Source: Pomacea canaliculata (Eukaryota > Mollusca > Gastropoda > Architaenioglossa > Ampullariidae). From it: 64,000 nucleotides of DNA. Positions 1 to 64,000 of this stretch are shown here, one piece after another (the stretch's first letter is position 1; each line of letters begins with the position of its first letter). The notes below the pieces were generated by a model. The model worked only from the letters and a program-made list of their open reading frames with translations. It did not search any database and was not told where the DNA came from. The DNA lies in assembly GCF_003073045.1 (NCBI RefSeq), contig NC_037597.1:23016158-23080157 (forward strand), read 5' to 3'. The translations under genes and the position numbers were made by a program.

Positions 1-1289
1 AACGTGTCGGGTGTACATCTTCCGCATACCCGGCGACTGGCTTTTTTTGCGCTCTCCTACGTCTGCAGTTCACGAGCCTCTCATACCACCCGTGCCCCTT
101 ATCTTGAGTCTCTCCATCACCCGTGCCCTTTCACCTTCACATCCCAGCCATTTAACCCTTAGCCTTTTTTTTTTCAAAAAAATATTATTACTCGATTTGA
201 TTTTGTTTGTGGAAGCCAGGGTATGCGTCCAGCAGGTATTCCCAGGTAAACGAAGCTTTGTTCTATTTTTTTGGTGGCGGTAGGTCTACCCGGGTGTCGT
301 GCTGTACCTTGCTGCAGTGTCGCATTGACGTAGCTTCAGGTCGTGCCGGAGTCTGTGCGCGTGTTGGCAGGCACCTGGGTGGATGGCTGGCTAGTGGCGC
401 GCTGCTGAGCCCATCGATCACCCAGCCCTCGGCAGTCTTTAAAGGATGCCGCTAATCTCTCCGCGCGATATCTGACTTCCGCGCCGCGCCTTGCCGCGCC
501 GCTTGCAGCTGAGAAGGAGCGCGATCTGTCCGCCGCGCGGCAACTTCTATGACCGCGGCGAGGAAGCGGATCTTGCGGCGGCAAACACGTCCGCTACCCA
601 AGCAGTCGTCTTTGCCATGTGTTGGTAGAAAATCTGTTTGTTGCAGCGACGCGGATGGAGGAAGCGACGTCACTTGTCGACGATGTCGTCGAGGGTTGAT
701 TGTCGGCGGCAGTGATTGTGGTTTGTCGCGAGGAGAGAGACTGAGAGGCATAAAGGAAGTGTGTGTGACATCACGGAGAAACAGAAAGCTGGCGAGAGTA
801 TGGCGAAGGATGTGACGTCTTAGCGAATGTGTGAGAGAGAGAGTGTATGACGAACGTCACGTCACGAAGCAAGGGAAGGGTTAGGAGTGTTCTCCCTTCG
901 TGACTCACGTGTTTATTAAGAGTTTAGTTAATTACCCTCTCAAGTCGTTGCGAAGCTAAAATTTTTATCGTTTTTATTAATCGTCTGTTTATTAATTGCT
1001 AGGCGTTAACTAATTGGTGTCTAGTGACGTGTCGTGCGCACTGGAGGGGTGATGCTGTCATCTCTGTGTGCACAGCATAAACAAATGTTTGACCAAGTTT
1101 GGCAAAGTGTTTACAAGTCGGTTATAAAATAGAACACGTAGTCTTCAGTCGAGTTCACCTTTTTTTCTACCTGTCCATGAGTTTGAACATCTTGACTCTT
1201 GAGGACTGCAGGGAGACTGTATATGAACCCCACTATAGCATTTGATAACTTTTATTTTATTAATATGTCATTTTGTATTGTATATTCAG
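1..1289. other. No gene identified; left edge
   Basis: I see no convincing coding exon here. The 450-700 stretch is rich in GC and CpG. Two sites look like isolated splice signals: a good acceptor at about 66 and a donor at about 246. Neither pairs with a partner to make a believable exon. It may be intron or 5' UTR of the unnamed plus-strand gene that follows. Confidence 0.4.
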
Positions 1290-1337
1290 TTGCTAAGGGT
1301 GACAGAAGAGGGAAAAGGTATCGTTTTGCAATCAGAG
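1290..1337 (+). CDS. Candidate 48-nt upstream exon of the unnamed plus-strand gene
   Basis: A T-rich stretch ending TATATTCAG is followed by 48 nt and then the donor GAG|GTGAGT. Two frames are open. Read with one base carried in and one carried out, it gives AKGDRRGKRYRFAIR, and this phase joins without error to the next exon (2040-2186). The other open frame gives LLRVTEEGKGIVLQSE, which does not join that exon in phase. The first reading followed by the next exon resembles a last beta strand and helix of a PH- or PTB-like fold, but that is only a guess. Confidence 0.4.
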
Positions 1338-2039
1338 GTGAGTTTGTTTTGTTTTGGTCCTGGATCACATGTCACCGGCCATACTCGGTGTCAGGTTTGC
1401 TGCAAGTGTTGTGTGTCGACAGTCTGTCCTCGGAGTCGAACATTTCCTTTCGACCACTGGGAGGGAAAGGGGAGGAGGAGACTCTTCCGATTGCCGTCTT
1501 TCGTCTCTTGTTACTCGGGGGTCGATTAGTCATCAGGAGCAAATACTCCTAATACGTGCATTGACTTACCTCCCTTCGTGTTCGTCAGGCGGCAGAGGGG
1601 AGCGATCGTTAGGCCGTTAGTGCCGAAGACGAACAAAATGAACAACAGAATGGTGAAGTAGGTCTTTGCCTTGCCTGCTGAACAATGGAGTTCTGGGTGT
1701 AGCAACCTTTGAATAGTCTCACTAATGGTGGGGAGGGGGTAGGGGGAAGGGGAGGATAATTGGCAAACGCGTCGACATCTCAGAACAGAAGGTCTCTGAA
1801 GTACTGCGGGGTGGATTCAAAGGATGGCGTGGACACATTTTTGTTCCTGAGGAAACTCGGGTGGCGACGACATCAACCTAGTCTGGCTTGAAATGATGCT
1901 CACGGTTGTGTGTCCGTGGAAAAAAAAATTAGAAAGTAACATTCCAAAATAAATACTTGACACGCAGAATATAAATATTTGAGAAACCCCAGAATAAAGA
2001 AGGGGTCAGGACAGTGTCGCTTTGTCTGAAAGAGAACAG

Positions 2040-2186
2040 TACAAGATGCCAGCAAGGCCATGCAGGCAGTTTGCCAGTCCGTCATCAACGCCTCGTGCAG
2101 CGTCGATGCTCACGTGCGGACAGGCTGGTGTCAAGCTGAGGTCAAGGACATATTTAAAGGAAAGCTGGGGGACAACTCTCACGCAG
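2040..2186 (+). CDS. Upstream coding exon of the unnamed plus-strand gene
   Basis: This exon is open for 48 full codons between the acceptor AACAG and the donor CGCAG|GTTAGA. It carries one base in and one out. It encodes a helical stretch (QDASKAMQAVCQSVINA) followed by TGWCQAEVKDIFKGKLGDNS. Codon third positions are GC-rich, as in the downstream exons. Its outgoing phase matches the incoming phase of the exon at 17993, which would give a 15.8 kb intron. The acceptor has a weak pyrimidine tract, so the 5' boundary could lie a few codons further in. No family is recognised. Confidence 0.55.
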
Positions 2187-2602
2187 GTTAGAGTACAAGG
2201 TGCGTAGCAACTGCAGCCTCTGGCCTGTTGATAACACTACCCATCACCATGGCCATAATTATTGTTCATTTCAAAGATCTCTTAGCTTCGCCTTCATCCG
2301 GGCATTTTTCTCTTCCGCTCCTCTATCACTGCAAGCCCCTCCCCGCCTTAAAAAAAAAAAAATGAAAACGCATTCCTTGTGAGTAGCTTCTCCCTGAGTT
2401 GAGACGGGGATGGGGAAGAGAAGTAGATCACTAACACAGAGGCAGGCAGGTCTGGATGGCGGAGGCTCGCCAAGGACTCCTTGTCCTGCCACGGCGAGGC
2501 GGCCGATGAAAAGGTGTTCCGATAATTGTCGCCTAATTGGACGGCGGTGCGTCTCCGGCCGCCAGCCTGCCTTGTTAGCTGTCTGCGTCACCGCAGCCCA
2601 CC

Positions 2603-2604
<2 letters not shown>

Positions 2605-2633
<29 letters not shown>
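2605..2633. repeat. (CTG)9 microsatellite
   Basis: Nine consecutive CTG units lie in the long intron. Long frames on both strands across this site are produced by the repeat. Confidence 0.85.
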
Positions 2634-5600
2634 AGGCATGGATGCGGCGCTGCAGCAGCTCGTCAGGCCGTCCAATTTCTGCGGTTTAGCGGACCGGAAG
2701 AATGGCCGCTTAATAATCCTGCCGAGACCTCGACGGGTCCTCGGTGCATGAACTGTTTCTGCTTGAGATTATGGGTGACACGCGGGTATCCTTGCCACAA
2801 AAAATGTATAAAATGTTATTGATAATAAAAAAAATACTGTTGGGAATAAAATTGTGTTTAGCTGTTCAGGGGGTAGGGGGAGGGACGGAGAACACGAACC
2901 GGGGATAAGTGCCTTTTATTTTTGAAAGTTCGATAAGATGCGAGTTTTAAGACGGAGCACTAATGGGAAAAAAATGCGAGTCGAGGAGTTGTAGTCACAT
3001 AATGGGGAATCATTGGGTGCAAAAACTCTGGTTCTGTCGGGATTTTTTATTTTTTTTTTTTGGAGACAAGGAGTAAAGAATGTGTCTAGAATATAGACTC
3101 TGACCTTTGGCATTTGCCTAGTCGCTAGTGCGGAGACAAATGGCAAATAGGCACGGGGTGATCGGTTCCTAAAGGGCTGTCTCCTGCTACAAATGGCCTG
3201 CTGGGAGACACGGAGAAACCAGAACGAGGCTTATCGGCAGCTGCGCCGAATTTTGTTTATTTGTTTTTGTTTTTTCTTTTTTCTTCATTTTTTTATTTTG
3301 TTTTGCTTTGTTTGTTTTTGTTCTTTAATTTTTTATTTTTTATTTTTGTTTTGTTTGCTTGGGGTTTTTTTTTGTTTTGCTTTGTTTTTTTGTTTTGTTT
3401 TGTTTTGTTTTGTTTTGGGGGTTTTTTTTTCGGTCAGAGGAATATAATAATATAAAGGTTTGTTAGTGTTGTTACCAGAATATCGCAGTAAATGTTTTCA
3501 GAGCGGAATGTTATTTTTTTTTTTAATTTTAATTCTCAGCGCTTGTTGTAACCACTAACCACTCACTTTTCCCCAATATCTGGGTTAATTACACTAACCA
3601 TTAAATAGGACATTGTTTAAGAATGTGTTCAAAAAAAGTGAGTCAAATGTTTTTCTGATATTTTTGTTTAGTCTTAAATTTCTTAGAAATTAGATTACCT
3701 TCATCAGATTGTTTTAAAATATTTTTTGTAAGAGTTCAATAACTGAGAGTGAGGTCTCCGTGTACCATGTGGTGCATGCATAAAAAAACGCCCTTCTGCA
3801 TGCACACACACAGACATACATGATGTGTTGTGAAGTTTGTATTAAGAAAGGAAAAGAAATGTTAAAAAAGATGATTGAGAGAAAAAGAGTGGAAGAAACC
3901 CCGCAGCCGCTTTATAGTTGTCTTGTAAATCTCCTTCCCTGATCAGCCGCAGGTGGATTCTGTCGTCTGCCAGACACATAAAAGAAAAACCATCTTTACA
4001 TCTTAAAAGTTTGTTTCTTCACCATGGCCGTATCGCTCCTAGAGATGCGTGCCGAGGTCTTTGCCGCATCACTTGAGAAAGCATCTTCATTTCGAGTTTA
4101 TTTTTGAGCTGTGGGTCGCAGAGGTCTGGACGCAAGCTGTCAGGAGATGTGCTTCTGGGATTAGGAGACTGCAGCTAACATGATAACGAATATTCCTCCA
4201 TCTTGTAAACTCTCCTAACTGAAACTTGTCAGATGTCCTGACCGCCCTCTTAAAATAAAAAGGTTTGTTTTCTTTCAACTCTTGATTTAGACTGACATTT
4301 GGGGTGGTTGAGTTCTCTGAGAGGATGTTGACGGGCATCCCGAACACGGCCGTGGTTATCTACCCGAGTGCTGTACTCGGGTGTATTTATTGTTGACTGA
4401 AGCATGCGGGTATTTTTTTGCTTCAGCCATTTTGTTGAAATTGCCTTTGAAACAAATACCAATATATTATCAATAATTTTAGATAAACGTGATTTTTTTT
4501 AACATCCACACTTTCTTGTTGACAGAAATTACTGGTTGAAAAATGAACCTTCTGCGAGAACCTGCATGTGGCCCCATAGATCTTCCTGTGTTGCCCTCAG
4601 CCCACCCCATCCCTGCTGGTTCCCACTGCGCCGGGTATTGACACGTGAAACAGTAAAAAAGCGAGTTTTCATCCAAAACTACAACCAATTATAAATGCAT
4701 GATAATGCAATGCTTTTATCTGGGTGTAGCCAGGGAAAGCCACTTGCTGATCTGAAATTGCCCCTAGGGGCATGCCCAGCGTGGACAACAAATCAGGGGA
4801 CTGGCCTTTTTGAGGAGGACAAATCATGTCGTGTGTAAATCTTGTCTTCTTGACAGTCGATCTTTATTCTTGTCTCCATTGACTGCCCAGTAACAACCTG
4901 TGTGCAGCCCTCGACTGATGAGTCAAGGCGGTAGTCAAAGTATTGACGCGCGATGTCACGTATGACGCGCGTACACAAAGACAAACGAACCTGCAGGTCA
5001 TGCAGCTAAAAATAGTTTCCATTTTCCAAGAGCAAAGTAATTGATCAGAGAAACTAGTTCTGTGTGTGTGTGTGTGAGAACACAAAATGTCACACAAATA
5101 TCGATGTTTATCTACTTTCCCTCCCTAGAAACACTGCAGCCCCAGCCACGTGGCCTGCTTTGCCCTATGCACGGCCCCTCGTTTCTAAAAAGAGAGGATC
5201 CCAAACCTGGATTCGTGATATTTGCGAGGCGGAAAGATAAGGGTAGCACGTACCCATATCGAAAGGCATGGAAGGACGGAAGGAAAGAAAGGGTCGGGTG
5301 GAGCAGATGTGCGTTGTTTGTCGACGCCATGTCTAAACGTGCATTAACTAACGACATTGGAGGATATAATATATATCAGGAGGAAAGCTAATTACCAGTT
5401 TTCTAGTTAACCTGGGGTAGGGAGGAGTTGTGAAATTGTTAGGGAGGTGGAGAGATTAGACTGGTGTCAGAAGTGGGTTACTTTTATTTTCCGTTGTGTG
5501 GGTTTACTGTAAAGTCTCCAGAAAAATGGCGGGTAAAGGGAGACCACTGCGAGCGTTGTTGTCCGGTGTTTGTCTGCCCCTTATGTCTTCCGGGCTTGAC

Positions 5601-5788
5601 TGGGACGAGAAGATTGGACACCTGACCAGTCGGCCTCTTCTTTCTGACCAAAGACTCCGCAAAACCAAGATTTGTATCGAGGATTCGGAAAAAGCGATTT
5701 GGTCCTCAGCACAGTCTTTCATTTATCTCCCTTTCCACCCTTACTGGCTTCACTGTAGTCTGTGGCTACCGAGCTAGGGTATAGCAGG

Positions 5789-5880
5789 CTGCTAGTAGTG
5801 TGGCTACCATACTGCTAGTGTCGTGGCTACCATGCTGCTAGTGTCGTGGCTACCGTACTGCTAGTGTCGTGGCTACCGTG
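5789..5880. repeat. 23-bp minisatellite, four units
   Basis: Four adjacent 23-bp units start with CTGCTAGT and include GTGGCTACC, with a few substitutions between copies. A degenerate fifth copy follows. It lies in the long intron. Confidence 0.85.
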
Positions 5881-8800
5881 CTATACCTGCCAGCACCGTG
5901 GCTACTGTGCCTGTTGCTATGGCAGTAGCCTTTATCGCCTGCCCTTTCCTGATCTCTCAGCTTCCCCAAGAATAAAAGGTCAAAACCATTCTGGATTCTC
6001 TCTTTACTTTTTTCCCCCAAGCAGCTCCGATTGCATCTCAGACGAAACAAAATGTTTTTGACTTTTAATAATGCTTGATAACAAAAAAATAAATGACTGT
6101 TAGCAGCGCTCGATAAAAAAAATGGACGTTAAAGATCAGTTGCCGAGATTGTCCCCTGAGGTCACCTGCACATTCCTCGGGGGCCTGTGTGGGGATGGGG
6201 ATGACAATAGTGCCATGTGCTGGGGGGAGTTAGGATGACATAGCATCGTGTTGATAGAAAGATGAGAGTGGATGACACTACAGCACGTTCTAAGTAATGC
6301 TCATTCTCTCTCCTTCTATCCCACTTTTATTCATTCTCTCCTCTCTATTTCTCTCAGTCCCTCTCTTTTTGTCTGCCTCTATCAATTTCTCTTTCTCTCC
6401 TCTTTCTCCTTTGCCTCTGTGTTACGAAGCGAAACCATGAGGGACTAGAAATATCCAGGTAAGCGGCGTCTTATAATCTACTTTCATGTGTCTGCAAAGA
6501 AACTCAACAGGTGTCCCTCTTATCCGTTCCTTCAATTATTTTATTCGATTCAAAAGGGAATCTACATCTGAATAATCGAAGAAAGACTGACAGGGACTGA
6601 TTTCTAACGATTGTAGTGACTTGCAAAGTTTTCTTTAGATGGATCCCGAAGTGTGGCAGATGTTTGCTCAAGTGTGGGATTCGATCTTTGGAGGCAGATG
6701 GTCCGAGCAGACGCCACGGTGTCGGTTGGGGAAGGACTTGGTACAAGTAGATTGTCACTGGTCATCGTTAAGACATTACTTGAGACTTGCCTCCCACCAT
6801 CTCGATGATAATCATCCTCAGCACGTGCATCGAGCTGTCACGTTGCTACACGAGGTCGAGTCGGCGCGTGAGGCGCAGGGTGACATTCATACCAGAAATC
6901 GGATGAAGATGCTGTCGAATTTTGTTTTTGCTTTTGTTTTAAAGTAATGAGTGTTTTAATGTCTGGGAAGGTTTGTTTGAGTGTATGTGTGCGTGCGTGC
7001 GTGTAATACAGCCAATCCAACATTCCGTGAGATCGACGTGCTTACGGCGTGGAGATGGCGCGTGTCACGTGGTCTGTGGAAGCGGGGATGAAGACCACAT
7101 GACCTCTCCGGTGACCCGCTGCATCCTCCGTGACCCAGACGCGTGGTGAAGATTGCGTCTTAGCTGAGGACGTGAGAGAGGGCGCTGAGCAGGTGAGACT
7201 TGGCAGTCCCAGACCTGTGACACTGATGAGGTTGTGGAGGAGACGCAGCGGGCAGCCAGTGTCTGTTTGTCTTGGACGCCACGGCATCCACCCTGCCTCT
7301 CACACCGAGGCTCACACCGACAAAATGTTTTGAAGTGACTGTTGACAATTTGTTACAAAAATTATCCGCCGTGCACTGTTTGTTTTTATTTACTCTTTAA
7401 CCTGGACTTGAGAAAAACTCTCCCTGCATTTTATTTATGAGTAATATGATCCTCATTACTTTGTTTCCTTTGACGAGGGCTTGATGTCTGGTTAACCCGG
7501 TAACGCCTGTCATTGACAAGTTATTTGAGAGGAGAGGGGTTGAAAAAAAAAACCGGAATGGAATAAAAGTTTCTTGTTGCTGAGAGTGGCATGCCGACAC
7601 TGTTGCAAGTGTGTGGATGTTATTTGTGCAAAGTCTTGCTTTGCTGGGCGCGTGCTAAGATGTTGCCACCGGCAATAGGTCACGCTTGTTGCCTGGCATC
7701 GCCGCCTTATTGATTCCAGGAGGGGTCGTGGAGGCAAGAGTGCCATCAGAAGCCGGGGGATCAAATGGGAGACAAGGCCAGCCACGCGTCCAGCCGTAGG
7801 TCTCGCTTCCCTACCAGCTTCATCAGCCAATAGCCGCTTCCATAGAAGCTTTGGATTGTGTCAAGAAAGGCTTGTTACTATGGTTACTAACAGCCTTTCG
7901 CGTTTTCTCCCTCGGATGCTGTCATTTCGCGTCTTGGCAGGATGCTACTTAGTGTCGAAGGGTCTACCTGGTTCCAGAAATTGGCGGGCTTGCGGGCAGT
8001 CTTATCAGCGGAGTGGCTGTATTGGGTGGAAAATTATTCTGAAAGTTCGGTCCCTTTGAAACCGTGCGATACTAAAAGCTAGTGAAGTGTCATTAAATTA
8101 GAAATTATTTATTTTTTCTTGTTTGACCTCAGTAAATATTTGTTTGAATTTGAGATATAAAAATAAAATAAACAAATTGTGACAGGATGTCATATGATAG
8201 GAATTGTTATCTGCAGTCTGAGAATTGGATCACGTGGCCAGAGTATTTCGTTATCAAAACGCTTTCGCTTGGCTAACTAACCCACCCAACCACTCCTCCT
8301 CGCCTCCTCTTACCTCTCTCTCAAGTTTCAGACGTGGGTTGTCGGCCGCCCACACACTCAGCAACAGATGTAGGTGGGTGGGATGGTGGGAAGGAGATGA
8401 AACCTGTGACGTAATAGACAAAAAAAGATGATTTGTGTTCGGCATCATCGTCGATGGAGCTTTATCGACATCGGCATTGATCTGTTACAGACCTCGTAGA
8501 GAGTGAGAGAGAGATGTCTTTCTTCATCTCAGACAGCAGTGACTGGAGAGGTCTCTGACTCTCTTGTTACTGGCTTTGCGGGTCTCCAGCAGCGACAGTG
8601 CAGGGTTCTAATCTCTCGAGGCGCTGAGGTGGCAGAGCTGTCAGACATCTCGTGTGTCTCGCCCAGCTTCTTGCGTCAGTCGCGAGACTTGGACGATCCG
8701 CCTTTGATTCCAGACCCCACGGAAACCATCTTTTCATCCGACCTGGAGCATTGGACTTCAGTAATTGGATTACAAACGCAAAAAAAAAAAATAAATGATT

Positions 8801-9252
8801 GGGTGATATTTAGTAGAAATGAAACGGAAATATGTTTCATGTTTTTTGGAGTTGCGTTGAAGCATTGCATTCAGGTTTGATGTTTTTGTTTTGTTTTGTT
8901 TTGTTCCGAATTTTTTTTTTTAATTTCTAGTGGTTACTTTTGGTTGTGGAAGTATTTCCAATGAAGCATATCAAGGATGATGTTGATTGTTGTTGTTCTA
9001 CTTCAGTAGATGTGTGTGCGCGTGTGGGCGTGGCCGTGCTTTGCTTCGTTGTCGGTTGTTGTTTTGACTTGTTGCTGTTTGTTTTGACTTTGTTTGCTGG
9101 CCGCGTTTCGACTGTTGCTGCTGCTGCTGTTGCTGTTGTTGGATGCTGCGAGGGTTTGGGGGTGGAAGAGGCGAGTAGCTGATGGTGACGAGACTCGCTT
9201 CTCGCAGAAGCAAGCGTACGTAACGCGAGTTAATCGGAGTGAACGTGTTGCC

Positions 9253-9285
9253 ATGGCCACGTGTGACGTAGTCGCGTCTGCCGAG
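9253..9285 (+). CDS. Possible alternative first coding exon
   Basis: The sequence gccATGG is a strong start context. Ten codons after the ATG (MATCDVVASAE) comes a consensus donor, GAG|GTAAGC. The exon ends in phase 0, so it cannot join the exon at 17993, which needs phase 1. It could join the exon at 23708, which needs phase 0. That would make a short isoform lacking the upstream exons. Support is only the start context, the donor and the phase. Confidence 0.25.
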
Positions 9286-11099
9286 GTAAGCAAGGAAGAG
9301 TGTGGGGAGGAGGGGGAAAGGGGAAAGTGAGCGAGCATTAGCTCCCCTGTTGCCTTTTTTTTATTTGTCTACAGAGCCAAGTAGTCTTGTTTGGATTCAT
9401 CCTGTTGAATCGATGTATTGACCGAAGCTTTGTTCGTGTTCATTTCTGCAGTTTTTGTTCATTAGGAGCTGAAGACAGTAATCAGCATCCAAATCACACA
9501 CACACATTGTAATTATTCCTCCCCGGTGTGTGCAGACAGCGAAACAACCTGGAGAAATTTAAAGGGAGCCTCGCGAAATATCAAGAACACAAAGAAAGAA
9601 AATTTTATTCATTACCGCTTTTTTGATGATAGGAGATGGGGAACATCAAGATCAGCTGTTAAAAACAATTTTTTTCCCCAAAAAATGTTCATGTCTGCTG
9701 CGATTCCCCTACCCACCCACCGCTAGGTCTTCTTAGGGTGACTAACCCTGACTCTTAGAAGAAAATGTGTTTGAAGTCTTGCAAGATATGCTGCAGGTCT
9801 CTTTGGTGTGTAACGAGTGTGTGTGAAATTGTTTGATGTTGAGCCTATCCTGTTGGCCACTTGTAAACGGATGAGGCAGGGTTTCCTTATTTTTTCCCTG
9901 CGAAAACAATTTATTTTATATGACTTAACGGCTGCGAGATCAGGAGCAGGCACTTCCGGTTTATGGAGATGCTTACGATGTTGTGTCTGCCTCTCGGCTC
10001 CATAGCCTAAACTGAACACTTCTGAATTTGTTTTTTTAAACCTCGCAGCTTTCATATGTTTAGTGTTAAAAGAAACAAAAAAGCACTCCAGATGTTAGAT
10101 AACATCAAGGCAGCTGTAGTCTATAATTTTATTTGTTTTGTTTTTCTGACTTGATAATGTCAGGAATTATATTTATTGGTATGAAATAGTTTAGAGGTGT
10201 AAAAGTTTGTTTGGTTTTGGAAGAAGGCTTTCTCAAGCTCTTTAAAACTGCTCTGCATTCTCTCAGAATCTAGTCAACGCACGTCCATGTTCAGTCTTAT
10301 TTTTTGTTCTTTCCTTTTTTTTTCTTTTTTTTTTGTGCGGGATTTTAGAGACTAGGAAAGGTAGAAGAAGTTTTAGCCTCAATTTGCAAACTGTTTTAGT
10401 GCATTTCGTAGCAATAATGGATGATTACTGAGTTCAGAGTAGCGAGTAAAAATATTCCAGAGTAGATCAAAGTTTTAAGTAGGCATAAACTTTAAGTACA
10501 CCGTAAATTGTAAATCGTTTCTCGTGCATCAGGACCGCCGTTCATGCTTGACGGGTTGGTTTAAGTGAGCACAAAAAAACATGGCGATGGAAGGTCACGT
10601 GACTTCAGTTTAAAGGCGGCTTGTGAACTCCGAGAGTGACTACTGGTTTTGAAGCAGGATTTGATGCAGTTTAGCGGCCATTACTGTCTTCGTTCTCTCT
10701 GACACGATGAAGGTTCATCAGTCTTTACAGACAGAGCAGGCTGCTTGATTGCGGAGAGCTTGCTGGCGATGTCGCTTTAAATGTGGATTTATCACTCTGG
10801 GGTCGTCATTATTTTGTGAAGTCCTCAATCTTGATCATTTGGTGCATGCGTGTCGTATATATTATATATGTATGGGCGATATAAATAACTGTGAGTTATG
10901 GACGACCTCGGGAGGCGAATAAACTAATGCAATGCTTTGCCTGCCTCGTGTGTGTGGGTTTCTGATTTCACGCGGATGTATGAGAAATGCATTTATTTTT
11001 AATTGGTTTATAAATATCTTCTGAGGTTGAAACGAGGATGAAAATATTAACAGCTTTTTGATAATTAAATATTTTGCATAAATGTTTGTCTACTGTGTG

Positions 11100-11225
11100 G
11101 TTTTTAGAAGTTAATCTGAAATGTGAATAAACCGGAAGCTTTGTAGTATCAAGCCTCGTTTTAGTAGTTAACTGGAAAAATAAATCGTCTGCCAGTAGTC
11201 CAGTAATACAGGTTCGTGTTGGGAG
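11100..11225 (-). repeat. Dispersed repeat, copy 1 (inverted)
   Basis: Read on the minus strand, this matches 14288-14400 on the plus strand with moderate divergence. Shared blocks include TGTATTACTGGACT, GCAGACGATTT and CTACAAAGCTT-like text. The family is not recognised; no terminal repeats or coding sequence are visible. A long minus-strand open frame spanning this copy is probably incidental. Confidence 0.6.
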
Positions 11226-14200
11226 CTTGTTAGTAAGCACGCTGGTGACAACCTCGGGGGTGCCTAGCCATGTTGTGTAGATGATGGAAAGCCCGAAACC
11301 GAGCCTCTGTAGCGGCGGATGAGTGCGCATGCGCTGGAGATGGAGGCTGTGAGTGCAGGAACTGAGTAGTGAGGTGAGGGAATGGAAATGCCGTGCGGGC
11401 CCGTTAAGCCACTGGAATTTCTGGGCGCGTCCAAGTATTTGAATGAGAGAAGGAGGTGTGAACGAGGGATGCCACTGAGCCCCTGTAGTACTCCAGCTGT
11501 TAAAAAAAAAAATCAGACCAACCCTTGAAGGTCCGACACCTTTGCAAAGACACACTACCTACACCTGTCATCTTTCGCGTGTCTTCTAGGGACGTGCGTA
11601 CTACAACTGCTCGACACCAGCCCTGGCTTTGAACGCGTTACCATAGAAACAGTCGAAGAAGGAAATAGATAGGAAGTGAGGTTGCCTTGGATACGAAGTA
11701 TGCGTTTAGGCTGTGATGGTAGAGGAGCCAATATAGGATCTTATTGTTGTAAGATTATTACCTGCTCTTTTAGCTGCATTTTTGTTTACTTATTTATTAA
11801 TTCACCTTTTGAAGATATTGGTTTCGTCAGTGACGAAGAAAGTGAGGCCGAGACATATTCCAGTGTACAAAAAGTTATTGTAGTCTCTTTATTATGAGGT
11901 CTTATTATTAGTATAACCGACAGTGTGCTTACAGGACATCGTTTGCTGTGGTTTTTTCTGGGCCTGCAATTAATTTCTGATTCTTGACTCTCTGACCCAC
12001 CACCCCACCCCACCTCTCACCCCGCCTGCAATGGCTCGTGTGTCCCTCCGCGCCTTTCAATCGCCATCATCATACCCGGCAGACACAGGGGAGGCTTATT
12101 GCCGGGGTGTGAGGATATTTCTTGGTGCGGGGCGAGGAGGGGATGGAGCTCGGCGCCAGCTAATTGGGCGGCTTTAGAGGGGAGGTGATGTATCGTAGCC
12201 GTGCAGATCGATTATCTCCCTGCACAAGTGTCGGCGATATGGAGGGTGAGGGTTGCAGGGGGGAGAGAAAGGTGAGAAAGGTTTAATCAATGTGCAGCCT
12301 TTACCCCTTCCCTGCCTCTGGGTTATTCCTGGAACGGAACAGTTAACAAAACGACAGAAATTTTCGAGATAATTTTTTTCCTGTGCTGTCGAGTGAAAAG
12401 TTAAAGCGCGGGGTCTACGCCTGGAGAAACAACAAAAAGGAGGAAGAAATCTACAAAAAGGAGTGTGTGTGTGAGAGAGAGAAAGAAAGTATTTGAGCTT
12501 GCAGTTGTGTATTTACATGTGAATCTCTTTTAATGACTCCAGCTGAAAAAGGATAAACAAAATAAAAATGGTTGTCAGAAATAAATTCCTATATGAACGT
12601 TGATTGACATTTTCCATAATATTCCTGTTTATCTAGTTTATTGACATTTTTGAGTAATTTACCCACATTATTCACCACTAGCTCCCATTATTAATGTTAT
12701 TATTTGTGTTTTCGTTTTTTAAAGATTTTCTTTGATGGGGGAAGGGGAGCGCTGTATGAGTCAACTTTTATTATTATTATTTGTGCATGTATTCGTATGC
12801 ATGTGTGTGTGTGTGTAAGCGTGCTTGTGTATGTACACTATGGTGGAGGAGGAAGGCGCCTACACGTTGACGACCTTCATCTGTTCGTGACTGTCGTGAC
12901 CCGCTGCGTGTTGAGTCACCTAACGACAAAGTTACATCCTGGCATTTCAGTGGCAACTGTCTTTGCTAGTTTTTTTTAAAGACGGGTAGCGGCAGCTGTT
13001 TGCGCGTCGGGTGGCCAGATCGATGAGCATGTTGGTAGTTCGACTCCAAGGACCTGGCGGGCAGACAACGACACGCGCGCGACAGCCGTAGTCACCCGGT
13101 GACGTCAGCACTCGTCTGCTTCTGGCGCGGCGCCGTCTCTTGAAAAGGTGTGATGTGATGTAGTGAGTTGACAGTGTGCGACAACAGCGCCGCTTGCCAG
13201 TCACACGCCGAACAAACAAACATTTGCTTGAATATGTCGTGCGTGTGTGTGTGTGTGAGTGAATGTTTTGTGACAGGGTGCTTTTTTATTTGGATGAAAG
13301 CAGTGAGGACGTAATCATCCCCCTTGTAATTGTCTTGACTTTGACAATATTTGCTTGATGTATTGACGACTCGATACTGCTTTTACACTGTCCGCAAAAT
13401 ATTCCGAATTGTATATACGCAGCACAGTGAAGCACAACCTCGTTGTAATTACACTGCCGGCGGCTGACACTGGTTGGCCAATGTTGGAAGAATGGCATAG
13501 TCCTCACAGACAAAAAAAAGCCATAAACAAAAAACAAACAAACAAACAAACAAAAACAAAAATAAAACAAAAAATCAACAGAAAACAAACAAAACAAAAA
13601 CCAAAAAACCAAAGGACTTATGTTACATTGAATGTTTCTTCAAAGACGGCGCTAACGGTCAACAAATCCCACTGTTGGTTTGTTGATTTTGTTTTTCACC
13701 GAATGCGGTTTATCTGCAGGGGAGCGAAAATTATCTTCCTCTCTCTTTATTATCTCTGTAGCAAATTACTTTGCCAAAGCAAGTTAAAAACAGTATCAGC
13801 CAACACAAGCTGAAAAATGTGATTTCGCAAGGTAGTGCATTAGCTTAGGGTATTATTGATGAGAGAGAAAAAAAAAGAACAAATAGGTGATTGTTCCGTG
13901 TGAGCTTATATGTTTGCATTTTTATGAGAGAAAAAAACTTCTGTATTAATGCACGAGGATCATACATACAGTTTGGAATCTGATGTTTTAGTTTATTCCT
14001 TGTCGCTCCCTTGAGGAGCATGGGGCCGCTGGAACCTGATGGTCATAGGAATATTCTTTGTGTCCGACAGAAATAAACACATTCATGGTGATATGTCTTT
14101 TGAATATTCTGCTTTAATAATATGTTTATCTCCCCCTGTGACAAATTGTTAAAATACAGTCTTCTGTACCAAATCAGTCATGCGGATTATTGAGTGCAAG

Positions 14201-14287
14201 GAGCCTCATTTTGTTATTTTTTAACAAACCACTTGATGTGATGGCAGCTGGACTTCACTCAGAAACCAGGTTCGAGAGACAGGACGC

Positions 14288-14400
14288 TGAGACCACGAAC
14301 TTGTATTACTGGACTGCTTGCAGACGATTTTTTTTCCAATTAATTACTAAAGTGAGGCTGGTATATACAAAGCTTACTGTTTAGTTACATTCAATGTTTA
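14288..14400 (+). repeat. Dispersed repeat, copy 2
   Basis: This is the second copy of the unclassified repeat seen inverted at 11100-11225. The two copies share TGTATTACTGGACT, GCAGACGATTT and a downstream AAAGCTT block. It may be the 3' body of an old short interspersed element. Confidence 0.6.
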
Positions 14401-17400
14401 GGCTCGCCGAGACGAGCAAGAGGCTAAATGTTGGTCTCGGCAGACGACAGCAGTCCACCTGTACACGTCCGTGAGACTGTGTGTTGCCACTTGGAGATGA
14501 GAGGTGTAATAAAGCACACCTGTCAACTGGCCTCCAAATACTTCTCCCTAAGAACTTACATCCTAGTCAAGGAAAATATATCATGCAATCCAAAGTGAGT
14601 TCGACAACACCAGAACAATCATTCCGACAATTTTGCGATCACGTGATGTTAGCACGCGGGTGATAACTGTGCCAACCGATGAGACTCGGTGTGACGATTG
14701 AGATGAGCACCAGAGCTTCATTTGATGCCAGTCTGCACGATAAATCACTCTTTAGCTAAGAAAAGAAATGTTAGCATCTGATTTGTAATTTTTGAGTATT
14801 TAGTAATATTTCTGTGCAAGCTAGACGAATGTTTTCACGTGTGACACATATTCATAAAGAAGTTTGGGATTTTGTTCTGTGACCCTACCTTCTGTTCTTA
14901 GAACTGAATTTACGGCTGGTCTGAAGGTAGAGCAAGTCCGAGCTCATTCACCTGCCTGGCTTAAGGAGAGAGCGCCTCTAGGAAATGTCACGTTGCTTTT
15001 GAAGGCGGTTGACTTTGAAGTTTTAAAAAAAATCCAATACCTTTTTGGAGTTTTTTTTTCTTCTTCTTCTTCTTCTCAAAGCTGAATTATGTCTCATTTA
15101 AATGCGGAAAGTTAATGCAGTCCGTGTGATGTCGTTTTTATAATGCGGAAAGCAGCCTTGCTTTCACGAGGTCCCTAGGGACATCGTCGGGCTTGCCGAA
15201 AATGTAAGAAATATTTTAAGTCTTTAAATATCCTAATTGGTAGACTGTATTACTGGTGTGATGAACTGCTCACCCTTGCAGCCTGACTGGATATGTTCAC
15301 AGAGTTGCAAGTTCCTGAGCTGTTTCACGGGAGAGCGTGTGAAAGAAAGAAAAAAAATAAGAGTGTATGTGAAATAATGTGAGAGAGAGAGTTAGCATCA
15401 GATAGAACAGGAAGGACGAGTGTTAGAGAGACGAGAGTCACGAAGGTGACAGCTGTTTGGCGGGGCTGTCCTTAATCTCGCGCCCTCACGTGCAGTCACG
15501 TCAGCAAACGCGATGCTAGTAGAAGACTGGCAGGCTGCTGACGCCACCCGGCTATGTGGTGGCTATGAATAGAGCTGGGGCACAGCAGGAGCCGGTTTGT
15601 TGACTCACGACGACAATATTCGACACTGTAAATTACCCGCTCCCAACGCCTGCAGTATTTTACCCATTAAGCTATCGCGAAACACCCGTCGGCCATGACA
15701 GCTTTTCGATTCTTACATAAGTGCGAGAAGTTTTATGGGCAGTGAGTTGCTAAATATAGGCTTGTAGAGACGGGTAGTCAGTCGGTAGCACCGAGTACAA
15801 AACGGAGGAGTCCGGGTGGGGAGAGATCGGGGTATGGAGACTTGCTACACGCGATGTCTGAAGATTTAGGATATATTTTTGTTTTTATTGTTTTGTTTTG
15901 AAACAGATGAAAACAGATGTGAGGTCACAGGCAAGGTTTGATTAAGGCAGCAGCGAAACGAACATTTGATAAGATCATAAAGTGAGGCAAGTGGAAATAA
16001 TTTGTTATTGTCCCCAGCACGGGTAGGGATCATGATGGCGCTGCTTTCACGCTGAGCTGCACTCATCCTCCCGGAGCTTGAGTGCAGTGGAGGGAGTGAG
16101 AGACAAACACTGGGGTCGAGAAATGGTTTGTAGTCTGTGGCTTAGTATCAGAGTTTAACACTGGGAGGCTGAAGGATTTTGTGCACGTGTTGGTGTTTTA
16201 ATTAATGAGTTAATGAGAGAGTGGGCGTGTCAAACTATTGACAGTGTACATCGGCGGAGAGAGTAAATATTGCCATCTGTCTACAGAATTCTTAGTAAAC
16301 AATTCTTCCACAGCAGCTAATTTTATGTGGAAGTTCCTGTGAACATAACTCTAAAAATTATAACCTGTATATTGTCAGCAATCTTCCAGGTTTTACTCGA
16401 AAGTTGAGGCGGTTGCATGATGAGAGGTACCGACCACTTCCTGTGCAGTATGTTGCAGTTGTTAAGGTTTCAAACATATATTTCTTTACCTTTTGTTCAG
16501 TTAGGCTGATTACCCAGTGTCCTTTGTGGAGGCAGACATTTCCTGCAGTCTCGTCTGACGTGGACGTAGTGGCCCAGCTGGGGGTCATCTGGGTTCGCGG
16601 GGAAATGACAGACAATTGGTTAGGCAAATCTTTTTGACTTGAACATTATGTGCTTCTCCAGCTTGTTCCCATGACAAGTCTATAAAGAGACGCACTGTGT
16701 GTCGATGACCTCCGCAGACACAGAAGATTTATGTTCACTTTTACCCCTCCTAAAAAAAAGACACCCCCCCCCCGCCATGACGTCATACCCATTGGCGTTC
16801 ATGTCGAGTTTCTTCTGCTCATAAAGCTCGTGTTCTCTGGAGCATAATAAATCTTGTGGGACAGATCGGGGACAGGTCGGTGGGGTCACGTCTTGGCTCA
16901 TGTGTGGACATGGCATGTTGAGTACGCCCCCTCCCCACCAACCTCACCACACGTTTAATGTTCATCTAGTCACGTGACAGCCAGCCGGTGTGAGCATCGG
17001 CCCTCGGGACTTTGCCGGTGGTCTGACTTCTTGTTGTGACTCGTAATCACCTTTCTCGAGGGTCAGACTATAGGAGATATATATACTTCCTGAGTGCCAT
17101 TATTTTCGAGAGTGAAGGTTGGGTGAGTGGTGTGGAGACTGGTCAAGCCTCGGGAGATACCAGCAGACGTGTGCAACCGGTTGTTACGCCTTGAGGTGTG
17201 TATCATTTGATGTTTAGTTGTTTCATTGTTGTTGTTGACCACAGCTGTAGTAGTCTCGGTCCTCGGACCGTGGGGTGCTGCTGAACACTGGATCATGTTG
17301 TTTGTGTTTGGTCGGAAGTTTATGTATGTGTGCTACTGTTCTGTTTCTTTGTCACGAGGAGGACGGATAACCTAACGGTTAGAACAAAGAAGTATCCAAA

Positions 17401-17992
17401 AGGTGTGAACACTACCTGTGTGACGCAGGGCACGCCTCCCGGTGTCATACAGGTGTGACTCTTAAGAGGACTGGAGGAAAAATAAGGCAGAGGAGGAGAG
17501 GATATGGGTACCGTCCTGACAGAAAACTTGCCCCGAGATACGAGTGGTTTCGAACACCGCACTCCCTAAGGACCGAAAGATCTCTCGACAACGTTTACAA
17601 AGTCTTTTTTTCCCTTTGTTACCACGTGTCTGTAAAATCGTAGGGTTTCATAAAGTCAGTAATTTGTGTATAATACCCTTCAGTGGGTTATTCGTGTTGT
17701 TTATAATATTGCGCTAATGGTTGCGCGCAAACACGCTGACAAACAGCGGCACGTACACATACAAAAGGGAGGGCGAGCGGAGGTATCGGATAAAGGGCTT
17801 AGTTGTAAACTTGTCTTGGTATGTAGAATACATCACCTTGGTTTCTAGAATACAGCAAGTATACCGAGGGCTATCGAAAATAAATGTACATGCAGACTTG
17901 ACACATTGATTAGTGATCGTGTTGGTTTGAACTTTGAACTCTACAATTTTGATTATATTACGTTTAAAACTCGGGGTGTGTGTGTGTTTCAG

Positions 17993-20900
17993 AATCAGCC
18001 AGCTACTTCCACAGTCCATCGAAGATCGTAGCTGCACCAGGGGCTGGCTCCATCTCGCGCCCTCTGCAGCAGCGCCTGCAGTCTCCCGTTCGCCTCCCTC
18101 TCGCCCTCTACGCCAAGCGCTCATCCACTGCGCTGTCGGGGAAACTCGACGTCACGGCTGACGAAGTCAAGGTGCGTAAGGCTGGCGTGACGCAAATGGT
18201 GACGTACATCATGACGAATCGTGACGAAACTTAGTTTAAACGTAGAAAATATAAGGCTTGAATGTGGTAGATGTGTAGATGTCGACAAGAGGTTAAAAGT
18301 GGAGGAGGGAGCGAGAGAGAGAGGTTCAACTGACGATGATACTATAAATAAATCAGGAGAAGACAATTAATTCTTTTACGGATGTAGCTTTGTTCTCGTC
18401 GTGGAAGTTTTTATTGAGGAGATGATGAAGCAGACTCCACCCCAAGTAAGCGTCTCATGTTTTAGGTACGCATAAACGAGCGCGCACGCAACGTATGCAT
18501 ACGCAAGAACAATTTTTTGTAAGGGGAGTGCAGCGATTCCTTTGCACCTTAAAGTGTTTTGTTGTAAAGACAGAAAGTTAACTGGGACATTATTCTCTTT
18601 CGATGCAGTGCTTAAACGATTTACAACCTGCACATCTGCTTCTTGTCGGCGGTGAAGTCAGAAGATCTAGTTCTAAATGTGTTATGGGGTTGCTGGACGG
18701 ATTCATTGCTGTACATGTCAGCGAGTGTAGATTGAGTAGAATACCTACAGAATATTTATTACTGAGCGTGCTTGTGGAGCACACATCGTGTAATCTTTGG
18801 TGTTCGGTAGATAAAGGCAGCCATTGAATACGGTCAGTCGTGCAGAAAGCAAGGGTAAGGCGCAATGCCGCCTTGTTTTAGTGCTAGCTGTAACCAGACA
18901 GGCAGAACCAGCTGTAACGAAAGAAACGCTTCAGACTGAGTCGTACCGAAAACTTGCAACGGCACTTGGGGCTGTGGGGAGATGATGCTCGCTGCTATCA
19001 TTGCTGAAGGCACACAGCTGGTTGGTCAACAGATGAGGTTGGCGACCCTGGAGCGCAGCTGTGTTGGACTCTACAGCAGCTGTGATGTCCGTGAGCTTTG
19101 GACCTACACTGTGTCTTTAAGTCTCTTCACCTGCCTGGATCTTGAGGATAGCAACCGGGTTCTCCGTTGTGACATTTGCCGAGCGGCTGCAACCATCGTC
19201 TTCATTGGTATCGGCCTCACTCGATGCTGTCTTAGTGAGTTACTGCTCTGAGTTCCCAGTATACCTAACCGTTACTAGATGTTGTGGTTTTGCTCTTGTT
19301 TGGAAAACAATGTTCTGAAATGACCTTGCAGTGCGCGGTCACTGGCTTGTGTGTGTCCGTCTCTGACCAGAAGAGACGAGGAGACAGCAATACGTTTGAT
19401 TGGCTGGACGTATCACGTGTCTACTACGCGAGATGAAAGCCTGGAGACTAGTTGGTAGTAGACGCACAATTCATTTATGGGCTATCAAATCCTGACACCG
19501 AGAACATCCCGATCGCCAGAAGGAAATTGTGTTTGCAAGTGACCATGGCAACGTCAGGTTTTCACGTCGAACCCATCAAGTGAACGTCAGCCGAGCTTTC
19601 TCCTCCTGTGGCTTACTTTCAAGTCCGGAGATATTTTTAAAATTATTATTTATGTATTTAGTTTGCTTTTCGAACTTCCTATTGAGCGAATAAAAAAAAA
19701 GAACAGGGACCTTTGTATTCTTTCATTCAAAGCACCATTGTGTGTCCGATGACGTCAGCTTTGTTATAATGGGTAACGACCGGTTTCGGGTTTTCGTTGG
19801 GTATTTTTTTTTTTTTTTTTTTTTTGGCGTTGTAGGCGACGTTGAGTGAAAAGAGTTGCAGCCTCAACGTCTGATGTACGCATGGTCAGATTAATTAGGC
19901 CGTTATTAACGTCACGGGTACACCCCACCTGTCTGTCAAGGACTTAGTGTAATGACAGGATTGACGAAAATTACCTGCATTTATGGTCGGTGCGTGTCCC
20001 GTTAGCTGCCGATCAGTCGCCGTGGATGCTGCTTAGTCGAAGACCGGGCCATTTGCAAGAAGAACTCAGTTCCGCTGCAGCGAGACAGCCTGCAGTTATG
20101 GACCGCAGATCGTTGCGAAGACAACTGTGATACAGTCTTCTCATTACCCGACATTCTAGTTCTTTGAAAGCGTAAGTACTGTGCTTTTCTCTCGCAGCAC
20201 AGGTAGGTGGAGGTCAGAGATGTAATACCCGTAGTTAGAAACCCTAGGGTGGATCTTTGACCATGTTCTTCTAAGATCTTTGTTTCCATCTTTGGATCCA
20301 AATTGTCTCGTCTTTGAAATGTCTTTTTGGACAAGTCGATGACTTGGTGGTAACTGTCATCTGAAGCCCACCGCTGACGTCAGCCACGGAGCGTGCCTTC
20401 TGATTGGTTGCCGCTGTTTGTGTCATCGACGGCTGGGCGGATGACGAGTGCCGCCATTTTGATATTTTGTGTTAAAGGCTTGCTGACATCATCGTGGTAT
20501 TTTCCTGAAGACCGATAACCACGATGCAGTTGGTCTCGAGGAGGTCTCGTTCAAATGTTACCAAAGGTTACAGTAACGATAATCATTACAAAGTAAAACT
20601 AATGACGGTAAACGAATGGTCGCTGTCTCCGTTTTGAGAATTATGGACCTAATTGTTTCCCTTTTTGCAGGTCTGGCAGGAAGGTCAGCGAAAGTTCGAG
20701 CCTAGTTTTTTTTTATCATCATTCTGTGGATAATTTTAGGGTTGGTCACACTCTGACCTTCCGCCACAAGATGATTTGACAATAACTGAAGGTGTATCCA
20801 TGCGGACTTTTAACAATAAAGGAATCCGAGAAAGTTTTGAAGTGGAAGTTTATGACATTAAGTAATAAAAATATCCGAAAAAGTTTTGAAGTGTGGGTTT

Positions 20901-23900
20901 ACGACACTCAGGAGCTTGTTTGGGTTTGTTGTGCAGACTTGCACTGGGAAACAAACTGTTCAACCTCACAGGTCTGTTGGGTGTAAGTGTTTCATTAACA
21001 CTTCGTCGGAAACGGCTCTTATAATTTAAATTTGCTTCAGTAGCCTCTTGAAAATCTCCCACTTGAACAATAAGACGAATTATTCTGTGAAATGGAGCTA
21101 AAAGAGAACTTACATTGTCTTCTCGATTAAGATTTCGGTGTATATAATAACTGTAATTTTTTAAATCTTCACAAAAGGAAAATGTGAGATCCGTTTTATA
21201 AAAGCATATCTGTTTTGCAGTGCCTCATTTCCTGTATTCAATCAGCCATGTTAAATATTATAAAAGAAACTGGAAATTTTCTGAAATTCATCCATGTGAG
21301 AACCACAGCGGGAAGTAGACTAACTTTCTTTTTTAATCAGTATCAGTAATCGCAGCATCGTCAGACCTGCAGTGGGCCACAACATTTATTGCTTCTTGCC
21401 GTAGAACCAGTGCACAACATAATTACCTCAGTGATAGATGATTTCCCTCTCCTTTAATGGCCCACAGCCCCGCTATTAGCTCGCAGGAAATATAAATACG
21501 GTCGAAGGCTGCCATCAAGTCGCCATTTTGCCCAAAACCTTGCGAGGCATTGGGCAGCGGTGTGTAGATGAGGAATATCAGTTATGGCCATCGTGCCCAC
21601 CAGCTCAGCAAGGCCACGTGATGTCTTTTTTTTCTTGTTTGTTGAAGCGAAGAGGTAGTTGAAGGATGCTGAGCTGTAATAAATTTACTGGGAAAAAAGC
21701 TGGATTGGACCGCAGAGCGATTTTCCGAAGAGGACTTCACGACCTGCACCGTTACCCGCGCTATCTTAAGTGGAGGTTTTAATTGCATTGCACGATAGTG
21801 TTCATGAGAATACAAGTGGTTAATTTAGCTCTGTAAAAGAATCGTTTCGGTTATTCGATTTTTTTCGATAAGTTTATTGTGCTGGTTAAGCGTCAGATCC
21901 TCGGAACATAGCAGCAACGGCGAAGTCACGTGTTGTCGAGGGGCTATAACTTCGTAACTTGAAGTCGCCAGTGGGTCGTTAGAGCCGCTGAGCCATACCT
22001 CCTTCATTACATTGGTCAGAAGTTGTCTGTGGGTTCCCTTCATTTGTTCGCTGAGAGATCCTGAATGGATTTTGCAACTCTTGGACTCGGGACTACCGGA
22101 GCTGCCAGGGTAGGTCTTGTGGTCAAAGGTGAGAATGGAACAACGATGCTGTCTGATGTTTGTCACGGTCATGGTCTAAGTATGACCAGAGCCCAAAACG
22201 AAAGTGCTTGTCAACAATTTATTGCAGTGTTAGTCCTCGTGTACGGTTGCTGAAGAGTAATCTCAAGCTGCTACAACTGTACCACTCATGGTAGGCCTCT
22301 TGGTGTTTCGTTCTGTCCTGACGAAGACTTCAGTAGTTTCTATTCCTTACCTTCCTATGTCTGTGGTATCTATATCTACCCAAGAGTATACCACCTTTGA
22401 GAGTTCATGTATGTGTAATCGAGGTCTGTACATTTTTTCGTGTTCGTTTCTGTCAAACGTCGATTGCGTGGACGATAAGTTGGGGCATCGGCCGCCATTC
22501 TCCATGGCAGTGGAGTAAGAGACCTGCCGTGAAGACCATCGATCTGTGGGTAGATTGGTCGAGACTCCAGGCCGGTCTGGCAGGGGGGAATGTGTGTGTA
22601 ACGGGGGGTAGTCCTTCGATTTTCCGTTTTATAGACTTTAGCTGTTGGTGCAAGACTAGCCGCCGTCTTTATTTGGACATCGTGGATGTAGCGGCCAATG
22701 TAATCAAATTACTGTTGCTAAAACATCGTTTTAAAAAAATTCTTGACTGGGTTTTTTTTTCTTCTATTTTCTGATCTTGACGTCACTGTTAATTCCATCT
22801 TCTTCATCCTTTCTGCTTTTCTTTATTTACCCTCCCCTTCTCTCTCTCTCTCCTTTCTCACTCAATGACGCATGCGCACAAATGCATGACGTATGAGCGG
22901 CTGCCTCTCACCCATCTACCCGCCCTCCTTTCAGTCATGCCATGGCCGAGCGTTTATCGACAGAGACACAGTCCTTGGCAATTCATTGCTGGGATTGGGC
23001 TGCCGTTGAGTGGATACTTGAGTGTTAGCCGGGATTCTGACATCAGCTCTGTAAGGGAGTGCTGGACTCCCTTTGATACATCCCTCATGCAAATGTGTCA
23101 GACTTTTGTTTTACTCGTCTTCTTGTCATTTTACATATAACATGTATATTCGGTCTACGGACAATATTTTAAGGATGAACCTTGATAAGCACGAGCCTTG
23201 CTGATATTTCGGACATGCAGCGTGAGTGAATGAGCAGGTCATGTGATCTGGAAGCACGTGATGGTGTGGGGAGGGGGAGTAAGGGAGAAAATTTGGGTAG
23301 ATACAAGAATTTCAGATGTGGACTTGTCTAACAGAATCTTGTACTTACCCGCTCACGTTACTTGTTGTAGAGTTAAAAGAGTTCGGGGGGATGTGAAGAA
23401 TGTCTGTCCCCCAATAACCAGAAATGTCCTGCAGGCCATTGAGTCGCAGGACAATGCAATGTAGGTATCAGACCCACCCTGGGTAACTCAAGAAGTTTTA
23501 AAATCCAAACATCACAGAGAGTCCTAATAAGTAGCTCATCATCGACAGAGTGGAGAATGATGCTGGGAGGGGCAGACCTGGGGTAGGTGTTCACAGTTTT
23601 GTAGTTGTCATCTGTAAAGACAAGGTGTCTGTGTGAAGACAATGAACCCTCATTAGTGTAGAATTTATAGAACATGACGAAGCACACCTGTGATTTTTGT
23701 TTTGCAGAGTTTGTGGTCCGAAGACAGTCCCACGCAGGCAGACCAGATTGGTGCAGGTAAGAGAAAATAATTCAGTCATAATTAATCACCTGTCTGTAAC
23801 AAAAGGTGTAACATCGCCGCGTGTAGGTTTTAGTTTTGCGTGTGCAGAGTGGGTATTCGCGGGAATTTTCAAACTTTAAAAAAACAACAACCCCCAAAAA

Positions 23901-26900
23901 CATTCACCAAAGGTGGGGAATATTTAAGACGCGGCACAGCTTCAAAAGGTGGACTGATAAATTAATAAAACATATTAACTAAACGGTGTTTAGTTGCGAT
24001 GTTAACACATGTACAAACCAGTAAATACGAGGCGCGGTGATCGAGGCAGTCTAGTGGTGTGGTTGACTGAACTGTTTTAGAATGGGGAGAAACATTAACT
24101 GAAATTTTTTTCGCAGTTGGCGACACTTGTATGTTATTAAATTCTTTCCTTCGCACGCCCTTAAATTTGTTGTTCGGGGAAAAGTGGGGATGAGGATGGA
24201 ATTGGTGTTTTACGCCGAGCCATCAACCAATGCAGCCAGCCCTGTAAACAGATGCCACTTACTGAACAGCGTGCCCGAGACGAGAGTTGAACCCAGGACA
24301 TCCAATCCTCACTGTATTGGTGGAAGATGCTAACCGTTGTGCCACCAAACCGCCATACCAAGGGTGTGGGGTGGGGTAGAGGGGTTCGCTAACCTGTGGA
24401 AAGTTTTTATACGACTGACGTGTGACCCTGGTACATGACGTGTACCCTGCAGGTTCATGCTAACCCGGGTGGTAAAGGTTACACCATAACTGTCACCCTC
24501 GTGCCCAGTGCCCCGGGGCTATGTTGGCGGTTGAGGAGAAAACGCAGGAACGTTTAACAGCTTCGTTATCGTCTGCTGCTAGTGAGGAGGAGATAGCGTC
24601 ATCGACCTTCCTCCGACTCGATGAAGAGCGCGATAAAAGTTTCCTTCGCTCCTTTCGCAAAGGTATTTTGGCGTCCAGGCTGGCCTGTCACTTCTCTCCT
24701 CTCTCCATCATTTTTTTAATGACTGCTGCACAGCACCGCCGGAGTGGAGGTGGATGTTGGTGATGGAGAAACTGTCGTAGGCGGCGGCCGCAGCGCCATG
24801 AATGATGGCAGGGTGACGACAGCTGCTACCGAAATAGAAATCCGTCATTTGTTAGCAGAGTGACAGAACCACTCGTGGTCTCACTAGTAGCGGTTATGAC
24901 AATCGGGTAGTCAGCCAGATCACAAGTGGTTCTGTCAGACTGACTAGCCAGATGTTCTATCACCCAGCCTGACCTCTAGTGGCTTTGTATCTGTTCACCC
25001 CAATTACTCAAAATGCTGAGAAATTTTTGCTTCTGTATCAAAAAGCTGTGGTGATCATATGACTGTTGATTTTCTTGTTTGTCGTCTTTAATTACATGTG
25101 GGGTGAGGGGAATAAGGTTTCGCGGAACCTTTGGCGAGAGCTGTTTATACCTGTCCGGGATCACCCACGTCACGATCCTTGGCACACAAACTGGACAAAA
25201 ATTTTTATTCGGCAGTATATTTAGTACAACAAGGTACACGTATTTGCGTGCGTGCGTGATGATAGCAAGAGTCGGGTAGATATAATTTTAGCGAGTGGTT
25301 GCGTCAGTGGTCGAGATTGGCGGGTATCTGAAGTGGTCGCCAAGTCAGGATCACGTCTCAACAATTGGATGACGTGTGAGGCGCTGAACTGTCGTTAGTT
25401 TTGCTGTAAATCTTCTTGACATCCGGGTACTTCAGTGGCCTCTTGCTCACGGCACGTGGCTGTCGGTATGTGTTGTGTCAAAGGAAGATTTATGGGGGAA
25501 GAATATTGGTGAAAGGCAAAGGTATATCGAGAAAGAGACGATAAGCTTTTTGTTTTCTTGGGGAAGTAGGTTATAATTAGTGTGAGAAGAAGCTGTTCCC
25601 AGGGACATCTCTAACCCTGTGGACTTGGTTTCAGACTCGACGTCGACGCGCCAGCGACTTGCGGGTGACGTTCGCGTGACGGTGGCGGGGATCGCCGAAG
25701 ACGAGGACAACGACAGCATTCGTCAGACGTCACCCAACAACAGCGAGGAGATCGACGACAGCGACGCCATCCACATACTAATGGATAACAACAACGAAAG
25801 CAGCGTGGACATTCCTGTCACGGAAGTCGAGGTGACTCCATCGGTAGTGACGAGTGCTCCGACATTGTGATGAAAGCTTTTGAACGCAGAATGCAACTTT
25901 GAATCTGTTTACATGAAAGTAGTTTTCGTGGTCTGAATGTTAAATGGATGGATGGGTGGGGTTTATAGGGTGGGTGGAAGTCAGATTAGGTTTTACTACT
26001 GATCTCAAACTAGTGCATAGACCCTGCACGCGTTGTAGTTGAACTTACTGAAACTGTCCTACCACTCCCAATGTCCTCCAAACCAATATGGACCTTAAAG
26101 AGAACCTTTATATATATATATTGAACAGGGTGAGAACTAAAACAGTCTCATAAAACGTTGGGAGTTTACGAAAGTACAGTGGCAGGAGGGTAGTATCCCC
26201 TTGGGAGCTCCACAATGATAGCTAATCGTCTTCAAGCCGAACCACCCAGGGTCGATCCATTAGTTTCAGATCAGGGAGGTTTTTACCCAGAGTAATGGCT
26301 GATTGGATAATGAGGAAATGAGAGTCGGGGTGAGGATTGACTCATGTACCAGGTGGCTGTGAAGAGTGTATGCGATGTTCAGCAGGAATCGGAGGGGCCG
26401 AGCACCACGGAGAACCAGCGGCCGCGGCCGAAGTTGACCGCATCCAACAGCGGGGCGGACATCATGTTGGGACTGGAGACGGAGGAGGGCCAGAGCGCAG
26501 AGGTGGAGATTGACACAGCTGACCAGGAGGAACTCATGCCAGAAGGTGGGGGACACTTAACAAGGGCGCTAACTGAATCATGTCCCTCCCTTTTTTTCTG
26601 CCCCACCTTTACCTGCATTCACTTTATTTGCTTTACTGGTTTACGATGTTTGAAGTCAATAAGAAGTCAATAAGAAGTTTGAAGTCAATCATAGTCATGA
26701 ACTATCCTTTTTAGTTTGTAAAGCAACTCTTACCATATAGATAACTTTCGTTCCTCATACGATGTTAAGCAACAACCATCTAAAATGTTTTTACCTACTG
26801 GAAGGTTGAATGTCAGATTCGAGAATGATGGGTACACAAGATGATGATGTATAGCGGGTTAGGAGATTGCACACAGCCTGAGTAGTTTTCTTTTCTTTGA

Positions 26901-27237
26901 CAGCTGAAGTTCCAAAAGGTCGCGTGAGAAAGGCGTCCATCACAGAAAAGGTCATCAAATCCAAGGCATCGGAAGCTATGGCGGCATTGATCAAGGTACG
27001 TCACTTCAAAAGACCCAAATTCGTTGATGTTCTTTTATTCATCAAGATCCTCAATATGGCTTCCCCACTGTGTAACACGGCTTCACCACTATCACCATTG
27101 TGTACTGTCTGCAGGAAGAGGCGGAGATGAGACAGCGAGAGTTCGAGAAGCTGCTGGACGAACACGCGGAGCTGGTTCAGGAGATCAGCCGCACTCCCAG
27201 CTCCGAGAACCTGATCCAAGGCGAACGCGACCATTAG
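17993..27237 (+). CDS. Unnamed protein, last six coding exons
   Basis: The supported exons are 17993-18171, 23708-23756, 25635-25831, 26383-26545, 26904-26995 and 27115-27237, with a TAG stop at 27235-27237. All joins keep phase (1 to 0, 0 to 1, 1 to 0, 0 to 1, 1 to 0). With the two upstream exons the visible protein is about 331 residues. The region is Ser/Pro-rich at first, then acidic (SIRQTSPNNSEEIDDSDA; DTADQEELMPE). It then has a basic patch (PKGRVRKASITEKVIKSK) and a charged predicted helix (EEAEMRQREFEKLLDEH), and ends SSENLIQGERDH. No catalytic motif, signal peptide or membrane segment is visible. It looks like a long, mostly disordered tail with a short coiled coil. I do not recognise the family. 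The 26383 acceptor is uncertain; one at 26352 would add ten residues. Confidence 0.7.
18982..19251 (+). CDS. Uncertain intronic open reading frame
   Basis: An 89-codon frame starts ATGATG and ends TGA, inside an intron of the unnamed gene and on the same strand. It contains VGLYSSC and ends with a hydrophobic stretch (RAAATIVFIGIGLTRCCL). This loosely recalls one segment of claudin-like four-membrane proteins, but no clear signature is present. There are no convincing splice sites. It may be a decayed gene fragment or chance. Confidence 0.2.
   Translation: MMLAAIIAEGTQLVGQQMRLATLERSCVGLYSSCDVRELWTYTVSLSLFTCLDLEDSNRVLRCDICRAAATIVFIGIGLTRCCLSELLL
23708..23756 (+). CDS. 49-nt microexon of the unnamed gene
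   Basis: A strong acceptor (TTTTTGTTTTGCAG) and the donor GCAG|GTAAGAG bracket 49 nt that encode SLWSEDSPTQADQIGA. The phase is 0 in and 1 out, matching both neighbours. Its short length and good sites make it a likely regulated cassette. It is also counted in the gene entry. Confidence 0.65.
24197..24360 (-). repeat. tRNA-derived SINE
   Basis: On the minus strand the element starts GGCGGTTTGGTGGCACAACG, which serves as an A-box region. It has a B-box-like GGGTTCAACTC about 60 nt on, then a body ending GGCTCGGCGTAAAACACC. This tRNA-like head plus a TAAAACACC-type tail is a pattern I associate with molluscan SINEs. No tRNA function is implied. It lies in an intron of the unnamed gene, opposite in orientation. 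Confidence 0.65.
24509..24662 (+). CDS. Possible alternative exon of the unnamed gene
   Basis: An open block of 51 codons plus one base runs from the acceptor GTGCCCAG to the donor AAAG|GTATTT. It encodes an acidic, helical-looking segment (ASEEEIASSTFLRLDEERDK). Its phase is 0 in and 1 out, the same as the 49-nt exon at 23708. It could therefore replace that exon but could not be spliced beside it. The donor is weak. Confidence 0.25.
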
Positions 27238-28145
27238 CGGCGTCGAGGGCACACACGCGACTGTACAGGCTCCTGTCATCTCGCGCCATCCGAGACATGT
27301 GACGTCATCGCACCGCCATCTTGCTCGGTAGTCGTCTCATTCCATGTACGACTGTCTTCATCGTGCTGCCTTCGCTCTCAGACCCGCGTCCTGTCGGTAG
27401 TCTGCCAAACGGTGTAGCGCCGCCAGGTGAGCTGACAAGTGTCCTCCTCCCCCGCCCGACAAGTCCATCTGCTGACAGCCACCTACCAACTCGTCCGTGC
27501 TTCAGTGGTTGTTGTGCTGTGAATATTAATTTTGTGTGTGACAGATTGGTAGGGTCTATGTTTTCCTCCCAGTCCGGGACAAGGAGGGAAGTTAACGTTT
27601 TTTTTTGTTTTTTTTTTTGTGACTGGCTTGTTCACCCACGATTTTTTATTGAGCCGGGATCTCAAAAAAGTTAGGGTTGCTTGTCGTTCATCTGGTTTCA
27701 TAAAGGTGCGCTCAGCCCAGTCCGGCATACCTGACGTGTCCATTTTTGCATTAGCATCATTCCTAGACTACCGGCGTTGCGAACAAAGATGTACATACTT
27801 CAAAACGTCTCCATGTTGTAAATTTCCGTATCCGACGGACAGGCTAGTGTTTCGTTGACCCTCCATGACATCAGCAGCAGCAGCATCTGGAAGTAGTAGG
27901 TACTGGTTAGAGCAGACATACCCGCGGCGTTGTTACTCACACATGCCAAAAATCGCCGTTTCATGTGTAAAAATACCATTATGGAATTCCATTGCAGGTG
28001 TACGAGGCTCCTTTCACCAAAACCGGTTGATAGTCATATCCAAGAGGTCAGTAACCTATTGACAAGCGATGTTATTGCATGTAAGATGTGTTGTCTGCAC
28101 TGTAACTTATTTTTGTAACAAAATAAAAAATATATAGCCTCTGTG
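27238..28145 (+). other. 3' UTR of the unnamed gene
   Basis: About 900 bp follow the stop codon before the first good poly(A) signal. I see no coding exon here. The end is inferred from the signal at 28122. Confidence 0.5.
28122..28127 (+). terminator. Poly(A) signal AATAAA
   Basis: AATAAA is followed by A/T-rich sequence and then a GT-rich stretch (TGTGTTGCTTTGTGTCTGTT). This is the normal arrangement for 3' end formation of the upstream gene. Confidence 0.6.
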
Positions 28146-28339
28146 TTGCTTTGTGTCTGTTCATTTTGAGAATGTCATTTTTTTTTTCAAACACTCGCTG
28201 TTCCATATTATTGCATACGTCCTCATCAACCTTATTTGAGTAGCGCTCTTCGCTGCCTGGCAACAAGGACACTGCGTGGCTAGACAGTGCAAAGGTCTTA
28301 GTAAGGTAGAGGAACAAGCTACTCAACACACCACACAAA

Positions 28340-28490
28340 CCCTTCTTAACTCTGTTGTTTCTCTGCTAGGCACCTGTCACACCTAAGCAGCTTCATTCCC
28401 CCGCAGGATATCGAACTCTGTCCTGCAGATATTCGCTCTTCACCAGAAGGACACTCCACCTTGCAGTCGCCTACTCCAGTCTTCGCACCT
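28340..28490 (-). repeat. Possible degenerate tRNA-derived SINE
   Basis: The minus strand reads GGTGGAGTGTCCTTCTGG, then GAGTTCGATATCC about 45 nt later. These resemble the A and B boxes of a tRNA head at nearly the right spacing. No clear tail or target duplication is seen. Confidence 0.35.
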
Positions 28491-29773
28491 GCAGAACAAA
28501 GGTTTATTTCATTCTTCCTCACGTCACCTAACCTACAGCTTAGAAATAGAATGGTGTGTGTGTTCAAACTAAATTGAATCAGTTTTCTCACTAAAATGGA
28601 GCGCACTTATTTTAAAAAGGAAATTGCCTCATTGCAATTCCTTGGTTGGAAATGACCATCTCTCGAAGGCCACTCCGGTAAAGCGGAGATGAAAGGTTGA
28701 CAGATTAGAACGGTCTGTCACACCAGAAAAACCAGGTAGGACCTATACAGCTTCAGTTTGTACCACAAAGTGTTTTTCTTTCCCTCCTTCCCTCCCTCCC
28801 GAGCACCGATTGTCCGCATGACGTCCCGAGAAGGAAATCATTGATACATTCAGCGACTGCCCCTCAACCACAGAGAGGTTTGCACTAGACCACTGAAGGG
28901 CCCAGGTCCTGTTCCTACACAGTCGAGCCAAGTCAGTCCCCTGGGTTTGGCAAAAGCTTCCCAGCCCTCCACAAACATCGGTGTCCACCTGTGATGCTTT
29001 CTCGAATATACAGGTAAAAACTTGTTGTGCTTCTAAACAAAACTCAGTAATAGCAAAAGATTTAAAAAGGAAGTAGGCAGTTGTATCCTGGTGTTGCACT
29101 GGATAGTGAACAGAAAAGAACAGCTTGAAAATACCAACGGGTGAGTAAAATGTTCTGAAACTAGCCCTCAGATTTGTTTACCCAAATGTTATTTCTAAAA
29201 TCATCAAAATCACGATATTTTTGTTTGTATAGCTATCCCCTCAAAGTTGTTTAATAATAATAATGGTTATTTGTAATGCACCGAGACTAAGATGGCACTC
29301 GCTGCGCAGACGAATAATGATAGTTTTATGTTTCCATTTCATGAACACATTTTACCGGCTGAATGAAGACTTTAAAACAATCACTGAACATAATGTGAAA
29401 TGTCGGAAATGTATGGGAAGCAATGCCATTGTGAGTTTTATTAATATTTCTCTTATTCCTGGGAAATCGAGATCATTATTTCCCTTTCTGTCTAGGTCAG
29501 TCTTTATTAGCAATATTTCAGTCGTTGGCACTTCCACAATTTTTCGACGAAACAGTTCAGTGCAATCGCAAACCTAATTTTCTCAGTGTAACGTGTACAT
29601 AGTTAAGCATCTAATAACGACCTCGTTAAAGACTTATATTAATTGGACACATACGGACTGAGGTCTGACCAAGTCTGGCACAGTTGTTACATGACGATTA
29701 TATAAACTCTTCGCCAAATTTGGTCAAGTGTGTGTGTGTGAGAGAGAGAGAGGGAGGAAGTAGGGGGACGTCA

Positions 29774-29892
29774 TCAAAGGGCAGTGACCCTAAAGGTTGT
29801 TCTTAACCACAAATATAAACACTGCCAGATTTGATCAAACGTTTCTCTTTGTTTGAGTGGTTAAGAACTACCCTTAGGGTTACTACCCTTCA
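29774..29892. repeat. Imperfect foldback repeat, arms of about 40 bp
   Basis: The left arm (CCCTAAAGGTTGTTCTTAACC) and the reverse complement of the right arm (CCCTAAGGGTAGTTCTTAACC) align along about 40 bp. They flank a loop of roughly 40 bp. The structure fits a small MITE, but I cannot define a target duplication. Confidence 0.55.
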
Positions 29893-31619
29893 ATACCTTT
29901 GCTTTTCATCCATCCACCCACCCACCCCACACACCCCACACACCCACACACACGCACAAACACTCATCCCCACCAATTTTTTCTAAGAGAATGCTTCTTC
30001 AATAACTGAACCTTGCACAGTAAAACATAAAATGGAACTCCGATTCTGCAATACCTGTACAAAAAGGAGCATGACAGAAAGCTGACTTAGTCACTAGAGT
30101 TAACAAAACTCAATGAGGCTCGAGAAGAGCCAAAAACAAACGATGGCATCACATACCCGTATGAGTTGAACAGGGTATGAGCACAGAAAGACGATTTTAG
30201 TGTTCGATCAAGTGAAAAACGATCTTCAATGGAAGTTGGCTAAGTTTGAAGGCAGTGGATTAGATCACCCAGCTGCTGATACGGCAAAGAATAAATCTTT
30301 ATTAACCATGGTAACAGAATAAGCAAAATTTAAGCAGTTTTATGAGAGTCTGACGAATACAAAAACGACTGCGTGATTTACCGGGCTAAGCTAAAAAAAA
30401 AAATAATAATAATTCTAAAACAACTGCCTAATTGTATGCACACACTTATCCTCTCAATCCAGTCATTAGGGCCCACCTGGGCGTAAATTTGTCGGACAGA
30501 AAGTTAAACACTTCATCCCGCTCTCACTCATTCTGAAATACTTCGGAACATGCAGCAACTGCTAAATATAATTGTGAGGGAGGGAAGTTCCTGCCTTGGC
30601 ACACACTTCATTAACCTTTGTTACACATTAACCTTTGTTACACCGACACATTTCCCCCTCCCGGTCTGAGTTCTGTCGGGTAAACAAAACCATAAACTAC
30701 ATGTTCGTAGTTGCCTTCGGTTGACCAGGTACAGCCAGGTACTTTAGATACTCACAATTTTCTGGGGGTGTACTTGCCACAGTTCGTTGTTGGTGAGTGG
30801 TCTCTTGAAAAGACATCCAGAGAATGGTGTTCCTCGGTTGTCACAGCAATCAACTGTAATCCAGCAATACTTCATAAATGGTCGCTTGCACCGTTAACAT
30901 CCTTAGAAACACGTATTCCAACGGAACGCAGTAGTGCCTGAGGTAACCAGGGTGCAAAGCAAGGTATCAGATAAGATGCCCATAACTCAAGACAAGGGAG
31001 GGACCAACACTTGTATGAAAGGCCTACACTGTCTCTCCGCCTCCCAAAACTATGCTTAACGTGGTCATAATTATAATAATTGTCAATACAAAGTTACAGT
31101 ATTGTCAGGAAAGTTCCAAATAGACTTGTAACCGATACAAAGTGTTAAAATATTCAGGTTAGGCGAGCACAATCAACCCAGTAGCCGATAGCCAGCATGT
31201 CTCCACGGGAAGTGAAATACTGGCCACCCGTAAAGTTTGAACATCATACTCGTCCTTCCTGAACTTTCCAAACAACTCACGCTTCTCAGTTTTCACGTGC
31301 AAAGTGTCCGCAGATAACATGCTCAGGTGTACTGCTGACTCAAATTCTGAATCCTGGCCTTGACACCTTGGTCACTACTGTTATTGACAGTATCAAAGTA
31401 ATAAGACTAGTAACCATAAATAATCAGTGCATGTTGTTGTGTGTTTCTGTAGATGTAAAATACATTAAGTTATCTGGCTTTCCGTAGCACAGCCATAGAC
31501 TTTAATATTTCAGACCAGACGATGTGCACTGACCATGTGTGGCTTTCTCTTTCTCACTATCAGTGTCTAAGGTTTATGATATTCACAAGTAATTATTACA
31601 TTTTCAAGTCAATTTTTTC

Positions 31620-31652
31620 TTACATTTTCCACAATTTTTTTTCCAGGTAAGT
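31620..31652 (+). promoter_or_regulatory. Splice acceptor fused to a consensus donor (AG|GTAAGT)
   Basis: A pyrimidine tract ending TTTTTTTTCCAG is followed directly by GTAAGT, 21 nt before the start codon of the 601-residue protein. The acceptor part is the likely start of the coding exon. The immediate GTAAGT matches the structure of a recursive (zero-length exon) splice site. Confidence 0.5.
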
Positions 31653-31673
31653 CTTCTGATCTTGTTTCTCAAA

Positions 31674-33479
31674 ATGGCGAACCTGCTACCCAAGAACCGT
31701 TTAGTACAAAAGCGCAACGTGAGTCTGGAGAAGCAGCTGGAGGTGAGGATGCAGATTTTGAGGGAGGAGTACCGCCAGACAAGGGAGGTCATCGCCAGCT
31801 GCCAGCGTGACTGCGGCTACTTCCTGCAGCGACTGCACCGAACTGCGCCGGGACTCCAGGCCTACTGTCCACCCGACACCCGCGCCATGAGGACCAACAC
31901 CTTGTTGAGGGAGCGCCGCCAGTCCTTGTCCAGTAAGTGTGGTCAGACCTGGGACTCCCATCACCTCGTATCCAGACTCCGTCGCCATACTTCTAGAGAC
32001 ACGCAGCGTGTTCATCTGCCACACGACCTGCTGCCTGATGCTGTTCCGTTCTCCGTCGACAGCGAGGCCGGTCGTCCAGACGACGAAGACGACGATATTG
32101 TGGAAAAGAACGCAAGCATAGGCAGGGTAGACAATCCAGCCAATATTCCTCACTCGGTAGATGGTGCAAGAGAGGTAATTCCAGCTGTGGAAAAAAGCAG
32201 GTCTGCAAGTGGGTTTGATTCTATCAACGAAAAGACCGGTGTTTTGACCACGCATGCAGTGGCACCCAGGGTGCGATACTCGGCGCACGTGCGGCCAAGC
32301 AGCAGCAGCAGCTTCAAACTCCTGCAAGGGCAGGTAACCAGCGAGCGACCTCCGTGGGTCGGCCAGACGGGATGCAGGTACGGCAAAGATGCGTACACAG
32401 AGTGCGAGCACTTGCTGAGAAACAGAATAATTGGGCAGTTCGAAGTTATTTTTGGTCCGCGGACACACAGCCCTGAGACTGACCTGGAGGATGCATCACC
32501 ATCCGAGGTAACACAACACATTCAAGACGTAGTTGTCGCCCCGTCTTCTAGCAAGCCTCTCCGCCCACAGACAGCTGGTCTAACGCGTGTGTGCAATGCA
32601 GCTCCACGGCCACACACAGCTGGTATTATGTCCAGCTGTACCAAGCCTCTCCCCCAACACGTGGCTGCAGTCCCCCACAGTTCCACTAAACGCGTACAGA
32701 GCGCTTACCCTACCTTGCGACAAAGAGTTAAGACTGTCAACATCACAAGACCTTCGTCCGTAACCAAACTCGTCCTTCCAGAATATCAGGATCGTACAGG
32801 AGTATCTCCCACCCCGGAAACTGTACCTCCCACATTTCAAAACTCTATAGACACACCCACTGCATCGCACATTTCTCCAGAAGAAACCTCTACACCTCAC
32901 GTCCCTCCAGACATGCCTCTCACATCTCCATCAACTTCAGATGCCCTCTCCCCACCTCACACCAATCCACAGGTTCAGGCTTCCATCGACCCTACCAGTA
33001 TTTCCACCAACACCCTACCACAGTCAAGACTCAGTGCGGTGGGCATTGAAAGTCAAGCTGACACTCAACAGGCTCACATCCCCTTCACTCCCATGGCTCA
33101 GGCCCAGCCACCTCACGGACAGTGTGTATCTCCTGCCCACGTCACTAACCCAAACCAAAAGCATTCCACTGTCTTGGCAGTCAGCACTAGCAAAATTGCA
33201 CCTAGGACCTTCGCACCACTTGCCACCCTCAGTCACATGACCACAACAAGGCAACTAGTCTCCAGGCTGCTTTCTTTGGGTGTAAAAGAAAATTCTAGAG
33301 ACCGGCCAAAATCAGCTCCAACCAAATATGAACTCAGTCACCGGTCCTTGCCAGCCCCCAGACAGACGGTTATTGGAATATTGGCACAAATTGAGAATCG
33401 CAGGGCCGAGATAAGAGCCAAGCTGAAGATGAGCAAAGAGCTACAGGATGTGGTGAAAAGCCTGGTGCCCTGTGACTAG
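31674..33479 (+). CDS. Uncharacterised 601-residue protein with RPxTAG-like motifs
   Basis: One uninterrupted frame runs from ATG (context AAAATGGCG) to TAG. The N-terminus is basic and helical (EKQLEVRMQILREEYRQTRE), followed by a conserved-looking Cys-bearing stretch (VIASCQRDCGYFLQRLH). An acidic patch (GRPDDEDDDIVE) follows near residue 135. The middle is rich in Pro, Ser and Thr and holds related short motifs: RPQTAG, RPHTAG, RVQSAY and RPKSAP. The C-terminus returns to helix (GILAQIENRRAEIRAKLKM). There is no signal peptide or membrane segment. Such motifs together with terminal helices recall cytoskeletal or ciliary proteins, but that is inference and I do not recognise the gene. A splice acceptor at 31645-31646 suggests at least one upstream non-coding exon. 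Long opposite-strand frames here are shadows. Confidence 0.8.
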   Translation: MANLLPKNRLVQKRNVSLEKQLEVRMQILREEYRQTREVIASCQRDCGYFLQRLHRTAPGLQAYCPPDTRAMRTNTLLRERRQSLSSKCGQTWDSHHLVSRLRRHTSRDTQRVHLPHDLLPDAVPFSVDSEAGRPDDEDDDIVEKNASIGRVDNPANIPHSVDGAREVIPAVEKSRSASGFDSINEKTGVLTTHAVAPRVRYSAHVRPSSSSSFKLLQGQVTSERPPWVGQTGCRYGKDAYTECEHLLRNRIIGQFEVIFGPRTHSPETDLEDASPSEVTQHIQDVVVAPSSSKPLRPQTAGLTRVCNAAPRPHTAGIMSSCTKPLPQHVAAVPHSSTKRVQSAYPTLRQRVKTVNITRPSSVTKLVLPEYQDRTGVSPTPETVPPTFQNSIDTPTASHISPEETSTPHVPPDMPLTSPSTSDALSPPHTNPQVQASIDPTSISTNTLPQSRLSAVGIESQADTQQAHIPFTPMAQAQPPHGQCVSPAHVTNPNQKHSTVLAVSTSKIAPRTFAPLATLSHMTTTRQLVSRLLSLGVKENSRDRPKSAPTKYELSHRSLPAPRQTVIGILAQIENRRAEIRAKLKMSKELQDVVKSLVPCD

Positions 33480-35999
33480 AGAGCTCCAGGACAGTACTTC
33501 TTACATGGCTGATTTTGTCAGACATTTAGGACACAATGTTTTCTGTGGATGGAATCACATCTGTAATGGAACACATATTTAAACAGATTCTAAAAAGTAC
33601 TTTTAATACTCTGTTTAAGAAATCCTCACATCAATACATTATATCACAAACTTAGAGTGCATTGTTGAATTTTATTGTTTTCCCTAATACAAAGAAGTCA
33701 AAGTTATTTCCATGAGCTACACAATTAAGTTCTGAAAATCACCACTTAGCATCTTTCTCGAAAACTTTGCTTCATATGGCAACTTATGGTCACATTTTCA
33801 GAATATTTTATACTTCATACTTTCATACTGTGATCAAGAGGAGTAACTCGATTATGCTTTTTTTTTTAATTGCAGAAACTCATGGGAGGCAATTATAAAA
33901 TGTTAACCAACTACACAAATCATATCCAAGACCTCTGTGAAACACTGGGTTTATTAAAAATAATACTTTGTGTCTTCATATAAATCTCTGGCATTCATTA
34001 ATCCTTCCACAACTTATAACTTCTATCAACTTATATCCAAAAAATATGACAAATGTCACAAATCACAAATTTCAAAAATTCAAAAAAATCTCTTGCATAA
34101 AATATTGTCAACACAGCCACATCAGCCAAATATTCCCACAGCTCTCATAAACCTCTCATAAATGAGAGTAACATGAACACAGAGACCACTGTCATCACAA
34201 GCACACTATCACCCCACCCTCCAGTGCTCAAACATCTGTCCTCAAGAAGACACATAAATAAATTGAGTGACCATTGTCATTTAGATTTCATTCACTACAC
34301 ATAAAAATAATGCATCACCAGTAAAAACAATCATCAGAATAAATATTCTTTTATCATGCTCATCGTATCAATAAACCTGAAGATGCCGACTGGTGGAAAT
34401 AGACTAATCAGCTGACTGATCATGAAGATCCTAGCTACAGTTACAATCAAACTGTTATTAACATTTTCTGTTATGTTCCCCTCTATGTCTTTCAAGTCTT
34501 TGCTACCTCCACTCCCTTGGTGAAGTATTGATAACAAAAGTGAAGCAAAGTGTTCAATCATATGTAGTGTCTATCATTTTAGATAACATCTTGCTTCAGA
34601 AGTGTTCAAAAGGGTTTTGTACTCATGCTTTCACAACCAAAACCTAATAAAACATGAAACTTTGCTGACTTTTTAAGATTTCTTCTGTCATTTTATGGAT
34701 AAGATTTAAACAGGTATACAGCTACATACGGTATTTTGTTTCTTTTTGCTACAAACCTACTTCAACCAATTTAAAGCTACATGTACATAAAGGTTCAGTG
34801 AACATAGTGAATCATGTACACTTCAGCTATAATGGCTGCTCCTAAATGCCTTGTAAGTACCAAATTCCTTATCTATTTTTCACACAAGTAAATATATCAT
34901 GACTTAAAAAAAAAAATGTAGCCTACAAGGTATTTAATGATTAAAACATTTACTATATTCAACAATAAGCACTTTTTCACAGTTAAGAATAAATAAATAA
35001 ATATTAAAATTAAAGTTATAGAAACAAATTAAAAATAGTGTGTAGATAAGGATTTCATAGATGTGACCTACAGATAAGTCCATAAATATAAGCAAACAAT
35101 TTAACAAAAAAAAAAAATACTTCTAAACATTAAATCTCTTTACACTTTAGTCAAATCCTTTCTTTCAACATGACATCAAATGTTGTTTACAATTCCTTAC
35201 TAAATTTACAAAAAAAAACAACTTTCAAACAAAAGGATATGTTAGTATTAATATCTTAATGTTTTACAGAAAAAGCAAAAACAAAAATCCACAATTTTCT
35301 TGGTGCCATAAATACTAATGTGAAAAATTCTTTAAAATGCATAGAACAATGGGACTGATGTAAATTTAGACAATATAGAAGTTATGTACAAGGTAGCTCT
35401 GCAAATGAGATTGACCTCATTAGTACCCTGCAAGTTTCATTCCTTGTGTAACTCAACTCCAATTTTGCATTTAAAAAGACATTCATCATACTAAAGCTTA
35501 GGTTTAAAAAACATCAATAAAAAAAATCTTTCACTTAAAAAATACTTTTTTAAAGTGAAATCCCATTAAAACATGGCACATTACTTAAGCACATTTTGAC
35601 AATAACTTCATAAAACCACTTAAATTTAACATAAAAAAAATTACTGCTTATTTGAATACCATACAAATCAACATAAACAAAACTATTTGCACAAATCAAG
35701 TATGACTATGAAGACAATTTATCACCACCAAAACCACAAAAAACATATTCTAACAGTTGCTATAAATACTTCTCTTTCTGCACACAAAGTCAAGCAAATA
35801 TCAAGTATCTTTGTATAGGACTGTCACCACGCAGACAATGAAACAGGAAAAATGAGTACTACTAGCATTTGCGGTCATCACGAGACAAACCACACTAAAA
35901 TCACCTCAAGCACCACAGGATATAAATGTACATCTTTCTCTCCTTGTGCTCATGACACAGACTTGCATCCATGGTGAAGCAGCATCACTACAAACTCCA
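33480..35999. other. Convergent 3' UTR region
   Basis: I see no coding sequence. Beyond about 33.9 kb the plus strand is A/C-rich, which would make it T/G-rich on the minus strand. That fits a long 3' UTR of the DTD2 gene. A reverse-strand AATAAA (TTTATT at about 33950) is a candidate end for it. The first 400 bp are probably the 3' UTR of the 601-residue gene. Confidence 0.4.
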
Positions 36000-37748
36000 C
36001 TACATTTCAATCAGGTGAGTGTATGGTCCATTAGTTTGACAACTGAACACCTGGCGGTTACCATAGGTCCCATACCTTACTACCGTTCCTGTTGTCTGAC
36101 ATTTGTCATTTCTCTCGTAGGTTTTTCTGAAGATCGACACAAACTCTGAGTACAACTGTAAGCCTTCCTCTTTAGCTATGTTCTTGTGGTACTGCATGAC
36201 CTTTCCCTTGATTGTGCCACCCAAAGTTGCCTGTGGGATGATGAGAACGTCACCTGGAAGATCCAGTACAGACACCAACTTGCCATCATCACTTTCGCTC
36301 AGGCGCACTGTCAGGGCTGTTCGTGCTGCAACAATTGAAAAAAAAACCCAGTTATTTCATTTTATTCAGAAATAAAGAAACTCCCTTAAACACCTTATCT
36401 TCCAAAAATTAACAGTGTTGAGGGGCACTCACATTGCTTTGTACTGCAGAAGTTCTGTTATCTTTACTGTGGACAAAACAAAGTCTAGCACATTGTTAAA
36501 GGAAAGCTAAAAATAACTATTTTTCAACACTATAAGGCATAGCATTCAACAGGTAAAACCCATTAACACTTAATTATCTTAGAAAATGTCAGATTTATAG
36601 TGTTTCATTATACAATGCCCATACCTTTGCCAAAAGTATTATATATATATGTGTGTGCTATGTACTGAGGGGGGGCTGCTCAAAATTGTCCACTGGCGAG
36701 GTGTTGTTGCAGCCCTATGCTCCTCGAGGAGTAACAAGGAATAAACTAAATATGCCATGTACAATTTCTGACCCAGGACAACACTGAATTTTCACCAATC
36801 ACTCTTTATCTTTATGACAAATTGGGCATAATAGTTTGATCTCATCTCTTATTATTGATAGTCATGGATAGTTTTGTAGCAAAAAAGTCTTAGCCTCTAA
36901 ACCTTCATCCTCATATCCATATATTACATGAACTCTTTATGCTTCAAATCTTTAATCCAGTTTTTCAAAAAGGAGCTTGCACACAGTCAGCCTGAAAAAT
37001 GTAACAGCCAACTACCTCCAATACAACTGCATAAGTTAACAAGATGATATGAAGAACCAAAAGTGTATAAAATGGTCTCCCCAGAAACTTAGCAATATAA
37101 TCAAAAACCTAGGTGTGCTGTTCTTGCTTATATTACCTAATCTAAAACACAGTTAATACTAAATCACCTTTTTCATAAACATAAATAATATCCTAATCAT
37201 CCAATGTACATGCACATAAATCTTACTATTAAATTTGAAAGAATAAGGTACCTTGCAAGCACTCACCCATTTTTTCTGTGAGAGTCTTTGTGGCTCCTCG
37301 CAGGAAACAAATATAAATTATCAACCCTCTGCGTATCTGTGCAAACAAAAATAAAAAGAAGTATCTCTTTAAATTATCAGTGATTAAAACAGCTAACCTT
37401 TTCTTTATTTTCTTTCCTTTCATCATTCTCTTGGGGCTTCCTGGTACTTTTTTTAATCCTATCTCTCTGTGAGTAAATAAAGCACTGTTAATTTTAACAG
37501 TTCCTTATTCATCACAAGAAAAAGAAAAATGAGAAAGTCTTATTCTGAGTACAATGATATCGCTATATTACCTCTACGAACTGCGGTGGTGATCCCTCAT
37601 CTGGTGGCTGTACCATTAACTGAGCTCCCATACACTGTTGTAACACCATACGTACTCTTGGTCCCTCACCAGGCTGTTCCATAACCATTACTTTAGTTGC
37701 AGATACACCCTGCTCCACAAGGCTGTCTGTCTGTGCTGTGGCTTCCAT
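36000..37748 (-). CDS. DTD2: D-aminoacyl-tRNA deacylase 2 (animal-type, ATD)
   Basis: Three exons on the minus strand (37572-37748, 37267-37336, 36000-36325) join in phase to give 190 residues. The protein aligns clearly to vertebrate DTD2: exon 1 ends FVE, exon 2 continues [17 protein letters not shown], and exon 3 has [17 protein letters not shown]. The PQATLGG motif (the DTD2 counterpart of SQFTL in DTD1) and the C-terminal NGPYTHLIE Gly-Pro motif are intact. In the known family the enzyme removes L-alanine mischarged onto certain tRNA-Thr and also acts on D-aminoacyl-tRNAs, protecting translation in the cytosol. The N-terminus is longer than in human DTD2 (168 residues); starts at Met21 or Met23 are possible. 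The gene is head to head with COA4. Confidence 0.93.
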
Positions 37749-38354
37749 GACCTGTAGGACATCCACCACCACCCCACAAAACCACGAACAAAAGCTTATT
37801 TGTAGATGCAGTAACAGTAAGAGTGCGTGATTGATTAACGATTAATACAATTAATTAATGTCACACTTTTTTGTTTCCTTATGTTATCTGACTAATGTAA
37901 GACTAAGTATTTAATCAGCCAAACAGATGCTGATGTAAGCGCGCGCGCACACAAACAGCAGCTACCGATCTACAGTACTTCTTATTTATTGTCGCTATAT
38001 AAGTAATGCAATTCAAAGTAAGAAATGTAATAGAAATGGCTGGAAGTAAAACAGACTGAAAAAATATTGAAAAACAATTGTTCTGTTTTACATAATCGAA
38101 GTCTGATAATAGGTTATTGTTTTTACCAAAATCAGTTGAAAGAAACTAGCGTCTGCAATTCCAAGGGAAGCTACTATGAAATACCCGCTTGTATCATGCT
38201 AAAATATTTTGTCTTTCGAAATGTCTAAGATTTCTTATAAATTAACAGTAACCATTAACTTTAATTCTGTGCTTCGATATTTTTCGTGGTTATTCGTAAT
38301 ATTAAACTGTTATGGATACCCGCACGCTACCTTCATTTGATGAAGTTGCAAATA
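37749..38354. promoter_or_regulatory. Shared head-to-head promoter region of DTD2 and COA4
   Basis: Only about 606 bp separate the two divergent start codons. The region must hold both 5' UTRs and both promoters. It includes an alternating GCGCGCGC run at 37940-37948. No TATA box can be assigned with confidence. Confidence 0.55.
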
Positions 38355-38531
38355 ATGGCGGCGACCATAGGACACGATCGAAAAAGACAGACTACGGCAT
38401 CCAGTGACGAAGATGATCCAGTGGAAAGTATGATAAACAAGACAGGCTGCCTTAAGCAACACCACACAGTTCAGGTCTTGTGCATTTTTTTTTAGTAAAC
38501 TCTATCAATTTGATACTTCAAACCCTGCTTC

Positions 38532-38566
<35 letters not shown>

Positions 38567-39310
38567 GTTCTCCCTCAGATATGTCGTCTGCTATTTTACG
38601 ATAGAAACTGTACGAATTCCGCCTTTTAAGAAAAAAAAACCAAAACATCTAAATAATAACTGGGATCTCTGTCTGGACTTATTTGAACATATATGAAATA
38701 TCACAGTCCCAGATCGAGCGTAATCTCTCGCTCTCTCTCTCCCTTCCATCTAGAGCTGAAGGTAAAAAGGCTAAAAACGACTGCTATTAGTTACCTATCA
38801 GCACATTGGCTAATGGGTTTACCCGATGAGTTGTTCGTTTTTGTTTTTGTTATTGTTTTTTTTTAAGGTGAATAGATAAAATAAGCTGTTTTTTCCCTTT
38901 TCTCCTCACTCTCTTTCCTTTTATCTGCATCTTCATTTTTAATTGATCATGTACTGTGCATTACAGAAATCTGTTGGTGCCATATTTATAGAAGAGCTTT
39001 TTATTTTCTTCTAGAGAAATATATTTCTTTCATTCAGAAAAAAAATTATATAATACCACACATTTGTGTAACATAAAACATTGGTGCTATCATACCCCTT
39101 GCATTAGATGCTTTTAATCCAATGTGCTAACTAGTTAAAGGACTCAAATATGGCTGTGGCTATTTGTATGATTATGTTAACTTTGTAAATATTTGTGTCT
39201 TTACTGTCTAGGAATGTATGGCCGAGCACAAAGACTGGCGCAAGTGTCAAGATCACGTGGCAGCTTTTAAGAAATGTATAGAAGAGAGCAGAAGAAAGCC
39301 AGCCTCTTGA
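38355..39310 (+). CDS. COA4: COA4 (CHCHD8)-like cytochrome c oxidase assembly factor
   Basis: Two exons (38355-38474 and 39212-39310) give a 72-residue protein starting MAATIGHDRKRQ. It carries the twin CX9C pattern: C-LKQHHTVQE-C and C-QDHVAAFKK-C. The order DPVESMINKTGC, then ECMAEHKDWRKCQ, follows human COA4 (DPLDQLISRSGC, ECMAQHQDWRQCQ). Proteins of this type are imported into the mitochondrial intermembrane space, form two disulfides through the MIA40 pathway, and support cytochrome c oxidase assembly. The acceptor CTGTCTAG is good; the donor GTCTTG is unusually weak but gives exact homology across the join. The C-terminal tail is shorter than in human. An A run of about 28 nt lies in the intron. 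Confidence 0.93.
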
Positions 39311-42300
39311 CAACTGTTAAAACATCTCACTTGAATTATCTTAAACACTTTAAGCATAAATTTACTTAAGTCTTATGATCCCATTTTGTTTTGTCAGAAA
39401 CAGGTTGAACTTGTAATATTGTATGTTGATTACAGATGTGGACAAAAGTCATCTTCCTTCTTAAAGTACAAACACTATAGCAGTAAGCAAAATCAAGGAT
39501 CTTAATATTAAGATGCAGTTAATTTTACACAATCAAAATACTATGCCGATTGTTATCACATGCTGTATCTTACTCTAAAAGATGCTTCAGATTATTTTGT
39601 TTTTATTGTTATCTATCTATATATTGAATTGTTATCACTGCAGTCTGATTACATCTTGTAATTATGATTGACATAACCATGACCCAAAAAAACTGAACTT
39701 TTGCATGTAAAATACATTCAGACTTTTGGTGTCACATTGTCATAACTTTTAAAACGTGTATTAGACAAGTCATGGAAACAGCCCTGAGTGCTCTTCTGAC
39801 TTGTTATACAGACACTTCTGAAAATATCTAAAGTCCTTCATGATGACAGGCATATCCCGTGAGGAGAATTTTTCCACCTCTCATCAAGCCATGCTGTGTA
39901 CCTGTACGTAGGACAAAAAGATTCATGCTGTCCTTCGTTGTTTTGGCCATGTGACTTCTGTTACTTTGTGTGAATGCATGCAGTTGTCTGAACCATGAAA
40001 GTATAAATCTGATATGGGTATGTTGTGGTATTGTTTTGTGCTTTTATATCAAGTTGCCCGAAATTACCCTCTGGGATATTAAAGTGTAATTTTATATTGT
40101 TTGGCTGGTGGTTTCCTAGTTCTAGACTTATCCAAGATCGTGATCAGAAAACTCTCTCTGTCCACCCGGCGGATTGGTACTTGTCAAAGAATGTGAAATT
40201 CTTTCACCCTCTGCTGTGCTCAACACAGTAAATCACTTACCTCCCTTTTCACTTTTGCCTCTAAACTGACTTGATGCTTACAATAGTCTCTTAATATATG
40301 ATTGGTTGGTTCCCACCTATGCACAGGTCCAAAACTCTGTTCAAGACCCATATACAGAATAACCACAAAATATAGTATAACAATATGATGAACTAGAATG
40401 AAGATATTTCATTTATCATAAATTCAGGTTTAAAATGCATTATAAATTTTTGACAACATCGTGGCTTTTTAATCTTTTTTTAATATCCTAAAAAAACGGC
40501 ATTACCAAGGAGTTGACAAGTCATGTCATGATTGTGTTAAAGCTTTTCTGAATTTTTTAAAAGGTATTTTTGAAGCCCATTGTGTAACATGTGGCTCACT
40601 GTATTAGTGTCTTATCATTTATATAATTATGCCCATTTTCATTCTCTTTGTATGTCATAACTCAAGATTTTTTTATAGCTTCAAAGTAATGATGCAACAT
40701 TTGTAACTCACTGTGCTTTTTAGGTTTGGCACACAAGTCTAGAAATATAAACTAGTGTGCAAGAGTAATTCGACAGAAAAGCACCTTTCAGAATCTTTAG
40801 ATTTGATATCAGTAAAATTGATCACTAAAGATTTCTTTGTATTGTATAATAGGTTCCTTATAGCATTCTTGCTTGTTCTTACAGTATTTTCTGCAAAGTA
40901 GAACTAAGGGTGAATTTCTCCTGCTACCAGTAAACATACAAATATTAATTTTAACTCTTTAAGCAATCTCATGCAAGTATCAACAGTTTGTCTGTGCTTT
41001 ATTCTTCTGTAGCATGCAAGATATTGCAATAGCAGCAAATATACATATCAATTTTTACAAGTTTTTCATCTACAATGAAACTGATGATAAATGTTTTGTC
41101 TGTTAAAAGTGTTACAACATAAAAAGGAATTTAAAAACAAACCAAAAGAGAAACACTAGCATCATTCTGAGGCCAAATTATGTCCCAAGCAACTGACAGG
41201 AAAACATTTTCAAACTGCTCAGATGAACAGGAAACCAAATGTTAAAAAAGTATTGTGAATAAGGTTTTAACTTTCATTGCATCCTCTGTTTTAACAGTAG
41301 ACAGTTTGCAGTAACAGGAAACTGTGTAATGTCCCTTTTACTCAGCTAATGCATATCTTTTTAAGCACCACAAGAAATGTATCACACAAATCCAATGAGG
41401 TAATTTACACACTTGTAAAGCGCTTTCCCTTTCCTAAATGAGATGAGACATTAAATATATTGTGCTATAATCATATTGTATATTTCAAACATTACAAATT
41501 TGTGCATACCACAAAACCCAGTTATTCCAGCTCCACAAAATCTTCTGCTTCTTTCTACTATGCCAAAGTTTCAGGAACAGTCTGAATTTCTACACGCCAT
41601 TTTTGGCTTGCAAGCTTATTTACAGAAAATTGTAAGATCTACATATCATTTCAGAATATAGGTTCCTTATCCACTGGTTGTGGAAGCTCAGTGATGTTGG
41701 AAAGTTGCTGTTTTAAGTCCTACTCGGGCCTCCCTCTAATTATACAGCAGAAATGAAAACCCAACATACCTATGGGACTCTTTATAAACATGGACCAGGG
41801 GTTTGGGTCAATCACAGGAAAACAATGCAGTCATCAGTGAATGAATTCAGGAAGGCTAAGGACAGTAGAATAAAGAATTCAGGCTTCATTTTCAACACAG
41901 TGTGCCTTAGACTATGACCAACTACAAACATTTGTACATAAGGCATTAAAATTTTTTCTCAACATTTGGAAATTAAAAAAAATGGTTGTAACAATGTAGA
42001 TGGTAATTTAAATTATACTTGTTCCAGAATTTTTTTCATATAATTGATAACATAATAATAAGCAGCTAACATAGTGTGTTGCTCATCATGCTTTGTTTGG
42101 CTACACAGAGGTTAAAAATTGTTGCTGTGCCCAAAATATGGCATGGATGAAGCAGATTTGATTTGGTCCTGTGACTGCTTAAACTTACATCAAAACTCAA
42201 ATGACAAAGAGAGATACACCACACCTGCTCTCAATACATTATTTTCATTGGCGCTATATAGTGTAGTACACAGTGTATAATACTTTTATCATTACTTAAT

Positions 42301-44828
42301 TTTACTTGTCAATAAATATGAAGTTTATTATCTGCCTTTATGCCAGCATCTTTCAGCCTTTTATGTTCTTGCATACTCAAAAAGCTGTCAATGACTCAAC
42401 AAGTTAAGAGTACACACATTTCAGCCCTAAATAAGGTGTTCTGCTCCATGATGGATTTCCCTCATCAGTAAACAAAGATAATCAAGCACAACAAGGCAAA
42501 CACTGATAGCACCCAGTATAAATGCATCCTTTATAAACAGCCATGGTCCTGTTCTCAGAAGTGCATTTCATCATACCGCCATCCTCATGATTGGACAATT
42601 TTTGTGAAGTATTGATATTCTTCCCACCCAAGATTTTTTCCACAATCTTTAAAAAGAGTATCTGAATAACTCTCAGCTATAGACAAGAGTATGCGAATAA
42701 GCTATACACGAGCTATATTCACTTTCATCCCATTTTCATCACTTTTCATCAGACTGGTCAAGCTGTTCTGCCATTGATAAGCTTGGCAAATCCTCTGCAA
42801 GGACAGACCACTTTGCTACAAGAATTTTAATACTTGAACATTTTTAATTACTTCATTCATTATTATGCAACATTAGGGAACACATGCCAATGTGGCAAAT
42901 TATACATCACAAATCTTGAGAAAATGCTGTTAAATCATGCCAGATACACTGAGATAAGTAAAAAGCATGATCGAATTACGTAATGAAATATCAGTGAAGA
43001 AACAGAAATATTCTTAATGAAATAGTCTATAATTCTGCATTATTTTCTGCATGCTGCAAGCATATATCCAATGCTGTGCACACTATCAAGTATGAGATCT
43101 ACACACAAAGACTTTAAAAGTTTTGTTACAATTTATAGCTTGCTTACCCATGATCCCAAAATATGGCATAAAAGCACAACCGCAAAGCAACCGGAATGTA
43201 ATGAATCAAACTGTTTAAAGTACATACAAAAATTATCAACAATTTTGGACTTTCACATACACAAATATATATGTATATAATAGATATTCCAGTAAACCCA
43301 AGGCAAAAAGACTAACCCATTAACTGGCAAACATCATGCACATAGTTTGATTTTTTTTTTCCACTGACAAGACTGGAGTGATATCATTTGAAAAATGTCT
43401 AAAATCCTAACCATCTTAGCTACCATACTCAAATCATTCCAAAATCATGTGACACGAAACAACCGCTTTATGCTTTAGATGAGACGCATTAAGATTCTCA
43501 GAAGTAATGAAGACTATTAGCTATTTATGTGACTGAACATCCTATGATAACAACATGACTGTTTAAAATCAAATATAAACACAAATCAAAATATGACAGG
43601 GACAGAAAAATATAAACAATCTTCTACTAAGCAAGGCATTGCCTATGCTTGCAATACATAAATGACAACAATCTTTTTGATATTAATCATATGTAGCCTT
43701 CCCACACTAAACACAGCTATCATTTTAAGTGAACACATTGTGCTCCCAAAGCCTATTGAAGCTAAAATATGCTGAAATAAACCAATGAGATTATGAAGAA
43801 CATAACTTTATCACAGTGACATAAACTGTCCATCTCCACCACATTAAGACTCAAACTGAAATACTCAGTTGTAGCAGCAGAGCTCTATATTACAAACTGC
43901 TTTGTTCTTTCAGGAGAAAAAGAAGAACAACTTTTGGCTATTTACAACAATCATCACAGTTTTCAGTTAACACTGACAATCAATGAAATGTCTGAAATCT
44001 CAGTGTTAAATTGTTCTTTGCTGAAATATAGTATCTGAGAAATTCATCAAAGAATAACAGCTGATATCAAAACCAACATGGTCCAAAAATACCATCAGTG
44101 TTCAAATTTCTTCATAATAATTATAACATTGAACATCCGGTATAGCAGGGAGATGCAATGCAAAAATATGCATTCTTCTTCATATTATTATTAACTGACA
44201 ATGCCAGGGGTCTCGAGATCATTATAACAATTTTGCTTTAAAATATTTAAAAGCATGAAGAATGGCCATTATTCTAATTCCTGACAAAATCAATAACACC
44301 GAAACAAGAACAGTTAACTTTTTGACTGCTGGTATTCTGTTACTTTGCCAGGAAAGCTAGCATATACTAAACCTGCTAACAATGCATTTTAAATTGTTTC
44401 TTAATAGATGTTTGTCACACTAGATACATGCCTGAAAACCTGGTAAGTTAAGTGAGATCTACAACCACCTTCAAAACAAATATCTAGGATAAATCACCAG
44501 TAAGGGTTATCACATACAAATTTTCACAAAGCCCACACACAACGATAGTGCTTGCTTGACATTTTTGATTTGCATTTTTGTTTGTGAACTACCATATTAT
44601 TGTATGCTAAAGATTTAACCAAACTCAACACTATTTATAATATGTTAGAATTTTTCACAAAAGGAGCTTTAGATTTTGAACGCTTTATTTTCAACTCACT
44701 AGGTTTGTCTTTTAGATCCACTTAATATATATTTGTATCTCCATATTTAATATTTGACGAGTCAGTTTTCAGCCAGATCTCAAAATCTTAACATTTCAAC
44801 AATGTAAAAATCAGTCAGTATTTCAACA
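39311..44828. other. Long gene-free, AT-rich region
   Basis: I see no believable coding exon. The plus strand is T-rich from 39.3 to about 41.1 kb, then becomes A/C-rich. Judged by the skew of known introns and UTRs nearby, this suggests the COA4 3' UTR on the left, and 3' UTR or read-through of the minus-strand membrane-protein gene on the right. Confidence 0.35.
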
Positions 44829-45851
44829 GGTTCCCAGTCACTTAATCCCCAGACACTTCATCCCCGACACTTCATCCCCGACACTTCATCCCCGAGACAT
44901 TTAATCCCTAAGCACTTCATCCCCAGACACTTCATCCCTAAACTAAATTCTTAACTATAAAAATTATGAAGTCAGCGAAAAATTTTATTGAAATTTATTA
45001 ATTAATCATACTTAATTGAAATTCAAATAATTCAAATTCAAATCATGCTATTAACTTCAACGTCATTTGAACATCTACAACATTAGTTAAAATTCATATA
45101 AGCAAGTAAATGTAATGTTCTTCAACAATATGATATGAAAATTGTTCTTGAGTGTTCGCGAGGTAATTGCTGTTAATCAATATGAAAGGTAAGCTAATGA
45201 TCGGAGGTACAGAAGACGATCCGTTGACTCATATCTCTCAACAATGTTGCTAATTCTCCTGGCTAACTCAGCGTATTTCTTCTTTGCACGTTTCTCTGTG
45301 CCGGCGCATGATTGTAGAACAGACGCCTTGTGTAGCTGACAATCCTTACGTAGACCATCAAGGAATTCGAAGGAATCGACGATGTCTTCCTCACATACAT
45401 AGGCCAGTGCTGGGAGACATCTGACCATTCCACGTAACTCGTCGTCTTCGTCATAGTCACTTCTCATCCCCAGTTCAGAGACTTTGCGTAATACCGCTTG
45501 ACTTAAGTGAAAGTAACAGCCCGTTACTTTACATGACTGAAACTTCTCTCTAAAAGCGGTCATCGCAGCTTTCTCAAAGTCTGTTACTATTGTCTCTGGA
45601 GCTGCATTAGGCACTAGCTCTCTAACTGCACCCAACAATCTATTATAGGTTGCTCTTGATTTGTCCTGAAGAGGAAGTGTCGGGGATTAAATGTCTCGGG
45701 GATGAAGTGTCTCGGGGATGAAGTGTCGGGGATGAAGTGTCGGGGATGAAGTGTCTGGGATGAAGTGTCTGGGGATTAAATGTCTCGGGGATGAAGTGTC
45801 GGGGATGAAGTGTCGGGGATGAAGTGTCTGGGGATTAAGTGACCGGACACC
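44829..45851 (-). mobile_element. MULE-type DNA transposon, internally deleted
   Basis: A 9-bp direct duplication (ATTTCAACA) flanks the element at 44820-44828 and 45852-45860, the size expected for Mutator-like elements. Both ends are inverted and share the outer block GTCACTTAATCCCCAGAC. Each terminal region is an array of a roughly 14-bp unit (GACACTTCATCCCC and variants): about 7 copies on the left and about 11 on the right. Inside is a fragment of a MULE transposase on the minus strand. The element is about 1.0 kb and lacks most of the transposase, so it is non-autonomous. Confidence 0.88.
45177..45674 (-). pseudogene. MULE transposase fragment
   Basis: The open frame contains RATYNRLLGAVRELVPNAAP, then ETIVTDFEKAAMTAFREKF and TGCYFHLSQAVLRKV. 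This is the central MULE transposase region, including the DFE motif with a catalytic Asp and the conserved C-x2-H. The upstream half of the protein, with the first catalytic Asp, is absent; the frame runs straight into the terminal repeat array. The end of the frame is followed by AT-rich sequence without further homology. Confidence 0.85.
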
Positions 45852-46744
45852 ATTTCAACACATTCTGTTGCAGCTCTTTAAATTTTGATGTTAAAGTGTA
45901 ATCATCTGTGTGAACAATAATAATCATACAAGCAGTAATCAATGAACTCCTGTCAAAATAAATAAATAAAAAGTAAAACAAAAATCTGGACAGATCAAGT
46001 ACTGGGCGATAAATTTTCCTTCTGATCAATGCACTTTTAAAACAAGATTTAAAACATATAGGATCTCCTTCCCTCACATTAACACAGACAACATGTATTC
46101 ATTTCAGTCTGTAAGCTAATAACCACTGCTAACATTATACACATGAATCCTGAAACTTTATCTTTTTTGTTTTTGTTATCTACATTTTTTGTTTTTGCTG
46201 CGCAATGAGCATTCTTCTGAATGGATACCTGCGCATTACAAATAGACATCATCATCATCATCCTGCAAGAACTAATTCACACAAGAAATCTACCCAGTCA
46301 TCTCAAATAGTGAACTGAAAAGTGACCATGACAAACTTTGCACCTATCATGGTAAGAAAATCAAATTTCTTTAAAGTTCTTTTTATGTAAAGTATTTACA
46401 CATTATCAAAATTAAAATTCCTTAACCAGTTATGCTTACATTGTAAAAATAATAGGTCAGCCGGTGGGGGTATTTTGTTCAATTTGATCATTTCTCAATA
46501 ACATCTCCAACGATCACGTTGTAATGAAATTGGAAACGACAAATGTTATTGGTATCTTCATTCATCTTTACTTTTGCAGGAAGACTTTGAACACTCCACA
46601 AGACTATAACTTTGAGCATAGTACTAATGCAAAATTATAATACTTTTCACTAAAATTATCGCAATCATACTTTTAAAAGAAAAAGATGACGGTGAGCTCT
46701 GACAAGAATTTTACAAGGTAGGGGAGGGAAACAGGGACAAACAG

Positions 46745-49700
46745 CTAATCGCTATCATCATCACTGGAAAACTTATTTCTGTAACCTGTATTAAGCACGC
46801 CATTGCTTGAAACTGTTGCACTGTTCCTTGTACTATTGTTGCTTTCAGCTTTATCTTTGAGAGTGTCTCCATTCATGTGGACTCCACTTTCACTTTCTGT
46901 ATCCTCTGGCTTCTTGCCCTTTTCTCTTAAAAAAAGTGTTGTCTCTTGGATATCTTCAAGTAGTCCTGTGCAGCAATAACAAACAGGTAACGAAATAGGA
47001 TGAAATTGAAGACATACTTGTGATCCTAGCCTTCAGAGGTTTGAGGAGCATTATCAAAGATCGTTCATATTGAACTTTATTTATAAAAACAATACACTCA
47101 TGTCCAGTCCTATAACTTTTAAGCATATGAGTCAACTTTGACCAGTTATGTAAGTGTCCCAGACAAAATAGATAACCCTTTTTTTTTTCAATTCTCTGAC
47201 ACTGACATACAAACTTTCTTATCAATGTCACAAAAAACTTACTTTCCTTTAGTCTTTTATTTTTAAAATACAGTCGAACTTCTGTAATTTGACCTTCCAT
47301 AAGTCAAAATTCTCTCGAATTTTAAACATCAATTGGTTGGTTTCCCATTATAGCTATGCATATTCAACTTCCGTAGCTTGAACTGGCCTAGCCAAAAACT
47401 TCCACAACTCAAATAATTTTAAGCTGGTCATCATGTTGAAACAATATGAAAATAAGTCGGAAAGTGTAAAATCGTGTACTCCTCTCCCACTGACCCTGCG
47501 CTCCCATATTCTCCTTTCTGTATAGAAAACATGTGCAATCAGGGCTTCTGCTAAGGCTAAATTCTTTGGGGTCCCAGGGACCCCTTCTTCAGATTTTTTT
47601 TCGCCCAGATTTGAAGGGGACCCCATTGACGAAAATTGAAGGGGTCCTCCGAACTTTTAATGCATACTGTACGCAATTTTTTGCGTAAGCAGAAGCCCTG
47701 TGCAATAAGCGTGGCTCTGACTCTGCAGGGTGGCGGAGTATCTTTAAAAGAATGACAAGAAATGAACATTTGGTTGAAATTAATTATCCACAGAGAAAAA
47801 ATTTTCTTTCTTTGACGAACTTCCTTCATTCAAACCTTCCGTAACTCGATTTTTTTTTTTTTCATTGGTCCCTTGAAGCTTCAACTTATAGAAGTTCAAC
47901 TGTAGACAAAAACCAACTAAACCTTAAAACTTGAATGTGGCCTGAATGGAAGTAGACTGAATGGTTACTACTGAACAATCTTAAAGCATTTTCCACTTCA
48001 AATGCCTAGCCTATTATTTTCCTGTTTCTCAAGAATATTTCTATAAAAATATATCTTTTGTTCAGCATTGGAGTCAGAGTGCTGTCGGTATTGGTCTTTA
48101 AAGACTACAAAAAAAAAACTAAAATTTGATTTTGTGACTTACTAAAAAATCAATTGCATCCAGGCTAAACAAGAAAATGCGACTACTTGAAAAACATACC
48201 CCTCAATTTTATTTAATATGACATAATAGAAAACACTCAAGCATTATCTAGAGATTCCTACTTTACAAAAAAAAAATACCATGATTTACTGCTAGGGTAA
48301 ACACTGCTCCCATTCCTCCCCAAAGCGCTGGGTATATGCAAGGGAGAGTGAGTGTGCATGTGGAGAGTGACCTTGGTGATGTGAATGTATTTATTATTCC
48401 TGTTGACTGGCACACTAATGTTTAGGTTTTGATCTCTCATGATCCTGAACATTTGTGGTGAATCTACTTTCAATTTCCCCTCAGTTTGAAAAGGTCATTG
48501 ACCCATGAAATAAACAGTTCATTTATTTTCGATGTAAAGTCTACTTCGAGGACTTGCATAATAGCTAGCGTAACAGGCTTTACACGGACAAATAACCTAT
48601 TCAAACACTTCCTTATAGCTTGGCTGCTGCTACAATGTTTCAACACTGAATGCTTATATTAACACACCAAGACAAAGCATACCACTGGCTTCAACAGCAA
48701 AATGTCACTTACCTGTGATTTCAAGGTCATACACAGGTAAAGGACGTTCTCCATTAACCATGAAGAGAACCGAACGTGATGGCCAAAAGAGGTGGATGAT
48801 TACAGCATAGGCCAGAATGTCCACAGCATAGTTAATACCTGTGACAAATACTCGCTCTATATATCAGAGTAATAACTCATAGTACAGAAATACAAATATA
48901 TTGCCATGTCACACTGCATGTTTAAGAATGACTATCAATGGCATCACTGAACAGCAGGAAAAGCAGAGTGAAATGAGGAACAACACATTGCTTTTTATCC
49001 AGCAGTGTATATAGTACAGTATAGTGTAAATCATCTTTATTTTACTTATCTTTCCTTATGATAAATTACATTAATATCCAAGCATCAAAATAAAGCGGTT
49101 AAACTATTATTTCTAACTTGTATACTTTCAAGAAAATTGTGAGATGATTTTTTTAAATAATGATATATCTACATTCATCCCTTTATTCTGGTGATTGGCC
49201 TGTTCCAGTAGTTGTGGGGGAACTAAACAAAGGCAGTAGCTGACAAGGCTCTATGTTGAGTGCTCATGGTATGGCCAGGCTATTCCTTTATGTGTGCCAG
49301 CCAGATTTTTTTTTTTTTAATGTCTGCATCATTGTCAACCAGTTTAAGCTTGTGCTTCTTCCTAAAAGTGATTCCTTAGATGGTGACTATGCTCTGTACA
49401 TATCTGTGGATCTTATGTTCCATGTAGATCTGAAGCAGTTTCCTTTGCTACTTGGTTTAGCATTCTTGGAGTTTTCTTTCTATGTCAACAAGCAGAGTCT
49501 AAAGCTCTTGTGATAAGAACCATGAGAGACTCAAACAGTTGGTGCCTGGTATAGCAAACCCGGTCACTGTTGTGCCAAATCCTGTTCAGCCCTGGCCATT
49601 GCTGTTTTGTTCCTATTTTTTAGCCAGAGCTTTGGTTTGCTATCACTGTTAATTTTAACCATGCTTTTGCCCCAGTCAGTCAATTGTAATATTTTTAATA

Positions 49701-52700
49701 TAATTGTAATATAAATTAATGGTGATAAATTGTTAATAATAATATAATTAACAGTATTATGTTATTTCAACGTAAGACACACCTAACTATATTAATTCAT
49801 AAAACATACTATCAGTACTATATATGCTATTCTGCGCTATTTGAGTACATCCCTAGACTCACTAAGAACAGTCTTGTATCGCCACAGAGCAGAAATCTGT
49901 GTACTAATTGCCACAAGAACTGGTAGGTAGATGAACCAGACTAGAAAGAATGCCCCGAAGTGTTGGATGAAGTTCAGATCGTCGTTGTTAGTCATGTGGT
50001 ATGTCCACCTCAATTCCACAAAAAACCACACCATCACCAGCAGTCGGAAAGCTAGTGTGGCATATCCAGGCCATGTTTGCCATTCATCAGTGTTGGAAAT
50101 GATGTTATCAATCTCCACCTACACACATGAATGTTCATCATTTGTCAAAACTATCTATAAAACTGCATTATTATTTTAAATACACAACTAATGCACAGAA
50201 GGCTGCACACATACTACACACACCCACACATATAAATACTTTGTGAAATGTAGTATACAACCAAGGGTTACATTATATAAGAACTATAGGAAAGCAAGCA
50301 AAGAAATAAATGCCTAAGCATGATGACATGATGTATTAATATTAAATGTTAACAGCAATAATGCAGCAATAGCACACAAAACAATGTTCACGAACAAAAT
50401 TAATTTTGCACTATATTTTATTAACTCATAAATTATGCTAGACAGATTATTTTCTAGAACAAAGAATGAAACAGTTACTAATAGTAAATAAACAGAGAGT
50501 TAAATAAAAGAAAATGATGTTCGTCTTACTGTATATTACTGTGTCAGACATCAATAAGGATTATAAAATAACTAAATATTAACCTAAGCCCAAGCAATTT
50601 TAAAAATTACATCATGAAAATCTGTCTTATATGTGCCTTTAAACTAGTGCCAATCTTATGCTTACCAGGTTCCATATGTAAAGAAACAGGTTCAACACAG
50701 TGTAGGCACCACAGATCCCAAGGAGAACAAACTTCCACTTCAGTTCATTTGTGGTGATGGCCCATCCTTTTGCCAGCAGAAGGAGGAACATCATGAACAG
50801 ACACTGCACCACAATATCTGCAAGAGTCCCCACTTTACTCATCCACCCCACACCTTGCCCATTGAAGGCAAAGACTGTCACATGGATCAAGTTCAACAAT
50901 GTGCTCAGCAACTCACCACCAATGATCACCGTCAATAGTTTGGTGATCAGGTGCCTTTGCTTGAAGAAGGCATATGACCACAACAACGTTAGAAGCAAAC
51001 ACAGTAAAAAGGCCACAAGGTGAATTTCAAAAACATCATGAAACTCGAAGGAGAACTGGTGTTCAAATGGATTAAGACCTCTACTTGAAGGATTTCCATT
51101 GACAAGCCAAATGTCATATTCAATCAAAATCTCTTCTTTCATTGCCTGTGGTACCCACTTGCACACATTGTTGGTACGATTTCGCCAGCATGATGCAATG
51201 CTTATGTACCAAAATCTGAAAATCATAAACCAATTTAAGAGTTACAAAAATATACAAGGACCAAAAAACCCCAAAGGATGCATACCTGCCCAAGTCCACA
51301 GATAATAACAAATACAATCCTATACATGCGCATGCACATACACATATGACAATACACATAAGTGAATCTGTCAGCTACGTGGCCACTAATTCAAGACAGT
51401 CCCTAAAAATTTCAACATTATATATATATAAAAGCAAACCAGCTTTTTTTATTTTTTACATTACCATTTACTACATGAGAAAGTTCTCCTCCATTTTTTA
51501 AAACTGATTTATGTAAGCCAAAAAATATAACCTGACCATATCATTTTTTTCATGTGATAAAACTTTGAAGATTAAGTAGCAGTAAAGAATGTTTTTGTTT
51601 TGTTTTTGTCTCTGTAATGTTTGCTGTTCTTTCCCTGTTTCATCTTACAATATGCCTCTACAAACATCTAAAAAATAAATACTAGTTATTACCTACTATT
51701 ATTTTAATACCTTTAAGCATTCCTCTACACTGCTTTTTATCCAATATGAAACTGTTTAAAAAAATTAGTGAATGCAATTTTGTCCTAGTGATTGGCTTAG
51801 GATCAGCCCAAATACTATTTCCCCAAATATATGTTAATACCCCACTTCTATTTTCAGATTATGCTCTTATAAACATCCCCATACACAGAAAGTCAACAAC
51901 GCACTAGATAGTGCGTGGTTATGTTTACGTTGTGAAGGTTTCAGCCAATGCGAGAGGTGGGACCATATGTTAATTAGGTGCATCTGTGGACAAATGTTAT
52001 GTCATGATTTTGACCTCTTCCTGATTCCTGTACATGGCGGTTTTTTGTAAGGCGTATATCTCGTGAACAGAAGGTATTCACCCAAATTTTAAGAAATCGT
52101 ATCTTCTGATCTTTACCCAATCATTTGAAAAAAATGTGCACCTCAATTAGTCCTTGAAGATATGAAACGAACTTCGTGCACCAGAATACCACTCTCTTAA
52201 TATGTGTCAAAGTAATGCATAGAAACTATTGTAATTAATCGAGTCTAATGAATTTCTAAGTGAGATACAGCATATCATCTTTTTCCAATATTAATTTTGG
52301 CGAAAGTTAACATTGCAACATAATACACAGCTAGTCATAACACTCGTAACTAGTTACCACGAATAAAGTCCTACCTAGGTTGCTGGGTATCTCTCACTTT
52401 GTAAGTAAACTGGTAGCCTGGTATAACATTTGCTGGATTATCTTCATCTGAGCACAACTGATTTCTTGGGCATGGGATAGCCCGTAAAAAATCTTCGACA
52501 CCGTCTTTATTACACACGTAATCAAAAGCAATCTGGTCAATCTTCTTGAACACCATTGGACACACTTTGTCGAGTGATCGAGTTCTGTTCCCATAAAAAT
52601 CCATAAAATATTCACTGTCAACGACTACCAGAGTTAACTCTTCACGATGTACGCTTAAATCCTTAGCTGTTATACTGCCATAAATAAATCCTTGTGTTTC

Positions 52701-52853
52701 TTCTAATCTCTGAGGATTTGTCTTTTGGAAGCCAAATTTCGCTAAGAACAGGAAGAAATCCTTGGAGCTCCATGTCCCTTGTAAGCGAAGAGTGTTCACA
52801 AAAGGGAATCCAAACAGAAGACAGAAAAATGATCCTAGGAAAGTTGTCCTCAT
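46745..52853 (-). CDS. GPR180/TMEM145 family seven-membrane-segment protein
   Basis: Five minus-strand exons (52375-52853, 50666-51215, 49863-50118, 48713-48838, 46745-46965) join in phase to a complete 543-residue protein. Residues 1-21 form a signal peptide (LGSFFCLLFGFPFVN). Residues 22-220 form the lumenal or extracellular domain, with several cysteines and the family signature FWYISIASCW. The first membrane segment is near 224-244, and six more follow (for example LLSTLLNLIHVTVFAF and GAFFLVWFIYLPVLVAI). LAKGWAITTNELKW matches the family's LGKGF-V-R region. The tail after IHLFWPSRS is hydrophilic and ends SSDDDSD. The fold is Pfam GpcrRhopsn4. Vertebrate relatives are implicated in signalling and membrane traffic; no ligand can be read from the sequence. 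Whether it is the GPR180 or TMEM145 orthologue is not settled. Confidence 0.88.
47271..47902. mobile_element. pogo/Tigger-like non-autonomous element
   Basis: The ends are inverted: CAGTCGAACTTCTGTAAT on the left and, reverse-complemented, CAGTTGAACTTCTATAAG on the right. TA dinucleotides flank both ends. Internal copies of CTTCCGTAACTCGA-like text are typical of pogo/Tigger termini. There is no transposase. It sits in the last intron of the GPR180/TMEM145-like gene and contains a second element. Confidence 0.75.
47540..47700. mobile_element. hAT-like MITE nested in the Tigger-like element
   Basis: The terminal inverted repeats are CAGGGCTTCTGCT on both ends. TGTGCAAT occurs on each side (47532-47539 and 47699-47706, sharing two bases with the right terminus), consistent with an 8-bp hAT target duplication. 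The element is about 161 bp with no coding capacity. Insertion inside the other element shows it is the younger one. Confidence 0.75.
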
Positions 52854-53195
52854 TCTGAAACTGAAAAAGTGTTCGATTTCATGACAAATTCTTCCTTTTA
52901 TGACACACTAGCACATAGACATGTGTTACAAGATCATATCAACCATTTTACATTTTGTCACGTGACAATGTACATCCGGTCGTCTGCTAGCGACCACGTC
53001 CGTGTGTGTGTAGGACATTTCGACCACAGGGGCTTACAAAGCACTTGGATGATTGTCACCATTATGTTTTATTAACTTTAAGGGCTTTGACGGCACATTC
53101 CAGTTTCCACGTATAAAGAAATATAACGAAATACATAATTAATGTCCGTGTGCATCATGACAACAAAATAAGACCCCCAAACAAGTTTTAAAAAA

Positions 53196-53487
53196 TATTT
53201 TTAGAAACATATATATTTTTTAAACCAACTCAAAGGGTAAATTAATTTTGTTCCTTAGGTCTCGAGACTTTCATTAGTACATATAACTTAAAATATATAT
53301 GAGTGAGTGGTACTCTCAGAAATATTTTATAATTAATTAATTGTGACGATCAGATTTTCAATTGCTTGAGAGAGTGCCACTCACTTTTTAAGTTGTATGT
53401 ATCAAAGAAAATCCCGAGACCTAAGGAAAAAATATTTTACTCTTTTTAGTGCATTTTAAATAACTTACAGTGTGTTTCTAAAAATAT
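53196..53487. repeat. Long foldback repeat (possible MITE)
   Basis: The left half reads TTTTTAGAAAC ... CCTTAGGTCTCGAGAC ... GAGTGAGTGG, and the right half carries the same blocks in inverted order (CCACTCAC ... GAGACCTAAGG ... GTTTCTAAAAA). The arms are about 120-140 bp with moderate divergence around a short AT-rich centre. I see no clear target duplication. Confidence 0.65.
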
Positions 53488-53873
53488 ACCCTTTACTTAT
53501 TTTATTTTAAACATTTTAGTTCTAATTCGGCCTATATATAAGTCCTCATCTGAGAAAATCATAGTGTGAACAAAAAAGCTGAAAGAAACTTTCTGCACAA
53601 TACTTTTTAATTTAACATGATCGCTTAATTGATCTTAGATTATTTTTCTAAGCTGACCAACACTTTTGGACAACGTGACACGCATGCACGGTTCTGCACG
53701 CAAGAGTTTTTTACGTTTCCCATGGGTTTTGTCGTTATAGCTCTAAGGGGAAAGTGTTTGTTTGTTTAAATATAATCATACAATCATTGCATGTTTGAAT
53801 TTTGTTATCGACCTACTCGTTTTACCATGGACGTAGATAGGATATTATAGTTCGTGGTTTTACATTTGTGACT

Positions 53874-53904
53874 CAGAGACGTTATATGCTTTAACGTCTC
53901 TGTG
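53874..53904. other. Perfect small hairpin
   Basis: CAGAGACGTT and AACGTCTCTG form a perfect 10-bp stem around a loop of about 10 nt. There is no U run and no known element match. It is noted only as structure. Confidence 0.5.
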
Positions 53905-54547
53905 TGACTTTATTCCCAATTAAATTGTTTTATGACGAAGTAGGGGAAATAACTATAATTTACTAGTTTGAAAGTAACAGTTACCTATCTCCCCTTATTC
54001 AGCATGTACGTTCTAGCTCGTACTAAACAAAAAATATTATTTTATTACTTGTGGACTGCTGGAAATTATTTAATAGAGCACTGTCACTGGAAATAAGTAA
54101 TTGGTGAAATTTCATATTTCTGGAACGATGGAAAGTAGGTGAAAAATCGATTACAAAATTCGATGGACAGACGCCCGTCAAGACAAGGATAGGGATATAA
54201 AGGTGTGTAAAAAAAAGTATTCTTTGTTTCATGATTTTGGAATATAGGCAATATCTGTAACTATACCTTTCGTGGAAAATAGACTGCTATATAATGTGGT
54301 TAAAGAAAAAACAAACCTGCACTTAATAGCGACTGTAGTCGGATGGCGATGAAATGACCGAGAAAAGTACAGATTGAGAAATGTGCATGTTCAATATCAG
54401 CCTTCTGCCTATCTTTCTAAACACAGAGGAAAATTGATGTCCCCATAGAGCTCCTTCTAAAAACAAGGTCAAACATACACTCACATGTAAGCAAGGACAC
54501 ACAGAATTACGTTCAAAGAAACCGACTTACTGACGCATGGGCAGACT

Positions 54548-54970
54548 GTGGTGGTTCAAGAGACAAACTCTCTTACATCAGTTCATCCTCAGGTGTCACT
54601 AACAGTCTTCCAGCAGCCAAGTATGGAATCAACAGTTGACGTAACAACTGCTTTTCCAGATGACAAGGCGTCACGGTTAGAAGAATGTCCAGACGGCCAT
54701 CAAACATTTCGAGTCACGACTCACCTGGCTCACGACGACAACAGCGTCTCCAAAGCTCGACCGCAGACGATAGGACACAGCACGGTGTATATACCTATGT
54801 ATATCTCTCCCACGTCAGGTGTCTCTCCCGCGACAAACCTTCACAAGTCCGCTGGAGCTCACATTTACAAGCACCATCTGTGGCCACCACCAGGTACATC
54901 TGCAGCAATTACCAATTATCGCAGTGGACGCTTCGCTTGCTTACCTGAAGCTACCACAGAACGGTGGTGA
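54548..54970 (+). CDS. Uncertain open reading frame, 140 codons
   Basis: A single open frame begins with a GTG or ATG-like position, has an internal Met at MESTVDVTTAFPDDK, and ends ATTERW before TGA. Composition is balanced rather than low-complexity, unlike most chance frames nearby. No domain, signal peptide or splice context is recognised. It could be one exon of a lineage-specific gene or chance. Confidence 0.25.
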   Translation: MVVQETNSLTSVHPQVSLTVFQQPSMESTVDVTTAFPDDKASRLEECPDGHQTFRVTTHLAHDDNSVSKARPQTIGHSTVYIPMYISPTSGVSPATNLHKSAGAHIYKHHLWPPPGTSAAITNYRSGRFACLPEATTERW

Positions 54971-56575
54971 CAGTGATGACACCTGTCCACGTTGACGGCA
55001 CCTGGCTGGGTTTTTTTTCCCCACTTTCGGCATTCAGATATATGGCGTTTGGGCTGTTTAGATTGCTCATGTGTGCAAAAACGAAACAAAAAAAAAAAAA
55101 AAAAAAAAAACCGGTGGGTTTACTGCTGTGCAATGGGGGAAAAAAAATTTCTCTGCATGTTGATGTCACATGCCCCGAGTTTTCAGAGAGCGCCAAGAGA
55201 GCATGCAATGTTATGCTCTTGAAACAAATACAATTTTTGTTTGACGCGCATTAAACGTTGGTGAATTTTGTTTTGTGATGATGATGCTTATTATTTATTA
55301 TTATTGCAGCAAAACTGACCTTGTACATTGCACTCGATCACACAAGAGACACGACCACCGCTCACAAAAGAGTGCCTCACAAAGGATGTTCAGGCTTCAT
55401 GACCTCCAGATAAAGAAAAAAAAGAGAAATGACAGCTGTGCGTGTGCTGTTATGTGCAGTAGCAGCCATATGAAAAACATAAAAAAGAAAACTCTGATCG
55501 ATTCACGTTAGATATAAAGAAGTGGAGCGTGTTGACAGCAGTGCCTCCATGTGTTCTGTCGACAGTGTTATATCTTAATTGTTTCTTCACATTAACAAAC
55601 ACTATAAGTGTAGAAACAGGTGGCAGGACATCGACCAACACCACAACAGTCCTTGTGTGTGTATCAGAGCTTTAATTAAAGCTGCCACTGTGTACACAAC
55701 CCTGTGAGTATGTGGAGCTTCACGGTCATTTGTGTGGGCAACTAGAGCTTTGCACTCGTCATTGTCTGGGAAGGGTAGGGGAGAGATTTTCAATCCTCGT
55801 TGTGTGTGTATCAGGATGTGCATCAGGCTCAATCACCAGGTATTCGCTATAGTCTTCTCCAGTTTCCTTTGTCATGGACACACAGCCGGCTATAAGGCTA
55901 TATAACCGGTAATGGTTCTTCGTTGGAAAACGCTGATCACCTACCCAGAAGCAGTATATCTTTTTGAGCTCACCGGTAAATGTAGATTCTTTAAATTATT
56001 GTTGGTATTGTTCGTTAATAAAGTCCTTAGATAGAAGTAAGAAGTGCCAATCAACCAGAAATGAATTAAGACATAATTAACAAAACCACATATATATATT
56101 TTAAGGTGACCAGAATTTTTTGGGCCAATCCGGGGACATGGGGTGGGGTGGGGTGTGGGGCTAGAGTAGTGTAGATTACACTTCTCGAGAAGAAAATACT
56201 ACATCAGCAACATTTCTGTGTGATAGCTAAGAATAGGGTTTTTTTCAGATGATCCTAGTTGTGTGCTAACCAGGTAATTTATCAAAAGAAATCAGTCTGT
56301 GTTGGTGGCGCAGTATCGCACATGGCAAGGACAGCATGAATTATTGCCAGACTGCTTAGAAAGCATCGCTCTTCAGACCTCAGACTAAAGAACTCTCGTC
56401 AGCAGGATGCACAAGAGCAAAGACCAGAGATTATAGAAATCTGTGCACACAAACTTGCAGGATGGAGTGTACATGCTGTATGTTTGCGTGGGTGAGCACA
56501 TCTCTATGCATTCTCAATTGTCCAATGATAATATGATGACATATTCCAATCATTTAATCAACCATGAGATAATTT

Positions 56576-56953
56576 CAGTTCAGTTATGCCCTTCGCCCCT
56601 CCTGGTGCATAGGCCATCGACGACCGCCCTCCAACGCCTCCTGTCCTGGGCTACCGTCACCAGCTGACCCCATCCAGATCCGGTGAGCTTGGTGTCGGCG
56701 GCGAGGTCCCGTCTCCAGGTGTTTCTCGGCCTTCCTCGCTTTCTCTTTCCCTGGGGGTTCCACGTCAGCGACTGTCCTGTGACGTTGGATGTTGGTTTCC
56801 TTAGGGTGTGTCCTAGCCAACCCCATCTTCTCCGCAGGATTTCCTCTTCTATGGGCTGTTGTTTCGTTCTCTGCCACAGGTCGGTGTTGCTTATCCTCTC
56901 TGGCCAGTGAATTCTGAGGATCCTGCGCAGGCACTGGTTGACAAACAACCATG
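56576..56953 (-). mobile_element. 5'-truncated non-LTR retrotransposon (LINE, RTE-like) tail
   Basis: The insert is flanked by a perfect 18-bp duplication, TCAACCATGAGATAATTT (56558-56575 and 56954-56971). The minus strand encodes a typical LINE reverse transcriptase C-terminus: CLRRILRIHWPERISNTDLW, then RRRWGWLGHTLRK, then GKRKRGRPRNTWRRDL, ending in a stop near the 3' end. The tail ends in AACTGAACTG rather than a poly(A), as RTE-type elements often do. The perfect duplication and intact frame suggest a fairly recent insertion. Confidence 0.88.
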
Positions 56954-56971
56954 TCAACCATGAGATAATTT

Positions 56972-58346
56972 ACATATCCATTAAATGATCAAACACTGGT
57001 TCTGAAGATTGGAATCATTGAGAGTGATCTTCTGATATCTGCGTGAGATACAGGATATCTAAAATCTGTATCCTGCATTGCACAGCAACAACAGGTCTAC
57101 ATGTCATCCCATATGCACCAAACAGTCATTTGACACACGAACCTTCATGAAGGTCCGTGATTTGACATCCTCCACGGCTGCTGTTGCCTGATTCACACAT
57201 GGTGTGGACAATGATAAAGTAACTACTGATTGCTATTCAGCATTCCTTCGCATTCATTCGTTACTGTGCTCTCAACTCCGCTCACAGATTCTGCAAAACT
57301 TGTTCTACGTGCCATTGGACACGCACTCTACTGCATCTATGGAAATGCTATAGCAAAAAATTGTCAGAGCCATGAGCATTTCCATGAGCTAATAACATGT
57401 GGGTGTTGTGTAATGCATTTTTAAGAAACCGTTCTTAAAATGTCTGGGGAGTGCAATTTTTTCTCATTATTGGGTAAAATTCAATGCAAGACACTTATCT
57501 TCCCACAATTTAAGTGAACAGACCTTTTAATTCTCAAAATAAACTCTTACAAATCTCACCATGCGTAAAAAGGTCGGCAACCTCGTCGACAGGTTTGTAC
57601 ATGGCTCTCTTTATTGTGGGAAGACACCAGCCTGCGGGGAACTGGGACCATGATTTTCATGTTAATCCGTGAAAGATGTGTACAGACATGATCTCATGTG
57701 ACTTTCTACGTGTGGTGATGCCTATAGTTCAAGCGAGGAAAGGAAAAAAATGAATGAATAGAGAAAGGATGACTACAAAGTAAGATTCTATCACAAACAT
57801 GTCAGCATAATAGTACAATGACACATGAACCTCACCTGTTATCTAAAGACAAACACAGGACACCAACAGCCGGGAGAAGAGTAAATCCCCAGATGGCGGG
57901 CGCTTTAGAAATGAGGTCTCTGTCCTCTTACTGAGTAACTGCCATGGCTTACTGCTGTTTACTCTAGAAAAACATGACCTGACTGGCTGGTTCGACATCA
58001 GAACGATTCACAGTTTTATCTTTCTAATATCAATTCATGCTCACCTTTCCGACTTATTTGTTTGAGAACTAGAAAAGCAGTGGAGGACGTAAGTTCAAAT
58101 TCCATTTTTCTCGGGACCCCACCGTTCGGAATTCTCTGCCCCTTTCTTTTCAAATTGTGTCCAGGTTTGAATCATCAAACCCATCTTTTTAAGAAATATC
58201 GTTCATAATCCGGAAAACTATTGCTCACACCTTAGTTCCTACTCTTCGTCCGACATTTGGCTCCTTTGCTATTGCTTGTGTTTCTTAGTTGTGTGGTGTA
58301 ACTGTCCATTACTTTTGAAGTTTTTGCTTGGTTGCTTGGTTGCTTC

Positions 58347-58392
<46 letters not shown>

Positions 58393-59174
58393 CGTCGTCC
58401 ATTGATTCCTAAATGGAAAGTCGGCACCACTTTCAGTGGCATTGCTATTGTTAGTGTTTGTTTTCAGCCAATGCTTCCGACATCTGCAGTGGTGTTTTTT
58501 TCGTGCCCCATATCTACTCGACAAAAGATGTAGCAGGTGGATTGACTCTTGTATGTCACGTGTCTTTGCCTATTAGGTTAAACAAAGTGACCCGATTTAT
58601 ACAAGATTCTTGTAGGTAGAGAGAATTTAAATATATTCTGTAAATGTCAGTGCCTGCAACACAACCGTTTCATATCAAACTTGGTAAGGTAACCCTGAAA
58701 GTGCATAATTTTAATGATTACTCGATTCCATGGTTAAAAGAGTAAATTATACATTAAACCATTCCATCGTAAAGGTCATTTTTCCAACAGTTTATTTAGT
58801 ACAAACATCTTTACACAGTATTTAAGTGTTCAATCCATTATAAGGATTTACAATAGTTTTAAAATTTCATTTCATGAAAACCTTTATATGTATATACATG
58901 TTTTAATGATGATATATATGTGTGTATACTATATATATATGTGTGTGTATTCTGTCCTAAATTTTTCAAAAGTCAGTATTATGGCAAGTTTAAAACTTTG
59001 TTATTTAAAACAGATGAACGTTTTGGAGATACCCTGACTGGCCATGTTCATGGTCAATCGTCTTACCACACTTATCAGCAGAAACACTCGTGTCTTTGTC
59101 ACCAGAACCTCCTCAACACACCTTAGACATAAAGCACTAGACTTGGGTTGAGGAGGGAGCGACTTGCACCCATC
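56972..59174. other. Intergenic region
   Basis: I see no gene. It contains a (TTG)15 microsatellite and TA/TG-rich simple repeats near 58890-58950. The right end probably holds the 3' UTR of the astacin-like gene; no poly(A) signal could be assigned. Confidence 0.4.
58347..58391. repeat. (TTG)15 microsatellite
   Basis: About fifteen TTG units are followed by three GTC units. The polycysteine and polythreonine frames here are artefacts of the repeat. Confidence 0.85.
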
Positions 59175-62100
59175 CTAAGGTCTCTCAACAACAGTGTAAG
59201 ACAGCTGGAAGCCATCAAACTGGTATGATTCATCCGAGTGGAAGTGTAGAACCAACGCGTTGCCTGGGTAACGGATGTCTTCTGATGGTCCCTTTCCACA
59301 AAATCTGCAAGTACAAAGCAGACTGGGCAGCTGCGATCCAAATTTCTCCACGGGAAAGTCTTGTCAAGGTTGTCATAACAGCTCTAGGAATTTCAACATC
59401 ATCACACGATTTCAATAAAATAAGGAATGTACCTTGAGTCCGCCATTCTCTTAATAACTCTGCATGAAATATCAAATATGAAATGCAGGAGACAGGACAT
59501 ATCACCCTGTCACGATGTGAAACTACTTTCAACTATCCGTTAAAGTAGAAGACGTGTTTATTTCTTTTATCCCTTTACGTTGATGACGTGGAGTTTTATT
59601 ATTATTATTTCTTTCGGCGACAACACCAACCTCTGACCGTTGAGGTGAGGTCCCAGTGTCCTGACCTCCAACCAGTCAAAGGCGCACGGTTGCACGCGAT
59701 CGTCCTCTAACTCGAAGTAATGAAACGTCAGCACCACAGAAGCATCCCCTGGGCCCTGGATGTCAGACAGAGCATCGTGTCTTTCACAATACAACTTTTT
59801 TTTAAACTTTGTGGCAGTTTATCTCAACAATCTCTGCTAAGTCCTCGGGGTCCTTTCTGGAGCATTTTGAGAGCCCGTGGTAAGGGTCTGTAATAGTGGT
59901 TAGAACTCCAGCAGCCACGTCAGGCAAAGAAGACATACTTGTATAAAGCTGTACATACCTGTATAAGCCTCTACATACCTGTATAAGCCTGTACATACCT
60001 GCAGAAGCCTGTAATACCTGTATAAGCCTGTACATACCTGTAGAAGCCTGTAATACCTGTAGAAACCTGTACATACCTGCAGAAGCCTGTAATACTTGTA
60101 TAAGCCTGTTCATACTTGTATAAGCCTGTACACACCTGTATAAGCATCTACATACCTGTATGAGCCAGAGGCAGTCGACGCCGTTGGTGTAGCCAGTGCC
60201 ATAGCCTGGACTTTCTATAACGCCATAGGAGTCGTTCAGGACGCCCCCGCAGTCTGCGTGAGAACCAGAAATCCTATTCTTATAACCAGCTGCAACTACA
60301 TTTAAAAGAACAATGAAGCTGGAAATTAAATATGAACGCGTGTGGTCGAGGGTTTCTTTTCGACAGATGAATCACGTGAACAAAATGTCGGCGACGTGTG
60401 AGCGGCTGGTTATTTCAGAAGTTGCGCATGTCCGGAAACTCCTGCATTGATACAATCAATCCTTCAGTTCCAAGCTCACCTGCAGTCGACGGCTTGACTT
60501 CGCGGCAGTTCCAGCCCCCCAGTCCGGTGGGGCACACACACGTGCAGTCCGGCCCCACGTACCCTGTGTTGTCACATTCAGGCCACACCCGGCAGTCCTC
60601 TGGGTCGCACAGACAACAAACAACACAACCTGTCAGGTAGACAAACCTTCACAAACAACAGCAGAAAATCTGTGAAAAATATCGGCAGAGGTAGCCGTGA
60701 CGACAGTAGTAGGTACAGCAACATGTTCTTGTTGCTGGTGGATATGATGGTTGTGGGTGAAGTGAATGCTGTGACGATGTTGTGGTAATTGTGGTGGCAG
60801 TCTAGCGAAGAACTCGAAGAAACATATGTAGTCCTTTCGGTCGTTGAGGAGGTGTTAGAGACCTCGCGTTTCTCGGGGCCAGCTTTACTTAAGGGCAGTG
60901 CCTGTCTCCCCGTCTCTCTTCCTTACCTTCTGCAACCCTCTATGGGGTCACGTACCCACTACCGACAGTCAGGTCGAATGTGTCGGGAGATGCATGAGGG
61001 GAGAAGGGGGTCATTTAAGTTCGCTGCGGCACATGGGTATCGAACCGATGCGCTTTCAGATTCGACGCCAACGCTCTAACCACCAAGCTATCGGTTTCCG
61101 ACACCTATGCTGCCAACACGTGCATTTGTGGGGGCGCTTTAACATGGTAACATGATATGATTCCCATGTCAATCATACATGTATACCAACCCTTACATCA
61201 GTCACGCTCTCTACCACCTGTTGTACTGCTGAACCTAGACCAGCAGACCAAGAGCGACGGTGATAACTGCGCGCGCACACACACCCACACACACCCACAT
61301 ATTGTATCATGAGAAACAAGCCATACAATCACGAACGTCACCTCCTTGACGTCACACACAGTACTCACGCGCACAGCTGTAGAGGTCGTTGGCTGTCTTG
61401 ACGTCGATGAAGCTGGGCACGTGACGCTGTCCCATCACCGCTCGAAGGGACTCGTCCTCCGTGTCGATGGTGCGTGACTCACCGTCCTTGCTGAAGTACT
61501 GGCCACAATCAATGACATCAGATCAGCCAGTGAGCAGACGACACATATACACCCACTACTACTACTGAAAATAAAATACCGCTTATAGGACCTATGTGTT
61601 ACACCTCACGTACTGTTACGTCCCACTTCCACTCGACCTTAGTGTTACGTCTCACTTACAGTAGGTCCGTAGTGCATGACGGAGCCGATGTCGTAGGGTT
61701 CGCTGGTGAGGATCTCGGTGTTGGAGTACTTGAGGAAGTTGTACTGCCGATCGCTGCGGATGTTGAAGCGCAGCACGGTGACGTAGTTGTCGCGGTCCGG
61801 CCGCGAGTGTTCGTGATAGAAGCCCAGCACGTGACCCAGCTCGTGCGCCACGCTGCCAAACTGACGAGAACAGACAGACGTCACACACTGAACGTATCAT
61901 TAGCAGTGTGAACGCACTGACAAGCAGAGATTCCGGTCTGAGACACACACACAAACACACAAACACACGACTACGACTGTTGGCACTATGCAGCTGCTTG
62001 TCTACGTCGGTGAGCAGGCGCTGACGACAAAGAAGCGTTGAAGGAACAAGACGAGCATTACCTCGTTACAGTTATCGCCGATCTCTGTTGTCTGTTTCCC

Positions 62101-63565
62101 CATCCTCACTCGGCCGATGGACGACTGGCAGCTGATGACAAAAGCACAGTAGGGTCTATTGTCTCTACAGATGGATGTACAGCTTCCTTAAAACAATAAC
62201 TTCTGCCCACACAGTCTCAAGTAGCCAAGCAAACTGTATCTTGGCAAAAGAAGTGAGGTTAAAGGTCAAACTCTCAATCATAATAATTTGACGTTTCCAA
62301 TCTTTCAAATTACTTCAAAGATGCTCCGACACCCTCTGCGAGGAAAGGATGTAACTATCATATGTAAACTATGAAAAACTGTTTTTTTTTTCGCTTTAAG
62401 ACAATAAGGTGTTTACTTTTGCTGCATTATTACACTCATTTAGTATTATATCGAATTCTAAATCAAAGAAAAATACATCAAATATAAAAAAACAAGCACA
62501 TAACGAAAATGCAACCAGACAGACTATAACAAACCAAAATAATGAAAGTATTTTGATAGTTCCCGTTTTCAAATGGTTGATATTAAACAAGGAAATGGGC
62601 ATGCAGTCTGAGACAGGCAATTGTTGTTATGATAATGATAGAAATATTTTTATAATATATATTTATATAGAAATATTTTATATAAATTATTATTTATTCC
62701 AAAGGTGTAGGCCCACCAAGACACGTACCCCTTGCCCACTTTGAAAACCACGTGGTCGTCATGCCCCAGGTGCTGAACCAGGCCGTCAGAGAAGGGAACA
62801 AACTGCAGACAAGTGTTCCGCTGCCAGAAGCGCATGGCCTCCATCGCCGTGGACCGGAAGTGCTCAGCTGAGAGGAAAACAGACGAAACTAAAATCGTCG
62901 GCAACTACTTCCACAGCTTTAAAGGAAACACAAGGAAACACATATTCTATTCACCAACTTTGTGCTTGCTACTCTTCTGATGCCACTGTTCACAAAGACA
63001 CGGGAGAAAAAAGACAAAAAGCCAGTTAGCCTTCTTCATGAAGTCGAAAGGTGGCTTGTCATCTGCTTACAAGTGTGGATACCCTGCGATACAATACTTC
63101 TAAAAGAGACAATTTGTCTCGAAAGACGATAGGTATAAAAGATACAACAAGCCGTAAAAGAATCGACAAAGAAAAGACGATACATCTAATAAATGCATCT
63201 TTTAGGGATGATAATTTGAAAGATACGAAATCAGATTAAGAAACAATACAGCTAAAAGAGCGACTATACACTTCTCATAGAGATGACACTTGAAGAAAAA
63301 AATTCATCTGTTAATAACAAGATGCATCGTTAAAAGATCTGTTGTGGCCCGGAAATGTCATTTCTCTGTACGCATGCGCCAAAATTCCGGCGGGGACACC
63401 TTTAGTCGCTAGCAGTTCAGCTACATGTGGCCGCTCGTTCTGGCCGGTTGGCTACGTACGGAAGTCGTTGTCAAAGACGTAGGGCACGATCTTGCTGGGC
63501 CACAGATACGTGTTGCTGGCCACTGCCTTCCGCCTCGTGCGACTACTGGCCACGCCCCTCGCCTC
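59175..63565 (-). CDS. Astacin-like zinc metalloprotease with EGF and CUB domains (5' partial)
   Basis: Nine minus-strand exons join in phase for 372 residues: 63460-63565, 62729-62867, 62062-62131, 61660-61860, 61369-61498, 60480-60599, 60156-60253, 59631-59755, 59175-59304. The first visible exon has a furin-like RTRRK just before the mature astacin start (NTYLWPSKIVPYVF). The zinc motif HELGHVLGFYHEHSRPD lies at about residues 111-127 and the Met-turn SVMHY at 165-169. An EGF-like module (CDNTGYVGPDCTCVCPTGL) spans about 217-250 and one CUB domain (CGGVL to the end) about 257-372. The protein should be secreted and cleave matrix or signalling substrates, as BP10/tolloid relatives do. There is only one CUB, unlike BMP1/tolloid. 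Signal peptide and propeptide exons lie beyond 64 kb. The intron after the 60156 exon carries an unusual repeat. Confidence 0.9.
59933..60173 (-). repeat. Minisatellite copying a 5' splice site
   Basis: About eleven units of 18-21 bp, read on the minus strand as AGGCTTATACAGGTATGTAC and variants, run through the intron. They continue into the real exon end, GGCTCATACAG|GTATGT at 60156. Many units keep a good donor (ACAG|GTATGT), and some (TTCTGCAG) resemble acceptors. The frame from the exon stays open through the whole array to a stop near 59802. Confidence 0.88.
60835..61100 (-). repeat. tRNA-derived SINE in an astacin intron
   Basis: The minus strand reads ATAGCTTGGTGGTTAGAGCG (A-box) and then GGTTCGATACCC (B-box) at tRNA-like spacing. 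The body includes GGCCCCGAGAAACGCGAGG and CTCTAACACCTCC. It differs from the 24.2 kb SINE. The 3' end and target duplication are not certain. Confidence 0.6.
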
Positions 63566-64000
63566 CTGCCAACCAGATCAAATACAAAAGATTTCTTGAA
63601 ATGTCGTCTGCTTCACTCACTCACTCCATACCCTTAATAAGTAATCCTCCAAATGTCAAAGATAAATCCAAATGTCAGGCGAGTCTGTTTGATAGGATAG
63701 CTTTGTGTGAATTCGTCATATTTCCATCGTGAACACCAGTAGATTGCATTCACTCCAAATAGTACTGCGCACGCGCATTTCTTTTCGTTTTTACATCCGG
63801 AAAGAAAAATGAACCAATCAAAACGCGTTGTACAGTTTTCTCAGGTCCACTTAAACCGGATGTTGAAAAGCACCAAAAAAATAAAAAAACACCAAAACAA
63901 CAACAACAAAAAAAAAAAAACAATAAAAAAAAAATCACTACACATTTCATAATATATACACAAAGCCATGTACAGTGTCTCAGTCTCACACAACCCTTAA
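63566..64000. other. Upstream intron of the astacin-like gene
   Basis: No signal-peptide exon is visible. The right end has A-rich low complexity (63870-63935) that yields a false hydrophobic frame on the minus strand. Confidence 0.4.

What the first reader, a model, noticed from the sequence alone, without database searches (positions are those of the whole stretch)
59933..60173. A minisatellite built from the gene's own 5' splice site
About eleven tandem copies in the intron resemble the last 11 bases of the upstream astacin exon plus its donor. The array starts at the real exon-intron junction, and several copies keep ACAG|GTATGT. The reading frame from the exon stays open through the array for about 118 codons. 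The splicing machinery is therefore offered a ladder of near-identical donors, and use of a later one could insert repeated residues (LIQ..., YR...) into the CUB domain just before its second half. Copy-number variation could change the protein.
Basis: partly seen in the sequence, partly recalled or inferred. Interest (0 to 1): 0.75.

Follow-up and report, generated by a model that had tools for sequence, protein, structure and literature searches.

The report
Donor-site minisatellite in snail intron
In what is almost surely the golden apple snail, the last 11 bases of one exon plus the splice signal behind it have been copied about eleven times in a row into the following intron; this is a known but rarely described kind of repeat, and it most likely leaves normal splicing at the first copy.

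Summary
Window 59933-60166 (minus strand) holds 11.9 copies of a 20-bp unit that begins inside a CUB-domain exon (11 bases) and runs across its donor into the intron. The host is Pomacea canaliculata; the gene is an astacin-CUB protease. An astacin-CUB paralogue on another chromosome has the same intron, same place and phase (WLIQ|), without an array. So the intron is older than the array and the array was made from the exon end. Similar junction arrays stand at 5 of 22 other donor-ladder places fetched; three neighbouring CAP-type paralogues have 6, 7 and 3 copies, and a distant one shows none in 215 intron bases. This is the 'mirage' kind described in amphioxus (PMC3087553), here in a mollusc.

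The functional reading is only partly supported. By U1 pairing the later donors equal the first, but of six strong ones only +177 keeps the frame; the other five meet a stop. The open frame is expected of a unit without stop triplets. No RNA evidence was available; amphioxus mirages are reported to be spliced normally. New member of a known kind.

The parts
61654..61881 (-). astacin exon of the same gene (core of the catalytic domain)
   Evidence: Pfam Astacin E 7.3e-25; genome hit C8:23077811-23078038
61373..61498 (-). astacin exon of the same gene (end of the catalytic domain)
   Evidence: Pfam Astacin E 1.4e-7; genome hit C8:23077530-23077655
60156..60253 (-). CUB exon, first half; ends ..DCLWLIQ| in phase 0 (its own start, after CACGCAG, is inferred from the sequence)
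   Evidence: Pfam CUB 26.6 bits for 60156-60260; 51 bits when joined to the next exon
60154..60155 (-). authentic donor CAG|GTATGT (GT of the junction)
   Evidence: homologous donor in the C4 paralogue
59933..60166 (-). junction minisatellite: 11.9 copies of a 20-bp unit (11 exon bases + 9 intron bases), with five further exact CAG|GTATGT donors and one CAG|GTGTGT
59756..60155 (-). intron, 400 bp, 223 bp of it array
59631..59755 (-). next CUB exon, GPGDASVVLTF..HLNGQ(R)|GTTGGT, 125 bases
   Evidence: 15.2 bits alone, under the cut-off; 51 bits joined; same end phase in the C4 paralogue

Best explanation
This is a junction minisatellite of the 'mirage' kind. In an old intron of an astacin-CUB gene, a 20-bp stretch made of the last 11 exon bases and the first 9 intron bases was duplicated in tandem and then grew to about 11-12 copies, partly as 39-bp double units. 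The exon copy is held by selection on the protein; the intronic copies drift and are homogenised. Shown: the array, its match to the exon end, the authentic junction, the age order (intron first, array later), and other arrays of this kind in the genome. Inferred: the first donor goes on being used, because it borders the coding exon and because use of most later strong donors would shift the frame and be removed; the array is then mainly a by-product of local duplication, with at most a small leak into aberrant transcripts.
For: Array and exon-tail match above chance. The two exons join to a CUB match of 51 bits against 26.6 and 15.2 alone. The paralogue on C4 has astacin exons (17911565-17911924 and 17911979-17912104), a CUB exon ending CSWLIQ|GTACAT in phase 0 at 17913545, an intron of 266 bases, and a next exon (to 17913954) with the same end phase as ours; TRF finds no tandem array in the 601 bases that hold this intron (0 rows at score 30). 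WLIQ is also in CUB paralogues on C2 (L023, L033), so the repeated letters come from conserved coding sequence. Five other coding junctions have the same anatomy: L073 (C6 cluster; unit 24 = 15 exon + 9 intron), L075 and L080 (C1, CAP type; unit 35 = 12 exon + 23 intron), L088 and L089 (C4 paralogues; unit 34; 9 of the last 10 exon bases match). Of the CAP-type genes L075 and L080 have 6 and 7 exact donor copies, L095 has 3 copies (2 exact), and a distant paralogue (42% identity) has none in the 215 intron bases read. PMC3087553 and PMC3902484 (passages) describe the same anatomy in amphioxus genes and report that it does not disturb splicing.
Against: The U1-pairing estimate does not favour the first donor over six later ones, so exclusive use of the first is not shown by sequence. 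There is no transcript. In PMC2812944 (passages) human tandem repeats at exon-intron boundaries often do give alternative transcripts. In 14 of the 22 fetched ladder places no coding exon was recognised upstream; at L086 (and its near-copy L087) a frame that looks coding lies on the opposite strand, so a donor word inside an array need not be a donor.
Confidence: 0.83

Rival explanations
1. A working donor ladder: the spliceosome uses several array donors, so the gene makes CUB variants with inserted repeat residues, and copy number tunes them.
For: Six later strong donors within 0.8 kcal/mol of the first in U1 pairing; frame open to 59802; human precedent for alternative splicing at boundary repeats (PMC2812944, passages).
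Against: Five of six strong later donors shift the frame and meet a stop in exon 2; the only strong in-frame one adds 59 residues with cysteines inside the CUB fold; amphioxus mirages are reported to be spliced normally.
Confidence: 0.07
2. The intron itself was gained by tandem duplication of an AG|GT proto-splice site, and the array is what is left of that event (intron-gain models of Rogers and of the mirage paper).
For: The array fills 223 of 400 intron bases; the intron's 3' end resembles the exon end (local score 18; 78 of 5000 shuffles as good); all 114 other rows cross this position in one stretch (some with a stop inside).
Against: An astacin-CUB paralogue has the same intron in the same phase without any array, so the intron predates the array. 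The 3' end resemblance is equalled at 27 of 450 other CAG|G places in the window. The uninterrupted rows are a biased sample: exons split here score too low to be listed, and the C4 paralogue itself is missing from that list.
Confidence: 0.03
3. A dispersed satellite family landed beside the exon, and the exon-tail match is chance.
For: Similar arrays of 10-bp period exist at C14:8345838-8346229 and C2:1009021-1009214; by eye no coding exon lies beside them in the pieces read.
Against: Those arrays share only 68-79% identity with this one and have other units; 7 of 8 bases before CAG match, against at most 5 of 8 at 142 other places; the matching letters are protein-conserved.
Confidence: 0.04
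4. Assembly artefact that inflated or misplaced the array.
For: Tandem arrays are hard for assemblers; PMC3087553 mentions a wrongly assembled mirage in the amphioxus draft.
Against: Long-read assembly (PMC6129957, passages); units differ from each other and the flanks are intact coding sequence; the same anatomy recurs in unrelated genes.
Confidence: 0.03

Closest known systems
'Mirages' of amphioxus: minisatellites spanning an exon-intron boundary in Adh3, globin, troponin C and PGBD5 genes (PMC3087553, PMC3902484; passages read. The original Adh paper, PMC117041, was not held)
   Same: Tandem units made of exon end plus intron with AG/GT signals in many copies; a 20-bp unit lies in the 10-72 bp given for Adh3; several genes of one genome have them; copy number varies (there between haplotypes, here between paralogues).
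   Different: Mollusc, not cephalochordate; allelic or somatic instability and splicing not tested here; the age order is shown by an array-free paralogue with the same intron.
Variable internal tandem repeats at exon-intron boundaries of human segmental-duplication genes (PMC2812944; abstract and passages)
   Same: Minisatellites at exon-intron boundaries, varying among recent paralogues.
   Different: There the repeats gave new introns and alternative transcripts supported by RNA; here the intron is old and no RNA was seen.
Intron gain by tandem duplication of AGGT (Rogers, cited in PMC3087553; potato RdRp case PMC4974935, search listing only)
   Same: Duplication of a stretch that holds AG|GT.
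   Different: The intron was not gained by it: a paralogue has it without the array.

Membership tests
mirage (junction minisatellite) | tandem units span an exon-intron boundary of a coding gene | tested here: met
   array 59933-60166 overlaps exon 60156-60253 by 11 bases
mirage (junction minisatellite) | many copies carry AG/GT splice signals | tested here: met
   six exact CAG|GTATGT including the authentic one
mirage (junction minisatellite) | regular splicing is not disturbed | not testable with these tools
   no RNA data; inferred from amphioxus reports
mirage (junction minisatellite) | length instability between alleles or in the soma | not tested
   only a proxy: 6, 7 and 3 copies in three CAP-type paralogues (the L075 piece ends inside the array)
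intron gained by tandem duplication | intron absent from relatives without the duplication | tested here: not met
   C4 paralogue has the intron, same place and phase, no array
variable protein repeat made by alternative donors | unit keeps the reading frame | tested here: not met
   20-bp unit; one of six strong later donors in frame

The most novel reading that the evidence does not exclude
Donor-ladder minisatellites are a recurrent class in the apple snail (14 places listed for one donor word against 1 for its reversal), arising among others in probably secreted families (astacin-CUB, lectin-like, CAP-type), and some are used: where the unit is a multiple of three (24 bp at C6:927593-927781, one step = VCSWLTAQ), alternative choice of donor would give proteins with a variable number of inserted repeats, changing quickly with copy number.
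Probability: 0.08. Interest if true: 0.75.

Novelty: new member of a known kind. Interest (0 to 1): 0.4.

Why it matters
Runs of equal donors side by side are natural tests of how the spliceosome picks one 5' splice site; CAP-type paralogues with no array, 3, 6 and 7 copies lie in one genome. It also carries the amphioxus mirages to another phylum, which argues that they are a general product of local duplication and not a peculiarity of cephalochordates, and it separates junction duplication from intron gain in this case.

Tried and rejected
Amphioxus as the host was the first guess because of the mirage papers; a GFP-family search found nothing (its control rang nowhere, so it says little), and the mitochondrial contig and genome size gave Pomacea canaliculata instead. 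Against that: the paper's passage gives 27.2 Mb as the shortest chromosome, while contigs C12, C11 and C14 here have 23.7, 24.3 and 19.4 Mb, and totals differ slightly (440,071,717 against 440,159,624). Intron gain by duplication was rejected on the paralogue; the 3' end resemblance is weak. A fold of the pre-mRNA that stands out was sought and not found (z -1.10, 32 of 200 shuffles fold as well). Excess of donor ladders in the genome: 111 and 262 overlapping matches against 3 and 6 for the reversed patterns. My first count of the single words (12 against 2) was wrong, because one locus in the sample, L070, holds a copy of the window array; without it the two words searched count 4 against 2 in 249,437 bases. 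By places, the GTATGT pattern has 14 listed (list cut) against 1 for its reversal. That suggests an excess, but the numbers of single words are tiny and only one reversal was looked at by place, so I do not claim it as shown. The similar arrays on C14 and C2 were read and have no recognised exon beside them. Paper searches for mollusc or Pomacea cases listed none that I could recognise from title and abstract, and passages of one Conus paper (PMC3862624) mention no such array; that covers only the held open-access library.

Full report
What is there. On the minus strand, TRF gives an array at 59933-60166, period 20, 11.9 copies, score 321. The unit reads GGCTTATACAG|GTATGTACA. The first copy is the end of an exon, GGCTCATACAG, and its donor. 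The exon (60156-60253) is the first half of a CUB domain; joined to 59631-59755 it scores 51 bits. Upstream on the same strand are two astacin exons, 61654-61881 and 61373-61498. The host genome has 440,159,624 bases in 24 contigs. Its mitochondrial contig has 15,707 bases and its gene order looks caenogastropod (the order is recognised from recall). PMC6129957 (passages) gives for Pomacea canaliculata a 15,707-bp mitochondrial genome, 440.1 Mb, a longest chromosome of 45.4 Mb (C1 here 45,418,568) and a scaffold N50 of 31,531,291 (the length of C6). Its shortest chromosome, 27.2 Mb, does not fit three contigs here; I still take the species as settled.

Is the exon-tail match real? Against the 11-mer of the unit the exon has 10 of 11; the best elsewhere in the window has 9 of 11 (7 of 127,378 positions). 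Leaving out the CAG, the exon has 7 of 8; the best of 142 other CAG|GT places has 5 of 8. The single difference is a silent third-codon change. WLIQ recurs in CUB paralogues, so the letters belonged to the protein first.

Which came first, intron or array? The C4 paralogue has astacin exons, then a CUB exon ending TGGCTTATCCAG|GTACAT at 17913545, an intron of 266 bases, and an exon of 143 bases that ends in the same phase as ours of 125 bases. TRF finds no tandem repeat in the 601 bases around this intron, and the joined pair scores 40 bits as CUB. So the junction is authentic and old, and the array was added in the window gene. This goes against intron gain by duplication for this intron. For completeness: all 114 other rows cross this position in one stretch, but that list cannot show split exons well, and the C4 paralogue is not in it.

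Is it alone? Two exact patterns of three donors in a row found 111 and 262 overlapping matches; both printed lists were cut. Besides the window's own array the printed lists hold 22 places; I fetched all 22 (7, 15) and read up to about 260 bases before the first donor word by eye and in three frames. Five start at an exon whose coding nature is supported by paralogues in the genome: L073, L075, L080, L088, L089. Two are plausible but unsupported (L078, L093). One lies about 55 bases inside an intron after a transporter exon and is not made from its donor (L077; exon Pfam SNF 5.3e-18). In 14 no coding exon was recognised by eye; of these only the longest frame of L074 was sent to Pfam (no family), L084 and L094 do not reach the array's start and cannot be judged, L086/L087 and L090/L091 are near-identical pairs, and L086 has what looks like a coding frame on the opposite strand. 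The CAP exons match Pfam only weakly (E 0.12 and 0.10, under the cut-off), the L078 frame matches a family of unknown function weakly (E 0.0052, under the cut-off), and the lectin-like reading of L073, L088 and L089 is by recalled motif, with no Pfam hit for L073 and L089 (L088 not sent).

Three CAP-type neighbours on C1 carry 6, 7 and 3 copies counting the exon (the L075 piece ends inside the array, but one search lists no further exact donor there). Exon letters of two differ at 13 of 141 places and the intron before the exon is 57 of 102 alike, while most array units are identical apart from one T/G position. A more distant paralogue with a donor at the same place has no array in 215 intron bases. 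On C4, L096 and L097 share the exon end and 17 intron bases; L097 then has a short piece of the array and L096 has none. Arrays of this kind thus come, go and change length while gene and intron stay.

Are donor ladders in excess? The GTATGT pattern has 14 listed places including ours (list cut), its reversal one place. The single words count 1 against 1, and for GTAAGT 3 against 1, in 249,437 bases (this corrects). Suggestive, not shown.

What would the ladder do? U1 pairing estimates are -9.9 for the authentic donor, and -9.1, -9.7, -9.7, -9.7, -9.9 and -9.7 for those at +20, +79, +118, +157, +177 and +197. Sequence alone does not single out the first. Read through to exon 2, five of these six shift the frame and stop in exon 2; +177 stays in frame and adds 59 residues; weaker ones at +60, +99 and +138 are also in frame. 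I think the first donor is used nearly always (inference), as reported for amphioxus mirages (PMC3087553 and PMC3902484, passages), though boundary repeats in human paralogues often do give alternative transcripts (PMC2812944, passages). No RNA could be read here.

Verdict. A real junction minisatellite of a known kind, in a new phylum as far as the searches show, with its origin order settled by a paralogue. The protein-variation idea is weak for this 20-bp unit and better tested at the 24-bp array on C6.

Noticed in passing
L073 (G000:C6:927550-928400): Junction array with a 24-bp unit (15 exon + 9 intron bases) after a probably lectin-like exon; being a multiple of three, each later donor would add VCSWLTAQ in frame.
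   Followed up: partly
L075, L080, L095 (C1:31053380-31084750): Three neighbouring CAP-type genes carry the same 35-bp junction array with 6, 7 and 3 copies; array units are nearly identical although the exons and the preceding intron have diverged.
   Followed up: partly
L096 and L097 (C4:11048540-11048840, C4:11074340-11074640): Twin paralogues alike at the exon end and for 17 intron bases; one then holds a short piece of the array and the other none, as if the array moved between neighbours by recombination.
   Followed up: no
L088 (G000:C4:11055950-11056620): Here the donor at the exon itself reads CAA|GTAAGT, weaker at the last exon base than the CAG|GTAAGT copies behind it, so a later copy might compete with it.
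   Followed up: no
window 44822-45858: A stretch with a MULE transposase fragment (45177-45686, Pfam E 1.3e-6) between arrays of a 14-15-bp unit in opposite orientation (inverted arms 102 nt, 91%): a MULE-like element with tandem-repeat termini.
   Followed up: partly
G000:C14:8345838-8346229 and C2:1009021-1009214: Arrays of 10-bp period resembling the window array (68-79% identity), with no coding exon recognised beside them.
   Followed up: partly
window 31593-33479: Long uninterrupted frame of 628 aa on the plus strand; no Pfam family above its cut-off.
   Followed up: no
window 58347-58392: Perfect TTG trinucleotide run, 15.3 copies.
   Followed up: no
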